This document shows positions 1 through 64,000 of a DNA stretch of 64,000 nt, one piece after another. The stretch covers positions 1 to 64,000 of the forward strand of contig JAUVVA010000005.1 of the NCBI GenBank assembly GCA_030604905.1, in the 5' to 3' direction. The translations under genes and the position numbers were made by a program. Every line of letters starts with the position of its first letter. Within the stretch, counting starts at the first letter, position 1. This DNA comes from Verrucomicrobiota bacterium. Lineage in GTDB: Bacteria; Verrucomicrobiota; Verrucomicrobiia; Opitutales; Opitutaceae. Below the pieces are notes generated by a model, which saw only the letters and a list, made by a program, of their open reading frames with translations, did not search any database and was not told where the DNA came from.

Positions 1-2
1 AG

Positions 3-712
<710 letters not shown>

Positions 713-719
<7 letters not shown>

Positions 720-754
720 CCCCTAGCCCCTAGCAACTAGCCTCCAGCTCCTAG
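713..754. repeat. Heptanucleotide tandem repeat (6 units; CCCCTAG x3 then degenerate) bridging lutB stop and lutC start
   Basis: cccctag cccctag cccctag caactag cctccag ctcctag read directly. Confidence 0.9.
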
Positions 755-755
755 C

Positions 756-1376
756 ATGTCCTCCGCCCGCGACACCCTTCTTGCCCGCGTCAAAGCCGCC
801 CTCGCGCCGCTGCCCGAGCGCGCGCCGCTGCCCGACTGGGAGCGCGAGCTCGTCGTCATGCGCGAGGCCCGCGGCGCGGTGGATGCGTGGACGCTTTTCT
901 CCGCCCGCCTCGCTGGCGTGAACGGCACCCCGCTCACCTCCGTCGCCGAGCTCATCGCGCTGCTCACCAAGAGCGACTGGCGTCGCGGCTACTGCGACCC
1001 CGTGCTCTGGGCCGAGCTGCGCCCGGCCTTCGACGCCGCGGGCGGTTTCACGGTGGAGACGAGCTTCGACCGCGCCCGCGTGGACGATTACCAATTTGGC
1101 ATCACCGCCGCCGTCGGCGCCATCGCCGAGACCGGCACGGTGGTGCTCTCCGACGCCGCCACCTCGAGCCGCCTCGCCGCGCTCGCGCCCTGGACGCACA
1201 TCGCGGTGCTGCGCCGCGCGCAGATCCACCTCGACCTGCCCGCCGCCATCGCCGCGCTGCCGAAGGACCCGAACGTCGTGTGGTGCACCGGCCCCTCCAA
1301 GACCGCCGACGTCGAAGGCATCCTCATCGAGGGGGTGCACGGCCCCGGCATCCAGGTGGCGTTGCTCCTGGGTTAA
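756..1376 (+). CDS. lutC: LutC/LUD-domain protein
   Basis: LUD-domain sequence (FGITAAVGAIAETGTVVL, TGPSKTADVEGILIEGVHGP) immediately after lutB. Confidence 0.9.
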   Translation: MSSARDTLLARVKAALAPLPERAPLPDWERELVVMREARGAVDAWTLFSARLAGVNGTPLTSVAELIALLTKSDWRRGYCDPVLWAELRPAFDAAGGFTVETSFDRARVDDYQFGITAAVGAIAETGTVVLSDAATSSRLAALAPWTHIAVLRRAQIHLDLPAAIAALPKDPNVVWCTGPSKTADVEGILIEGVHGPGIQVALLLG

Positions 1377-1572
1377 CCCCGGAATCCGCGCTTGTGGAAG
1401 AGCCGGCGGGCCTCGCGCTCCTTTCGTTCCCGCGCCCCCGGCCATCGCCGCGCCGATTCGCCATGCCCTCTCAGGCGCTCTTCCTCCTTTCCCCCGGTCT
1501 TTTGCGTAGGTGACGCCGAGCCCCGCCGCGCTTGACCGCCCGGCGCGCGCCCCGCTTTCCTACGCTGCAACC

Positions 1573-2310
1573 ATGAGCGACCGTCCGGCCACGCCCTCCA
1601 CCGTCAAATACAAGCGCATCGTCCTGAAGCTCAGCGGCGAGGTGCTCCGCGGCAAGGGCGCCGATCCCATCGACCCGCAGATCCTCGAGGACATCTGCCG
1701 TCAGGTGAAAGTCGTGCACGATCTCGGCATCGAGGTCTGCGTCGTCATCGGCGGCGGCAACATCTTCCGCGGCCTCACCGGCTCGCAGCGCGGCGTCGAC
1801 CGCACCACCGGCGACTACATGGGCATGCTCGCCACCGTGATCAACTCGCTCGCGATCATGGACTGCCTCGAGAAAATGGGCGTCAACGTGCGCGTGCAGT
1901 CCGCCATCCCCATGAACCAGGTGGCCGAGCCCTTCATCCTCCGCCGCGCCGTGCGCCACCTCGAGAAGGGCCGCGTCGTCATCTTCGCCGCCGGCACCGG
2001 CAACCCGTATTTCTCCACGGATACGACCGCCGCCCTGCGCGCCTCCGAGATCCGCGCCGACATCATCATGAAGGCCACCAAGGTCGACGGCATCTACAAC
2101 AAGGACCCGAAGAAGCACGCCGACGCCGTCCGCTACGACAGCCTCACCTTCCTCGAGGCCCTCAAGCAGCGCCTCAACGTGATGGACAGCACCGCGTTTT
2201 CGCTCTGCCTCGACAACCACATGCCCATCCTCGTGTTCGACCTCCACGCGCCCGACGCCATCACCCGCGCCGGGCACGGCGAGCCGGTCGGCACCTTGGT
2301 GCATAGTTGA
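1573..2310 (+). CDS. pyrH: UMP kinase (uridylate kinase)
   Basis: [45 protein letters not shown] motifs; start chosen at internal ATG. Confidence 0.95.
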
Positions 2311-2377
2311 GGTTCCCCGGGGCCTTTTCGCCCGCGGCCTTCGGCCTCTCGCGACCTGCCGCCCGAGCAGGCCTCGT

Positions 2378-3013
2378 CTAGCTGCACCAAAAGGCCAGCG
2401 TTTCCTTCACCCGGGCCAGCAGCTTCTCGCCGGCCGGCCGGGTGTCGCGCAAGGTGTCCAGCCGCGGGGCGAAGCGCGCTTTGCCCACGCAGGCGAGGGA
2501 CCGGAGCACAAAAAGCAGGAGCGGGAGCACGAGGATCGCGCGATGGAGGATCGATAAACGCCGCGCCAGCAGATCGCCGGGCAAGAGCAACGCGAGCGCC
2601 GCGAGCGCAAAGGCCGCCCCGAGCGGCAGCACCGTGAGCAGCACCACGGGACGCGGCATGAAGAGCTCCGCCGCCGCGGTCCAAATCCTGAGCGCGGTGC
2701 CGAGCACCAGGAGGACGCCCAGCGCGAGCAAGGCCGGCAGCTGGGCTTGGCCGGTCATCACCTGATAGAAGAACACCGAGAGCGCGGCCGCCGTCGCGGC
2801 GAGGACCCCCTCGAAAAGCGCGGGCGCGATCCACACGTTGCGGTGCGCGAGCAGAGCGCGGGTCGCGGCGCCCGCGCCAGGCGCTTCCTGCTTCACCGCG
2901 CCTCGGCGCGGGCGCGAGAGCTTCTCGGCCCCGGCCGCCATCCGGGCTCGCGGCAGACCGCTCGTCGGGCGGGACTGGGTGGCTTCGGCGGTCGGGAGGT
3001 CAAGGGCGGCCAT
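2378..3013 (-). CDS. Hypothetical multi-pass membrane protein
   Basis: 211-aa ORF with several hydrophobic segments; no family recognised. Confidence 0.5.
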   Translation of the reverse strand: MAALDLPTAEATQSRPTSGLPRARMAAGAEKLSRPRRGAVKQEAPGAGAATRALLAHRNVWIAPALFEGVLAATAAALSVFFYQVMTGQAQLPALLALGVLLVLGTALRIWTAAAELFMPRPVVLLTVLPLGAAFALAALALLLPGDLLARRLSILHRAILVLPLLLFVLRSLACVGKARFAPRLDTLRDTRPAGEKLLARVKETLAFWCS

Positions 3014-3163
3014 AGCGGTTCAAGCTGCCGGCACACATCGGGCGCTGTCGACCGACCTTTAGCCCAAAACGCCAAGATATTTCCCCTATCCCGGCACGAG
3101 CCGCGTCCGCGCGTCGGAGCGACAACGCGGCCGGGCTCTGATCGAGCCTCTCCGACGAAACGG

Positions 3164-5233
3164 CTACTCCACGAGGGCGACGCCGTTGGGCTCGAGCTCA
3201 AGCGCGCCACCGGGTGCGAGCTCGCGCTCGCCCAGCCACTCGCGTTTCGCCCCGGCGGGCAGGGGCACGCTCACGGGCTCCTCGCGGTGGTTGATCATCA
3301 CGCGCAGCAGGCGTCCGTCGCGGCGCACCCGCTCCACCACCTCCACGCCGGGCGTGGTCGAGACCGGCAGGGGCAGCGCGCCGAGGCGGCCGAGGAGCGG
3401 CAGGAGCGCCTCGGTGAAGGCGCGCGTGAGATAGGTGCCGACGTAGAGCACCTGGCCCTGACCCAGCGCGCGGCGCGTGATGGCGGGCGAGCCGGCGAGG
3501 TGGCGCGTGGTCCAGCGTGCGACGACCTCCGTGCCCGCGGCGGCGTCGGGCGCGAGCTGTTCATACCAGAGCGTGGTCGGCGTGTCGGTATCGGCGCCGT
3601 CGATACGCAGCGCGAGCGGACGGCGCTCGGGCTTGTTCTGCCGGCCGTATTCCTCGACGCTCGCGCCGACGAGGGCGCGCAGGCAAGCGGGCAGGATGTC
3701 GGGCACCACGTTGCTGCGCAGGTCGCGCGAGGCCGTGCGCGCGCCGACGACCAGCGTGCCGCCCTCGCGGACAAACTTTTCCAGGGCCGGCACCCAGGCG
3801 GGATCGAAAATCGCGAAGTGGGGAATGACGTAGAGCTTCAGCCCGGCGAGCGCGTCGGCCGGATGCACGACGCCGACGGCATGGCCGGCGCGGTAGAAGA
3901 CACCGTGCGTCTCCCAAGCCATGTGCTTGGGCGAGGGCAGGCCGTGCGAGATCGGCTCGTGGCCGTGCTCGACGGAGAAATCGCAGCCCGCGATGGCGAC
4001 GTCGATCCGCACGGTCGAGCCGAGCAGCTCGCGGCCGACGCGGGCGAGCTCGGCGCCCAGCCGGGCGGCCTCGCGGTAGCGGCGGCGCGGGACGTTGTCG
4101 TGGTCGAGGATGCCCTCCCAGTATTCCTCGGCGCCGAAGCGGCAGGAGCGCTCGCGGAAGAAGAGCAGGCCGTCGGCGCCGCGGGCGATGCTCGTCCAGG
4201 CCATGCGGCGCATCTCGCCGGGCTCGGGCTTGTCGTGGAAGTAGTTGCCCTGGCCGCCCGCGCCCGACTGGTGCTCGAGCATGAGGAAGTGGCCGGAGTA
4301 GCCGCGGGTCAGGTCGAGGTTGAAGGCGTGGCCGGCGGCGCGGGTGGCGGGATCGTAGTCGAAGAGCGGATACGAATCGTAGCCGAGAAAATCGAGGTCG
4401 CGCGTGAAGTCGCCGCGGAAGTCGATCGATGGGAAGCAGCCGTTGTGGGTGACGAACCAGCGCGGCTGCGTGGCGCGGAGGATCTCGACCTGGTCGCGCT
4501 GGAAGACGGTGACACCGTCGGAGAGGAAGCGGTGGTAGTCGAGCCAGTGGGCGGGGTTGGCGTAGGTCGGGCGCCAGTTGCGCGGGAGCACGACGTCCTC
4601 GAAGCGCTCGTAGGTGTTGGCCCAGAAGGCGGTGCCCCAGGCGCGGTTGAGCGCGCCGATATCGCCGCCAAAGCGGGCGCGGAGCCACTCGTGCCAGGCG
4701 GTCTCGGCGGCGGCGCTGTAGTCCTCGCGGAAGTGGCAGTGGAACTCGTTGTCGGTCTGCCAGCCGATCACGTGCGGGTTGTCGCGGTAGTGCTCGGCCA
4801 TGGCTCGCGTGATCTTGCGCGAGTAGTCGCGGTAGAGCGCGCTGAAGTGGCTGGCGTGCTGGCGGGAGCCGTGCTCGAGGCGGCGGCCGTCGGCGTCGAC
4901 CCGCAGCACCTCGGGGTGGTCACGGGTCAGCCAGCGCGGTGGCGTGGCGGTGGGCGTGCAGAGGATGCTGCGGATGCCGACCGCGCCGAAGCGGGCGATG
5001 GTCTCGTCGAAGAGGGAGAAGTCGAAGACGCCCTCGCGCGGCTCCATCAGGTCCCAGGCAAACTCGGCCATGCGGATCACGTTCCAGCCGGCGGCCTTGA
5101 AGAGGGCGGGGTCGCCGGCGCGGATCTCGGCGTCCCAGTGCTCGGGGTAGTAGGGCGAGCCGTAGAGAAACTCGCCCAGCGCGGCGGGGCGGAGGTGCGA
5201 GAGGGGGGCGGAGGACGCGGAAGGGGAGGCCAT
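3164..5233 (-). CDS. Beta-galactosidase, glycoside hydrolase family 42
   Basis: YGSPYYPEHWDAEI, WNVIRMAEFAWDLMEPREG, TPTATPPRWL, GWQTDNEFHCH; characteristic GH42 motifs. Confidence 0.93.
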   Translation of the reverse strand: MASPSASSAPLSHLRPAALGEFLYGSPYYPEHWDAEIRAGDPALFKAAGWNVIRMAEFAWDLMEPREGVFDFSLFDETIARFGAVGIRSILCTPTATPPRWLTRDHPEVLRVDADGRRLEHGSRQHASHFSALYRDYSRKITRAMAEHYRDNPHVIGWQTDNEFHCHFREDYSAAAETAWHEWLRARFGGDIGALNRAWGTAFWANTYERFEDVVLPRNWRPTYANPAHWLDYHRFLSDGVTVFQRDQVEILRATQPRWFVTHNGCFPSIDFRGDFTRDLDFLGYDSYPLFDYDPATRAAGHAFNLDLTRGYSGHFLMLEHQSGAGGQGNYFHDKPEPGEMRRMAWTSIARGADGLLFFRERSCRFGAEEYWEGILDHDNVPRRRYREAARLGAELARVGRELLGSTVRIDVAIAGCDFSVEHGHEPISHGLPSPKHMAWETHGVFYRAGHAVGVVHPADALAGLKLYVIPHFAIFDPAWVPALEKFVREGGTLVVGARTASRDLRSNVVPDILPACLRALVGASVEEYGRQNKPERRPLALRIDGADTDTPTTLWYEQLAPDAAAGTEVVARWTTRHLAGSPAITRRALGQGQVLYVGTYLTRAFTEALLPLLGRLGALPLPVSTTPGVEVVERVRRDGRLLRVMINHREEPVSVPLPAGAKREWLGERELAPGGALELEPNGVALVE

Positions 5234-6200
5234 GGGCGGGTTGATGGATGTGACCGATGCTTTGGCTGGAGCTTCCGCTAGGCGAGAGCTAGAGCTTGAT
5301 GGCCATGCCCAAAAAATTGACGAAAGTGCCCGGAAAAAGGATCCCGGGCATCATCGTCTCTGGGCGGAGCTGAGAGGGGATTCGCGGCTGGAGTCGCTGC
5401 GCATCGCCGCGCTGGGCTGGGTGCCGCGCAAGGTGGAGCGGGTGACCGGGGTGCAGGAGCGCTTTTCCCTCTGTGTGTTGCGCGCGGGCTCGGCCGGCAC
5501 TTACCGGGAGGCGGGTGAGTCGGCGCCGCGACGCGTGCGCGGGCCGGGCGTGTTTTTTGTGTGGCCGGGCGGCAGGCAGGATTACGGGCCGGCGGCGCGG
5601 GCGGATCGCTGGGAGGAGTTTTATTTCACCGTCGAGGGCGAGCGCGCGGCCGAGTGGTTGAAGGCGGGGTGGTGGGGCGGCGAAGCGAGGTTCTGGCCGG
5701 TGGAGGAGGCGGCGGTGGACGAGGCGTGGCGGCTTTTCCAAGCGGGCTGCGAGGCGCTGGAGCGGCGCGATGGGCGGGCGCTGGATCGGTTGAAGCTGGC
5801 CTTGGAGCGATGGCTGGCGGAGGGGCCCTGGGCGGCGGCGGCGAGCGGGCCGCGGCCGGGTGATACGCGGGTCGGCCGGGTGGTGGAGGCGTGGCGGCGC
5901 GATCTTGCGCGGGCCTGGTCGCTGCGGGAAAGCGCGCGGGCGGCGGGGATGAGCTACACGCGGTTTCGCGCGAGGTTTGTGGAGGAGTTGGGGCGCAGCC
6001 CGCACGCGCACCTCACGCGCCTGCGCCTGGAACTGGCGCGGCGCTGGCTGCGCGCGACCGAGGAACCGGTGAAGGCGGTGGCGCAGCGCTGCGGTTTTCC
6101 GCGGGTGGAGACCTTTATCCGGGCTTTCGCCAAGGCGCACGGCGCGCCGCCCGCACGCTGGCGGGCGGAGCAGGCGGCGAAGCGAAAAACCCGCGCGTAA
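5232..6200 (+). CDS. AraC-family transcriptional regulator (start uncertain)
   Basis: C-terminal AraC HTH (ARAAGMSYTRFRARFVEELGRSPHAHLTRLRLELARRWL...VKAVAQRCGFPRVETFIRAF); divergent from GH42. Confidence 0.85.
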   Translation: MGGLMDVTDALAGASARRELELDGHAQKIDESARKKDPGHHRLWAELRGDSRLESLRIAALGWVPRKVERVTGVQERFSLCVLRAGSAGTYREAGESAPRRVRGPGVFFVWPGGRQDYGPAARADRWEEFYFTVEGERAAEWLKAGWWGGEARFWPVEEAAVDEAWRLFQAGCEALERRDGRALDRLKLALERWLAEGPWAAAASGPRPGDTRVGRVVEAWRRDLARAWSLRESARAAGMSYTRFRARFVEELGRSPHAHLTRLRLELARRWLRATEEPVKAVAQRCGFPRVETFIRAFAKAHGAPPARWRAEQAAKRKTRA

Positions 6201-6246
6201 CCTGCTCCCGTTTGTGGAATGCGCCTGGGGCCGGCCTAAGCAGGGG

Positions 6247-8064
6247 TCACTCGATTCCGCTTACCAGCATGTCCGCCGGGTGCTCGATGCTGAAACGCAG
6301 CGGGATCTCGCGGCGCTCGCCCGGACGCAGGTCGAAGCGCCAGGTCATCTTGCCGTCGGCTTCGCGCGCGATGCCGGGGCGCGGCGGCTGGGCGGTCGCC
6401 TCCTCGCCGCGCAACAACTCGCGCTCGAGCGGGGCGAGCAAGCGCACCACGATCTTCTCGTCGCGCGCCACCGGCACCGCGTCCTTGAGCACGATGCGCT
6501 CCACGCCGCGCTTGTTGTTGGTGACCGTGACCAGGATGTCGTAGGTGGTCCGCCGTCCGCGCGAGGTGAGACCGATGTCCTCGGTGAAGCGCGAGACGAC
6601 CTTGCGCTTGATCGAGATGCCCTCGTCGGCGCCGAGGCTGAGCGCGAACTTCTCGCCCGGCATCGTGGTGCCGAGGCGCGAGCCCGCCACGAAGGTCTCG
6701 TCGAGAAACACGTTCATCGCGCCGGCCAGGAAAGGCAGCTCGCTCGTGTTGCGCACGTAGGCGGCGAGGTAGGCCGTCTCCTGGAGCTTGGGCGTCGCCT
6801 GATACTGGAGCTCCGCCGCGAAGGCCGCCGAGCCGATGGGCACGCGCTGCGGGGTGTTGTCGCTCGGCACCGTGACCGGCGTGGCGATGCGGAAGCTCGC
6901 GCTCGTCGCCGCGCTCTCCACCGCGGCCTGCGCGAAGCCGGCCTCGACCACGGGGGGCGCGGGCGGCGCGAAGTGGTCGGCCGCCGCCGCGTCACCGACG
7001 GCGCCGGCCAGCCGCAGGTTGTTGGAAAACGCGCCGAGCTCGCGCGAGCTGAGCACTCCCTGCTGCCCGATCACCGTCGCGCTCGGCGAGGGTCGCGCCG
7101 GCCGCAGCACGTCGACGAACCACGGCGAGATCTCCGGCGCGGAGCCGCCGAGCCCGGGGCGCGCGGTGGAAAGGGTGAGCTCGACGCCGCTCCAGTCCTC
7201 GCCGGTGGCGTTGCGCACCACGCCAAAGGCGTCGAGCTGCACCTGACGCTCCGCGCTGCGCAGCCGCGCGTCGTAGGCGGGCGTCCAGCTCGCGCCGGCG
7301 ATTGCGTAGCCGAGCCGCAGGTCGAGCGCGCCGGCCGCCGGGGCGGAGAGCCGCACCGTCACGACCTTCGTCGCGCGCCGGCCGGGCTGGCGCCCGCGCA
7401 GCTCGCGCAACTGGTTCTCGGCCGCGGCGATCTTTTCGGCCAGCGCCACGCGCTCGACCTCGAGTGTGCGCACCTGCTCGTCGAGCCGCGTGCGCTGCTC
7501 GGCGGAAAAACTCAGCAACTTCGCGAACTCATCGAGGCTCGGCCGCGCCGGCGGCGTCGCCCCGGCGCCCGCTCCCGTGGGCGTGGTGTAGGCCTTTTCA
7601 ATCGAGCCGAGCAGGGCGCGCTGCGAATCGAGCAAGCCCCGCCGGTCGTTCAGCGCCGCCTCCTCGCGGCGCAGCTCGGCGACGCGGTCCTCGGCCGCCT
7701 TCACCCGCGGATCGGGCTCGGCGCTCACGAACACCGTGCGCGTGGCGATATCGAGCAGGCTCGCCGCCACCTCGCCGCGGGCCGACACCTGCACGGAGTC
7801 GTCCATCAGCGCCACCGGCAGGCCCGGAAAACTCCATTCGCTCACGCCGGCCGGCACGGTCACCCGCGCCTCGCGCCGCACCACCGCGCGGTCGGAATAC
7901 ACCGTCACCGCCCCGAGGCGCGACTCGGCGATCGGGTTTGGCACGGCCGCCTGCGCGGCGGCGGACTGGGCTTGGAGCGAAAGGGGCAGGACGAGCGGTG
8001 CGGCGGCGAGGAACGCGGCGAACAGCGCGACGGAGGCGAGGGGACGGAGATGGCGGGGGTGCAT
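6247..8064 (-). CDS. DUF4139/DUF4140 (MuiA-like) secreted protein
   Basis: Signal peptide, VYSDRAVVRREARV, ASWTPAYDARL, YDILVTVTNNKRGVERIVLKDAVPV; start set at internal ATG before signal peptide. Confidence 0.75.
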   Translation of the reverse strand: MHPRHLRPLASVALFAAFLAAAPLVLPLSLQAQSAAAQAAVPNPIAESRLGAVTVYSDRAVVRREARVTVPAGVSEWSFPGLPVALMDDSVQVSARGEVAASLLDIATRTVFVSAEPDPRVKAAEDRVAELRREEAALNDRRGLLDSQRALLGSIEKAYTTPTGAGAGATPPARPSLDEFAKLLSFSAEQRTRLDEQVRTLEVERVALAEKIAAAENQLRELRGRQPGRRATKVVTVRLSAPAAGALDLRLGYAIAGASWTPAYDARLRSAERQVQLDAFGVVRNATGEDWSGVELTLSTARPGLGGSAPEISPWFVDVLRPARPSPSATVIGQQGVLSSRELGAFSNNLRLAGAVGDAAAADHFAPPAPPVVEAGFAQAAVESAATSASFRIATPVTVPSDNTPQRVPIGSAAFAAELQYQATPKLQETAYLAAYVRNTSELPFLAGAMNVFLDETFVAGSRLGTTMPGEKFALSLGADEGISIKRKVVSRFTEDIGLTSRGRRTTYDILVTVTNNKRGVERIVLKDAVPVARDEKIVVRLLAPLERELLRGEEATAQPPRPGIAREADGKMTWRFDLRPGERREIPLRFSIEHPADMLVSGIE

Positions 8065-8207
8065 GGGCAGGGCGCGGTTTACGAGGACCTTGTGCACCGG
8101 GCGCTCCGCGAAAGCGAGAGCCTGACAAAACCCTGACACGGCCCGCCTCGCCCCCGCTCAGCGGCGCGTAAGGGCCAGCGCCTCCGCCGCCGGCGCATTT
8201 CGACGGA

Positions 8208-8241
8208 AGCTGTAGCCGGCTCGGAGTGGCACGGGCGTCCC
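8208..8241 (-). repeat. Truncated half-copy of the GTGGCAC double-hairpin repeat plus its conserved tail
   Basis: agctgtagccggctcggagtggcacgggcgtccc is the near reverse complement of the right half of the copy at 18169-18242. Confidence 0.75.
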
Positions 8242-8360
8242 GAACAGATTTCGCACTCGCAGGCGCGCCAGCTCCGCGTGGGCCGGTGGGGTGCCGACCT
8301 CCTTCGGTTGATTCGCCCGATTGCCAGGGCGCCCGCGGCGGGCATGATTGGGAGAACCCC

Positions 8361-8813
8361 ATGATCCGCCGCCTCGCCCACCTCTGCTTGCTCACCAACG
8401 ATCTCGGGCGTCTCGTCGCTTTCTACCGCGACGCGCTCGGGCTGCCGGTGAAGTTTCGTTTCCAAGCCGTCGACGGCGCCGTCTTCGGCGCCTACATCGC
8501 CGCCGGCGACACCACCTTCGTCGAGTTTTTCGACCAGGCGCTCGCGGCCAAACAATGGGGCGGCGGCACCGAAGCGCTCGCTTCCGGAAACCGCTACCAA
8601 CATTTCTGCCTCGAGGTCACCGGCCTCGCCGCCTTTCGCGAGGCCCTGCTCGCCCGCGGCGTATCCGTAGGAGAGATACGCGGCGGCCTCGACGGCTCGC
8701 TGCAGGCCTGGCTCGCCGATCCCGACGGCAACCGCATCGAGCTGATGGAATACACCCATCGCAGCGCCCAGCTCGCGCCGGGCAACGACGGCGTGGCCCG
8801 CTCCGAGCGCTGA
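8361..8813 (+). CDS. VOC-superfamily (glyoxalase/bleomycin-resistance-like) protein
   Basis: LAHLCLLTNDLGRLVAFYRDALGLPVKFRF and DPDGNRIELMEY; start at internal ATG. Confidence 0.88.
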   Translation: MIRRLAHLCLLTNDLGRLVAFYRDALGLPVKFRFQAVDGAVFGAYIAAGDTTFVEFFDQALAAKQWGGGTEALASGNRYQHFCLEVTGLAAFREALLARGVSVGEIRGGLDGSLQAWLADPDGNRIELMEYTHRSAQLAPGNDGVARSER

Positions 8814-9161
8814 CACCGGCCCGGCGAGCGGGGGCGGGAGCGACCACGGCAGGCGGGCGCCAGGCCACCAAAGCCGCCTGGCCCCATCGGCTCGGCCCAT
8901 AACAACGATCGGCGTGCCCGTTGGTTTGATTGCCCGGCGGTATGCCCCGGGCGTTCACCCAAGCTTGCCATGCGGGGGCGAGAAAGCGCACGGTGCAGGG
9001 TCTTCTGAACTTTCTTTCCGCCCGCTGAACCGACTCTAACACTCTTAAAAATCAATTTCGCGTAGCTTCGGCTGCTGTCCGTCACGAAACCGCTAATTTC
9101 GAATCAAAGGACATCGCTCGATGCGCGCTCCCGGCTGGGGGCGTGTTGAAAGCGTTCCTTT

Positions 9162-9278
9162 GAGGGCTCTTAGCGGTGCCTGTGACGGGACGTGTGTAGG
9201 CACGTCCCCTCTTATTTTTGGCACCGCAAGGCCCTCTTGGGACCTCCGACAGAGCAGATGTGAGCGCGAACGCATCTG
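9162..9278 (+). promoter_or_regulatory. Structured leader of the type III R-M operon (nested inverted repeats, terminator-like hairpin, start-proximal hairpin)
   Basis: GAGGGC..GCGGTGCC / GGCACCGC..GCCCTC enclosing GGGACGTG-CACGTCCC + CTCTTATTTTT; then CAGATG-N12-CATCTG four nt before the GTG start. Confidence 0.6.
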
Positions 9279-9281
9279 CCC

Positions 9282-10898
9282 GTGCCCACCCTGAATTGGA
9301 TTGGTAAGGACGCGGTGGTAAACCATCACCACGCGGTCCCGTTTTATTTGCTGCGCGACGTGCCCGCGCTTGCCTGCGGCGAGCCGGGTGAAGGCAACTT
9401 GATCGTGCAGGGCGACAACCTCGTCGCGCTCAAGGCCCTGCTGCCCTACTACGCCGGGCGGGTGAAGTGCATCTTCATTGATCCGCCCTACAACACCGGC
9501 AACGAGGGCTGGGCCTACAACGACAACGTCAACAGCCCCGAGATTCGCGCTTGGCTCGGCAAGGTAGTCGGAAAGGAAGGCGAAACGTTGGACCGCCACG
9601 ACCGCTGGCTCTGCATGATGTATCCGCGGCTGGTTTTGCTGCGGCAGTTTCTGAGGGACGACGGGGTAATCTTTGTGAGCCTTGATGACAACGAGACCCA
9701 CGCGTTCCGGTTCTTGATCGGAGAAATTTTTCGCGACAAAAACTTCGTTACGACAATTGCCTGGCAAAGGCGCACATCGCCAGACGCTCGTCTGGGGCTT
9801 AGTCCTGCGCACGACCACATCACAGTCTTCGCAAAGAACGTAGAGAAGTTGATTTTTCAGCGTGTTCCGCTGGCGCTGGGAAAGTCGGCGGCGTTCAAAA
9901 ATCCAGATAACGATCCACGGGGAGCGTGGACATCGACAGATTTTACGGCGCAAGGCTGGCGACCGAATCAGATGTATAAGATTCGCACTCCGGGTGGCGC
10001 CGAATACGAGCCTCCGCCCGGTCGATGCTGGGGGAACATCGAGTCAGAGTTTCGACGTCTGCTTCAGGAGGGACGCATGTGGTTTGGTCGGAATGGGCGT
10101 TCGCGGCCTCGCGTGAAAACCTACCTGGCGGAGAGTGAGGGCGTAAGTGCATGGACGTGGTGGTCGAATGAGGAAGCCGGTCACAACCAAGAGGCGCGAA
10201 AAGAGCTGAATGATATCTTCGCGAATGAATCGGTCTTCGATACCCCCAAGCCCACCCGTCTTCTCGAGCGCATTCTCCAAATCGCCACTAAACCGGGTGA
10301 CTTGGTCCTCGATTCGTTCGCGGGCTCCGGCACGACGGCGCATGCGGTCCTAAAGCTAAACGCCGCGCAGCCGGACCAACCGCCGCGCCGCTGCATCCTC
10401 GTCGAGATGGATCAGAAAATCGCTCGCGAGGTCACGGCGGAGCGCGTGCGTCGCGTGGCGCAGGGCTACACGAATGCGAAGGGCGAGACCGTGCCCGGGC
10501 TCGGCGGCGGTTTTCGTTTTTGCGAGCTGGACGAGCCGCTTTACGACGAGGCGGGGCACATCCGGCCGGCGGTGAAATTCGCCGAGCTGGCGCGGCACAT
10601 CTACTTCGTCGAGACGGGCGAGCCGCTGCCGCGCGAACGTGTGCCCACCACGCCACTGCTCGGCGTGCACAAGGGGCGCGCCGTCTGCCTGCTCTACAAC
10701 GGCATCCTCAAGGACCGTTCGCCCGAGGGCGGCAACGCGCTCACCCACGAATCGCTGGCCCTGCTGCGCGAGGCCGCGGCGGGCCGCTCCTTCGAGCGCA
10801 TGGTCGTCTACGGCACCTCGCGGCGCCTCAGTCCGGCGCGGCTCCAGCGCGAGGGCATCACGTTTAAACAAATCCCCTACACTCTCCGCACCGCATGA
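9282..10898 (+). CDS. mod: Type III restriction-modification DNA methyltransferase (Mod, N6-adenine)
   Basis: IDPPYNTG (DPPY motif IV) and DSFAGSGTTAHAV (motif I); beta-class order; overlaps res by ATGA. Confidence 0.92.
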   Translation: MPTLNWIGKDAVVNHHHAVPFYLLRDVPALACGEPGEGNLIVQGDNLVALKALLPYYAGRVKCIFIDPPYNTGNEGWAYNDNVNSPEIRAWLGKVVGKEGETLDRHDRWLCMMYPRLVLLRQFLRDDGVIFVSLDDNETHAFRFLIGEIFRDKNFVTTIAWQRRTSPDARLGLSPAHDHITVFAKNVEKLIFQRVPLALGKSAAFKNPDNDPRGAWTSTDFTAQGWRPNQMYKIRTPGGAEYEPPPGRCWGNIESEFRRLLQEGRMWFGRNGRSRPRVKTYLAESEGVSAWTWWSNEEAGHNQEARKELNDIFANESVFDTPKPTRLLERILQIATKPGDLVLDSFAGSGTTAHAVLKLNAAQPDQPPRRCILVEMDQKIAREVTAERVRRVAQGYTNAKGETVPGLGGGFRFCELDEPLYDEAGHIRPAVKFAELARHIYFVETGEPLPRERVPTTPLLGVHKGRAVCLLYNGILKDRSPEGGNALTHESLALLREAAAGRSFERMVVYGTSRRLSPARLQREGITFKQIPYTLRTA

Positions 10899-13564
10899 GC
10901 AGCGACCGCTACGGCCATAAAGATTACCAAAACAAGACGCTCGAATCGCTCGCGCGCTACCTGCGGCGCTGTCGCGAGACGGGCGATCCGGCGCGCAGCT
11001 TTCTCGAGGTGACGGCGCAGCTCTGGGGCGCGGCGCATCCCTATCACCCGATCACGGGGCTGCCTCCGGGCGAGAGCTTCCCCGCCGACATGCCCTTCGT
11101 TTGCCTGCGCGTGCCGACCGGCGGCGGCAAGACGGTGATCGCGGCGCGAGCGCTTCGCGTGGCACGAGAGGCCCTGCTCGACACCGAGCATCCGCTGGCG
11201 CTCTGGCTGGTGCCAAGCGACGCGATCCGAGCGCAGACTTTGGCGGCGATGCGTGACCGAGACCATCCCTTGCGGCAACTGCTCGATGAGGAGCTGGGTG
11301 TGGTGGAGATCCTCGATGGCGACGACGCATTGCAGGTGAGCCCCGCCACCCTGAGTGGCGCGGCGACGATCATCGTGGCCACTATCCAGGCTTTTCGCGT
11401 GGAGAAGACCGAGGGGCGCAAGGTTTACGCGAACAACGGCGCTTTGATGGACCACTTCACGCACATCCCGCGCGAGACGAAGGTGCGTTTCCCCGCGGGC
11501 TTTCCCCACTCGCTGGCCAACGTGCTTCGGCTACGGCGTCCGCTGGTGGTGGTGGACGAGGCGCACAACGCGCGTTCGCCGCTGAGCATGACGGTGCTGG
11601 AGCGCTTCCGGCCACGAGCGATCCTTGAGTTTACCGCCACGCCCGAGACGGAGAAAAATCCGAGCAATGTGCTGCACAGCGTGTCGGCGGCGGAGTTGAA
11701 GGCCGAGGACATGGTGAAGCTCCCCATCGTGTTGGAGGCGCAGACGGGGTTTAAGGAGATCGTCGCGAGCGCCATCGCCATGCGCGGCGAGCTGGAAAAA
11801 GAGGCCGCGGCGGAGCGCGAGGCGACGGGTGAATACATCCGCCCCATTCTGCTCTTGCAGGCGGAGCCGCGCGATCAGGCGCGGCCCGACGCGCTGACGG
11901 TGGAGGTGGTCGAGAAGGCCTTGCGCGAGGAGCATCACGTCCCGGAGGAGCAGATCGTGGTGGCCACGGGCGAGCGGCGCGGATTGGAGGGCGTGGACCT
12001 GAACGCGGAGAGCTGCGCGGTCCGCTACGTGATCACGCAGTCCGCGCTCAAGGAGGGTTGGGATTGCCCGTTCGCGTATGTGCTTTGTTCGGTCGCGCCC
12101 CTGCGCAGCGCGACGGCAGTGGAGCAGCTGCTCGGGCGCGTGCTGCGCATGCCGAAGGCGAGGAAGAAGGCGCGTCCGATGCTCAACCGCGCCTACGCTT
12201 ATGTGCGCTCGCCGCATTTCTTCGCGGCGGCCGAGGCGCTGCGCGATCAGTTGGTGAAGAACTCCGGCTTCGACCGGCGCGAGGCGCGGGAGTTTTTCGC
12301 ACCGAGCAAGCCGGTGCAGACGGAGGTCGCCGCGCTGGTGCGGGCCGACCTGCGGCGGAGAGTGAAGATCACGCTGCCGGAGCCGCTGGCGCTGGCCGAG
12401 CTGCCGGAGGCGGTGCGGGAATTTGTCGTGAGTGCGGAGGATGGCGCGCGCACGCTCACCTTGACCGGGGCGCCGAGCAAGGCGGAGACGGAGGCCTTGG
12501 TCGCCCGGGCCGCGAGCGAGGAGGCGAAGGAGATCCTGCGCGGCGCGCTGGCCGAGCTGGCCGCGCACGAGCGGGTGATGCTGGCCCCGGCGGAGCGCGG
12601 CGAGCGCTTCGAGGTGCCGCAGATGATGCTGGAACTGAATGGCGAGCTGGTGCGCCCCGACGAGGCCGAGTGGCTGGAGGCGGGCTGGCGTCTGCCCCTG
12701 CCGCCGGGCGAGCAGGACGCGCCTGCGCTCGATGCGCCGCGGCCCGAGGACACGGTGGGCCTGGTGGACGTGGAGGATGGCAAGGTGGTGACGCGCCAGA
12801 TGCCGGAGCTCGCGCGCGAGCTGCAACTCATCGAGACGCAGGAAAACTGGACGCAGGCGCGGCTGGTGGCGTGGCTGGACCGAAACATCCCGCACGACGA
12901 CATCGACCCGCAGGAGGCCTGCGCCTACCTCGATGGCGTGGTGTCGGCACTGCTCAGGCAGCACACGCTGGGGCGCTTGGTGCGCGAGCGTTTCGAGCTA
13001 AGGCGGCGGATCGAGGCTCGGGTGGCCGAGCTGCGGAAGCTCGCGCGTCGGCACGAGTATCAGCGGGTGCTTTTCAATGCGGAGCAGGGTGGGGATGCGG
13101 CGCGCCGCGTGCGGGTGCGCGTGGGCGAGGGGCATGTGTTTGCCTACGATCCCGACACCTATCCCTGCCGCGAGGTCTGCAAGCGGAGCCGCGAGTTCAC
13201 GAAGCACTTCTATGAAAACGTCGGGGAGCTGGCGGAGGAGGGTGCGGAGTATCGCTGCGCGCGGTTCCTTGACGGGCTGCCCGAAGTGAAGTGGTGGGTG
13301 CGAAATCTGGAGCGCCATCCGGCGCATTCGTTTTGGCTCCAGACGAGCACGGACCGATTTTACCCGGACTTCGTGTGCCAGCTCGATGATGGTCGTGTAT
13401 TGGTGGTTGAATACAAAGGCGGCGACCGCAGCACGAACGAGGATTCGCAGGAGAAGAAGCGGCTGGGCGAGCTGTGGGCGGCGCGCAGCGGAGGCAAGGG
13501 GCTCTTCACTATGCCGGTGGACGGCGACTATTCGGATATTCTGCGGCTGGTGCGGGGTGGCTGA
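10895..13564 (+). CDS. res: Type III restriction endonuclease subunit (Res): SF2 helicase + PD-(D/E)XK-like nuclease
   Basis: VPTGGGKTV Walker A, VVVDEAHNA (DEAH), LEFTATP; C-terminal FYPDFVCQL...VVEYKG nuclease motif. Confidence 0.92.
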   Translation: MSSDRYGHKDYQNKTLESLARYLRRCRETGDPARSFLEVTAQLWGAAHPYHPITGLPPGESFPADMPFVCLRVPTGGGKTVIAARALRVAREALLDTEHPLALWLVPSDAIRAQTLAAMRDRDHPLRQLLDEELGVVEILDGDDALQVSPATLSGAATIIVATIQAFRVEKTEGRKVYANNGALMDHFTHIPRETKVRFPAGFPHSLANVLRLRRPLVVVDEAHNARSPLSMTVLERFRPRAILEFTATPETEKNPSNVLHSVSAAELKAEDMVKLPIVLEAQTGFKEIVASAIAMRGELEKEAAAEREATGEYIRPILLLQAEPRDQARPDALTVEVVEKALREEHHVPEEQIVVATGERRGLEGVDLNAESCAVRYVITQSALKEGWDCPFAYVLCSVAPLRSATAVEQLLGRVLRMPKARKKARPMLNRAYAYVRSPHFFAAAEALRDQLVKNSGFDRREAREFFAPSKPVQTEVAALVRADLRRRVKITLPEPLALAELPEAVREFVVSAEDGARTLTLTGAPSKAETEALVARAASEEAKEILRGALAELAAHERVMLAPAERGERFEVPQMMLELNGELVRPDEAEWLEAGWRLPLPPGEQDAPALDAPRPEDTVGLVDVEDGKVVTRQMPELARELQLIETQENWTQARLVAWLDRNIPHDDIDPQEACAYLDGVVSALLRQHTLGRLVRERFELRRRIEARVAELRKLARRHEYQRVLFNAEQGGDAARRVRVRVGEGHVFAYDPDTYPCREVCKRSREFTKHFYENVGELAEEGAEYRCARFLDGLPEVKWWVRNLERHPAHSFWLQTSTDRFYPDFVCQLDDGRVLVVEYKGGDRSTNEDSQEKKRLGELWAARSGGKGLFTMPVDGDYSDILRLVRGG

Positions 13565-13605
13565 GTGGGCGAGATCGGAGCCGGCCCACGTATCTTCGCT
13601 TGGCT

Positions 13606-15009
13606 TTACCCGAAGCGCTCGCGGAGGGTGCGGAGGGCGGAGAGGGCGACGGCGGCGTGGGGGCGAAAGCCGTCCGAGACGCGGATGTCCGCCTCGGCGC
13701 GTTCCCAAAAACGCTCCGCCAGCGTCGCCGCCTCGGGCCAAAGCGCCAGCTCCTGCGGCAGGGGCGCGGGCGGGGTGAACACGGGTGCGGGCGAGGCTTC
13801 CCCGGGACGCGGAGCCCAGAGCATGGGCAGCATGTCGTAGGCGGGCGCGAGGCTCAGCGGGAGCTCCGGCTTCAGGTAAAAGGCAAGGTTGCCGAAATGC
13901 ATGTCGGTGTTGCCGATCAGGCGGCCGAAAAGCCGGCGCAGTCGCACGGCGCGCAGGTCCGCCTCGCCGATCCAGCCGCGCGCGTGCAGGCCGGCGGCGG
14001 CCTCGGCCCAGTCGTTGGTGTCGGCGCCGGAAAAGCCGGCATCGTGTAGTGCGCGCAAGGATACGAGTCCGCGGCGGCCGTGCGCGCCCACGCGGTCGAA
14101 GCGCGGCAGCTCGTAGAAACGGCGGCCGCCGAAATCGAAGGTCCGGGGCGGTTCCACCCCGGCGCCCGCTTGCGCGGCCCCGCTCAGCACTTCCAGCGCG
14201 AGGGCCTCGGCGACGAGCAGGTCGGCCCAGCGGCGGCCGGTGGGCGTGTCGAGCCGGTCGGTGAACTTCACCAGCATGCCGAAGACCTGATCCTCGGCGG
14301 AGGTCCGCAGCCAGGTGGTGAACTTGGGTTGCTCGCCCTCGACGGAGGAGCCGACGGGGTCGCCTAGGCTGGCCCGCGCGGCCAGCTCGGGGTAGCGCGC
14401 GGCGCGCGTTTCGGGCGTGACGGGGTCGGGCACGGCGGCGTTGAGCGCGCGCCCGGTAGGGCCATCGCCAAGAGTGAGGTTGCCCGGCAAGTCGTCCCCG
14501 TGTTCGCGCAGGTAAAAGAGGGTCTGGTCGTCGCTCCAGTCGCGCGGGTCGGTGGGCAGTCCAAGCGTGGCGGGCAAGCGGCGGGCGATTGCCCGGCCAA
14601 GAAAACCCTGCGGCCGCAGGTCGGTGAGAAAAAAGGGCAGCCCCTCGCAAAACCCGGCGTGGTCGTGGACCAAGCCGGCCCATTCTGGGCGCTCGGTAGG
14701 CGATGCCCATTCCAGGCGCCAGCCGCCATGCAGCGCGGTGAGTTGGCACCACTCGTGCGCGATGCCGGTCTCGTTGAAGCGCGAGATGCGATGGGAGCTC
14801 AGCTGCCCAAACACGGCGCGACGCAGGGCGTAACGGGTGGCGCGGGTCTTGCCGAGCTGGACCACCGCCGGGCCGAGTGTCCGCAGGGCGCGCTGCACCG
14901 TGACCCGGTCCGAAGCTACGCGGTCGGCCAAGGCTTGCGCACTCAGCACGCCACCGCTCTGCAGAAGCAGAGTAAGCCGGGCGGGATCAAGTTGTGCAGG
15001 ACGAGCCAC
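13606..15009 (-). CDS. HipA-family kinase with fused N-terminal winged-helix domain (YjjJ-like)
   Basis: N-terminal HTH (LSAQALADRVASDRVTVQRALRTLG); HipA motifs SSVEGEQPKFT, LIGNTDMHFGNLAF, LAPAYDMLPM; GTG start. Confidence 0.85.
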   Translation of the reverse strand: MARPAQLDPARLTLLLQSGGVLSAQALADRVASDRVTVQRALRTLGPAVVQLGKTRATRYALRRAVFGQLSSHRISRFNETGIAHEWCQLTALHGGWRLEWASPTERPEWAGLVHDHAGFCEGLPFFLTDLRPQGFLGRAIARRLPATLGLPTDPRDWSDDQTLFYLREHGDDLPGNLTLGDGPTGRALNAAVPDPVTPETRAARYPELAARASLGDPVGSSVEGEQPKFTTWLRTSAEDQVFGMLVKFTDRLDTPTGRRWADLLVAEALALEVLSGAAQAGAGVEPPRTFDFGGRRFYELPRFDRVGAHGRRGLVSLRALHDAGFSGADTNDWAEAAAGLHARGWIGEADLRAVRLRRLFGRLIGNTDMHFGNLAFYLKPELPLSLAPAYDMLPMLWAPRPGEASPAPVFTPPAPLPQELALWPEAATLAERFWERAEADIRVSDGFRPHAAVALSALRTLRERFG

Positions 15010-15019
15010 ACAGGGCAGT

Positions 15020-15037
15020 ATTATGAACAGATATTTT
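15020..15037. promoter_or_regulatory. 18-bp direct repeat copy 1 (attatgaacagatatttt), candidate hipA operator
   Basis: Exact match to 15096-15113; 10 nt upstream of the hipA start codon. Confidence 0.6.
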
Positions 15038-15095
15038 AGGGAAAGATAAAAAGTAACGCGTTTAAATACAGATATTAAAGAATGGTAACTGGCTG

Positions 15096-15113
15096 ATTAT
15101 GAACAGATATTTT
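15096..15113. promoter_or_regulatory. 18-bp direct repeat copy 2 (attatgaacagatatttt), candidate hipA operator
   Basis: Exact match to 15020-15037, 76 bp apart; partial third copy (tacagatatta) between them. Confidence 0.6.
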
Positions 15114-15193
15114 CCGATAAAGTGGAGGCCCAGGTCGGTTTTTTGTGTGATGTCACAGATTGAGAGCTGGAGGGAAGAGGTGGGGTGGACACG

Positions 15194-15224
15194 AAAAAGC
15201 CGCGCCCGGGTGGGGCGCGGCTTT
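15194..15224 (-). terminator. Rho-independent terminator of gnd
   Basis: aaaaagccgcgcc-cgggtg-gggcgcggcttt: GC stem with T-run on minus strand, downstream of gnd. Confidence 0.75.
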
Positions 15225-15291
15225 GAAGGTATCCCGGCGCGAGGGACGAAACGGCTCCGCCGTTCCGCCACGTGCCGCGGGAGCGGAGGCT

Positions 15292-16800
15292 TTAGGCCTC
15301 GAGCTGAGGGCGGTGAGCCTCGGGCCAGTCGATGTGGAAGAACTTGTCGCGGGGCTTGTCGACGCGCTCGTAGGTGTGGGCGCCGAAGAAGTCGCGCTGG
15401 GCCTGGAGCAGGTTGGCGGGCAGGCGGGCCGAGCGGTAGCCGTCGTAGTAGGCGAGGGCGGACGCGAAGGTCGGCACCGGGATGCCGTTTTCGGCCGCGA
15501 GGCTGACCACCTTGCGCCAGTTGGCCTGGGCCTTCTGGATCGTCTTGTTGAAGTAGGAATCGAGCAGGAGGTTCGCGAGCTTCGGGTTCTTGGCGAAGGC
15601 CTCGGTGATCTTCTGCAGGAAGGCCGCGCGGATGATGCAGCCGCCGCGCCAGATCTGGGCGATCTGGCCGAAGTTGAGCTTCCAGTTATACTCGACCTGG
15701 GCCTGGCGCATGAGCTGGAAGCCCGGCGCGTAGGAGCAGATCTTGGAGCAGTAGAGGGCGTCGTGGATCGCCTGGATGAGCGCCTTCTTCTGGGCGGGGG
15801 CGATCTTCTTCACCTTCGGGCCCTTCAGCACCTTGGAGGCGGCGACGCGCTCTTCCTTGATGGCGGAGAGGCAGCGCGAGAAGACGGACTCGGCGATGGT
15901 CGGGGCGGCGACGCCCATGTCGAGGGCGTTGACCGAGGTCCACTTGCCCGTGCCCGTCTGGCCGGCGGTGTCGAGGACGACGTCGACGAAGGGTTTCTTT
16001 GTGACCGGGTCCTTCTGCTTGAGGATGTCGGCGGTGATCTCGATGAGGAAGCTGTCGAGCGCGCCCTTGTTCCACTGGGAGAAGATCTCGCCCATCTCGG
16101 CGGGCTTGAGGCCGAGCAGGCCCTTCATGAGGTCGTAGGCCTCACAGATCATCTGCATGTCGCCATACTCGATGCCGTTGTGGACCATCTTCACGTAGTG
16201 GCCGGCGCCGTTCTCGCCGATGTAGGCGGTGCAGGGCACGCCGCCCTTGACGGGCTTGCCGGGCTTGGCGCCGAGGATCGGCTTGCCGGTCTTCTTGTCG
16301 ACCTTGGCGGCCACGGCCTTCCAGATGGGCTCAAGGTGCTTGAAGGCGGCCTTGTCGCCGCCGGGCATGAGGGAGGGGCCGAAGCGCGCGCCCTCTTCGC
16401 CGCCGGACACGCCGGAGCCGATGAAGAGCAGGCCCTTTTCCTTGAGCGCCTTTTCGCGGCGGATGGTGTCGGTCCAGAGGGCGTTGCCGCCGTCGATGAT
16501 GATGTCGCCCTGCTCAAACACGGCGGCGAGGCCGTCGATCACGGCGTCGGTGGCCTTGCCGGCCTGGACGAGGATGATGGCCTTGCGGGGGCGGGCGAGG
16601 GACTGGGCGAACTCCTCGAGGGTCTTGGTGGCGACGAGGCCGCCGGGCGTGGACGGGTTTTCCGAGACGAACTTCTCCGTCTTTTCGACCGTGCGGTTGT
16701 AGACCGAGATCTGGAAGCCGTGGTCGGCGATGTTGAGGGCGAGGTTCTGACCCATGACGGCGAGGCCGATGAGTCCGATGTCGGATTGCTTCGTGGGCAT
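15292..16800 (-). CDS. gnd: 6-phosphogluconate dehydrogenase (decarboxylating)
   Basis: [61 protein letters not shown]; start at internal ATG. Confidence 0.95.
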
Positions 16801-16992
16801 GTGGATAAAAACGAAAGGTCCAGCGCTAGGGGGCGCGGGGGCGGGGGCCAACCTCATTTTGCGCAAACGTGCTCATCTTCCGCTTGAGACGGGCTAATGG
16901 ATCGGTTGCGTGCTATCCAGGACCCGGGGCGCGGCGGGCTCCGCCGTTGCCTCGCGGCGCGGACGCGGGCAGCGTGTCGGGGAGTCACCGCC

Positions 16993-18096
16993 ATGTTCGA
17001 CGAACGCGAAAATCCCGACGCCCCGCGCCAGCAGATGAAGAAACCCTCGTTTCCCATCGAGGACGCGTTGCGGGCTTATTTGCGCCGCACGCGGCGCGAG
17101 CGGGAGTTGCCCGTCACCTACGAGCGCCTGCGGCGTTTCGCGGACTCGGTGCCGCTTTCCGACCGGCAGGGGAAGCCGACCCTCTGGGAAAGCGTGTTCT
17201 ACGACCGGCTCGACATGCAGGCTCTGCACGAGGACCTGAAACGCGTGTATGCCATCCTGCGCGTCGACGGCGACCTCTCGGTGATGCAGCACCTCTACAT
17301 CGACCGGATCGATTTCTGCGCTTTCGGAAACTCCGCGCCCTTCCGCGTGCGGATCGTCAACGCCTACAACGACAATCCCGACCATTTCTACATCAAGCGC
17401 GCCGACGCCTCTCGCATCTACGGGCTCGAGCTGGAGCACCTGCTCTCGCCCAACCGGCTCAACTACCTCACCTGCGGCGCCACCTTGATCGAGGAACACA
17501 TCGCGGGCATCCCGGGCAACGAATTCATCGAGCGCTGGCTCAACAACCCCGAGATCCGCGGCGTGCGTCTGGCCAAGGAACTCGTGAAGTTCAACGAGCG
17601 CTGCTTCATCCGCCTGCTGGGCGACATGCGCGCCTACAACTTCGTGGTGGTGGTGACGCCGGATTTCGAGGGCGCGCAGATCCGGGTGCGCGCGATGGAT
17701 TTTGACCAGCAGAGCTACGAGGGGCGCCTCAACCTCTACAAGCCGCAGTTTTTCAAGGACAACGCGCCCTTCGCGTTGTTTTGCGCAAAACACCTCCGGA
17801 TCGAGACCGCGCGCCAGTATCAGCGCGAGGAGCAGGTGCTGATCCTGCAACGCGCCGCGATCATCGAGGAGCGTCTGGCGCATCTGCTGCACGCCATGTC
17901 GGCCGATCCGCTGGCGCCGCCCGAGCACGTGCGCCAGTTGCGTGAGTCGTTGGCCGAGCACTACGGGCGTCGCGAATACCTCGCCTGCGAGTCGATGGGC
18001 GCGCTGGTGCGCGAGAACCTGGAAAGCATCCGCCTGCTGGTGGCCGCGCAAGGCGGCGTCGCGCACGTCACCGCGGCGGGGCGTCCGGGCGTGTAG
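16993..18096 (+). CDS. Conserved hypothetical protein, possible protein-kinase-like fold
   Basis: Long ORF; FIRLLGDMRAYNFVVVV...VRAMDFDQQSYEG resembles kinase-like catalytic D/N and metal-binding DFD motifs (inference). Confidence 0.65.
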   Translation: MFDERENPDAPRQQMKKPSFPIEDALRAYLRRTRRERELPVTYERLRRFADSVPLSDRQGKPTLWESVFYDRLDMQALHEDLKRVYAILRVDGDLSVMQHLYIDRIDFCAFGNSAPFRVRIVNAYNDNPDHFYIKRADASRIYGLELEHLLSPNRLNYLTCGATLIEEHIAGIPGNEFIERWLNNPEIRGVRLAKELVKFNERCFIRLLGDMRAYNFVVVVTPDFEGAQIRVRAMDFDQQSYEGRLNLYKPQFFKDNAPFALFCAKHLRIETARQYQREEQVLILQRAAIIEERLAHLLHAMSADPLAPPEHVRQLRESLAEHYGRREYLACESMGALVRENLESIRLLVAAQGGVAHVTAAGRPGV

Positions 18097-18168
18097 TCCG
18101 CATGCGGTTGGCTTGAGCTTCGGCGAGACGCCGAAGCCCGTTGATTTGGATCGCCGCGGGGCATCGAC

Positions 18169-18280
18169 GTGGCACGGGCGTCTCGGCCGTGGGTTAGGAA
18201 CATGGGCGGGGACGCCCATGCCACTCCAAGCCGGCTACAGCTGGGCGGGACGCCCCGCGCAGCACCCGAGACGGGTGCGC
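18169..18280. repeat. Intergenic composite repeat: GTGGCAC double-hairpin element + conserved tail + second hairpin GCACCCGAGACGGGTGC
   Basis: GTGGCACGGGCGTCTCGGCCGTGGGTTAGGAACATGGGCGGGGACGCCCATGCCAC matches 26289-26343 closely. Confidence 0.85.
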
Positions 18281-18377
18281 TCCCCGGACCGATCGGGATT
18301 GGGGCGTGACAGTGGCGCGGCGGCTTCTTGGGCTGGGCCATGTCTCTTGCGAAAGGTGCAGCTTGAACGCGGGTTGG

Positions 18378-19646
18378 ATGGCGGCGACGCCGCAGGCCAC
18401 GCGGCCCGGGGAGCGCCGACCCTTTCCCGATCTGGTGCGGGGCGCGGCCCTGCTCGGCATCGGTTTGGTCAACGTGCACCTGATGAGCGCGCCTTACCTG
18501 AGCATGCACGGCGAGACGCGCTTGTGGACGGATCCTGCGAGCGAGGTGACGCGCTTCCTGGTGAGCTTTTTCTTCGAATCCACGTCCTTCGTGGTCTTCT
18601 CGATCCTCTTTGGCGCGGGTTTCGGCCGCCTGATGGAGAAGCGCGCGGAGGCGGGCGGCGCGGGCCTGGGCTTTTACTGGCGGCGACTCGCGGTCCTCGC
18701 CGGACTCGGGCTGCTGCATGTGGGCTTTTTGTGGTATGGAGACGTGTTGCTGCTCTACGCGATGTGCGGAGCCGCGTTGTTGCTGTTTCACCAGTGCCGG
18801 GAGCGCACGCTGTGGATCTGGGTCGGGGTGGCCGCGCTCATGCCGCTCGTGGCGATGCTGGGATTCCACGCGCTCTTCGCGCTGGCCACGCTGACTTATG
18901 GGGAATTCGACTCCGCGGGCTGGCAGGAGGCCCAGCTGCTGGGAATGATCGAGCGGCGGGACGGCTTGGTGGCGACTTACTCCACGGGCTCCTGGGGGGA
19001 GGTGGTATGGGCGCGCCTCGGCGAGTATGGTGACGCGGCCTGGTCGCTGCCGTTTTTTCTGCCCGAGATTCTGGCGGGGATGTTGGTCGGCCTGATCTTG
19101 AGCCGGCGCGGGGTGCTCGCGGAGCCGGAGCGGCACGGGGAGTTTTTCCGCCGCGTGGTGTGGGTGGCGCTGCCGGTCGCGGTGCTGGGCAAGGGCTTTT
19201 ACGCGCTCAAGGTGAACGAAGCGGGGCTGGTGCCCGGTCCGCTGATCTACGGCGTGCTGGCTTCGGGGTTCATGGGCGGCCTGGCCCTGGCGTTGGTCTA
19301 TCTGGCGGCGCTGCGTGCGCTCTGGCTGAGCGGGCGGGCGCGACGCTTGCTGGAGCACGTGAGGGCGGCGGGACGCATGGCGCTCACCCACTATCTGGGC
19401 CAATCGCTGATCGCGACCACCGTGCTCTATTCCTACGGGCTGGGCTGGTATGGCGGCATCACGTGCTGGCAGGCCGTGCTGCTGATGGGGGCGATCTACG
19501 CGATGCAGCTGGCGGTGAGTCCGGCCTGGTTTCGCCGTTTTCCGCTGGGGCCGGTGGAGTGGGTTGCGCGGAGGATCAGCTACGGCCGACCGCGCGCGGC
19601 GCCCCGGCCGGCGCCCTTGCCGCCTTCGTCGGGGATCCAGCCCTGA
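18378..19646 (+). CDS. DUF418-family (YeiB-like) membrane protein
   Basis: FPDLVRGAALLGIGLVNVHLMS, SILFGAGFGRLMEKR, C-terminal GRMALTHYLGQSLIATTVLY. Confidence 0.88.
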   Translation: MAATPQATRPGERRPFPDLVRGAALLGIGLVNVHLMSAPYLSMHGETRLWTDPASEVTRFLVSFFFESTSFVVFSILFGAGFGRLMEKRAEAGGAGLGFYWRRLAVLAGLGLLHVGFLWYGDVLLLYAMCGAALLLFHQCRERTLWIWVGVAALMPLVAMLGFHALFALATLTYGEFDSAGWQEAQLLGMIERRDGLVATYSTGSWGEVVWARLGEYGDAAWSLPFFLPEILAGMLVGLILSRRGVLAEPERHGEFFRRVVWVALPVAVLGKGFYALKVNEAGLVPGPLIYGVLASGFMGGLALALVYLAALRALWLSGRARRLLEHVRAAGRMALTHYLGQSLIATTVLYSYGLGWYGGITCWQAVLLMGAIYAMQLAVSPAWFRRFPLGPVEWVARRISYGRPRAAPRPAPLPPSSGIQP

Positions 19647-19820
19647 GCGCGCCGGGCCGGGGGCGGCGCGGGGAAAGGACGCCGCACCGCTTCGCGCGCC
19701 GAGCTCGCGAAGCGGCCGAGCAGGGAAGGGCGTTCGGGGTCCGTCCCGAGCTGCGCTCGACCGCCCGCGACGGCTGCGCGGTCGAGGGCGGTGGCGGCTT
19801 GCAGGACGAGCCGGTCCGGA

Positions 19821-22010
19821 TCAGGCGGAGGGGGCGAGCGTCACGCTCTCGCGCAGGCAGTCGCCCTCGCGCGAGGAGGGGCCGACGAGCAGCGTGAAGG
19901 CGCCGGGCTCGACCACGCGCTCGCCGGCGGCGTTGACGATGGAGAAGGCGTCGGGCGCCAGCTCCACCTCGACCGCGCGACGCTCGCCGGCCCGCAGTTC
20001 GAGGCGACGGAAGGCCTTGAGCTCGCGCTGCACCCAAGTCGCCGAGGTCACCTCGTCGCGCACGTAGACCTGCGCCACCTCCACGCCGTCGCGCTCACCG
20101 ACGTTGGCGACGGTGAAGGCGAGGCGGAGCGGCTCTCCGACGCGGGGCGAGGGCGTGAGCACGCGCAGCTCCGAGTAGGCGAAGCGCGTGTAGGAGAGGC
20201 CGAAGCCGAAGGGATAGAGCGGCTCCTGCGTGAGGTCGGCGTAGCGGTCGCCGTGCTGGCCGCGCACCTGGCTGTAGAAGATCGGCTGCTGGCCGACGTG
20301 GCGGGGGAAGGAGATGGGCAGGCGGCCGGCCGGGTTGATGTCGCCGGCGATGAGCTCGGCGATGGCGCGGCCGCCGAGCATGCCGGGGTTGAAGGCCTCG
20401 ATCACGGCGGCGGCCTCGCGCACCGCGGCCGGGAGCACGAGGGGCTTGGTGTTGATCAACACCACCACGAGCGGGCGGCCGGTCTCGGCGAGCGCGGAGA
20501 GCAGCTCGAGTTGTCCGCCCTGCATCTCGAGGGTGGCGGTGCTGCGGCACTCGCCGGTGAAGGCGAGGCTGTCGCCCACCACCGCGACGACCAGATCGGC
20601 GGCGCGCGCGGCGGCGAGGGCGGCGGGGATGAGGTGGCGCTCGGCCTCGTCGATCCCGCAACCGCGGGCGTGCACGATCTCGTGCGTGGCGCCGAAGCGC
20701 GCGCGCAGGCCGTCGAGCACGGTGACGGTGAGCTCGCGCGGGTGTTTACCGTAGTCGGCGCTGTATTGGGAGGCGCCGAGCGACCAGTCGCCGAGCTGGT
20801 TGAGATCGTGGTCGGCGTTGGGGCCGACGACGGCGATGCGGCGCACGGTGGAGGCGAGCGGGAGCACGCCGTCGTTGCGCAGGAGGACGAGGCTCTCGCG
20901 CGCGGCGACGAGGGCGGCCTCGCGGTGCTTGGCGCCGCCGACCACGGCGGCCACGGCGGCGGGATCGGAGGGGCGGGGGTTTTCGAAGAGACCGAGGCGG
21001 AACTTGAGGGTGAGGATGCGGCGGCAGGGCTCGTCGAGATCGGCCTCGGTGATGCGGCCCTCGGCGAGGGCGGCGCGGGCGCCCTCGTGGAACTGGGGCG
21101 TCGACATGATGAGGTCGTTGCCGCTCTTGAGCGCGAGCGCGGCGGCCTCGGAGTAGGTGGCGCAGACGCGTTGCTCCCAGACGAGGCGACCGCAGTTGTC
21201 CCAGTCGGTGACGAGCACGCCCTCGAAGCCCCACTCGCCGCGGAGCACGTCGCGCAACAGCCAGCGGTTGGCCGTCGACGGCACGCCCTCGATGGACTGG
21301 TAGCCGGTCATGAAGGTCATGCAGCCGGTCTTCACGGCGCGCTCGAAGGCGGTGAAGAAGTAGCTGCGGAGCTTGCGGCGCGAGAGGTCGGCCTCGGAGG
21401 CGTCGCGCCCGCCGTGGGTCTCGGAGTAGCCGGTGAAGTGCTTGGCGGTGGCGAGCACGCCCTCGGGGTCGCCGAGGCCGCGGCCCTGGTAGCCGCGGAT
21501 CATGGCGGCGCCGAGCTCGGCGATGAGGAAGGGATCCTCGCCGAAGGTTTCACCGACGCGGCCCCAGCGCAGGTCGCGCGCGAGGCAGAGCACGGGCGAG
21601 AAAGTCCAGGCGACGCCGGTGGCGCGCATCTCGGTGGCGGTGACGCGCGCGACCTCCTCGAGGCGCTCCACGTTCCAGGAGCAGCCGAGGGCGAGCTGGG
21701 TGGGGAAAATCGTCGCGCCCTTCCAGAAGGAGTGCCCGTGGATGCAGTCTTCGGCGAAGAGGATCGGGATGCCGAGGCGGGTGCGGGCGGCGCACTCGAT
21801 GGCGCGGTTCATGCGCTCGCCGAGGATGTGGAGCATCGAGCCGGGCTGCTTCTCGGCGATGTCCTTTTCAAAGTCGAACTGGCCGGTGAGCTGCATGAGC
21901 TGGCCGATCTTTTCCTCGGGCGTCATGCGGCCGAGCAGGTCGGCCACGCGGCGTTCGACGGGCTGGGAGGCGTCGCGATAGACGGGCAGGGAGGCGGGGG
22001 CGGTGGACAT
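19821..22010 (-). CDS. Glycoside hydrolase family 3 (beta-glucosidase-like)
   Basis: [41 protein letters not shown], Fn3-like C-terminus; start at internal ATG. Confidence 0.93.
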
Positions 22011-22156
22011 GGTGGGAAAGGAGCCGAGGCGGAGGCGAGGGCGGGCGGGGAAAGGAGGACGGGACGGGCGGGGAGGAGGAGCGAGCAGGCTTGTCTCGAC
22101 GGGTGGACCGGGCAAGGGTGGCCGAGGATTACACGTTGTCCTCGCCCTCGCCCGCC

Positions 22157-23176
22157 ATGCCCGCACCCACGCTTCGAGACATCGCCCGGCGAGCCGGGGT
22201 GAGCGCGACCACGGTTTCGAAGGCCTTGCGCAACCACCCCAAGATCAGCGCGACCCGGCGGGCGGAGATCGCGGCGCTGGCCGAGCGCATGGGCTATCGG
22301 CGCAACCCGGCGCTTTCCGCCTGGATGCGCCATGTGCGTGACCTGCGGCGGCCGGCGGCGGGCGAGACCCTGGCCTACGTGACCTCGCGTTCGCTGGCGG
22401 AGACGCTGCGCGCGCGCGATGCCTGGGCGCACCGCTACCATGCGGGGGCGCGCGCGTTGGCGGAGCGGCTGGGCTTTCGCTGCACCACGTTCGCGCTGGA
22501 AGATCACGACGAGGACTGGGGCCGCTTGTTCCGGATGCTGCACCAGCGCGGGGTGCGTGGTGTGGCGATCGGACCTTTGGCGGGGCTGGCGCCGCCCTCG
22601 GTGGAGGCCGCGCCCTTCAGCCTTGCGTCGATCGAGTCGCTGGGTCCGGGGGCCGCGGTGGACTGGGTGGCGACGGATCACTATCGCGGCATGTTGCTCG
22701 CGGTCGAGGAGGCGAAGCGCCGGGGGCATCGCCGGATCGGCTACATCCGGAGCGCGATCCAGACGCCGGAGCACGAGCGCTGGCGGGCGGCCTTCGCCTT
22801 GTATCTGGCGGACGCGCCGGAGGCGGAGCGGGTGCCGGCGCTGGCGCCGGGCGTGGGCGGGCCGAGCGAGGCGGCCTTGAGCGAATGGCTGCGACGGCAT
22901 GAGCCGACGGTGATCTTGAGCCCGGACAACGCGGTGCTGGGCCGGTTGCGGCGCATCGGCGTCTCGGTGCCGCGGGATCTGGCCTACGTGACGCTCGACC
23001 AAGAGGGCGCCGCGGCGGGGGTGGCGGGGGTGAAGCAGCACATGGAGGAGGTCGGCGCGGCCTTGGTGCGTCTGCTCGCGATGAAGATCGAGCTCAACGA
23101 AACGGGGCCGGCGCTTGTGCCGCGGAGTCTGCTTTTGCAGCCGACCTGGGTGGAGGGTCGGACCTTGCCGGGATGA
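22157..23176 (+). CDS. LacI-family transcriptional regulator
   Basis: [47 protein letters not shown]/hinge; divergent from GH3. Confidence 0.92.
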
Positions 23177-23207
23177 GCAGGGGGTGGGCCGCGCGAGGCG
23201 GAGTCGC

Positions 23208-23639
23208 TTAGGCGGCTGCCTTGTAGCGGAAGCCGAGCTGGATGTGCGGCGCGGCATGGGCGCGGTCCTCGGTGACCTCGCGCATGAGGCGGCGGCAGCA
23301 GCTTTCGAGGTCCTCGGCGTCGAGGCGCACGGGGAAGGTTTCCAAGAGGCGCCCGTCGGCGTCGGTGGCGGCGGCCTCGATGCGGGCCTCGAGCCAGGCG
23401 CGGAGCGGGGTGAGGCGCGGTTGCTCGGCGCGTGGCGCGGCGGCGAGCAGGTTGAAATAGCAACGGATGCAGCGCCCGGGGGCGGTGCCGGAGCGGGCGG
23501 CCTCGCGCAGATCGAGCAAGCTGTCGGAGGCGCGGCGCAGCGGGGCGGCGAGCGAGGCGAGGAGGGCGTCGAGATCGGAGACGGCGGCGGGGCTAAACGA
23601 GACGGGCGCGGACAGGGGCTGCATGACTTTGAGACTCAT
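23208..23639 (-). CDS. Hypothetical protein with CIRCYFN motif
   Basis: 143-aa ORF with plausible start; no family recognised. Confidence 0.5.
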   Translation of the reverse strand: MSLKVMQPLSAPVSFSPAAVSDLDALLASLAAPLRRASDSLLDLREAARSGTAPGRCIRCYFNLLAAAPRAEQPRLTPLRAWLEARIEAAATDADGRLLETFPVRLDAEDLESCCRRLMREVTEDRAHAAPHIQLGFRYKAAA

Positions 23640-23688
23640 TCTCGCGCAGCGGAGGCGGAATGCAAGGGGCGCTGTGCTCCAAACGCGC

Positions 23689-23713
23689 AAAAGCCGGCCG
23701 CGGAGGCCGGCTT
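23689..23713 (-). terminator. Terminator-like hairpin
   Basis: Minus strand AAGCCGGCC-TCCGC-GGCCGGCTTTT downstream of the 23798-24010 gene. Confidence 0.55.
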
Positions 23714-23797
23714 GCGGGGGGGCGAGCTGCGGGGCGCAGCCGCTGGGGGCCTGTCGTTTGCGTGAGGCGGAGGGGGCGCCGCGGGCGCGTGGGCCGA

Positions 23798-24010
23798 TCA
23801 CGACTTGGCGAAGAATTCTCCGCACCAGTCGCTCGCCTTGATGGTGGGGAAGCGAGACTCGAAGCGGGTTTGCTCGTCGACTTGGAAGGCGACCGTTTGC
23901 GGGGAGTGGCGTCGGCATTCGCCCTGTTCGCCGGAGGTGGGGTTGAAGTGGGCGCAGGACGAGCAGGCCTTGATCGAGGAGGAGGTGGAGACGATTTGTT
24001 GCGGGCTCAT
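23798..24010 (-). CDS. Small Cys-rich (putative metal-binding) protein, 70 aa
   Basis: CSSCAHFNPTSGEQGECRRHSP...DWCGEF; start ATG and terminator-like element downstream. Confidence 0.6.
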   Translation of the reverse strand: MSPQQIVSTSSSIKACSSCAHFNPTSGEQGECRRHSPQTVAFQVDEQTRFESRFPTIKASDWCGEFFAKS

Positions 24011-24223
24011 GTGGCGGATGGGTTGAGGGTTTGGGTGTGGCGGGGAAGTGGCGGAGGACGCGCGCCGGGACGCTTCCTCCGGACGCGCCTTCGTGTAGGA
24101 CAAGATGCCTCGCAAGGGGTGGCGGCGAAACGGGGTCACGGGCCCAAGCGCCCATCGGAGCGCCTCCGGGGCGGAGCGGAAATGGCCTCGGCTTTCGGGC
24201 AAGGTGCGCATTAAAAGGAGTCT

Positions 24224-25732
24224 GTGGATCACGCTACGTCGAAGCCGGAGTCGGGTCTGTCGGCGAAGCCGCCGCTCCCGCGCCGGGTCGCGTGGCGGCG
24301 AGCGGGGGGCGTCGTGGGGTTGGGCCTCGCGGCGGGGCTCGCGTGGCTGACCCTGGAGGATGGGCCGATGCCGGACGTTTCGGATTTGTTGCCCCAGCCT
24401 ATCGAGGTCGCCCCCGAGGAGAATTTCTATGCGCGGGCGCTGGAGTTGGGTGCGAGATTCCTGGCGGACCCGGTCGTGGCGGAGGACGCGGTGGACGAGA
24501 CGGCGCCCCCGCCGCCGCGCAAGGAGCCCGATGAGGACGAGGCGCCGGGCCTCTGCGGCGTCGCGAGCGGGCACCGTGATGGGGAAGCGGACTACCCGCC
24601 CAAGTTGCACGAGCGTCTTGGCGCAGGCGAGGGGTGGACGCCGGAGCGCGTCGCTCTCTATCGGTCAGCGCTGGAGGCCTTGGTCGCCGAGGTGCGCGAG
24701 CTTTATGAGCGCTATCCGCTGGCGCAGGGTGATTTTGAGCCGGACTACACGAGCCCGGGGCCGGGGCCGGCGGGGCGCGAGCTGCGGTCGCTGGGCACGC
24801 ACCTGAGGCTGGCGGCCTGGGCGCGCTATCGTGCGGGCGAGCAGGTGGAGGCGGCGGAGGTGGCGGTCCTCGCGCTGGAGGTCGGGCGGCGGCTCCGCGA
24901 TTCGCGGGGGTCGCTCATCGACCATCTCACAGGAATTGCGGTGATGGGGATGATGCAGGAGACGATCGAATCTTGGCTCCGGGCGGAGGGGACCAAGCCG
25001 GATGCGCTGCGTGCGCTGTCGGCGGGCTTTGAGACATTGGACGAGGTATCGGAGCAGCAACTACGGGAAAGCTACGCCCACTCGCTACGCGTCGAGTTCG
25101 GCGCATCTCATGCAATCCTGCGCGATCACGTGACTCGGGATAAGATGGTGGAGGGCGGAACCGGCATGGGCGCGGTCGTCGATGTGATGGCACGAAGCCG
25201 CGTGTTCTTTCCGCTCGTCTACAAGCGCCACCGGTCTCTCGCGCTGCATGCCGACGGTGTGCGTGAGGAGTTCGCTTGGGCGAAGATGTCGGTCGTCGAG
25301 GAGAAGCGGCTGCGGAAGAGGCCGGAGAATTGTCCGCATTGCGACGCGTTGCTGAAGTCGCGCTGGCGTCCGCGCAACATCTACGGGGAGTATCTGGTCA
25401 CGATCATCATGCCCACGGTGGGGCGGATACGGTTGACGGGTGCGAGATCGGAGTCGCGAATCTCGGCCTTGCGGGCCCTGACCGCGCTCCGGCTGTATTC
25501 GCTGGAGCACGACGGCGGGCTGCCGGGCGCGCTCGACGAGCTGGTGCCCGCCTACCTGCCGGCGGTGCCGAGGGATTTCGCCGACGGGGGCCCGATTCGC
25601 TATTCGCGCGAGGCGCGGGCGCTTTGGTCCGTTGGCCTGAACGAATTACGGCTCACGGCCGCGGACCAGGAGGTGAGGAACGAGCGCGAGGAGCTTATCG
25701 TTCGGCTGAGTTTCCCGGCGTCGGCGCCTTGA
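24224..25732 (+). CDS. Hypothetical single-pass membrane protein with LxxLxxYxLEHGxLPxxLDEL C-terminal motif
   Basis: RBS aaaggag before GTG start; TM near N-terminus; RALTALRLYSLEHDGGLPGALDELVPAYLPAVPRDFADGGPIRYSR. Confidence 0.7.
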   Translation: MDHATSKPESGLSAKPPLPRRVAWRRAGGVVGLGLAAGLAWLTLEDGPMPDVSDLLPQPIEVAPEENFYARALELGARFLADPVVAEDAVDETAPPPPRKEPDEDEAPGLCGVASGHRDGEADYPPKLHERLGAGEGWTPERVALYRSALEALVAEVRELYERYPLAQGDFEPDYTSPGPGPAGRELRSLGTHLRLAAWARYRAGEQVEAAEVAVLALEVGRRLRDSRGSLIDHLTGIAVMGMMQETIESWLRAEGTKPDALRALSAGFETLDEVSEQQLRESYAHSLRVEFGASHAILRDHVTRDKMVEGGTGMGAVVDVMARSRVFFPLVYKRHRSLALHADGVREEFAWAKMSVVEEKRLRKRPENCPHCDALLKSRWRPRNIYGEYLVTIIMPTVGRIRLTGARSESRISALRALTALRLYSLEHDGGLPGALDELVPAYLPAVPRDFADGGPIRYSREARALWSVGLNELRLTAADQEVRNEREELIVRLSFPASAP

Positions 25733-25847
25733 TGGTGACAGCTGTGCGCTTCTTTGGTGATCGCAATGGCCTTGCGCTTCCGGGGCGCGGCGGATGCGCG
25801 GGTCCGCCCTTGCCGGGAGGAAGGCCGGATGCTTGCATGGCGAGGCC

Positions 25848-26186
25848 ATGAAAACCCCGACCCTCTGTATCCGCGCGGTCATTACGGCCGTCGCCTTTGG
25901 ATTCTGCGCCGGCGCGAGCCTGCATGCCGAAACCACCGCCAAGCCCGAGAAGCCCATTCCCGCAGGCGTGCTCAAGAAGTTCGACAAGGATGGTGACGGT
26001 AAGCTCGACGACGCCGAGATGGCCGCCTGGAAAGCCGCTCGCGAGGCGGAGAAGAAGGCCATGATGGAGAAGTATGACACCAACAAGGACGGTAAGCTCG
26101 ACGAGTCCGAGAAGGCCGCGATGAAGGCCGACAAGGACAAGGAGAAGGAGCTGAAGAAAGAGCAGAAAAAGAAGACGACCGACTAA
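25848..26186 (+). CDS. Secreted EF-hand domain protein
   Basis: Signal peptide plus two EF-hand loops DKDGDGKLDDAE and DTNKDGKLDESE. Confidence 0.85.
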   Translation: MKTPTLCIRAVITAVAFGFCAGASLHAETTAKPEKPIPAGVLKKFDKDGDGKLDDAEMAAWKAAREAEKKAMMEKYDTNKDGKLDESEKAAMKADKDKEKELKKEQKKKTTD

Positions 26187-26235
26187 ACAGACCGGCTCCG
26201 CAGGGCCCGTTTCTTTCGCTCAAGCTACCCGCACG

Positions 26236-26265
26236 GCGGCTCCTCTCGCGGAGCCGCTTTTTTGT
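26236..26265 (+). terminator. Rho-independent terminator
   Basis: gcggctcc-tctc-gcggagccgcttttttg after the EF-hand gene. Confidence 0.85.
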
Positions 26266-26288
26266 TGGTGCGCGGTCGGCGATCCGAC

Positions 26289-26343
26289 GTGGCACGGGCG
26301 TCTCGCCCGTGGGTTCGGAACATGGGCGGGACGCCCATGCCAC
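26289..26343. repeat. GTGGCAC double-hairpin intergenic repeat
   Basis: GTGG[CACGGGCG tct CGCCCGTG]ggttcggaa[CATGGGCG gga CGCCCATG]CCAC. Confidence 0.9.
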
Positions 26344-26377
26344 CTCCAAACCGGCTGCAGCTTCAATTTGGGACGCT

Positions 26378-27589
26378 CTACTCGACCCAGAAGCGCAGGC
26401 GGTAGAAATCGCGCGGGCCGGGGGCGGCGGCGCGGGCGCTCAGGGTGACGCGTTGCGTGAGGGGATCGGGCGCGGAGCTCTCGATGCTCGCGCCGGCGGC
26501 GAGGATTTCGAAGGCCCCGCCGTCGACCGAGCGGGCGAGGGTGGTCCAGGTGGCGAGGTCGGAGGAGTGCTCGATCTCGATGGTGGCGCCGGCGGGCGCC
26601 GGGGCGGGGCGGGTGAAGCGGAAGGTCGGCCCGCTCTCCGTTTGCCCCAGGCCGGGACGCAGGGCGAGGGGCACGGCGGGGTCGCGGGGCGGGAGCCCGA
26701 GCGCGAAGGCGGCGGCGTTGTTCAGGCCCGGGGCGGCGGCGAGGTGGGAGGGGGCGGCCAGGCCTTGGCGCCATTCCGCGGGGCTGAAGTGGGTCTTGGC
26801 CCACCAAGCGTAGGGACTGGGCAAGGGGCCCACGGCCGCGCTGAGCGTCACGGTGGCGGAGCTGGTCGGCGTGAGCGAGGCGTCGTTGAGAAAGGCGCTG
26901 GCGCGCAGGTCCAGCTCGTAGATGCCGGCGTGGCTGAAGGCCCAGTCCATGTGGTCGTGGCCGCCGGGGATCGTGAACCAGACGTCGCCGCCGAGCGGCG
27001 GGCGGGCGGTCGACCAGTGCACGATCGGGGAAGCGCCGCCGCGCCAGAGCGAGACGTGTCCGGGATCGGCCAGACCCCAGTGGCGGAGGGCGACGAGCTC
27101 GATGCGCATCCAGCGGTTGGGCGTGGAGGACACGCGCGGGTCGGACTCGGAGTAGGCGGCGAGCAGGCTGGCGGGCGTGCCGGTGGTGCTGAAGCCCGGC
27201 TCGAGCAGTTTGGCCGACGGGGTGCTGGTGATGGGGCGGAAGGGGGGCGCGTTCCAAAACGGTTCGTTTGCGGCCACGCCGAGAAAATCCCAGGTGGCGC
27301 CGGTGGGGCGGGCGGGGACGAGGTGGCCCTCGGGGAAGGGGGCGCTGTTGAAGTGCAGCAGCACCTGATCGAAGGCGAAACTGAGCCCGAAGTCGTCGTG
27401 GATGACGGCGGTGGTCCAGCCGGCGCTGGTGTAGTCGAAGGTGAGGTCGAGGTGTCCGTCGTCGAGGACGGTGCGCCCGCCGACGGCATGCAGGCTCGGG
27501 GCGGCGAGGCCGGCGGCCAGGAGGGCGGTGCAGGCGGCGAGGCGCAGCGGGCGCAGCAGGGAGTGAAGGGGGGCGGCGGGGGTGGGCAT
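26378..27589 (-). CDS. Secreted surface protein, choice-of-anchor-M-like, with Verrucomicrobial C-terminal sandwich domain
   Basis: Signal peptide; GHDHMDWAFSHAGIYELDLRA motif; C-terminal IEIEHSSDLATWTTLARSV...FYRLRFWVE. Confidence 0.65.
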   Translation of the reverse strand: MPTPAAPLHSLLRPLRLAACTALLAAGLAAPSLHAVGGRTVLDDGHLDLTFDYTSAGWTTAVIHDDFGLSFAFDQVLLHFNSAPFPEGHLVPARPTGATWDFLGVAANEPFWNAPPFRPITSTPSAKLLEPGFSTTGTPASLLAAYSESDPRVSSTPNRWMRIELVALRHWGLADPGHVSLWRGGASPIVHWSTARPPLGGDVWFTIPGGHDHMDWAFSHAGIYELDLRASAFLNDASLTPTSSATVTLSAAVGPLPSPYAWWAKTHFSPAEWRQGLAAPSHLAAAPGLNNAAAFALGLPPRDPAVPLALRPGLGQTESGPTFRFTRPAPAPAGATIEIEHSSDLATWTTLARSVDGGAFEILAAGASIESSAPDPLTQRVTLSARAAAPGPRDFYRLRFWVE

Positions 27590-27595
27590 GGGTTC

Positions 27596-27644
27596 TCAGG
27601 CTCCGGGGATGATCAGGCTCCGGGGATGATCAGGCTCCGGGGAC
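27596..27644. repeat. 17-bp tandem repeat, 3 copies, overlapping the stop of the pseudopilin gene
   Basis: tcaggctccggggatga x2 + tcaggctccgggga. Confidence 0.9.
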
Positions 27645-28424
27645 GAGCGCGGGGTTCCGGCCGGCCTCGATGGTGGCGCGCAGCTCGCGGGCGGGGATGG
27701 AGCGCACGCTGCCGTCGCCGTAGAGGTAGTTGGCGCCGCCGTGGACGCGCTCGCCCACGCCTTGCTGGCGGCTGTGCAGATCGGGGGTGATGTCGGCGAG
27801 GACGCGAGTCCACGAGGTCCATTGGAGCGCGTGGATGTGGTCGTTGCCCGCGCCCAGGCCGCGATTGGCGGAGGCGGGGAAGGCGAAGAGGGTGCGCGCG
27901 AGGTTGGGGATGCGGTGGATCTCGTTGAGCGCGGGGGGCGGCGGAGCCCAGGGGCTGACGGGCACGCCGGAGCCGAAGATGAGGTCGTTGAGCACGTAGC
28001 TGGTGCCGCCCTCGGCGAGGCGGAGTTCGCGATTGGGATCGGAGGGGCTCACGCGCACGGCGTCGGTGTTGCCGAGGTAGCCATGCAGTTGGAAGATCCA
28101 GGCCTGCTGGGCATCGCTGGCCGATTTGGTGATGCCGGGGAGCTTGCCCTTGTTGTTGGCGGCGAAGAGGTGGAGGGCGACGCCGATCTGGCGCATGTTG
28201 GAGGCGCAGGCGGCGCGCTTGCCCGCCAGGCGGACCTCGCCCACCACGGGGATGAGGATCGCCGACAAGATGCCGATGATCGCGATCACCGTGAGCAGCT
28301 CGATTAAGGTGAAACCGGGGCGGGCGGGTCGGCGCGCGGACCCGCGGCCACCCGGTGCGGCGGCCTGAGGCCGGTCGCGGCGAGCGAGGGGGGACAGATC
28401 AAATCGGGAGGAATCGCGGGACAT
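27630..28424 (-). CDS. Pseudopilin-like protein (prepilin N-terminal methylation domain)
   Basis: [29 protein letters not shown]...[26 protein letters not shown]. Confidence 0.9.
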
Positions 28425-28565
28425 TTACTAGGGCGAGATTCTCGCGTTAGTTTGCGGAAGCGTCAACCGTCGAGCGGGTGGAAGGGCGCGGGTTTGCCCC
28501 GGTTTGGGGGTGCGGGAACTCAACCGGCCTCCTGCGGATGGCCGCCATTCTCGCAGCATGCCGGT

Positions 28566-31130
28566 TCAACGAATCGGCGTGCCGGTCCAGAGGGTCCAGT
28601 CGAGGTGTGAGGGGGCGAGGTAGTCGGGCGGCAGGGCGAGGGGAGCGAGGCGGCGCGCCTCGAGGATGGTTTCCCGGGATGGGGCGCCCCCGGGGCGGGT
28701 GGCGGAGGGCGGGGGGCCGAGGGTCTGCGGGTCGTCTTGGGCGACGCGGTGGAGGAGCTCGGCCAAGCGGCGAAAGGCGACGGCATCTCGCGAGGCGGCC
28801 GGCGGTGGTGGGGGCGGGGAGGGGAAGAGGCGGGGGCGCAGGGCGTCCCAGCGTTCGCCATCGAGGTAGGGGGCGGCCCGGCCGGCGGAGATCTGTTGGC
28901 GGCCGGCGAGGATTTCGAGGCGCAGGGAGTTGAGGGTGTCGGGCCGGGTGTGGCGAAAGAACTCCGGGTCGGGCCGGCCGAGGTGCAGGAGCGCGAGGCC
29001 CGAGAGGTGGCCCAGCAAGGGGTCGCGGACCCGGCGGCCCTCTTCCTCGATGCGGGCGGCGGCCACCTCCCAGTCGAGCCGGGCGGAGCCGTCGGCCCAG
29101 CCGACGAGCGCGATCAGGGGCATGCGGCCGCCAAAGCCCCGGGCAAACACCTCGAACTCGGGGAAGGCGGCGTGAAAGGAGGCGAGGATGATCGCGAGGT
29201 GTTCCTCGGTGAGCTGGTGGAGGGGCAGCCACTGGCAAAAGAGGCCGTCCTCGCGCAGGGCGCGGCGCACCGAGCGGAAGTGGTCGGTGGTGAAGAGGCG
29301 CGCCTCGCCCGGGCCCCAGGGCAGGAAGAGGTCGCCCACGATGACGTCAAAGGCGGCGCGGTGCGCGGCGACGCGGATGCGGGCGTCCTCGATCACCACG
29401 CGGGTCTTGGGCGAGTGGAGGATCTCGGCGTTGGCTTCGGCAAACCAGCGCCCGGCGAGGCGGGCGACCTGGGGCGAGAGTTCCACGGCCTCGATCCGGT
29501 GCACTTGGTCCGACACCACTCCGGCCGAGGCGGTGATGCCGGTCGCGAGGCCGAGGTAGGCGACCTCGCGCGGGGCCGGATGGAGGAGCAGGGGCAGGGC
29601 GCCGAGGCGTTGTTGCTCGGCGTGGTTGCCACTGCTGCCGAGCAGATACTGGTTTTGCACGAGGATGCCGCGCCCGAGGAGCGGGCCCTCGACCACGGCG
29701 AGACCGCCCTCACGGCCGGCGCTGAGTTCGAGGACCTTGAAGGGCAGGTGGGGATTCACCGTCGGCAGGCGGGAGAGCGTGGGAAAGGCGAGCACCCCGA
29801 GGCCGAGCAGGGCCAGCGTGCCGGCCATGCGCGGGGTCGAGGCGCCCAGCGGCAGCGCCAAGGCCGTGGCCGCCGCATACACGATCCCCACCGCCGCCAC
29901 GGTGCCGTGGAGGCCGAAGCGAGGCAGGGCCACATGCTGGGCCAACTCCGCGCCGGCGAAGGCCGCGAGGCCGTTGACCGCGATGAGCCAGCCGAGCCCC
30001 GCGCCTTCGGGGCCGGACCGCTTCTCGTCGGCGGCGCAGGCGGCGGGGAAGACCAGTCCCGCCGCCGCGAAAGCCGGGCCCAGGATGAGCAGGGCAAAAC
30101 CGGTCGCGGAAAAGGTGAACCAAGTCGCGGAGCCCGCCGCGAAGAGATCGACGCGGAGCTGCACGGTCACGAGGTGAAAGAGCAGGGGCGTGGCGAGTGT
30201 GGCGGCGGCCGCCCAGCCCAGGGCGCGGGCGAGGGCGTTTTCGGGGCCGCCGGAGCGGCGCTCGAACCACGGGTAGAGCAGCGCGGCCCCGCCGAGCGTG
30301 AGCAGCACCGCCGCGAGCAGCGCGCCCGCCGCCTGGTAGGAGATCGGGGCCGCCAGTTGCAGCAGGTGGAAGCCGGCGACCTCGGCGGCCAGCACGCAGA
30401 AACCCGAGAGCGCCGCCATGGCGATGGGCAGGCTCCAGGCGGGCGAGGCGCGCCGGATCTGGTGTGCGGGCTCGGCGGGGGCGGCCGCCGCGGGGCGGGG
30501 GGCGGCGGCGAGCAGACGCGGCATCGCGAGAGCGCCGAGGGCGGTGAGCAGGTTGCCCGCCATCAGGGCGGCCAGCGTGCCGTTGGCGCCGAGGAGCGGC
30601 AGCAAAACGGTGAGCGTGAGGCCGAGACCGAGCACGCCGCCGAGGGTGTTGATGCCATAGGCGACCAGGCCCTCGCGCCCGAGGCGGCCGCCCGGCGCGA
30701 GCAGGGTCGGCAGGGCGAGCGGGAGGAAAAACCCCATCGCGACCGAGGGCGGCAGCAGCAGGACGAGCGAGCCGAGGGTTTTCAGCCAGGTGCCGGCGCC
30801 GCCATCGAGCCCCGCGGGGCCGATCCAGCGCCACACCGGCTCGATCCAGCCGGGCAGGAAAAACAGCGGCACGACCGCAAGCACCACTACCAGCTCCGCC
30901 CCCGCGATCCAGCGCCAAGGGTGGCGGGTGCGGGCGACGAGGCGGCCGGCGAGGAAGGAGCCCAGCGCCAGTCCGAGGAAAAAGGCGCCAAAGACCCGCG
31001 TGGCCGCCTCGCCGCCCACCCCCATCAGATCCGCCATCCGCCGCGTCCAAACCAGTTGGTGCCCGAGGGCGGTAAAGCCGCTCAGGGCGCACAGAGCCCA
31101 GAAAAAGTTCGGAGCGCGAAAGGCTTTCAT
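28566..31130 (-). CDS. Multi-TM protein fused to spermidine-synthase-like (aminopropyltransferase/SAM-fold) domain
   Basis: N-terminal multi-TM region; C-terminal VAYLGLATGITASAGVV...IEAVELSPQVARLAGRWFAEAN...RVVIEDARIRVAAHRAAFDVIVGDLFLPWGPGEARLFTTDHFRSVRRAL. Confidence 0.82.
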   Translation of the reverse strand: MKAFRAPNFFWALCALSGFTALGHQLVWTRRMADLMGVGGEAATRVFGAFFLGLALGSFLAGRLVARTRHPWRWIAGAELVVVLAVVPLFFLPGWIEPVWRWIGPAGLDGGAGTWLKTLGSLVLLLPPSVAMGFFLPLALPTLLAPGGRLGREGLVAYGINTLGGVLGLGLTLTVLLPLLGANGTLAALMAGNLLTALGALAMPRLLAAAPRPAAAAPAEPAHQIRRASPAWSLPIAMAALSGFCVLAAEVAGFHLLQLAAPISYQAAGALLAAVLLTLGGAALLYPWFERRSGGPENALARALGWAAAATLATPLLFHLVTVQLRVDLFAAGSATWFTFSATGFALLILGPAFAAAGLVFPAACAADEKRSGPEGAGLGWLIAVNGLAAFAGAELAQHVALPRFGLHGTVAAVGIVYAAATALALPLGASTPRMAGTLALLGLGVLAFPTLSRLPTVNPHLPFKVLELSAGREGGLAVVEGPLLGRGILVQNQYLLGSSGNHAEQQRLGALPLLLHPAPREVAYLGLATGITASAGVVSDQVHRIEAVELSPQVARLAGRWFAEANAEILHSPKTRVVIEDARIRVAAHRAAFDVIVGDLFLPWGPGEARLFTTDHFRSVRRALREDGLFCQWLPLHQLTEEHLAIILASFHAAFPEFEVFARGFGGRMPLIALVGWADGSARLDWEVAAARIEEEGRRVRDPLLGHLSGLALLHLGRPDPEFFRHTRPDTLNSLRLEILAGRQQISAGRAAPYLDGERWDALRPRLFPSPPPPPPAASRDAVAFRRLAELLHRVAQDDPQTLGPPPSATRPGGAPSRETILEARRLAPLALPPDYLAPSHLDWTLWTGTPIR

Positions 31131-31137
31131 CTTGTGT

Positions 31138-31156
31138 AAACGCGACAATATCGTTT
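31138..31156. promoter_or_regulatory. Imperfect 19-bp dyad AAACGcgacaatatCGTTT, candidate regulator (Fur/Zur?) operator
   Basis: 5-bp perfect outer arms in the divergent intergenic region, one gene away from a Fur-family gene. Confidence 0.3.
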
Positions 31157-31217
31157 TAGCGGACAACTGGGGCTAGTTCTCCCCGCTCTGCCTGCTAACT
31201 GTCAACCCACCCGCCGC

Positions 31218-32054
31218 ATGAAACATATTCGCAAATCTCTTTCCGCTTCCGCCGCCCTGCTCGGCGTTCTCGTGACCGCGCCCGCTCCGGCCTCCGCCCA
31301 GGCGATTTTCTTCAGCCAGGGCGTCGCCGACCTGACCTTCTTCTACAATACCAACGCCGGGACCTTCGACGTCGTCTTTCGCTCCAAGGGCACCAACACG
31401 ACCGCGTCCAACCTGACGAGCGAGTATGCCGGCCCCTCGGGGGGGCTCGGGGGCCCGACCGGCGCGGATCGGGACTGGAATTTCTCCAGCCTCACCACCT
31501 TGGTGCGGGGCAATCAGACCGTCGCCATCGGCGGCACGGATTTCTTCGTCACCACCGCCTCCGGGAATGGCTACACCCGCGTGGAGGATCCGTCCCAAGC
31601 CGATCTCGGTTTCCGCACCCGCTTCCGGGACAGCGCCTTGATCGATGCGGTGAGCAATCCCAACGGTGACCAGTTCGCCAGCCTCGGCCTCACGCTCAAC
31701 CTCCTGGCCTCAACGATGCCGGGTGAGTTCGCGCTCTTTCGCACGGACTCTTTGCTGAACGCCAACACCATCTTGATCAACTCCGACGCCGAGCAGTTTT
31801 CCGCCACCCTGTCCAATTGGGGGCACAGCCACTACCACTGGGGCTTCTCCGCGCCGGGCAACTACACCTTGGTCTTCGATATCGTCGGCTTGAGCGGCGG
31901 CGAAACTCCGGTCGCTTTGACCCCGACCGGCTCCTTCAGCCTCGATTTCCAAGTGATCCCCGAGCCGGCCGCCTTCGCCGGCGCTTTCGGCGCGGTCGCG
32001 CTCGGCTTCGCGCTGATGCGTCGTCGCCGCCAAGCGGCCGCCGCCGCGGGCTGA
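31218..32054 (+). CDS. PEP-CTERM surface protein with choice-of-anchor-M-like domain
   Basis: Signal peptide; WGHSHYHWGFSAPGNYTLVFDIVG; C-terminal VIPEPAAFAGAFGAVALGFALMRRRR. Confidence 0.85.
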   Translation: MKHIRKSLSASAALLGVLVTAPAPASAQAIFFSQGVADLTFFYNTNAGTFDVVFRSKGTNTTASNLTSEYAGPSGGLGGPTGADRDWNFSSLTTLVRGNQTVAIGGTDFFVTTASGNGYTRVEDPSQADLGFRTRFRDSALIDAVSNPNGDQFASLGLTLNLLASTMPGEFALFRTDSLLNANTILINSDAEQFSATLSNWGHSHYHWGFSAPGNYTLVFDIVGLSGGETPVALTPTGSFSLDFQVIPEPAAFAGAFGAVALGFALMRRRRQAAAAAG

Positions 32055-32122
32055 TCCCTATCGACTCAGTCTCGCGGGGCCGCAGCAGCGAGCGGCCACC
32101 GACTCCCACCACGCCTCCCTAC

Positions 32123-32150
32123 GCCGCCGGTCTTCCGGCGGCGTTTTTGT
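32123..32150 (+). terminator. Rho-independent terminator of the PEP-CTERM gene
   Basis: gccgccgg-tctt-ccggcggcgtttttgttt. Confidence 0.9.
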
Positions 32151-32257
32151 TTCCCCCGCCTTCCCCGCCTGGCACGCCTGGCACGTCGTCGCGCGGGGCT
32201 GATTCGGTCGGCGGCATTGACTCGGCCAAGGGATGCGACGAAGGGTGTGCGATTCCG

Positions 32258-32737
32258 ATGGCCGTCCACTGTGACCGTTGCAGCCCAGCCGCCCGCGAGT
32301 TTGTGCCGGGAGTATTGGTCGACACTTTGCTTGAGCGGTGTCGGGCCAAGGGTCTCAGGCGCACTTTTCTTTTGCGCAAGGTGCTCTCCCGCCTGGTGTC
32401 GCACGACCACCCGCTGAGCATCCCGACCCTGCTCGCGGACGAGGAGGTCGCCGAGGCCTGCGATCCCGCCACGCTCTACCGGCTGATGGAGCGCCTGGAG
32501 TCGCATCAAATCGTGCGCCGCGTCGGGCTGCACGAGCGCGCCGCGCATTATTATCTCAACCTTCCCCAGCAGCACCGCGACTTCCTCGTGTGCGTCGAGT
32601 GCGGCTTGGTGCAGGCGCTGAAACTCAGTTGCCCGATCGGCGAATTCGACGAGGAGGTGAGCCGCAGCACCGGCTTCTCCGAGGTCTTTCACGAGCTGCA
32701 GTTCTACGGCCGCTGCCGGACCTGCCAGCAGGGTTGA
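32258..32737 (+). CDS. Fur-family transcriptional regulator
   Basis: LRRTFLLRKVLSRLVSHDHPLSIPTLL...DPATLYRLMERLESHQIVRRV...HRDFLVCVECGLV...CRTC zinc motif; starts after the terminator. Confidence 0.88.
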   Translation: MAVHCDRCSPAAREFVPGVLVDTLLERCRAKGLRRTFLLRKVLSRLVSHDHPLSIPTLLADEEVAEACDPATLYRLMERLESHQIVRRVGLHERAAHYYLNLPQQHRDFLVCVECGLVQALKLSCPIGEFDEEVSRSTGFSEVFHELQFYGRCRTCQQG

Positions 32738-32847
32738 GCGGGCCCGGAGCGGGGTCTCGGCGGAATGGCCACCAAAAGCGCAAGACGTATCGGAAATCGT
32801 GCGACAGGTGCGGCCGGGGTGCCGCGATGCGACCCGGGCAACGCGGG

Positions 32848-34167
32848 CTAGCGAATATCGAACTCCTCCATCACGATCTGCTTCTCAGCGACGCCGGCCT
32901 CGGTGAGGAGCTTGCGCATCGCCTTCATCATCGCGGGCGGGCCGCAGACGAGGAAGAGGTGCTTGGCGAGGGCGTTCCCCGTGAGGCGCTCGAGGTAGGC
33001 GCGGTTGATGAAGCCCTCGCGGCCCGAATCGTGCGCGACGAAGGTGAAGTTGCCCAGTTGCGCCGCGCGGGCCTCGAGTTCGGCACGGTAGACGAAGGAG
33101 GGCTCGTCGGGCACGGAGTAGACCAGCGTGGCCGATCCGCGGCGGCGCGCGAAATCCTCCGAACCGACGATGCTCAGGAAGGGCGTGATGCCGATGCCGC
33201 CGCCGAGCATCACGACCGGCAGCTCCGGGTGTTCGAGCAGGGTGCGTGAGAAGTGGCCGTAGGGCCCCCAGATGCGCGCGGGTTCTCCGGCGCGAATCTT
33301 CGAGATGTCGCTCGTCCAGTCGCCGAGGCGCTTGATCGAGAGGCGCAGGTGCGGGGCCTCGGGCGCGTTGGAGATGCTGAAGGGGTGCGGCTCCTCGGTG
33401 ACGGCGTCGGAGTCGAAGCTGATGTAGACGAACTGGCCGGGGCGGGACCGGAGTTTTCGGCCCACGGGGCTCAGCTCGACTTCGGTGATGGAGTCGCCCG
33501 CGTCGCGCACGAAGCGGGTGACGTAGTCGTATTGGGGGCCGACGAAGCGGTAGAGCACGCGGATGTAGACGTAGGCGGCGAGGCCGACCGCGACCCAGGC
33601 GCCGTGCCAGGCGAGGAGGAGCGGGTAGCGCATGATCTCGCCGCCCGAGATGGCGCCGTGAAACACGACGAGCACGAGCAGGAGGCCGAAGAAGTCGTGG
33701 GTGCGCTTCCAGCGGTGGTAGGCGATTTTGACGTAGATGGAGAGCGCGACGAGGAGGATGAAGGCGGCGAGGGCGACGATGCCGGTGTTGCGCACCAGGT
33801 CGTCGGAGAACCAGAGGTAGCGGAAGAAGGCGCCGCTGCTGTCGGCGTGGGCCACCGCGAGGAAGATCGGGTGGAGAAAGATCAGGAAGAAGGCGCTTTC
33901 GCCGACGACGCGGTGGGCCTTGTAGACGTGGTCGAGGCCGCCGAAGAGGCGTTCGACGGGGCGGAAGCGGGTGGCGAGGATGAAGGCCCAGCACATGAGG
34001 AGGAGCGTGCCGTGGCTGCCGACCTTGGCCGGGTATTTCCACGGGTTCTCATACCAGTCGTCGTGTGCGGCGAGGCAGCCGATCCACAGTCCGTAGGTGA
34101 CGAGCAAGGTGGCCGCGATGGCGGAGTAGCCAAACCACTTGCGGGGAGCGGGAAGCGAGGCGGGCAT
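32848..34167 (-). CDS. Ferric-reductase-like transmembrane protein with FAD/NAD(P)-binding domain
   Basis: Multi-TM heme region (KAHRVVGESAFFLIFLHPIFL), PGQFVYISF...PHPFSIS, VVMLGGGIGITPFLSIV, LVCGPPAMMKAMRKLL. Confidence 0.88.
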   Translation of the reverse strand: MPASLPAPRKWFGYSAIAATLLVTYGLWIGCLAAHDDWYENPWKYPAKVGSHGTLLLMCWAFILATRFRPVERLFGGLDHVYKAHRVVGESAFFLIFLHPIFLAVAHADSSGAFFRYLWFSDDLVRNTGIVALAAFILLVALSIYVKIAYHRWKRTHDFFGLLLVLVVFHGAISGGEIMRYPLLLAWHGAWVAVGLAAYVYIRVLYRFVGPQYDYVTRFVRDAGDSITEVELSPVGRKLRSRPGQFVYISFDSDAVTEEPHPFSISNAPEAPHLRLSIKRLGDWTSDISKIRAGEPARIWGPYGHFSRTLLEHPELPVVMLGGGIGITPFLSIVGSEDFARRRGSATLVYSVPDEPSFVYRAELEARAAQLGNFTFVAHDSGREGFINRAYLERLTGNALAKHLFLVCGPPAMMKAMRKLLTEAGVAEKQIVMEEFDIR

Positions 34168-34312
34168 GGGCGCGTGGGATTGCCCGAACGGTGAGCGCGA
34201 GAGCGCGGAAGCCAAGCCGAAGGACGCACCGGCGCTCCTGTCCGACCAGGCGGGGAACTCACCTTTTGACTCGGGTGAAGGGAGGCGCTGCGCTCACGGC
34301 GTGGACGAGCAG

Positions 34313-34606
34313 ATGTCGCTCTTTTCCGATTTGCCGCCGGGGCGCTCGCTCGACGAGCCGCCTTTGCCGGGCTTTACCGATTTGGCGCCGGAGTGGGCGG
34401 ACGAGGCGGCGCGCGTGTGGGGGCTGCCGGTCGGGCAACGCGCGCGGGTGACGCTGCGCGGCCATGCGATGGCTGGACTGCAGGGGCTGGTGCAGATCGC
34501 CGGTCTGCCCGACCTGCCCTTCGACCCACATCTGCCGCTGCGGCTGCGCATCGGGCACGTGGAGTTCACCAGCCGCCAGGTGGCGGCGTGGGTGGTGGAG
34601 GAGTGA
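34313..34606 (+). CDS. Hypothetical protein, 97 aa
   Basis: ORF with plausible ATG start, not antisense to another gene. Confidence 0.5.
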   Translation: MSLFSDLPPGRSLDEPPLPGFTDLAPEWADEAARVWGLPVGQRARVTLRGHAMAGLQGLVQIAGLPDLPFDPHLPLRLRIGHVEFTSRQVAAWVVEE

Positions 34607-34642
34607 GTTGACCGCGGCCGGCGGGGCACCTTCCCCGTCGCC

Positions 34643-35161
34643 TCACGCTTCGCGAGGCGAGACCGGGCCGGGCAGCGTGAGCTGCATCAACTCCACGTCG
34701 AGCCAGCGACCAAACTTGTAGCCCACCGAGCGCAGCCGCCCGGCCGGCTCGAAGCCGAGCGCGCGGTGCAGGGCGATGCTGGCCGCGTTTTCCGCGTCGA
34801 TGACGCCGACCATCACCCGTGGTCCCCGCACCCGCGCCTCCTCGATCAGCGCGCCGAGCAGGGCGCGCGCGAAACCGCGGCGCCGGCGGTCCGCGCGCAC
34901 GTAGACCGAGTGCTCCACCGTGTATTGGTAGGCGGGCAGCTGGCGAAAGGCGCCGTAGGTCGCGAAGCCGCACAAGCTGCCGTCCTCCCCGAAGGCGCCG
35001 ATCACCGGCTGATTTTCCCGCTCCTTGGTGTCGAACCAGCCTTGCATGAACTCGGGCGGTCGCGGGCGGTATTCATACAGCGCGGTGCTGTGCAGGATGG
35101 CCTCGTTGAAAATCGCCAGGATCTCGGAGGCGTGGGCGCGGTTGCAGCTGCTCAGCTTCAT
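34643..35161 (-). CDS. GNAT-family N-acetyltransferase (phosphinothricin-acetyltransferase-like)
   Basis: IFNEAILHSTALYEYRPR...YTVEHSVYVRADRRRRGFARALLGALIEEAR...ASIALHRALGFEPAGRLRSVGYKFGRWLDVELMQ. Confidence 0.9.
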   Translation of the reverse strand: MKLSSCNRAHASEILAIFNEAILHSTALYEYRPRPPEFMQGWFDTKERENQPVIGAFGEDGSLCGFATYGAFRQLPAYQYTVEHSVYVRADRRRRGFARALLGALIEEARVRGPRVMVGVIDAENAASIALHRALGFEPAGRLRSVGYKFGRWLDVELMQLTLPGPVSPREA

Positions 35162-36144
35162 CGTCGGGGAAGGGGCAGGCCGCGCGCGGCGAGCCAGCGG
35201 GGATCGTGGATCGTGGCGGCGTAGCGCGCGCCGCCGTCGCAAAGGATCGCGACCAGCGTCCGCCCCGGGCCGCGCTCGCGGGCGTCGCGCAGGGCCGCGG
35301 CGACGTTGATCGCGGCGGAGAGCCCGACGAAGACACCCTCCTCGTCGCGCAGCCGGTGCAGCACCTCCACGGCCTCGGCGTCCGGGATGCGTTCCGCGCC
35401 CGCCACCCGGGCGCGGGCGACATTGGCCGTGACACGGCATTGCCCGATGCCCTCGGCCACCGAGTCGCCGATCACGTCGTCGAGATGGCCTCGGGTGAAC
35501 CAGGACCACATCGCGGCGCCGTGGGGGTCGGCGCAGACCACCCGCACGGGCAGGTCGCGCTCGGAAAAAAAGCGCGAGAGCCCCGCGAGCGTGCCGCCCG
35601 AGCCCACCGCGGCGAAGACCGCGTCGAGCCGCCCTCCGGTCTGGCGCCAGATCTCGGGCGCGGTGCCGCGGTAGTGCGCCTCGTGGTTGGCGAGGTTGTC
35701 GAACTGGTTGACCCACCAGGCCGCCGGATCGCCCGCGGCGTCGCGCTTCGCCATTTCCTGAAAATTCTCCGGGTGCCCGCAGGGGCGGTCGGGCACGCGG
35801 CGCACCTCGGCGCCGAGCGCGAGCAGGAGATCCGTCTTGGCCGCGCAGATCGACTCCGGCACGAAGAAGCGGCACGCATAGCCGCGCGGCCGGCCATAGA
35901 GCGCGAGCGCGGCCCCGGTGTTTCCCGCCGTGCCCTCGACGATGCGTCCGCCGGGCCGCAAGTCGCCCGAGCGCTCGGCGGCCTCGAGCATCGCCAGCGC
36001 CGCGCGGTCCTTGATCGAGCCCCCGGGGTTGAGAAACTCGGCTTTGCCGAGGATCTCGCAACCCAGCTCCGCCGAGAGGCGGCCGAGCCGGATGAGCGGC
36101 GTGTGGCCCACGCAGGAGGCGAGGTCGGGCGCGGCGGCGCTCAC
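35158..36144 (-). CDS. PLP-dependent cysteine synthase-like protein
   Basis: VGHTPLIRLGRLS, KAEFLNPGGSIKDRAAL (PLP lysine), VEGTAGNTGAALAL; GTG start; overlaps GNAT gene by ATGA. Confidence 0.88.
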   Translation of the reverse strand: MSAAAPDLASCVGHTPLIRLGRLSAELGCEILGKAEFLNPGGSIKDRAALAMLEAAERSGDLRPGGRIVEGTAGNTGAALALYGRPRGYACRFFVPESICAAKTDLLLALGAEVRRVPDRPCGHPENFQEMAKRDAAGDPAAWWVNQFDNLANHEAHYRGTAPEIWRQTGGRLDAVFAAVGSGGTLAGLSRFFSERDLPVRVVCADPHGAAMWSWFTRGHLDDVIGDSVAEGIGQCRVTANVARARVAGAERIPDAEAVEVLHRLRDEEGVFVGLSAAINVAAALRDARERGPGRTLVAILCDGGARYAATIHDPRWLAARGLPLPRR

Positions 36145-36524
36145 AGCTCGGTGTATTTGGCGCTGCGGCCCTTCGCCTTCGCCACGGGATACTTGGCCGC
36201 GTTTTGCGCCATCTTGCGCTCGATCGCCGCGGCGACGTCGATGCCGGTCATGTTGGCGAACTCGAGCGCATAGATCACCACGTCCGCCAGCTCCTCCTCG
36301 ATCTTCGCGCGCCGCGCCGGATCCTCGGTGGCCTTGCCCCGCGAGGCCTCGGGGCTGTCCCACAGGAAGTGCTCCATCAACTCGCCCGCCTCGGCGGCGA
36401 GCGCCATGCTCAGGTTTTTGGGCGCGTGAAACTGCTCCCAGTCGCGCTCGTGCGCGAAGGCGAGCACCCGCGCCTTGATTTCGCCGAGGGTCGCCGTGGC
36501 ATCCTTTAAGCCGGACTTTTCCAT
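36141..36524 (-). CDS. MazG-like nucleotide pyrophosphohydrolase
   Basis: WEQFHAPKNLSMALAAEAGELMEHFLW...KIEEELADVVIYALEFANMTGID. Confidence 0.9.
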   Translation of the reverse strand: MEKSGLKDATATLGEIKARVLAFAHERDWEQFHAPKNLSMALAAEAGELMEHFLWDSPEASRGKATEDPARRAKIEEELADVVIYALEFANMTGIDVAAAIERKMAQNAAKYPVAKAKGRSAKYTEL

Positions 36525-37480
36525 TGCGTCAGCAAACGCGCCCGCGCCGCGGCGTCGAGCCCGCGCCCGCCATCCGCCGTCCGGGCGGCCAGCAACACCG
36601 CACCGAGCACCGGCTCGCCCCAGGGCTCCACCGGCGCGAACAAGGTGCTCCACGCCTCGTCGCGAATCACCGCGCCCATTTCCAGACCGCCGGTCACCGC
36701 CAGCGGAAAGTCCAGGGCCTCCCGCTCGTCGCGCGCCGTCAGCCGGTCTCGCACCGCCCGGGCCAGGCGCAGCAACTCCTCGCCCGCCGCCCGCACCAGA
36801 CGCCGCGCCACCGCGTCGCCCGCCTCCGCCTCCGCCCGCACCTCGCGGGCGAAGGCCGCGACGGCGGTCCGATCACGCCGTCCCGCGTGCAAGGCGCGCA
36901 GGACCTCGCGCAGGCCCCTCTCCTCGAAAAAACCAGCCGCGCGGGCGCCGAGGGTGGTCGCCTCGCCGCGTCCGTCCTCGCCTTCGCAGGCCGCGGCCAG
37001 CGCCTGCACGGCGAGCCAGTAGGCGCCGCCCTTGTCGTCGGTCAGCCAGCCCCAACCGCCGGCCTGGCAGGTCTCGCCCGCGCGGTTGCGCCCCCACGCC
37101 GCCGATCCCGTGCCCGCGATCACCACCACGCCCGGCCCGCCCGCCAGGGCGCCCGCGTGCGCCGCCTCCAGGTCGCCGCCGATCCCCATGGGACCCCCGA
37201 GCCCCGGCATCGCCAACTCGCGCCGCATCAGCTCCCGCTCCTCCTCGGTCCGCACCCCCGCGAGTCCGAAAAAACTCCCGCCCACCGCGCTCGCCTCGGC
37301 GCCGGCCCGCGCAAGGGCCTGCTCCACCGCGCGCCGGATCTGCGTGCCCGCCTCCGCCGCGCCGAGCGCCTGCCAGTTGCCCGGGCCGGCCTCGCCGCGG
37401 CCGAGCACCGTGCCGGAGACGTCGGCCAGCAGCGCCCGCGTCTTCGTCCCGCCCGCATCCACCCCGAGGTAAAGCATCAT
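36506..37480 (-). CDS. N-acetylglucosamine kinase-like (BadF/BadG/BcrA/BcrD ATPase family)
   Basis: YLGVDAGGTKTRALLAD, GPGVVVIAGTGSAAWG, GGWGWLTDDKGGAYWL. Confidence 0.88.
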   Translation of the reverse strand: MMLYLGVDAGGTKTRALLADVSGTVLGRGEAGPGNWQALGAAEAGTQIRRAVEQALARAGAEASAVGGSFFGLAGVRTEEERELMRRELAMPGLGGPMGIGGDLEAAHAGALAGGPGVVVIAGTGSAAWGRNRAGETCQAGGWGWLTDDKGGAYWLAVQALAAACEGEDGRGEATTLGARAAGFFEERGLREVLRALHAGRRDRTAVAAFAREVRAEAEAGDAVARRLVRAAGEELLRLARAVRDRLTARDEREALDFPLAVTGGLEMGAVIRDEAWSTLFAPVEPWGEPVLGAVLLAARTADGGRGLDAAARARLLTQWKSPA

Positions 37481-37686
37481 CCCCCATCCAAGGCCCGGAC
37501 CGACACCGCGGGCAAAGCACTTTTGGGCCCCAGCCGGCGACCGGTCCGCTTCGCCGAGGGAGGCCGGGAGTCGCGGCCGCCGCTCGTGGTGGACTCCCAT
37601 TTTGTCCCTCCGGCTCCTGCCGGAGCGGGCCGTCAAAACGCCCAGGCCCGCTTGCGTCACGGCCTTGCGGCAACTTCCTGAAACGC

Positions 37687-38331
37687 GTGACCCGCCTGCT
37701 GCAACCCGAGCTCCTCGACAGCCTCCCCCCGGAATCGCCCTCCGCCCAGCGCAGCCGTCGCGATCTCGCGCGGATCAACCGGATCATGGGCAACCACGCC
37801 TGGTTTGCCCGCACCCTTCCCCCGCTCGTCCGCGGCGGGGAGGCCGCCCTCGAGCTCGGATCGGGCGACGGCGCCCTGGCCCGGCGGCTCCGCGAGGTCG
37901 GTCTCGCCGTGGACGCGCTCGACCGCGTGCCGCCCCCTTCCGGCTGGCCCGCTGTCGCCCGCTGGCACCAGGCCGACCTGCGGGATTTCGAGAATTGGGC
38001 GGACTATCCCGTCGTCCTCGCCAACCTGGTCCTTCACCACCTCGCCGACGCGGAGCTCGCCGAGCTCGGCGCGTGGCTGGACCGCCACGCCCGCGTGCTT
38101 GTATTCAACGAAACCCTACGCCGCGAGCGCTGCCTCTTCGTCTGGCGCTTCGCGGCGCCGCTCGGCGGCGCCGGCCCCGTCACCCGGCACGACGGGCGGG
38201 TGAGCATCGAGGCCGGCTTCCGCGAAGACGAGTTGCCGGTCGCGCTCGGCCTTCCGCCCGCGCGCTGGGAGTGGAGCGTGCGGGAGACCTTTCTCGGGGC
38301 CTACCGCCTCGTCGCCATCCGTCGCCCATGA
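37687..38331 (+). CDS. Class I SAM-dependent methyltransferase
   Basis: AALELGSGDGALARRLREVGLAVDALDRVPP; VVLANLVLHHL; GTG start chosen. Confidence 0.82.
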   Translation: MTRLLQPELLDSLPPESPSAQRSRRDLARINRIMGNHAWFARTLPPLVRGGEAALELGSGDGALARRLREVGLAVDALDRVPPPSGWPAVARWHQADLRDFENWADYPVVLANLVLHHLADAELAELGAWLDRHARVLVFNETLRRERCLFVWRFAAPLGGAGPVTRHDGRVSIEAGFREDELPVALGLPPARWEWSVRETFLGAYRLVAIRRP

Positions 38332-39470
38332 AAACCACCGATACCCGCGATCCCACCCCCGTGCCTCGTTCGCCCGGCCTGCCGCCCGGGGCCCTTTCCT
38401 CCCCTCGCGCCGCCACCTCCGTGCGCGACGCCGCGCCCTCCCGTCCGGTCGAGATCATCGGCGGCGGCCTCGCCGGGCTCTCGCTCGGCCTCGCCCTGCG
38501 TCGCGCCGGCGTCTCCGTGACGCTGCACGAGGCCGGCGACTACCCGCGCCACCGCGTCTGCGGCGAGTTTATCGCCGGGCTCGATGCCGCCACGCGCCTC
38601 GCGCTCCGGCTCGATCCCTTCCTCGTCGGCGCCCGCGCGCACCAGGAGGTCGCGTGGTTCCGGGGCGCCGCGGCCCTGCGCAACCACACCTTGCCCGCCA
38701 CCGCGCTCGCGCTCAGCCGCCACACCCTCGACTCGCGCCTCGCCGAGGCCTTCGTCGCGGCCGGCGGCGAACTGCGCGTGCGCTCCCGGGTGCCGGCCAA
38801 CGAGCCCGCGCCCGGACGGGTTTTCGCCCACGGCCGGCACGCCGCTCCGGATTCGCCGTGGCTGGGGCTGAAGCTCCACGTGCACGGTCTCCCGCTGCGC
38901 GCCGATCTGGAGGTGCACCTCGGCGATCACGCCTACGTCGGGCTCTGCCGGGTCGAGGACGACCGCGTCAATGTGTGCGGGCTTTTCCGCCGCCGGCCGG
39001 ATCTCTCGCTCGACCGGGAAACGGCGCTCCTCGCCTACCTGCGCGCCGCCGGGCTCGCGGAACTGGCGGAGCGGGTGGACAGCGCCGAGACCGACCCCGA
39101 GTCGCGCTGCGCCGTCGCGGCCCTCGCCTTCGGTCGCGCGCCCGCGCCCGCCGCCGAGACCGGGGACCGCCTCGTGCTCGGTGATGCGCACGCGCTCATC
39201 CCGCCCTTCACCGGCAACGGCATGTGCATGGCCTTCCAGTCCGCCGCCCTTGCCCTCGGGCCGCTGCTCGCCTGGTCGCGCGGCGAGGCCGAGTGGGGCA
39301 TCACCGTCGCGCGCGTGCGCAGCCTGCTCCACGCCCGCTTTCGCCTGCGCCTCGCCACCTCGGCGCTTTTGCACCCGGCCTTGCTCCACCCCGGCGCCCA
39401 GTCGGGCCTCGCGGCGGCCGCCCGCGCCAAGCTTTTGCCCGTCGGCCCGCTCTACCACGCCACGCACTGA
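38328..39470 (+). CDS. FAD-dependent monooxygenase/geranylgeranyl-reductase-like flavoprotein
   Basis: PVEIIGGGLAGLSLGLALRRAGVSVTLHEAG...GDRLVLGDAHALIPPFTGNGMCMAFQSA; ATGA overlap with upstream gene. Confidence 0.88.
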   Translation: MKTTDTRDPTPVPRSPGLPPGALSSPRAATSVRDAAPSRPVEIIGGGLAGLSLGLALRRAGVSVTLHEAGDYPRHRVCGEFIAGLDAATRLALRLDPFLVGARAHQEVAWFRGAAALRNHTLPATALALSRHTLDSRLAEAFVAAGGELRVRSRVPANEPAPGRVFAHGRHAAPDSPWLGLKLHVHGLPLRADLEVHLGDHAYVGLCRVEDDRVNVCGLFRRRPDLSLDRETALLAYLRAAGLAELAERVDSAETDPESRCAVAALAFGRAPAPAAETGDRLVLGDAHALIPPFTGNGMCMAFQSAALALGPLLAWSRGEAEWGITVARVRSLLHARFRLRLATSALLHPALLHPGAQSGLAAAARAKLLPVGPLYHATH

Positions 39471-39522
39471 TTCCCTCCGCGCTCCTGTTTCGGACCGGCC
39501 ATGACCGGCCTTCCAGCTCTCG

Positions 39523-40578
39523 ATGTTCCTTCAATCGCTCGCCACCGCTCTGCCTCCCGCTCGATTCACCCAAGCCGAAAGCCTGCGCCTCATCGCGGCC
39601 TCGGAGGGCCATGCCCGCCTCTCGCGTCGCTCCCGCCTCACGCTGCAAGCCGTCTTGCGCGGTGAGAGCGGGGTCGCGACGCGCCACTTCGCCTTTGATC
39701 CCATCGACCGGCTTTTCGGCGCCTCGGCCGACACCCTCAACGAGGCCTTTCGCGAGGAGGCGCCGCGGCTCGCGGGCCGGGCCCTGGCCGACGCGCTGCA
39801 GAAAGCCGGTCTCGAGGCCGCGCAACTCGACGCGCTCGTGATCTGCACCTGCACCGGCTACCTGTGCCCCGGGGTGACGAGTTACGTGGCGGAAAAACTC
39901 GGCCTGCGCGCCGACGCCTACCTGCAAGATCTCGTCGGGCTAGGTTGCGGCGCCGCCATCCCCGCGCTCCGCTCCGTCGAGGCGCTGCTCGCCGTCCGCC
40001 CCGCCGCCACCGTGGCCTGCGTGGCGGTGGAGATCTGCTCGGCCGCCTTTTACCTCGACGACAATCCCGGCGTGCTCATCAGCGCCTGTCTTTTTGGCGA
40101 CGGCGCCGCGGCCACGATTTGGCGCGCCACGCCGCCGCCCTCCGCGGCCGGGCCGGCCCTGCGCGCGGGCGGCTTCAACACCCTGCACCTTCCGGAAGCG
40201 CGCGATCACATCCGCTTCGAGCAGCGCTTCGGCAAGCTGCGCAACTTGCTCACCCCGGCCGTGCCCGCCCTCGCCGCCGAGGCGGTGGCGAGGCTCTTCG
40301 CCGAGGAGTCGCGGCGGGCGCCCGAGCCCGTGCGTATCCTCAGTCACCCGGGCGGACGCGACGTGCTCGACGCCATCGAGGCCGCCTTGCCCGCGCATCG
40401 TCTCGACGCCAGCCGCCACATCCTTCGCGAGTTTGGCAACATGAGCAGTCCATCGGTGCTCTTCGCGCTCGAGCACGCCTTGCGCGAGGACGCGCCGCGC
40501 CCGGGCAAGCCGTGGTGGTTGGTGAGCTTTGGCGCCGGATTCGCCGCCCACTCCTGCCGGGTGGAGGCGGTGGCGTAG
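39523..40578 (+). CDS. Type III polyketide synthase (chalcone/stilbene synthase family)
   Basis: CTCTGYLCPGVTSYVAEKLGL, LVGLGCGAAIPAL (catalytic Cys), ILSHPGGRDVLDAIE (His), FGNMSSPSVLFAL (Asn). Confidence 0.93.
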   Translation: MFLQSLATALPPARFTQAESLRLIAASEGHARLSRRSRLTLQAVLRGESGVATRHFAFDPIDRLFGASADTLNEAFREEAPRLAGRALADALQKAGLEAAQLDALVICTCTGYLCPGVTSYVAEKLGLRADAYLQDLVGLGCGAAIPALRSVEALLAVRPAATVACVAVEICSAAFYLDDNPGVLISACLFGDGAAATIWRATPPPSAAGPALRAGGFNTLHLPEARDHIRFEQRFGKLRNLLTPAVPALAAEAVARLFAEESRRAPEPVRILSHPGGRDVLDAIEAALPAHRLDASRHILREFGNMSSPSVLFALEHALREDAPRPGKPWWLVSFGAGFAAHSCRVEAVA

Positions 40579-40584
40579 CGCGTC

Positions 40585-41253
40585 CTACCAGGCCGCGGCC
40601 TCGCGCACGAAGGCGGCGCGGTCGGGGGCCTTGAAGAAGGCGGTGCCGGCCACGAAGGTGTCGGCTCCGGCCGCGCGGCATTCCGGGCCGGTCTTGGCGT
40701 CGACGCCGCCGTCCACTTCGAGGCGGAAACGCAGCTCGCGCTGGCGGCGCCAGGTGTCGAGCTGCACGAGCTTGGGCAGCATGTCGCGGCGGAAGGACTG
40801 GCCGCCGAAGCCGGGCTGCACGGTCATGACCAGCAGCAGGTCGATCTCGGCGAGGAAGGGCTCGGCCAATTCGGCGGGCGAACCGGGGTTGAGCACGAGG
40901 CCGGTCTGGCAGCCGAGCTCGCGCACGCGGGCGAGCAGGGCGCGGTGGTCGATGGCGGGCTCGAGGTGGAAGCTGATGAGGTTGGCCCCGGCCTTGGCGA
41001 AGGGCTCCACGAAGTCCTGCGGGTTGTCCAACATCAGGTGGACGTCGAAGAAGAGCCCGGGCTGTTCGCGGCGCAGCTCCGCCACCATCTGCGGACCGAA
41101 GGTGAGGTTGGGCACGAAGTGGCCGTCCATGATGTCGAGGTGCAGCCAGGGGGCGCCGGCGGCGGCGACCTGCGCGGCGCTCTCGGCCAGGCGGATGTGT
41201 TGGCCGGCGAGGATCGAGGGGGCGAGAAGGGAGGAGTGGACGGGTGCGGGCAC
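40585..41253 (-). CDS. rpe: Ribulose-phosphate 3-epimerase
   Basis: LLAPSILAGQHIRLAE, LHLDIMDGHFVPNLTFGP, LLVMTVQPGFGGQSF, RLEVDGGVDAKT. Confidence 0.95.
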   Translation of the reverse strand: MPAPVHSSLLAPSILAGQHIRLAESAAQVAAAGAPWLHLDIMDGHFVPNLTFGPQMVAELRREQPGLFFDVHLMLDNPQDFVEPFAKAGANLISFHLEPAIDHRALLARVRELGCQTGLVLNPGSPAELAEPFLAEIDLLLVMTVQPGFGGQSFRRDMLPKLVQLDTWRRQRELRFRLEVDGGVDAKTGPECRAAGADTFVAGTAFFKAPDRAAFVREAAAW

Positions 41254-41340
41254 GATGCCACCGACCGTGAAGAAGGCCCCCGCGCCAGCGCAAGGCTAGG
41301 CGGCGCCGGCGACGCGACATCCGCGACGCGGCCGCCCGGA

Positions 41341-41365
41341 AAGTGTAAGCCATTGGGTGACACTT
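41341..41365. repeat. Degenerate palindromic repeat (AAGTGTaagccattgggtgACACTT), TGTCACC family
   Basis: Imperfect dyad related to 43697-43721 and 43756-43776. Confidence 0.5.
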
Positions 41366-41441
41366 TTCCGGCGGGCCCCTCCGCCTTTGAGGCTGGCGAG
41401 GGTCGGGCGGATGGGTTTGGGTGTCGGGTTTCCTCTTTCGA

Positions 41442-41873
41442 ATGAGCCTGCCCGAAAAACGCCAAGCCCTGCTCGACGATCTGATCACCCTGCCCGACGC
41501 GGAGGAGCGCTTCGTCTATCTGCTCGACAAGGCGAAGAAATGGAAGCCGCTCGACGCCGCGCTCAAGACCGACGCGCGCCTGCTGCCGGGCTGCGTCTCG
41601 CGACTCTGGTTGTATCCGGAATTTCGTGACGGTCGCTGCTGGTTCCACATGGACGCCGACGCCATGATCTCCAAGGGCATCGCCGCCGTGCTCTGCGGTT
41701 TCTACTCCGGCGAGACCCCGGGCGACATCCTGGCGGTGGAGCCGGATTTTCTGGCCGAGGCCGGTCTCACCCAAGTGCTCTCGGCCAACCGCAGCAACGC
41801 CCTCACCAACCTGCGCAAGCGCATCAAGGCCTACGCCGAGGCCTGCCTCGCGGGCGAGGTGAGCGCGGGCTAG
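41442..41873 (+). CDS. sufE: SufE-family Fe-S assembly protein
   Basis: LITLPDAEERFVYLLDKAKKWKPL...LLPGCVSRLWLYPEF...ISKGIAAVLCGFYSGETPGDIL. Confidence 0.92.
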   Translation: MSLPEKRQALLDDLITLPDAEERFVYLLDKAKKWKPLDAALKTDARLLPGCVSRLWLYPEFRDGRCWFHMDADAMISKGIAAVLCGFYSGETPGDILAVEPDFLAEAGLTQVLSANRSNALTNLRKRIKAYAEACLAGEVSAG

Positions 41874-41912
41874 GCTGGCACCCCGCTGCTCAGCCTCCGA
41901 CCGGGGGCTGGC

Positions 41913-44144
41913 CTAGATCGTGCGGCGTTCGGGCAACCGGATCGTCGCGCGCGTGAGCCGGTGCTGCACCGGGCGGCGTTGCTCCGGGGTGAGCGGCGGC
42001 AAGTCGGGCAAGTCCGCCGCGCGCGCGTCGCCGAGCAGGCGTGAGGCCACGGCACGTGCGGCGTCCCAACGTTCGCGCAAGGGCGCGGTGGCGAAGGGCA
42101 GGCCTTCGGCCAAGGGCTCGGCGGCGGCGAGGCTGCGCAAAAAGCTGCGCCACTCGGTGAGCAGGCGGTCGATGTCGCCGCGGCCGGCGGCGGCGTGTTC
42201 GTCGGCGAGCGTGTGGGCGAGCGCGCCGCGCGAGGCGTGACCCTCGACGAGGGCCTGCACGATCTCGCTCGCGCCGTAGCCGTAGGCGGGCGGCAGTCCC
42301 TCCTCGAGGTAGCCGCCGACGCTGAGGCGCCGGTAGGTTTTTTCGCAGGCGAAGGCGAGGCGGCCGAGGCGGCGCGGGTTGGTGCCGGCGAAGCGGTCGC
42401 CGGCGAAGAGATTGGCGCAGTCGAACAGGAGCTGGTCGACCGGGTAGCGGCGGTCCTCGAGGCCGGCGGCCAGCGCCAGGCCCTCGGGACCGAGAAACAC
42501 GGCGACGATGGCGCCGCGCGCGGTGAGGCGGAGGCGTTTGTCGAGGATGCCGGCGCGTTGCCATTCCCAGAGCGGGGTGGGCTCGGGCGAGAGGGACAGG
42601 CACTCGGCGCGGTGCGCGCAGCCGCGGCAGCCGGGGAAGGGCTCGCGGCGGCGGCGCACCAGGCGGGCGCGGCCCGTATCGGTGAGGAGACCACAGGGCA
42701 GGGTCTCGTCGGGCGGGAGGGCGGAGGTGGCCTCGGCGCCGAGGCGCAGCGGCTGCTCGGTGAAGAAGCGCGCGGCGGCGTCGCGCGCGAGCGAGAGAGC
42801 CGATTCGCCGGGGGCGAGGCGGCGGAGGAGCGCGGCCCAGGGCAGGGGCGCGGCGCGTTTGAGGCGGAGCGGGGCGGCGCGGCGCAGGCGCGGGGTGCGG
42901 CCGGAGACGAGCACGTAGCCGGTCTCGTCGAGGCCGCGTCGGCCGGCGCGCCCGATCATCTGGAGCAGCTCGTGCGGGGCGATGTCGCGCTCGAGGGCGC
43001 CGACGCGGTAGCTCGCGGCGGTGAGCATGACCGAGCGCAGGGAGAAGTTGATCCCGGCGGCGAGGCCGAGGGTGGCGACGACGGCGCGCAGTTGCCCGGC
43101 CTTGGCCAGCGGCTCAACGAGGCCGGCGCGCTGGGCGTAGGAGAGCCCGCTGTGGTGGTGGGCGACGCGGCGCTGGAGGAGGCGGGCGAGGGCGGGGCCG
43201 GCCATCGATTCCTGCTCGGGCGTGAGCGGGAGCGGATCGGCGAGCGGGAGTTCGCGGGCGAGCTGGCGGGCGAGGCGCTCGGCGTCGGCCCGGTGGGGGG
43301 CGAAGACGAGCACCGGCGCGAGGCCTTCGCGCAGGGCGCCGGCGACGCGCCGCGCCCAGAAGCTGCCGATCTCGGAGGGCAGGCCGCGGGCGAGGTCGTC
43401 GATCTCGACCTCCTCGAGCGGCACGGGGCGGATCGCGGTGCGCACCACCTCGACGCGGCGGCCGAGGCGGGCGAGCCAGGCGGCGACGTCCTCGGGATTG
43501 GCGACCGAGCCGGAGAGCAGGAGCAGTTGCACCGAGGGGGGCAGGGTGGCGACGACGCCCTCGTAGTGGTTGCCGCGGGCGGGATCGGCCAGCCACTGGT
43601 ATTCGTCGATCACGAGGAGGTCCGGCAGGCGCTCGCCCGCGGCGCGAGGGCCCGGTGCCGACGCCGGGGCGGGAGCAGACGCCGCGGCGTCGGGCGAATT
43701 GTCACCAATCTGGTGACAGTTTTCGGAGGGCGTTTCCGAGGGGGGAGGGAGGGAATTGTCACCCAATGGGTGACAAAAGGCGGGGGCGGGGAGGGCGCGG
43801 AGGAAGGCTCCTTGGGCGGCTTCGAGGGTGGCGACGACGATCGGGGCGTGGGGGGCGACGGAGAGGTCGCCGGTGGTGATGCCGACGCGCCAGCCGCGGG
43901 CGCGCCACTCGGCGTATTTGTCGTTGGCAAGGGCGCGGGTGGGGACGGTGAAGATCGCGCGGCGGGCGAAGTTGCCCTGCTCGACGAAGCGCTCGAAGAC
44001 GTGGGTTTTGCCGGCGCCGGTGGGGGCGTCGACGATGACGTCGTGGCCGGCCAGAAGGGCGTGCACGGCGTCGCGTTGCCACCGGTCGGGCAGCATGAGC
44101 GATTGCAGGCCTTGGAAGTCGCCGAGCCGCATGGGGCCGCGCAC
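41913..44144 (-). CDS. DEAD/DEAH-box (Ski2-like) RNA helicase with repeat-derived insertion
   Basis: VIVDAPTGAGKTHVFERF, LLVIDEYQWLAD, ATLGLAAGINF, QMIGRAGRRGLDETG; start possibly at internal ATG about 44132. Confidence 0.88.
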   Translation of the reverse strand: MRGPMRLGDFQGLQSLMLPDRWQRDAVHALLAGHDVIVDAPTGAGKTHVFERFVEQGNFARRAIFTVPTRALANDKYAEWRARGWRVGITTGDLSVAPHAPIVVATLEAAQGAFLRALPAPAFCHPLGDNSLPPPSETPSENCHQIGDNSPDAAASAPAPASAPGPRAAGERLPDLLVIDEYQWLADPARGNHYEGVVATLPPSVQLLLLSGSVANPEDVAAWLARLGRRVEVVRTAIRPVPLEEVEIDDLARGLPSEIGSFWARRVAGALREGLAPVLVFAPHRADAERLARQLARELPLADPLPLTPEQESMAGPALARLLQRRVAHHHSGLSYAQRAGLVEPLAKAGQLRAVVATLGLAAGINFSLRSVMLTAASYRVGALERDIAPHELLQMIGRAGRRGLDETGYVLVSGRTPRLRRAAPLRLKRAAPLPWAALLRRLAPGESALSLARDAAARFFTEQPLRLGAEATSALPPDETLPCGLLTDTGRARLVRRRREPFPGCRGCAHRAECLSLSPEPTPLWEWQRAGILDKRLRLTARGAIVAVFLGPEGLALAAGLEDRRYPVDQLLFDCANLFAGDRFAGTNPRRLGRLAFACEKTYRRLSVGGYLEEGLPPAYGYGASEIVQALVEGHASRGALAHTLADEHAAAGRGDIDRLLTEWRSFLRSLAAAEPLAEGLPFATAPLRERWDAARAVASRLLGDARAADLPDLPPLTPEQRRPVQHRLTRATIRLPERRTI
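43697..43721. repeat. Intragenic palindromic repeat copy (TGTCACCAatcTGGTGACA)
   Basis: aattGTCACCAatcTGGTGACagtt inside helicase CDS; encodes CHQIGDNS. Confidence 0.85.
43756..43776. repeat. Intragenic perfect palindromic repeat (TTGTCACCCA a TGGGTGACAA)
   Basis: 10-bp perfect arms inside helicase CDS; encodes CHPLGDNS in the same frame as the other copy. Confidence 0.9.
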
Positions 44145-44166
44145 GGTAGGGCGCGCACCCCGCGGG

Positions 44167-45477
44167 TCAAACGGCGGGGGCGGGTGGCGACGGGCTCGCG
44201 GGCGCGGCGGGCTTGAGCGCGAGCGGGAGGAGGAGGGCGAGGCCGGCGGCGAAGAAGGCGGTGTTGGCCAGGATGGCGGGGCGGTAGCCGGAGTGCGTTA
44301 CGATCCAGCCGAAGACGAGCGGACCGATGACGGCGGCGACTTTGGAGAAAAGGCCCCAGTAGCCGAAGAACTCGCCCTGGCGGCCGTCGGGCGTGAGGGT
44401 GGAGACGACCGCGCGGCCGGCGGATTGCAGGCCGCCCATGCCGATGCCGGCGAGCACGCCGATGCCGTAGAACTCGAGCTTGGTCGTGGCGAAGCTGGCC
44501 CAGACACAGGTGGCGATCCAGACCCAGAGCGAGCCGAGGAGGGCGGTCTTGGAGCCGACTTGATCTTGCAGGAAGCCGAAGGCAAAAGCGCCCGCCACGC
44601 CGGCGAATTGGAGCACGATGAAGAGGGCGATGACTTCCTCCTGCGTCATGCCGATGACGTTGACCGCGTAGAGCGCGGCGAAGGCCACAACGGCGGTGAG
44701 GCCGGAGAGGTAGACCGTCATGGCGAGGAAGAAACGGGAGAGGGTGCGGTGCTGAGGGAGGTCGCGGCGCAGTTGGGCCAGTTGGGAGAGGGCGAGGGCG
44801 GTGTAGGTGACGCCGGGGGGCTTGGGGCGGGGCAGGGCGCGCTCGCGCAGGAGGAAGAGGGTGGGCAGGCAGGCGACCACGAAGAAGATACCCGTCATGA
44901 GGAAGGTCCAGTGGGCGCGGCCTTCGCCGGAACGTAGGATGACGAGGGCGAGCACGAGGCTGAGCAGGCCGCCGATGTAACCAAAGCTCCAGCCGTAGCC
45001 GGAGATGCGACCGGCGGTCTCCGGGGTGCTCAGCTCGGGCAGGAAGGCGCCGCAGATGTTTTCGCCGAGGGAGAAGGCGATGTTGGCGATGAACACGATG
45101 GCAAGCGCGAGCCAGACCTCGCCGGGCCCGACGAAGAAGAGGGCCGCGGTGCCGAGGGCGCAGATGCCGGCCGTGCGCATCAGGTGGACTTTTTTGCGAG
45201 CGGTGACGTCGCCGATGGCGCCGATGAGCGGTGAGAGCACGAGGACGACGAGCTGGGAGAGCCCGAGGGTGGTGCCCCACCAGCCCTCGGCGCGGGTGTC
45301 GCCGCCGGCCACCACGGACTGGAAGTAGACCGAGTAGACGACGGTGATGATGATCGTGGTGAAGGCGGAGTTGGCGAAGTCGAAGCAGCACCAGCCGAAG
45401 ATCTCGCGGCGGCGCACGGGGGAGAAGACGCCGGCGGGAGCGGCGGGAGCGGGGGAGGAGGCGGCGGCTTCGCTCAT
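44167..45477 (-). CDS. MFS transporter (UMF1/Atg22-like)
   Basis: RREIFGWCCFDFANSAFTTIIITVVYSVYF, SPLIGAIGDVTARKK, GLQSAGRAVVSTLTPDGRQGEFFGYW. Confidence 0.88.
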   Translation of the reverse strand: MSEAAASSPAPAAPAGVFSPVRRREIFGWCCFDFANSAFTTIIITVVYSVYFQSVVAGGDTRAEGWWGTTLGLSQLVVLVLSPLIGAIGDVTARKKVHLMRTAGICALGTAALFFVGPGEVWLALAIVFIANIAFSLGENICGAFLPELSTPETAGRISGYGWSFGYIGGLLSLVLALVILRSGEGRAHWTFLMTGIFFVVACLPTLFLLRERALPRPKPPGVTYTALALSQLAQLRRDLPQHRTLSRFFLAMTVYLSGLTAVVAFAALYAVNVIGMTQEEVIALFIVLQFAGVAGAFAFGFLQDQVGSKTALLGSLWVWIATCVWASFATTKLEFYGIGVLAGIGMGGLQSAGRAVVSTLTPDGRQGEFFGYWGLFSKVAAVIGPLVFGWIVTHSGYRPAILANTAFFAAGLALLLPLALKPAAPASPSPPAPAV

Positions 45478-45663
45478 GTGGCGCGAGCGCAACGACCTGG
45501 CACCAGGCTGGCAAATGTTCTGTGCGGGCGGCGGCCCGGGGCGGAGCGGCGGCGAGCGTCCGGGAGGTGGGCGCGTGGGCGTCGGGTTTTCCGAATCCGG
45601 TTCCTCAAAATCGCCCTTGATTCGCGGGCCCCGGCCGCCCAAGTTCCGCCCTCCCCGACAGCC

Positions 45664-45740
45664 GGACGCCTAGCTCAGTTGGTTAGAGCACATCCTTCAC
45701 ACGGATGGGGTCACAGGTTCGAGTCCTGTGGCGTCCACCA
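45664..45740 (+). tRNA. tRNA-Val (anticodon CAC), CCA encoded
   Basis: GGACGCC acceptor pairs with GGCGTCC; anticodon stem CATCC-TTCACAC-GGATG; TTCGAGT T-loop; terminal ACCA. Confidence 0.97.
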
Positions 45741-45995
45741 TCGCTCGATACCGCCAAAAAGCGGAGAGCTTTAGATTCGGTCGGGCTCCGATCCTGGCGC
45801 CGTATCGAGGGTATCAATACGAGGACGCGGGAAGCGACGCCGGCGGCAGCCTGACGCATGGCGCGCCGCGAGCCGGCCCGGGAGGAGCTCCCGCCTGCCT
45901 TTTCCGGCGCAAGGCCATCAAGGTTCCTAATTGTGAAAAAAGTATGATTGCAGCCGGCATCTGGGGTCTTCACCCTGGTTCAAGCGCAACGGATC

Positions 45996-47393
45996 ATGAA
46001 CCAATACCTCGTGTTGCTCTTGGACGGGTTGCTCTACGTGGCTGCGTGCGGCTTGTTGGTGGTGTTGACCGCGCTGTGTGTGCGTCTGTTCTACCGAGGG
46101 CATCTGCGGGCGTCCTGGATGACGGCGGTGGTGGCGTTGATCCTGATCGCGACCGCGAAAAGCGTGGTCGATTCGCAGGTGGGAACCTGGCTGCCCGAAC
46201 TGGATCCGTATCCGCAGATGGCCCTCGGTGCTTTGGCGACTTTTTTGGCGGCGGGCGTCGTGGTGTATTGGCGCTACACCTGCTCGATCACGAGCGCGAT
46301 GGCGACCGGCTTGATCGTGGTGCTGGCCATGAATGGTCTCTCGATGGGCTTGCCGCGGATCTCGGAGCGTTTGCTGCCACCGGGGCCCCGGATGGCGGAA
46401 TACATCGACTCCGCCTACACCCGGACGCGGCAGGCGCGAGAGGCCACCCGGGACTTCAAAACCGTCAACGAGAGCGCGCGAACCATGCTGGCGGCGTCGC
46501 TTCACACCTTGGCCGACCTGAGTTCGAAGGCCGAGTTCGAGGCCTTGAAGGCCAACTTCCGCGGGGGCGTGAAGTTTTGGGCCGAGCGCAAGGCGGAGTG
46601 GGATGCGATGACGCCGGAGGAGCGCGAGGCGAACCGACGGGCGATGGCCGAGTTCATGGCCGAACAGGGGATCGCGGCCGACCGGCACTCGCTCGCCGCC
46701 CTCAGGAACGCCAGTGGCGATGACGTGCAGAACCTGGTGGCGTTTATGCGGGAGATGCGGACGGAGTTGCCCGCCGCCCCGGCCACGGCCGTGGCGCCCC
46801 GGCCCGCGGCGGAGTCGTTGCAGATTCTTCTGCGCAACATCCGCGGACACAGCTTCACCGCGGAGGATCACGAGACGATGGCGACCTTCGCGCGAATTTT
46901 CGTCGAACAAGGCCTGGATGCCGCCGTCGCGCAGACCCGCACGGAGTTGGTCACGCAACAGGTGAACCCGGAATGGGCGGGCACTTTCCTGGCCGCGATG
47001 CTCGAGGCCAAGAGCGGCCTGCCGATCACGGTGATTCTCGCCGAAACCGGGGACCTCGCAGGGCTCCCCGAGGTGGCGGGCGGCCAAGGGGCACCGGCCC
47101 AGACGGCGCCTCCCGTGGCACCAGTCGTGCGGACCGTGTCGCTGCCGACCAAGTTCGGATACGTGCGGGTGCCGCGCGGGTTCAAGGAGGTCGATGAGAT
47201 CACGGCCGCGGCGAACACGATGCCCGTGACCGGGTTTCTGGTGGGTGGAGACCGCGTGCGGGTGGCGATGGGCGGGCGCTCACTTGGCATCGGTGAGGTT
47301 TACACCGTGACGCGAGGGGCGCGCACCTTCGCCTTTCGCATGGAGGAAGTCGCGGACGGCCTGCTCCATGTCTCCGGGGTTGGGATCGACTAG
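45996..47393 (+). CDS. Hypothetical membrane protein
   Basis: Long ORF with four predicted N-terminal hydrophobic segments; no family recognised. Confidence 0.6.
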   Translation: MNQYLVLLLDGLLYVAACGLLVVLTALCVRLFYRGHLRASWMTAVVALILIATAKSVVDSQVGTWLPELDPYPQMALGALATFLAAGVVVYWRYTCSITSAMATGLIVVLAMNGLSMGLPRISERLLPPGPRMAEYIDSAYTRTRQAREATRDFKTVNESARTMLAASLHTLADLSSKAEFEALKANFRGGVKFWAERKAEWDAMTPEEREANRRAMAEFMAEQGIAADRHSLAALRNASGDDVQNLVAFMREMRTELPAAPATAVAPRPAAESLQILLRNIRGHSFTAEDHETMATFARIFVEQGLDAAVAQTRTELVTQQVNPEWAGTFLAAMLEAKSGLPITVILAETGDLAGLPEVAGGQGAPAQTAPPVAPVVRTVSLPTKFGYVRVPRGFKEVDEITAAANTMPVTGFLVGGDRVRVAMGGRSLGIGEVYTVTRGARTFAFRMEEVADGLLHVSGVGID

Positions 47394-47594
47394 CGTGATT
47401 CGTCCCGGCTTCTCCGCCGGGGCAGGGAGGGCCTGCCAATCTCCGCCGTCGCCGCGTTATCCCGCGCGCGTTGTCGGCGCCCTTGCAGGGCTCGATCCGC
47501 GCGGCGTTTCGAGTGGAACTTTGGCGTTGGATTCCAATTGGTTGGACTAGTTCTTCCTTCCCCGCAGGGACTTGGCTCAGTAACGCTTCGGCCG

Positions 47595-48278
47595 ATGAAA
47601 ACGCTTCTCCTTTCCATCGCCTGTCTGTTTTCCGCGCTCAGCGCAGTCGCCAATGCCGTCCCCGGTTCCTTCTCGCCGGTGAGCATCGCGTTGACGGTCA
47701 CGTTTACGAGACCTCCCACTTCCACCCTGCTGCAAAACGGCAACACCCGGTTCACCGTGACGCAGGGACGATACACGGTGAACAACGCCGCGATTTTTGC
47801 CGAGGCCACGCGGCGCGGGCTTCTCGACACGAGCGACTATCGGCTGTGGCGCCTGGTGGCTGTGTTCGATCAAGAGGGGAGTTTCATCGGATTTTTCGCG
47901 CACAACGCGACCGAGAATCGGGCCGTAAATCTTTCCGAGATCATCTCGCCCGACCCGCAACAAGGCTCGCGCACAGAAGCGAGCCGGTGGGTCCGCTCGG
48001 CGAATGACGAACTTCTTTCGGGTTCCAGCGCCTACACGGACGCGGTCCCGCTTTATCTCGGCCTGAACGAGACGGTTTTCACGGGGCTGGCGATCATCCG
48101 CAGCCGCGAAAGTGTCCGCCCGGCGTCCGGCGGCGGTGTGCAATGGGTGCCCGGTGCGGCGACGGGCTCGTTCAACGGCTACACGAGCGACGGAGGCCAG
48201 GTGTTTGTGGGCTCGATCCGCGCGGCGCCGGCCGTGCAAGTCGCCGACCTGCGCGCGGTGTTCCTCCCCCAAGACTGA
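47595..48278 (+). CDS. Hypothetical secreted protein
   Basis: Signal peptide MKTLLLSIACLFSALSAVANA; Verrucomicrobial-style secreted protein. Confidence 0.65.
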   Translation: MKTLLLSIACLFSALSAVANAVPGSFSPVSIALTVTFTRPPTSTLLQNGNTRFTVTQGRYTVNNAAIFAEATRRGLLDTSDYRLWRLVAVFDQEGSFIGFFAHNATENRAVNLSEIISPDPQQGSRTEASRWVRSANDELLSGSSAYTDAVPLYLGLNETVFTGLAIIRSRESVRPASGGGVQWVPGAATGSFNGYTSDGGQVFVGSIRAAPAVQVADLRAVFLPQD

Positions 48279-48383
48279 GCGGGGTCCATTCAGCCTCGGC
48301 TGTGATACGCTTGGCCGGGATCATTCCGGCCGGCCGGAAGTCGACGCGGGCCTTTTTCGCGAGCCCGCGTGCTTTGGGGCCGG

Positions 48384-49283
48384 TCAGTGGCTGGTGGAGG
48401 CTTTGGTTTGGGTTTTCAGGTGGCGGAAAAAGTCGGTCCGCATCCCGGCGACGTCGATCGCGCTGTAGATTTTGATTTCGCGCACGGTGTTTTCCGGCGG
48501 GGTGCGAACCGTCGTGAGGCTGGCGAGTTCGGGGCGGAGCAGGGCTTGCACGAGGGCGAGATCCCAGAGCACGCGGGTGCGGTCCTGCGGGTTGGTTTCG
48601 AGCCAGCGGTCTTTCAGCATCTTTTCGGCCGGCACGTCGTCGCTCAGCGCGCGGAGGGTTTCCTCCTGCCGGTAGATGTAGGGGCGCGCGGTGGAGATCG
48701 GCATGATCGCCAGCTCGAGCGTCGGGTGGTCGAGGAGGAGATCGAAGCCGTTGAGGTCGTTGCGGACGTTGAACTCGTTTTTGTTCCAGGCGCCGGTGGC
48801 GGGATTGTAGTCGGCGGCGAGGAGGTGGATGGAGAGGCGGTCGGCGATGCTGGGATCGAGGGCGAGGGCGGAGGCCAGGTTGGTCACGGCGCCGAGGCCG
48901 AGCACGAGCAGCTTCGCGTCGGCGGGCTGGGCGTGGGCGGCGGCGATGAGCGCGCGCACGGCGGGGCAGTCGCGGGGCTGGCGGCCGCCCCAGGCGCGGC
49001 CCATCTGGCGATCGGCGCCGCGGGGGTGGGGGAGATCGGAGCGGCCCATCGCGGCGAGCAGGGCTTCGTTGAGCGCTTGGGAGAGGCCGACGGTGTCGAT
49101 GCCGGCGGTCGGGTATTGGTTCCAGCGTTCGAAGACGAGGAGGTCGGGATTGTTGAAGTGGACGGAGCTGAGGCCGGCGATCGAGAGGCTGGGCTCCACG
49201 AGGACGCGGTAGAGCGCGTAGAGGTCGTCCATCTCGTTGCCGGTGTCGGCGTCGAGCCAGAGAGCGGGGAGGCGTGCGGGCAT
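48384..49283 (-). CDS. Nucleoside hydrolase (IUNH family)
   Basis: LWLDADTGNEMDDLYALYR, LLVLGLGAVTNLASAL. Confidence 0.9.
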   Translation of the reverse strand: MPARLPALWLDADTGNEMDDLYALYRVLVEPSLSIAGLSSVHFNNPDLLVFERWNQYPTAGIDTVGLSQALNEALLAAMGRSDLPHPRGADRQMGRAWGGRQPRDCPAVRALIAAAHAQPADAKLLVLGLGAVTNLASALALDPSIADRLSIHLLAADYNPATGAWNKNEFNVRNDLNGFDLLLDHPTLELAIMPISTARPYIYRQEETLRALSDDVPAEKMLKDRWLETNPQDRTRVLWDLALVQALLRPELASLTTVRTPPENTVREIKIYSAIDVAGMRTDFFRHLKTQTKASTSH

Positions 49284-49358
49284 GGGGGGAGCGGAAAAAT
49301 CCTGGCGTGCGGTGGGTGGGGCGCGGCCCCGCTTTGACGGCGGACCTTCGCGCGAAGT

Positions 49359-49380
49359 TTTGTCACCAGTCCTGGTGACG
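49359..49380. repeat. Intergenic palindromic repeat (TTTTGTCACCAG tc CTGGTGACG), TGTCACC family
   Basis: 8-bp perfect arms; same core as the intragenic copies at 43.7 kb. Confidence 0.75.
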
Positions 49381-49521
49381 CCAGACCGACCTTGGCGGCT
49401 GGGGGGAAGCGATGTTCCCCTGGGAGCCCGCCATCGAAGTGATTTGAGTAAATTCGGTCAGAGAATGGCCGCAAAAAGGAGCAAGAGGCGCGAAGAACAG
49501 GCAAACTTCGATGACGGGGCA

Positions 49522-50794
49522 CTAGTTTGCCGCGGTCGCGGCGGCGCTCACGGCGGAGGGCGCGGGCGGCGCGGAGGGTGGAGGCGCGGCGCCCGAATCG
49601 ACGCCGTCCACTTGGAGGAGGCCCAGGCTGGCGAGCGAGGCTCGGAAAGCGTCGTCGATACGGGCGCGCCCGCCGCAGCTGCCGCGCACGAGCAAGCGGG
49701 GCATGATGTTGCCGGGCGATTGGGCGACCGAGCCTTTGCCGAGGGCGAGAGCATTGTTGAGCAGCCACTCGCTGATGTCGTCGAAGTTCTGCGGGATCGT
49801 GCTGAGCGGAGGGTCGCTAAAGGCGCTGGCCTCGGTGTCGTTGAAGCCGGCGATGCGAAAATCGTGAGGGGCGCTTAGGCCGCGCTTGTGCATCGCGGTC
49901 ATGAAGCGAAGCGCGTGCTCGTCGTCATAGCTGATGATCGCGAGTCCGCGGCCGAGGCGTGCCCAGCGCTCCGCGAGTTGATCCATCGCCGCGGCTCCGG
50001 GGCGCACCAGGCCGCAGTGGCTGGCCGCGCCGTCCCGCGAGACGCGGCAGATGTAGGCGCTGAGCGCTTTTTGCAGGATGGTATCCGAAGGGCTGTCGGG
50101 CCCGAGGAAGGCGATGTGTTCGGCGCCCAGGCCTTGGAAGTAGGCGTGGAGCAGGTTGGTCGCCCGCTGGGTGCCGCCGCCAAAGCGGGCGGGGTCGACG
50201 AAGCAGTGCCGCTCCAGACCGGGGATCGCCATCGGCAGGCTCGGGGGCAGGGGGCTGCGGGCCACGAACTCGCGGACCTCGTTGATCGAGGAGGAGGGAA
50301 ACCACGGGAGCACGAGCGCGACGCAGCCTTCCGCGACCAGTTGCTTGGCTTGGCCGAGGGCCTCTGCGCCGAAATCGGAGATCCAACAGGAGCGCAGATC
50401 CAGTTCCTTGCGCCACCGCTTGCAGCACGCGATAGGCATAGGCGTCGCTGTTGCGGTAAACCAGGACGCCGACGCGGGGGATGGCGCCGCTCGGGGCTCC
50501 ATCGACCGCCGGGGGGCGGTGGCGAGCCACGAAGGTCCCGCTGCCGATGCGCCGAACGACGGTGCCGTCTTCGACGAGGGATTTCAGCGCGCGGCGCACG
50601 GTGAGAAAATTGCAGCCGAACGAGGAGGCGAGGTTGCGCTCCGCCGGAAGGCGCGCACCGAGCGGCAGGTTTTGGGACAGCTGGCGGATGCTACGCTCGA
50701 CTTGCTGGTGTTTAAAGGGAGGGGCTTCCACGGAAAGTGCCGACTTGGCGAGGTCGTTCCCGGCGAGACAGGGGGAACTCCCGGTAGATAGCAA
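49522..50794 (-). pseudogene. GntR-type wHTH + LacI-type ligand-binding regulator, interrupted by an apparent frameshift near 50405-50430
   Basis: N-terminal HTH and IPRVGVLVYRNSDAYAYRVLQAVAQ in one frame; KELDLRSCWISDFGAEALGQAKQLVAEGCVALVLPWFP... to the stop in another. Confidence 0.7.
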
Positions 50795-50816
50795 ATCAAT
50801 TATAGCGGTTTGCTAT
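50788..50816. promoter_or_regulatory. Inverted repeat ATAGCAAA-N13-TTTGCTAT, candidate operator of the adjacent GntR/LacI-type regulator
   Basis: 8-bp perfect arms in AT-rich DNA at the 5' end of the regulator. Confidence 0.55.
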
Positions 50817-50989
50817 GTTTGGTCCGGGCCGCGGCCTGACTAGTTTCTTAAATTGCTTTTTAAGAGGTGGTAACGATGTTAAAGAATGGCTTTTTGTGCT
50901 CTGCTTGCTTCTACGCAAAATAAAGTGCTTGCATAGCGATGTGAGCGGGGCATGGTGCGGCCTACCGGTCCGCTGTTCGTCAACCCCAA

Positions 50990-51003
50990 CCCCCCCCCCC
51001 CCC
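50990..51003. repeat. Homopolymeric poly(C) tract, 14 nt
   Basis: aa-CCCCCCCCCCCCCC-tcc, 13 nt before the ATG at 51017. Confidence 0.9.
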
Positions 51004-51016
51004 TCCTTAGTCTGCC

Positions 51017-51718
51017 ATGCGTGCCAACCCCGTCTCCTTGCCCCCCCGTGTAAGGCGCCCTGCTTCGGTGCTCCCTTCGCGGTGCGGTGGATTCACGTTG
51101 ATCGAGCTTCTCACGGTGATCGCGATCATCGGGATTCTCGCGGCTATTTTGATCCCTGTAGTTGGTCGGGTGCGGCAGGCGGCCAGTTCGGCGCAGTGCG
51201 CCGCGCAGATGCGCGAGATCGGCCGAGCGATCTACCTCTATACCGAGGACAATCGCGAGCGCCTGCCGACCTCGCCGGTGCACAACTCGCTCCATTCGCG
51301 CCAAGGCCCTTGGTTCAATCGCGAGGAGCGTCGCCTCCAGTTTTTCCTTGGTCGCTACCTGAATTCTCCCCGGGCCACCACCTGGAGCACCAATTCGGCC
51401 GAGATGGATTTTGATCCCAACTTTGCGTGGCCCGCCTTTCTCTCCGCCGCTCCCGTGGGCGCGCCCAGCGTTGTGCTCAACACGTCTGTTCGTCTGCGCA
51501 ATGGCAGCACCGGCTCGCCATGGGTTGGTCCGAGTTCCGGGGCTCCCTATTTGGGAAGACGCTTCGCCGACATCGAGGATCGGAGCACTCAGATGGTGTT
51601 CATTGAGGTGGATCAGAAGAATTCCACCTCCACCAACGGCCCGCTCAACCCCGTCCACGGCTCCGTCCGCAACGCCCTCTTCTTCGACTGGCACGTCGGG
51701 AAGGTGCCCGTGAATTGA
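51017..51718 (+). CDS. Pseudopilin-like protein (prepilin N-terminal methylation domain)
   Basis: [52 protein letters not shown]...NALFFDWHVGKV. Confidence 0.92.
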   Translation: MRANPVSLPPRVRRPASVLPSRCGGFTLIELLTVIAIIGILAAILIPVVGRVRQAASSAQCAAQMREIGRAIYLYTEDNRERLPTSPVHNSLHSRQGPWFNREERRLQFFLGRYLNSPRATTWSTNSAEMDFDPNFAWPAFLSAAPVGAPSVVLNTSVRLRNGSTGSPWVGPSSGAPYLGRRFADIEDRSTQMVFIEVDQKNSTSTNGPLNPVHGSVRNALFFDWHVGKVPVN

Positions 51719-51779
51719 GCCCCTCCCCGCCGCCCGACGCTGTTTTCTGTATCCACTCCATAACTACACACCCCACGTC

Positions 51780-53222
51780 ATGTCCCTCCGTCATACTTCC
51801 TGCGCCCGCCAAGTCTCCGTTCTCGCCGCCACCTGCGCGCTCTTTGCCGTCTCCGGCCACGCCGCCACGCTGTATTGGGACGGTGAGACCAATCTCGACT
51901 GGAACACGGCATCCAATTGGTCAACGGCCTCCAACGCGACCACCCCAAATCCGACCACGGCTCCCACCGCAGCCGACGACGTCGTGTTCAACATTACCGG
52001 GCTGAACGTCGGTCCGCAGGTGACAACGGCTCAAAACATCGCGGCGAATTCGCTCACCTTCAACGGGAACGGTGGCCTCGCCTACCGTATATCCTCCAAT
52101 AGTGGCACCTCCCGCCAATTTTTGCTCGGAGCAGGTGGCGTCACCGTCAATTCCGGCTCCGGCCAGGTCAATTTGGGCAATACCTCCGCCACGGTGCGCT
52201 TCGGCATCACTGCGAGCCAGACTTGGACCAACCATTCCACCAGCAATATCGTGCTCCAGAACTCGGGTGGGGCCGCCAACACTGGCACGGATGCCGTAAC
52301 GCTCACGGTGAGCAACACCAGCTCCGGACAGACAACCTTTAACAACGCGCTTCAAAACGGCACCGAGGGACGCGTGCTCACGCTCGTCGTCAACTCCAGC
52401 GGCAGCGGCGCCACCAACCTTAGCAACACGGCCAACCACACATTCAGCGGCGGCACCGTCGTCGAACGAGGTCTTCTGATCTCCAACTCGCAGGTTATAG
52501 GATTGGGCGGCGTCAATCTCTCCGCGACCGCTTCGCACACCGCAACCCTCCGCATCCATTCCGTTAACGCTGTCGCCAACAACTTTACCTCTTCCGGTGC
52601 AGCCACCGGCACCAACGTCCTCGAGTTCACGCAGACCAGCGGCACGCTCGACGGCAACATCACCCTCAACCGGAACCTCAACGTCGGTGTCCGCCTCACC
52701 GGCGCGACCGGGGTCGTCTTCAACGGCAACATCACCGGCACCGCCGATCTGATCAAAGGCCTTTACCAAAACGGCAACAGCGGCCTGCTCACCATCGCCG
52801 GACATGCCACCCACTCCGGCGACACCGTTATCAACAACGGCGCCTTCACCCTCGCGGATTCCGGCTCGTTCACCTTCTACATCGGCGCCAATGGCGTGAA
52901 CAACCGCATCACTGGCACCACGGCCAGCTTGGCCACGTTCGACGGCACCTTCAACTTCGACTTCACCAACGCCTCGCTCGTCGACGGCAACAGTTGGAGC
53001 ATCGTCTCCTTGTCCAATCGCTCTTTTGGCAGCGGCTTCGAAGTTGCTGGTTTCAACAAGGCAGGAGACGGGCTCTGGACTCACGCCAATGGTTTCAGTT
53101 TCTCCGAATCCACGGGCCTCCTGACCTACAGCGTCATCCCCGAGCCCTCGGCCGTCGCCGCGTTGGCCGGTCTCGGCGTCCTGGGCTTTGCCGCCCTTCG
53201 CCGCCGCCGCGTCCGCGGTTGA
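51780..53222 (+). CDS. PEP-CTERM protein with autotransporter-associated beta-strand-type repeats
   Basis: ATLYWDGETNLDWNTASNWST; Asn/Thr/Ser/Gly-rich beta repeats; C-terminal VIPEPSAVAALAGLGVLGFAALRRRR. Confidence 0.88.
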   Translation: MSLRHTSCARQVSVLAATCALFAVSGHAATLYWDGETNLDWNTASNWSTASNATTPNPTTAPTAADDVVFNITGLNVGPQVTTAQNIAANSLTFNGNGGLAYRISSNSGTSRQFLLGAGGVTVNSGSGQVNLGNTSATVRFGITASQTWTNHSTSNIVLQNSGGAANTGTDAVTLTVSNTSSGQTTFNNALQNGTEGRVLTLVVNSSGSGATNLSNTANHTFSGGTVVERGLLISNSQVIGLGGVNLSATASHTATLRIHSVNAVANNFTSSGAATGTNVLEFTQTSGTLDGNITLNRNLNVGVRLTGATGVVFNGNITGTADLIKGLYQNGNSGLLTIAGHATHSGDTVINNGAFTLADSGSFTFYIGANGVNNRITGTTASLATFDGTFNFDFTNASLVDGNSWSIVSLSNRSFGSGFEVAGFNKAGDGLWTHANGFSFSESTGLLTYSVIPEPSAVAALAGLGVLGFAALRRRRVRG

Positions 53223-53281
53223 TGTTTTTTTCGCCTGCCTGCTCTCCCGTCATCTCAACCCCTCAGACTACGAAAAACCCG

Positions 53282-53845
53282 ATGCTCTTCCCGAAAAACC
53301 TCCGCCCCTCCCGCCTCCTCGCCGCCCTCGTGCTTTGCCTCGGCGTGCTCGCCGGTCCCGCCCACGCGTCTTTGATCAAGAACCCGGACATGGAGGCCGA
53401 CACCAACGGCGACGGCTGGCCCGACAACTGGCCCAAGCTCAAATCCGGCGGCACTTGGGAAAACGAAGCCGGCAACCACTTCATCCGGATGACCGCCACC
53501 GAGCCGAACAAGACCACCATGCTCTACATGGAGATCAACGTCCCCGCCGGCGTGAAGGAGCTCGAACTCTCCTGGCGCTGGCGCGTCTCCAACCTCGTCG
53601 TCGGCGCCCAGTCCTGGTTCGACGCCCGCATCATGATGGAGTGGATGGACGCCGGTCGCAGCAAGGTGAACCCCTCGCCCCGCGCTCCGAGCACCCGCAA
53701 CAACACCGACGGCTGGGTGCAGCGCTCCATGCGCATCACCGTGCCCGAGGGCGCGCGCATTCTCAAGTTCATGCCCTCCCTCTTCCAGGTGCAGAGCGGC
53801 ACGCTCGACATCGACGACGTCGTGCTCCGCCCCGTCACGCCCTGA
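53282..53845 (+). CDS. Secreted carbohydrate-binding-like protein
   Basis: Signal peptide LLAALVLCLGVLAGPAHA; LIKNPDMEADTNGDGWPDNWP...LDIDDVVLRPV (CBM-like beta-sandwich). Confidence 0.72.
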   Translation: MLFPKNLRPSRLLAALVLCLGVLAGPAHASLIKNPDMEADTNGDGWPDNWPKLKSGGTWENEAGNHFIRMTATEPNKTTMLYMEINVPAGVKELELSWRWRVSNLVVGAQSWFDARIMMEWMDAGRSKVNPSPRAPSTRNNTDGWVQRSMRITVPEGARILKFMPSLFQVQSGTLDIDDVVLRPVTP

Positions 53846-53870
53846 GCGAATCTATTGGATAAACATCTCG

Positions 53871-53909
53871 GCCGCTCGGTGACCTCAAATCACCGAGCGG
53901 CTTTTTTTG
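53871..53909 (+). terminator. Rho-independent terminator
   Basis: gccgctcggtga-cctcaaa-tcaccgagcggcttttttt. Confidence 0.95.
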
Positions 53910-53964
53910 TGCGCCCGCCTCGAGGGAAACCGCAGATGATACCAGCAGCTAAAAAGATTCAGAC

Positions 53965-54211
53965 TTTACCACAGATTACACCGATGGACACAGATGGGCA
54001 AAGGCAGGACTTTAACCACTGATCACGCGGATGGCCGCAGATAATGACTGGTGAACGTCCTGCTTCTTATCTGTGATATCTGTGCCATCTGTGGTCAAAT
54101 TCCAGGCTCCAAAACTCTAGTTCTTCACAGCCGTCGGTCGCCGTATTCGCGTCCGCGAAGACTCTGTTTCGGCGATGATCTTATCTGCGTTCTTTGCGCT
54201 ATCTGCGGTCA
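53965..54211. repeat. Cluster of degenerate 'ACCACAGAT...ACAGATGG' repeats, two forward and two inverted copies
   Basis: tttaccacagattacaccgatggacacagatgg; tttaaccactgatcacgcggatggccgcagata; inverted tcttatctgtgatatctgtgccatctgtggtcaaa and atcttatctgcgttctttgcgctatctgcggtcaa. Confidence 0.75.
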
Positions 54212-54225
54212 ACCATGACAGGACA

Positions 54226-55227
54226 CTAGGCCAGCGGCTTACAGGCCGCGATCAGGTCCTCGACCGGGGCCGAGGCGACCGCGATCACCGTGTCGGCCGC
54301 GCCGTAGTAGAGGCGCGCCTCGCCGCTTTCCTCGACCACGAAGCCGCAGGGGAAAATCACGCTGCCGCGGAAACCATCCACCTCATAGTCGGCCTCGGGA
54401 GCGAGCAGGGGCTCGCGCATCAGCCCGATCACCCGCGAGGGATCCTCGAGATCCAGCAGCGCCAGGCCGGCGTAGTAGGTCTTGAACCAGCCGCCCGACT
54501 CCCAGCCGAGCAGGCGCTTTTCCGGATCCTTGCGCACGGCGTGGATCGGCGTCAGCCAGCCGGCGCGGGTGCGCACGGGCGGCGCCGCCGGGCCGATCTT
54601 GCTGTTCGCGTAGGGCAGGTCGCGCGGCGCGAGCACCGGGCGGCACTCGCCCCAGCGCGAGAGATCCTTGGAGCGGCTCAGCCACATCGGAAAATCCTCC
54701 GCGCCGCCGCGCAGATACATCGGGAAGGGGCGCTCGAGGCGGACGTAGTCGCCGCCGATCTTTTCGGGGAAGAGCACCATGTTGCGGTTTTCCGGCGCGG
54801 AGAGTCCGGTGAAACGGTAGTGCTCGAAATCCTCCGTGGTCGCCATCACGCCGCAGACGCCGTGGGCGGTATCCACCGCGAAGCAGAGGTGCGCGAGGCC
54901 GTCGATCACCGTGATGCGCGGGTCGTAGATGCGGCGCACGAAGTCACTGCCGAAGCGTTCCGGGTAGAGGTGGCGCATGCCCGCGCGGGCCTTCTCCTCG
55001 TCGAGCACGGGCTTGGAGCGCGCGCTCCACGTGATGCCGTCGCTGCTCTCGGCGAAGCCGAGGTTGGTGCCGTCGAAACGCGGGTCGCCCCAGCGGCCGT
55101 AGTCGTTGCGAAAGAGCATGACGTAGCGGCCGGCAAACTTGGCCACGCCGGCGTTGAACACCGTGGTGGCGGGAAAGGGCACGTCCGTGTGGCGCAGGAC
55201 GGGATTGGCGGGATGGCGTTGAAGCAT
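54226..55227 (-). CDS. Glycoside hydrolase family 130 (beta-mannoside phosphorylase-like)
   Basis: NPVLRHTDVPFPATTVFNAGVAKFAGRYVMLFRNDYG...IYDPRITVIDG...LYYGAADTVIAVASA. Confidence 0.92.
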   Translation of the reverse strand: MLQRHPANPVLRHTDVPFPATTVFNAGVAKFAGRYVMLFRNDYGRWGDPRFDGTNLGFAESSDGITWSARSKPVLDEEKARAGMRHLYPERFGSDFVRRIYDPRITVIDGLAHLCFAVDTAHGVCGVMATTEDFEHYRFTGLSAPENRNMVLFPEKIGGDYVRLERPFPMYLRGGAEDFPMWLSRSKDLSRWGECRPVLAPRDLPYANSKIGPAAPPVRTRAGWLTPIHAVRKDPEKRLLGWESGGWFKTYYAGLALLDLEDPSRVIGLMREPLLAPEADYEVDGFRGSVIFPCGFVVEESGEARLYYGAADTVIAVASAPVEDLIAACKPLA

Positions 55228-55265
55228 GGCGCGAGTGCGAAGGAGGGGAAAGTGGATCCGAGGAC

Positions 55266-56843
<1,578 letters not shown>

Positions 56844-56864
56844 GTCGTGGGAAAGGCCGGCGGC

Positions 56865-58016
56865 TCAGCGGGTGGTTTCCAGCAGCGGCGCGACCTCGGT
56901 GAGCGCGACGTCCACGCGGTCGTGCACGGTGGTGGTGTAGCAGACGTAGCGATCGTGGAGGCAGAAGCAGGGGTGCGGGTGCAGGTGGATGATTTGCGTG
57001 AGCTCGCGCGCGAGCGGGCCGCGGTCCACGAGCGTGATCTCGCGCCCGCTGGCGACCTCGCGCAGGTGCACGCGGCAGTCGGCGGGATCGGGCAAGGCCA
57101 TGGCGTCGGCGACGAGCAGGCGGCCGTCGCGCGAGGAGTGCGCGTGCGAGAGCGAGCCGGGCCAGACGAGGGTCTCCTCGCGGGTGGCGAGGCTGACTTT
57201 TTTCACGCCGACGCCGTAGTGGAGATACCATATGTGGCGGCCGTCGGCGTCCCACCACTCGTGGCCGGAGTGGGAGACGGGCTCGCGGAGCAGGGGCTCC
57301 AGTTCCTTGCCGGGACGCGCGAGCCAGATGCGGTGGTAGGGGAGGGTGCCGTCGAAGGCCTCGCCGCGGCGGAGGGCGTCGTCCCAGTATTCGTGGGCGA
57401 TGATCTGCAGCTCGGGGTCGTTCGGGCAGCCGAGGGCGTGGTCGAGGTTTTTGCCGTCGGTGCGGCACCAGAGGCGAAACTCGCCGTCGGCGACGCTCAT
57501 GTCGCCGATGATGGAGACGAAGACGCCGTCGGAGCGGAGGAGGCGGAGGTCGAGGTTGAAGCGGGATTTGTCGGGCGTGAAGGTGGGGTGCGTGGCGAGG
57601 GAGATGAGGCGCAGGCCGCGCACGAGCTCGGCGGGCACGGCGCCCACGCGCTCGGCGGCGTCGCCGGGGAGGGGGCCGCGTCGCCAGACCTCGTAGTTAT
57701 TGCACCAATACGCCTGACCGGTGGCGTGGTCTATCCAGGCGCGCGAGCTGCCCAGCTGCGTCTCGGGGAAGACGCGCAGCTCGTCGGTCTCGAAGTCGAC
57801 GAGAGCGAGGACGGGCACGGCGTGGCGGCCGCCGGGCGGGGGGAAGGCGGCGTGAAACCAGAGGTGGCGGCCGTCGTCGGTCCATGCCGGATGGGTGTAG
57901 TAGAAGCTCTGCTGCACCGGGGCGATCCGGGTGGTGAGGATGTGCGAGACGGCACCGTTGGCAGGGTTCGTCCAGGCGCTGAAGTGACGGGAGGTCGCGG
58001 GGGTGCGGAGGGCCAT
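56865..58016 (-). CDS. Beta-propeller protein resembling oligogalacturonate lyase (PL22-like)
   Basis: FYYTHPAWTDDGRHLWFH, VSHSGHEWWDADGRHIWYLHYG, IIHLHPHPCF. Confidence 0.55.
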   Translation of the reverse strand: MALRTPATSRHFSAWTNPANGAVSHILTTRIAPVQQSFYYTHPAWTDDGRHLWFHAAFPPPGGRHAVPVLALVDFETDELRVFPETQLGSSRAWIDHATGQAYWCNNYEVWRRGPLPGDAAERVGAVPAELVRGLRLISLATHPTFTPDKSRFNLDLRLLRSDGVFVSIIGDMSVADGEFRLWCRTDGKNLDHALGCPNDPELQIIAHEYWDDALRRGEAFDGTLPYHRIWLARPGKELEPLLREPVSHSGHEWWDADGRHIWYLHYGVGVKKVSLATREETLVWPGSLSHAHSSRDGRLLVADAMALPDPADCRVHLREVASGREITLVDRGPLARELTQIIHLHPHPCFCLHDRYVCYTTTVHDRVDVALTEVAPLLETTR

Positions 58017-58025
58017 GGCGGGCGA

Positions 58026-58811
58026 TTACAGCGAATCGGTGTAGGTGAGCCAGACGTGGGTGGGCGGAGGCGGGCCGCTCATGTCGTTCAGTTCCTCGGC
58101 GGTGTAGAAGTGGCGCATCCCGGAGGGCGAGTGGAAGAAGAGCGCGGTCACCCGCTGGCGAGGTCTGATGACGAGGATCGTGTCGCTGATGAATTGCCAC
58201 CCTTCCGGGGATTGCGCGGCGACGCGTGCGATCACGCGGTGGCGGGCGTCGGTCGTCGGGCGATGCAGTCGCGTGGCGCCGCGTTCCACGGTGATCGTCT
58301 CGGTGCCCAGCTGCGCGGCCATGGTGGCGTGTCCACGGTGAATGATGCGCAGCGAGCCCTCGGGGAAGGCGCTCGGGTCGTTGTTGATGAATTCGATGTC
58401 GAGGCCGGAGGGCAGGGTGCTTCCGGGGGCCGGCGGCCGGGGCGTGATGATCGCCAGTGCGGCGCTTGCGCCGGTCGGCGGGGAGATGCTGCCGATTTTC
58501 ACCGGATCCAGGAGACCGGTGACAGGATCGGGCCGGAGCGGCTTTTTGTAGATGTCGAAGGGGCCGCGGTCGGGTGGCGAGAAGGGGGAGCTGATGGCGT
58601 AGGGCGACGAGCTGATGACGTGAAGGTCGCGGCCGACCTTGAGCGAGTAGGCGCCGGGGCTCTCGTCGATGAAGAGGAAGCGGAGCTGGGCCGGGGGCTT
58701 CGGCGGGTTTTGCGCGAGGGCCTTCGCGGGAGCGGCAAGGAGCGCGAGCGTGATCGCGATAACCGCGCCCAGGGTTCGGGCAAGGAGGCGGAGCGGGAGC
58801 GGTATTTTCAT
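58026..58811 (-). CDS. Hypothetical secreted protein coupled to the upstream giant pseudopilin gene
   Basis: Signal peptide; start overlaps the upstream stop by ATGA. Confidence 0.7.
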   Translation of the reverse strand: MKIPLPLRLLARTLGAVIAITLALLAAPAKALAQNPPKPPAQLRFLFIDESPGAYSLKVGRDLHVISSSPYAISSPFSPPDRGPFDIYKKPLRPDPVTGLLDPVKIGSISPPTGASAALAIITPRPPAPGSTLPSGLDIEFINNDPSAFPEGSLRIIHRGHATMAAQLGTETITVERGATRLHRPTTDARHRVIARVAAQSPEGWQFISDTILVIRPRQRVTALFFHSPSGMRHFYTAEELNDMSGPPPPTHVWLTYTDSL

Positions 58812-61800
58812 AGATCCTCGGGGCCGAGCCAACGGAAGCTGACGACGACGTAGCGTCGGCCGAAATGGATGTTGGAGGCGTCGGTGGGAACGTCTTCGGG
58901 GTTGTCGCCGGTGGAGCCGGATCTGGGGCGCACGTAATCGGGCAGGCGTTGCACCACGGCCTCGCACCAGGCGCGGGCCTCCACGGCTCCGGTGGCCGGG
59001 TTGGTCGCATCGCCGTAGGTGCGGATCGTGAAGGTGTCGGACCGCGCGCTGAGGCTGTCGCCGATCGTGGACAAGACGTCGCCTTGGAGGAGGTAGCCGG
59101 GGAAGCCGCTGATGACATTGGGCATGCGGTAGGCGACCTCGGCGAGGACGGGGCCGGTGCCGCCCACGCCGGAGGGGCGGTTGGCGGTGGCGGTGGATAC
59201 CGAGTTGAACGGGGCGGGCACGACGGCGGGGCGGTTGATCACCTTGTCGAGCGCGGACTGGAGGGCGCCGGAGAGGCCGAGGTCGAGCGGATCGTCGGCG
59301 AGGGGGAAGAGGGCGTGCGCGGAGCTGCGCGGCGGGGTGGGCGGCAGGCGTCGATTGACGAACTGCGAGAGCGAGAGAAAGGGGCCGCGCTTGCGCACGT
59401 GGAGCACCATCTCCCGGGCGAGCTGGTCGATCTCTCCGGGGCTGAGATCGCGGAAGCCGGTCCAGGCGTTTTCGGTGTTGCCGGCGCTGGCGCCGGCGGA
59501 GCCGCCGCTGCGGTCGAGGGTGCGGGCGAAGGGCGCGGAGGGCGCGGTTTCGGTGCCGGTGGGCACGCCCTTGAGCGCGGAGAGCACGGTGCGCCACGCA
59601 TCGACGGAGGTGGAGTTGATGTTGAAGGCGCCCTCGACCAGCAGGTTTTTGGCGGGTTCGTAAACCCCGCGGAAAGCGGTCTCGTCGTCGAGGGGCACCA
59701 GCGTCGGATCGCGGAAGGGACGATAGCGGGCGTTGACGAGTTTTTGCGTCGCGAAGTCGAAGGATCCGGAGGCGGGGAAGGACGAGAAGTGGAAGCGGTC
59801 CCAGAGGATTTCGTTGAGCAGGTAGGAGCCGTCGTAGTGGTAGCCAAAGTGGCCCTTGGAAATGAAGACGCGGTCGCGGTCGACCCGGGGATTGGGGTAG
59901 GAATTTCCGATCGGGTAGTTGACCTGCCAGGCGTGGACGGTGGTGGCGTTGCCGTGGTTGGACGTGCCGGTGATTCCGGTGAGATGGCCGATGGTGTTGA
60001 AGTGCTGGAGCTGACCGAGGGAGTTGAGTTCGCGACCGGGGGCGGGGACGTCGTAGAGGACGTTGACGAAGCCGACGTCGCCGAGCAGCTCGGGCGCGGC
60101 GGTGTCGAGGAAGAGGCCGACGCCGGTGTTGCGCAGGCCCCAGCGGACTTGGTTGGTGCTGCCGGGGCGGCGGACGAAGTGCGCGAGGAGGTAGGGGTTG
60201 GGCGTGGAGTCGGTGCCGCCGGTGGCTCCGTCTTTCATGAAGGCGCGGGCCCATTGCAGGGGGTGCTGGTTGTCGGAGAGGAAGCCCATGGGGCGGATGA
60301 CATGGGTGCGGTAATTGACCTGCGAGAAAGTCGCCTGCTGCACGCCGGAGGTGGCGCCGTCGATCAGGGCGAAGAAGGCGCCTCCGCCCTGCCGCAGGCC
60401 GTCGGAGATGGGGTAGACGAGGAATCCGGCTCCGGGATTCTCCACGGTCGATTCGGTGCTGGGTCGACGGCTGCCGACGCGGGCGATCTGGTTGGCGGTG
60501 ACGGGGTCGCCAAGGTAGAGGTGGGCCACCATGCTGCTGCCGGCCGTGTAGAGCGCGGCGCGGGTCTTGTCCGCCGGGATGCGCTGTCCGGTGTCGAAGG
60601 AGAGACTCGTGGAGGGATCGTAGTCGTCGATCAGGATCGCCTCCACGCCGGCCTGCGCGGCCGCTCCTGCCGGGATGGCGACGTCAGTATCCAGCGAGAA
60701 GATACGAGCTTCGCCCGGGGCGAGGCCCTCGGTGTTGCGGAGCAGCAGGCGAATGGCGCCGGTGTAGCCGTTGCCGAGGTCGGTGTAGGAGGCGGGCGGG
60801 GTGAAGAGGGCGAGGTCGGGCGGGGAGCTTTCGTCGGTCCAATCGCCAAAGCGCAGGCTGGGGGAGAAATCGGTGAACCGAAGCCGGTAGTCGGCGGGGG
60901 CGATGGGCACGTTGTAGGGATTGGCCAATACAACCATGGGCAGGATGTCCACGCGAACGGTTCCGCTGCGGTTCACCCCGTCGGCGTCGGCCGCGGCGGG
61001 ACCGATGCGCAGCCGGTAAAAGAGTTTTCCTTGGACGAGCATGGGATGGAGCCCGTGCTGGGTGGCGGTGGAGAGGCGCGGGGCGAGCGCGGCGCCGGTG
61101 CCGAGGCGGTGGTAGGACCAGAGCTGCTCCCAGGTGGCCGAGTAGGTGAAGATGTCGGCGTAGGAGGTGCTTCCGCTGAGGATGTTTGGGTAGGCGGCCG
61201 CATAAGGGGAGGAGGCGGCGGAGATAAGCGGGTTGTGGGAGGCGGCGGGGGCGGGCGAGAAGCCCGCGCCGTTGAGCGCGGCGCGAAAGTCGCCGAGAGT
61301 GGGGCGGCCGAGGATGTGGGTGAGATCGCGCTTGAGCCCGCCGTTGCGTGTGTCGGCGAGCACGCCGCGCGAGTGGAGCGTGAGGTCGTGGAAGCGCTCT
61401 CGAAGCCGACTGTGGTAAACCGGATCGTTGTTCAGGAAACCGAGCTGGGTGAGGGTGAGCGCGCGGCCGAGCAGGGCATGCTTCGGGTCGTAGAAGGGCT
61501 GCAGGCCGCCGATGCCGTTGGTCGCCATAGCCTCGATGACGGGACGTTGGGCGGAGCGGCGTCGGATGCGGTTGTCGGCCGAGTCCGCCGAGCTGGAGCC
61601 GGTGTCGCGGGAGTCGGTGAGGCCGGCGCGCGCTTTGACGCCCTCGTCGCCCACCCACCAGGCGTAGTGGCCGATGGTCGCGGGGCCGGCCTGTCCGGGA
61701 ACATTGTCAGCGATTATCGGGATCTGCGGCGCGGTGACGGCCCGATCAAGCGTGGCGGCGGAGTCGGCTGCCGCGGAGTTCTTGACGAGCAGGCGATGGG

Positions 61801-62404
61801 GTCGGCCCGCCGAGTCGAGGATTGGCTCGAGGGGGCTGCTGGTCGCGGTGAGGCCGGTGACGATGTCGCCGGGGCTGAAGGTGGCGGGGTTGTTCTCGTT
61901 GCCGCTGACGAGCCAGGCTTGCAGCTCGGGCTGGGGGTTGATGCTCGGAGCATCGTTGGGGTCGAAGGCGGCATTGTTGCCATCGCGCCAGGCTCCGGTC
62001 CAGCGGCGGTTGCGTTGGGCGCGCCAATAGGCGTCGATGCCGTCGAGCACGGTCGCGGCGTTGGCGGGGGAGAGATCGACGCCGCTCGCCGCATCTTGCG
62101 TGGCATTGGTGGGCATCGGCTGGACATCGGCCGTGGCGGTGACGCGCTGGTCGGGGCCGGTGTGGCGCTGGAGCTGGCCGAGGGCGAGGTTGAGCGCGAA
62201 GAGGGCGTTTTGGCGCGCCTGGGCCTGGGATTGCGTGTTGGTGGCGACCTGTGTCTCGACGCGGGTGAAGGTGGCGAGGCCGACGAGGATGAGGACGAGA
62301 AACGCGACCAGAACGATGGTGACGATGAGCGCGAAACCGGCCGAGCGGGGACGCGGCGAGGCGAGGGAAGCGGGACCCATGGGGGCTGCGGCGGGGCGGT
62401 GCAT
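58808..62404 (-). CDS. Verru_Chthon cassette protein A-like giant pseudopilin-type protein
   Basis: SAGFALIVTIVLVAFLVLILVGLATFTRVETQVATNTQSQAQARQNALFALNLALGQLQRHTGPDQRVTA; 1198 aa; YAWWVGDEGVKARAGL. Confidence 0.8.
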   Translation of the reverse strand: MHRPAAAPMGPASLASPRPRSAGFALIVTIVLVAFLVLILVGLATFTRVETQVATNTQSQAQARQNALFALNLALGQLQRHTGPDQRVTATADVQPMPTNATQDAASGVDLSPANAATVLDGIDAYWRAQRNRRWTGAWRDGNNAAFDPNDAPSINPQPELQAWLVSGNENNPATFSPGDIVTGLTATSSPLEPILDSAGRPHRLLVKNSAAADSAATLDRAVTAPQIPIIADNVPGQAGPATIGHYAWWVGDEGVKARAGLTDSRDTGSSSADSADNRIRRRSAQRPVIEAMATNGIGGLQPFYDPKHALLGRALTLTQLGFLNNDPVYHSRLRERFHDLTLHSRGVLADTRNGGLKRDLTHILGRPTLGDFRAALNGAGFSPAPAASHNPLISAASSPYAAAYPNILSGSTSYADIFTYSATWEQLWSYHRLGTGAALAPRLSTATQHGLHPMLVQGKLFYRLRIGPAAADADGVNRSGTVRVDILPMVVLANPYNVPIAPADYRLRFTDFSPSLRFGDWTDESSPPDLALFTPPASYTDLGNGYTGAIRLLLRNTEGLAPGEARIFSLDTDVAIPAGAAAQAGVEAILIDDYDPSTSLSFDTGQRIPADKTRAALYTAGSSMVAHLYLGDPVTANQIARVGSRRPSTESTVENPGAGFLVYPISDGLRQGGGAFFALIDGATSGVQQATFSQVNYRTHVIRPMGFLSDNQHPLQWARAFMKDGATGGTDSTPNPYLLAHFVRRPGSTNQVRWGLRNTGVGLFLDTAAPELLGDVGFVNVLYDVPAPGRELNSLGQLQHFNTIGHLTGITGTSNHGNATTVHAWQVNYPIGNSYPNPRVDRDRVFISKGHFGYHYDGSYLLNEILWDRFHFSSFPASGSFDFATQKLVNARYRPFRDPTLVPLDDETAFRGVYEPAKNLLVEGAFNINSTSVDAWRTVLSALKGVPTGTETAPSAPFARTLDRSGGSAGASAGNTENAWTGFRDLSPGEIDQLAREMVLHVRKRGPFLSLSQFVNRRLPPTPPRSSAHALFPLADDPLDLGLSGALQSALDKVINRPAVVPAPFNSVSTATANRPSGVGGTGPVLAEVAYRMPNVISGFPGYLLQGDVLSTIGDSLSARSDTFTIRTYGDATNPATGAVEARAWCEAVVQRLPDYVRPRSGSTGDNPEDVPTDASNIHFGRRYVVVSFRWLGPEDL

Positions 62405-62470
62405 GGGTGGGGAGTGGGACGAATGCCGACGCAGGGCGGCGACGGGTTTTGGCGTGGCGTTCGTATCCGT

Positions 62471-63670
62471 TTATCGGAGACGGGAAGGCGGCGGGAACTG
62501 CTTGCCGGAGAGGGCGTCCTTGGCCGGCTGGCCCCAGAAGGGCGTGGGCGTGTAGTTCCAGTCGGAGATCATGATCGGCGTGGCCCAGGCGTGGAAGGAC
62601 CAGCCGGTCCAGTGGAGGCGGTGCTGCTGGATGAGGCCAAGCATGTCGGGCACCCAGGTCTCGGCGTCTTCCTGGATCTCGTGCGGCATGAAATCCATCT
62701 TGCGGATGTCGGCGCCGACCTCGCCGACGAAGATCGGGTGGAGCGCGGCGGCGTCGAGGAAGCGCTTTTGCCAGCCGCGTTTCCAGGGGTAGATGTGCGA
62801 GGCATACATGATGCCGTTGCCCTGCGGGTCGGAGAGCGCGAAGCCGTTGACTACGCCGGAGAGATCGTAGGCCCAGTCGAGGCCGCCGGCGATGATGATG
62901 TTGCGCGCGCCGGTGGCGCGGATCACGTCCACGGCGAGCTGCATGCCGGGGGAGTGGAAGCCGTGGGTCTTGGCCTTTTCGGCGGCGTCGAGAAAGGCGG
63001 ATTCGTCCACGGTGTTTTTGGGCTTCTCGGCGACGAAGCCGCCGTCGCGCCAGACTTCCCAGGAGATGCCGTGGGGCTCGTTGATGATGTCGAAGAGGAC
63101 GGCGGGGTGGTTTTTGTAGCGCAGGGCGACATCGACCCAGAAAACGAGGTGCTCGTCGCGTATGGCGCGGTAGCGGTGGTTGTCGATGACGAGGTAGGCG
63201 CCGCGGTTGGCGGCGGCGACCACGGCGGCGTCCACGAGCGCGCGGTAGGCGGCGCCGTGGTCGGTCTGGCCGGCGCTGCGGTTGGTGGGCTTGCCGCGGC
63301 CGAACCAATACTCGTCCTTCACGGCGAGGCGGATAACGTTGGCGCGCCAGTTGTCGATCGCCTCGAGGGTGGAGGCGACGGGGCCGTGGCCCTCGGGCTG
63401 GATCTCGAGGCCGGGGATGGCGACGCCCTGGAGCCAGACCTCGCGGCCGTTCGTATCCACCAAACGGTTACCGGAGACGCGCAGTTCGGAGGGCCAGGCG
63501 GCGGGATTGGGCGTCTCGGCGGGCGGGTTGGCGGGGTAGTTGCGCGGCTTGGTGTCCACGGCGGGTGCGGCGGGCGGGGTCGCGGCGGGCGTCGCGGCGA
63601 GGGCGGCGGACGCGAGGCAGGCGAACGCGAGGGCGAGGCCGCAGCCAAGGAGGCGAGAGGACGGGGGCAT
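62471..63670 (-). CDS. Glycoside hydrolase family 5 (cellulase/mannanase-like)
   Basis: ELRVSGNRLVDTNGREVWLQGVAIPGLE, VLFDIINEPHGISW (catalytic Glu), YASHIYPW, PIFVGEVGAD. Confidence 0.92.
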   Translation of the reverse strand: MPPSSRLLGCGLALAFACLASAALAATPAATPPAAPAVDTKPRNYPANPPAETPNPAAWPSELRVSGNRLVDTNGREVWLQGVAIPGLEIQPEGHGPVASTLEAIDNWRANVIRLAVKDEYWFGRGKPTNRSAGQTDHGAAYRALVDAAVVAAANRGAYLVIDNHRYRAIRDEHLVFWVDVALRYKNHPAVLFDIINEPHGISWEVWRDGGFVAEKPKNTVDESAFLDAAEKAKTHGFHSPGMQLAVDVIRATGARNIIIAGGLDWAYDLSGVVNGFALSDPQGNGIMYASHIYPWKRGWQKRFLDAAALHPIFVGEVGADIRKMDFMPHEIQEDAETWVPDMLGLIQQHRLHWTGWSFHAWATPIMISDWNYTPTPFWGQPAKDALSGKQFPPPSRLR

Positions 63671-63771
63671 GGGCGTGGTGGCTGAGGCGGGGGCTAGGGC
63701 TGGGGCGGCGACGCGGGCGTGCGGACGCCGCTCCGACGGGGGTGGCGAAGCGGCGGCGGGTGGGGGAGTTT

Positions 63772-64000
63772 TTAGCGCAGGCGCGAGGGGGGCGGGAACT
63801 GCTTGCCGTGGAGGGCGTCCTTGGCCTGCTGGCCCCAGAAGGGCGTCGGCGTGTAGTCCCAATCGAGGATCATGCGCGGGGAGGCCTTCGGGTGGAAACA
63901 CCAGCCGGTCCAGTGGAGGCGGCGCTGCTGGATGAGGCCGAGCATGTCGGGCACCCAGGTCTCCCAGTCCTCCTGGATGTTGTGCGGCATGAAGTTCATC
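63772..64000 (-). CDS. Second GH5 enzyme, C-terminal fragment; 5' end lies outside the window
   Basis: [75 protein letters not shown] is nearly identical to the upstream paralogue's C-terminus. Confidence 0.88.

Follow-up and report, generated by a model that had tools for sequence, protein, structure and literature searches.

Probably REP-like palindromic hairpins dispersed through Opitutaceae genomes and lying in frame within enzyme linkers

A family of ~37-bp palindromic hairpins, two copies of which lie inside a helicase gene, is likely to represent REP-like, non-autonomous repeats that spread in Opitutaceae genomes and are tolerated in protein linkers. New copies would be made from existing ones, probably as a single-stranded hairpin, by a copying enzyme supplied in trans; those within genes would persist only if they lie in a stop-free frame, of which there are two, and in a linker flexible enough to accommodate the added residues. 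Judged by its reading frames, the palindrome DNA in genes seems to be read through into additional protein sequence. The original prediction of a mobile element comparable to the Rickettsia palindromic elements holds in concept, in-frame palindromes being present in many genes, and fails in size and sequence; mobility itself is what we infer.

Two hairpins in a helicase loop

The window is a 64,000-nt stretch (contig C132:1-64000) of host assembly G000 (4.19 Mb, 81% complete), the closest named relatives of which are Opitutaceae MAGs. Two palindromes, TTGTCACCAATCTGGTGACAG at 43699-43719 and TTGTCACCCAATGGGTGACAA at 43756-43776, with a start-to-start distance of 57 bp, are found in the helicase ORF, where the coding strand across the segment reads FCHPLGDNSLPPPSETPSENCHQIGDNSP; CHQIGDN and CHPLGDN are both read in frame, bearing out the duplicated CHxxGDN peptide first noticed there (Table 1). 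The window was expected to hold 0.11 such palindromes by chance (≤3 mismatches), against the two observed, a number reached in none of 100 shuffles. As folded DNA, the two form stable hairpins (z −3.9 and −4.8), with a z of −5.4 for the 101-nt coding strand that carries both. The intergenic palindromes suspected on either side of the gene are also real, both being degenerate members of the family.

Table 1. Features of the helicase gene and its surroundings (window coordinates; the 37-bp extent of the hairpin copies is taken from base-stem pairing across the whole family).
Feature	Position	Strand	Basis or remark
Host gene, Ski2/Hel308-like DExH helicase, 743 aa, intact ORF	41913..44144	-	Pfam and PDB-sequence matches
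Extra disordered loop (predicted), codons of residues 121-170, holding both copies	43635..43784	-	AlphaFold2 pLDDT, orthologue loops
Hairpin copy 1	43748..43784; 19-mer core 43757-43775 = TGTCACCCAATGGGTGACA	.	Encodes CHPLGDN
Hairpin copy 2	43691..43727; 19-mer core 43700-43718 = TGTCACCAATCTGGTGACA	.	Encodes CHQIGDN
Degenerate intergenic copy TGTAAGCCATTGGGTGACA	41344..41362	.	Flanks typical of the family (ggaaag...cttttcc)
Degenerate intergenic copy TGTCACCAGTCCTGGTGACG	49361..49380	.	Sequence match to the same palindrome family

Profile searches matched the host protein to Pfam DEAD (6e-17) and Helicase_C (8.6e-6); its best solved relative among PDB sequences is SKI2W (E 3.8e-33), and its best NCBIfam matches are Hel308-type models, with scores far under their cut-offs. 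These sequence matches place it as a Ski2/Hel308-like DExH (DEYQ) protein, retaining the original assignment as a helicase and not that as a DEAD-box protein in the strict sense. Elsewhere in the window, the ORF at 39523-40578 resembles, by eye, a chalcone synthase (type III polyketide synthase), and an Rfam scan of the window matched a single feature, the tRNA gene (RF00005) at 45664-45737, not far from the helicase palindromes.

Mapped on an AlphaFold2 model (mean pLDDT 80.8, from a 25-sequence alignment), the insert falls in a predicted disordered loop, with pLDDT below 50 only at residues 121-170 and both termini; this sole internal disordered stretch sits between a helix (107-117) and a strand (176-180) leading into motif II (DEYQ). 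Alignment of orthologues, as had been proposed, shows that the segment varies in length: the loop from ATLEA to LLVIDEYQ spans 67 aa in the host helicase versus 15 aa, with no palindrome, in six relatives (L073, L075, L077-L079 and L107; 75-78% identical to the host protein over the best tblastn segment). A single copy (FCNQIGDK) is present in the loop of L072, a degraded palindrome in that of L071, and a long perfect palindrome from an unrelated second family at the same place in L070. The extra residues most likely make no difference to helicase function.

Architecture and distribution of the palindromes

The exact pattern TGTCACC-N5-GGTGACA occurs 51 times in G000 and the relaxed TGTNACCN5GGTNACA 61 times, with no occurrence of a reversed control (the TGTCACCN5GGTGACA pattern read backwards), and the genome-wide excess over chance on which the original prediction depended is therefore present. 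The 58 copies read in this genome occupy ~23 places, mostly intergenic, in arrays of up to 8 in L033 (near matches counted) and 7 in L034; intergenic sites lie between co-directional or divergent genes, with none between convergent genes (few sites). Palindromes in genes are rarer than the 83% coding fraction of the genome predicts, a deficit that fits selection against most gene insertions. Several arrays show tandem amplification, in units of ~285, 298 and 151 bp (L033:2096-2732, L034:7006-7617 and L048:7301-7621), and the closest pair in the host is abutting, with a 20-bp period (L042:1404-1442; TGTCACCAGTTGGGTGACA-T-TGTCACCAGATTGGTGACA). Two loci, L045 (G000:C176) and L046 (G000:C205), share an Fpg gene neighbourhood and carry different palindromes, which points either to a recent duplication or to an assembly of mixed strains.

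Across 189 unique copies, some of them common to species by descent so that counts are not fully independent, the element is a ~37-bp hairpin with a conserved 8-bp tip, a 3-nt loop and ~9 further bp, which differ by locus yet tend to stay self-complementary. Stem position 4/16 co-varies (C-G in 113 copies, A-T in 60, other in 16), and the eighth stem pair is A-T, C-G, T-A or wobble in nearly all. Beyond the 19-mer, pairs 1-9 are complementary above shuffles and pair 10 is not, with extensions of at least 6 bp in 26 of the 189 copies versus 1.8 expected (maximum 8 in 500 shuffles). The full 19-mers, together with their loops, are almost uniform within a genome and different between genomes: 21 of 22 copies in G005 are TGTAACCAAATTGGTTACA, 23 of 24 in G008 share one version, first-family copies in G002 are mostly TGTAACCCAATAGGTTACA, and G097 holds a pair of sub-families that differ from each other in both arms and loop. 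This homogeneity is read as descent from master copies. Neighbouring palindromes, in mixed orientation and with spacers otherwise unrelated in sequence, lie 44-46, 53-57, 63-70 or 86-93 bp apart, with nothing in the gaps between these ranges; the best period is 10.5 bp (42 pairs, homologous spacers merged; p 0.0002 versus jitter).

The family was found in 78 of 200 Opitutaceae genomes, most of the genomes compared being incomplete metagenome assemblies, and in 31 of 49 genera, with up to 68 copies; five of 15 congeners are without palindromes. Matches in the rest of the phylum are scattered singles or doubles whose arms and spacers are unrelated; they occur about as often as those of the control and look like chance. 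All 19 palindromes of G034 lie in the middle half of a complete 6.1-Mb chromosome (G034:C1 2022719-5232208). A rule of chromosomal position was rejected: G034 clusters at 2.0-5.2 of 6.1 Mb, but the 68 copies of G097 are spread throughout.

The second family, GTCAATCAATGATTGAC, numbers ~37 copies in L070's own genome, G002, and ~18 in two more congeners, with none in seven others tested (≤2 mismatches throughout). It has a conserved 17-mer and a base self-complementary to about pair 10 (total ~37 bp), and 8 of 21 copies extend at least 6 bp versus 1.0 expected. G002 holds both families, with 37 first-family and 27 exact second-family copies, which rules out one family per genome as exclusive dialects. 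In other species, the helicase, NnrE/D and PfkB sites used by the first family carry the second.

Copies within genes

Palindromes lie wholly inside at least eight G000 genes, in frame: two each in the helicase, NnrE/NnrD and an MBL-DNA ligase fusion, with further copies in an alpha/beta hydrolase, a urea carboxylase-like protein, a PfkB-type kinase, a beta-mannosidase and CysJ. Others lie at the ends of genes for an ABC-F protein and Fpg, where gene limits, drawn by a simple Markov gene caller, are less certain; functions other than that of the helicase were read by eye from sequence motifs. Intragenic copies use two stop-free frames, giving CHQIGD, CHPLGD or CHQSGD in one and VTNLVT in the other, the third frame containing a stop. 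Since the same DNA is read in two frames (CHQIGD, VTNLVT) and also occurs outside genes, it is the DNA and not the peptide that is conserved.

Corresponding sites in other species are variously occupied. In the NnrE/NnrD linker, G000 and G013 each have two first-family copies, G009 and G005 have single versions and G004 has the second family (SQSMIDK); G001 and G011 show similar peptides there, and in other genomes the linker is short. In the ligase linker, G000 and G009 each have two copies, G013 has one and four congeners have none. CysJ, PfkB, the hydrolase and urea carboxylase each carry a species-specific version at the same site, or none, the CysJ versions being VTNLVT, VTKLVT or VTYWVT and those of PfkB VTNLVT versus CQSMID. 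Orthologues are polymorphic in length in the helicase loop, the NnrE/D and ligase linkers and the hydrolase. Linker length in urea carboxylase and PfkB is near-constant with a palindrome, without one or with a different one, which is unexpected from plain insertion and counts against an insertion reading; rapid linker divergence means that exact insertion ends cannot be drawn.

For eight of the 23 G000 places (about one-third), most of them intragenic, the G013 loci read include a counterpart with a palindrome. An unrelated 819-codon frame in G013 (C264:29024-29116) matches the NnrE/D query only over the double-palindrome insert, and this second G013 protein may carry the same palindrome doublet as NnrE/D.

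Origin of the repeats

GTAG- and CGTC-tagged REPs were described by Di Nocera et al. 2013 (PMC3733652). Those of Opitutus terrae are 20-40 bp palindromes present as singles, dimers or groups and mostly intergenic; most intragenic GTAG REPs occur in this species, including in a DNA ligase and RNA helicases, and more than half of its intragenic REPs are doublets or groups encoding 20-30 residues (PMC3733652). Different REPs have also been observed at about the same recB site in two Xanthomonas species (PMC3733652). The intragenic REP phenomenon is thus already published for Opitutaceae. The present family resembles the Opitutus terrae REPs in belonging to the same bacterial family and in comprising 20-40 bp palindromes, mostly intergenic, with in-frame copies in genes; unlike the GTAG REPs, it has no GTAG or CGTC tag and no adjoining tyrosine transposase, and has a conserved tip on a variable base. 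By the features that define REPs, the palindromes are of the expected size (~37 bp), dispersed and mostly intergenic, and lack both tag and flanking RAYT; the family is probably a new REP-like variant, without tag and linked transposase. In the ligase region (L275) of G017, a complete 6.0-Mb genome of another genus, two palindromes of GTAG type, with GTAG on the other strand, lie at 1042-1070 and 1514-1540 (CCGGGGTC..GACCCCGG-ctac), and two copies of GACGCGACGAGGGCGTCGCGTC at 603 and 1551; different repeat types therefore use the ligase gene.

Searches for copying machinery gave no linked candidate. Y1_Tnp genes occur in 49 of 53 genomes, whether or not these carry repeats; none of the 40 Y1_Tnp loci read, a subset of Y1 genes, carries a palindrome, and G031 has 18 palindromes and no Y1_Tnp match at 97% completeness. 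Clustering of ORFs within 1.5 kb of 148 palindrome segments yielded only host orthologues as potential partner genes. With Y1_Tnp unlinked and no other recurrent neighbour gene, copying by a trans-acting enzyme is suggested. Within 14 bp of the core, GTAG was found on 1.1% of sides versus 2.4% further away, and CGTC on 2.1% versus 6.1%. As regards MITE features, the whole element is one hairpin, and no parent element was found within 1.5 kb of the 148 segments. There was no sign of a clean empty site, a target duplication or a new insertion, the linkers being too diverged to show a duplication.

An alternative, which we consider unlikely, holds that the palindromes are binding sites for a dimeric DNA-binding protein (a regulator, nucleoid or segregation factor), with co-evolving dialects rewritten in place. 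Such sites would account for the dyad symmetry, for the different versions carried by species at orthologous gene positions (CysJ, PfkB), for neighbours ~44, 56, 67 and 88 bp apart on a 10.5-bp period despite unrelated spacers, and for the unlinked transposase; they would account less well for a 5-nt centre that is conserved like the arms within a genome and changes with them, as from a master, for complementarity ~9 bp past the conserved core in locus-specific sequence, for the palindrome-free congeners, for proteins made longer by copies, and for two unrelated families together in G002. Species-specific dialects of a recognised DNA site, rewritten in place genome-wide so that TGTCACC, TGTAACC or GTCAATCA hairpins appear in the same linkers, are similarly doubtful. 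That the hairpins act in RNA, in termination or mRNA stability, with gene copies as by-products, is quite improbable: the hairpins are stable, wobble is permitted at the eighth pair, and at least four T fall in the first 7 nt on 15% of sides versus 2.7% at 40 bp away, but a longer T tract (6 of 9) is seen on just 1.9% of sides, the few host intergenic sites include none between convergent genes, and arrays of up to 8 and mid-gene copies are unlike terminators. A role as terminators was rejected for the scarcity of T tracts and absence of convergent-gene bias. An ordinary low-complexity loop, with palindromes arising by chance or coding constraint, is exceedingly improbable; the helicase loop is variable and proline/alanine-rich across many Opitutaceae, but the counts exceed expectation in the window, the 51 copies against none in the control refute it genome-wide, and one DNA is read in two frames and found outside genes.

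Rickettsia palindromic elements are ~150 bp and translated in frame in many unrelated genes (PMC10969869). The present palindromes, as read from sequence, are similarly in frame in at least eight unrelated genes, and differ in size (~37 bp), sequence and an unrelated host, being confined to Opitutaceae in the samples searched; a conserved encoded peptide is a further mark of the Rickettsia elements. REPINs and BIMEs also feature repeats often arranged as doublets at set spacings, unlike which the Opitutaceae doublets show mixed orientation, unrelated spacers and the 10.5-bp period. DNA uptake sequence dialects of Neisseriaceae comprise species-specific versions of an oriented motif at corresponding sites, in more than 1000 copies; the palindromes are like these in that a motif takes its own form in each species at equivalent positions, a likeness drawn from sequence pattern, and differ in numbering tens of copies and in forming a hairpin rather than an oriented motif. 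In the open-licence literature, no description was found of a ~37-bp hairpin family that is untagged, unlinked to a transposase, helically phased and represented at shared sites by species-specific versions.

The family offers a further case, beyond Rickettsia, of selfish-looking palindromes being read as part of enzymes. The missing REP tag and unlinked tyrosine transposase leave the copying machinery searchable, and the 10.5-bp phasing of neighbours is a clue to a protein handling the palindromes on duplex DNA; were the dialect reading true, a co-evolving protein that binds the DNA or processes the hairpins would lie behind spread and switching alike. With many congeners at graded distance, gain, switching and decay are traceable at the same codons.
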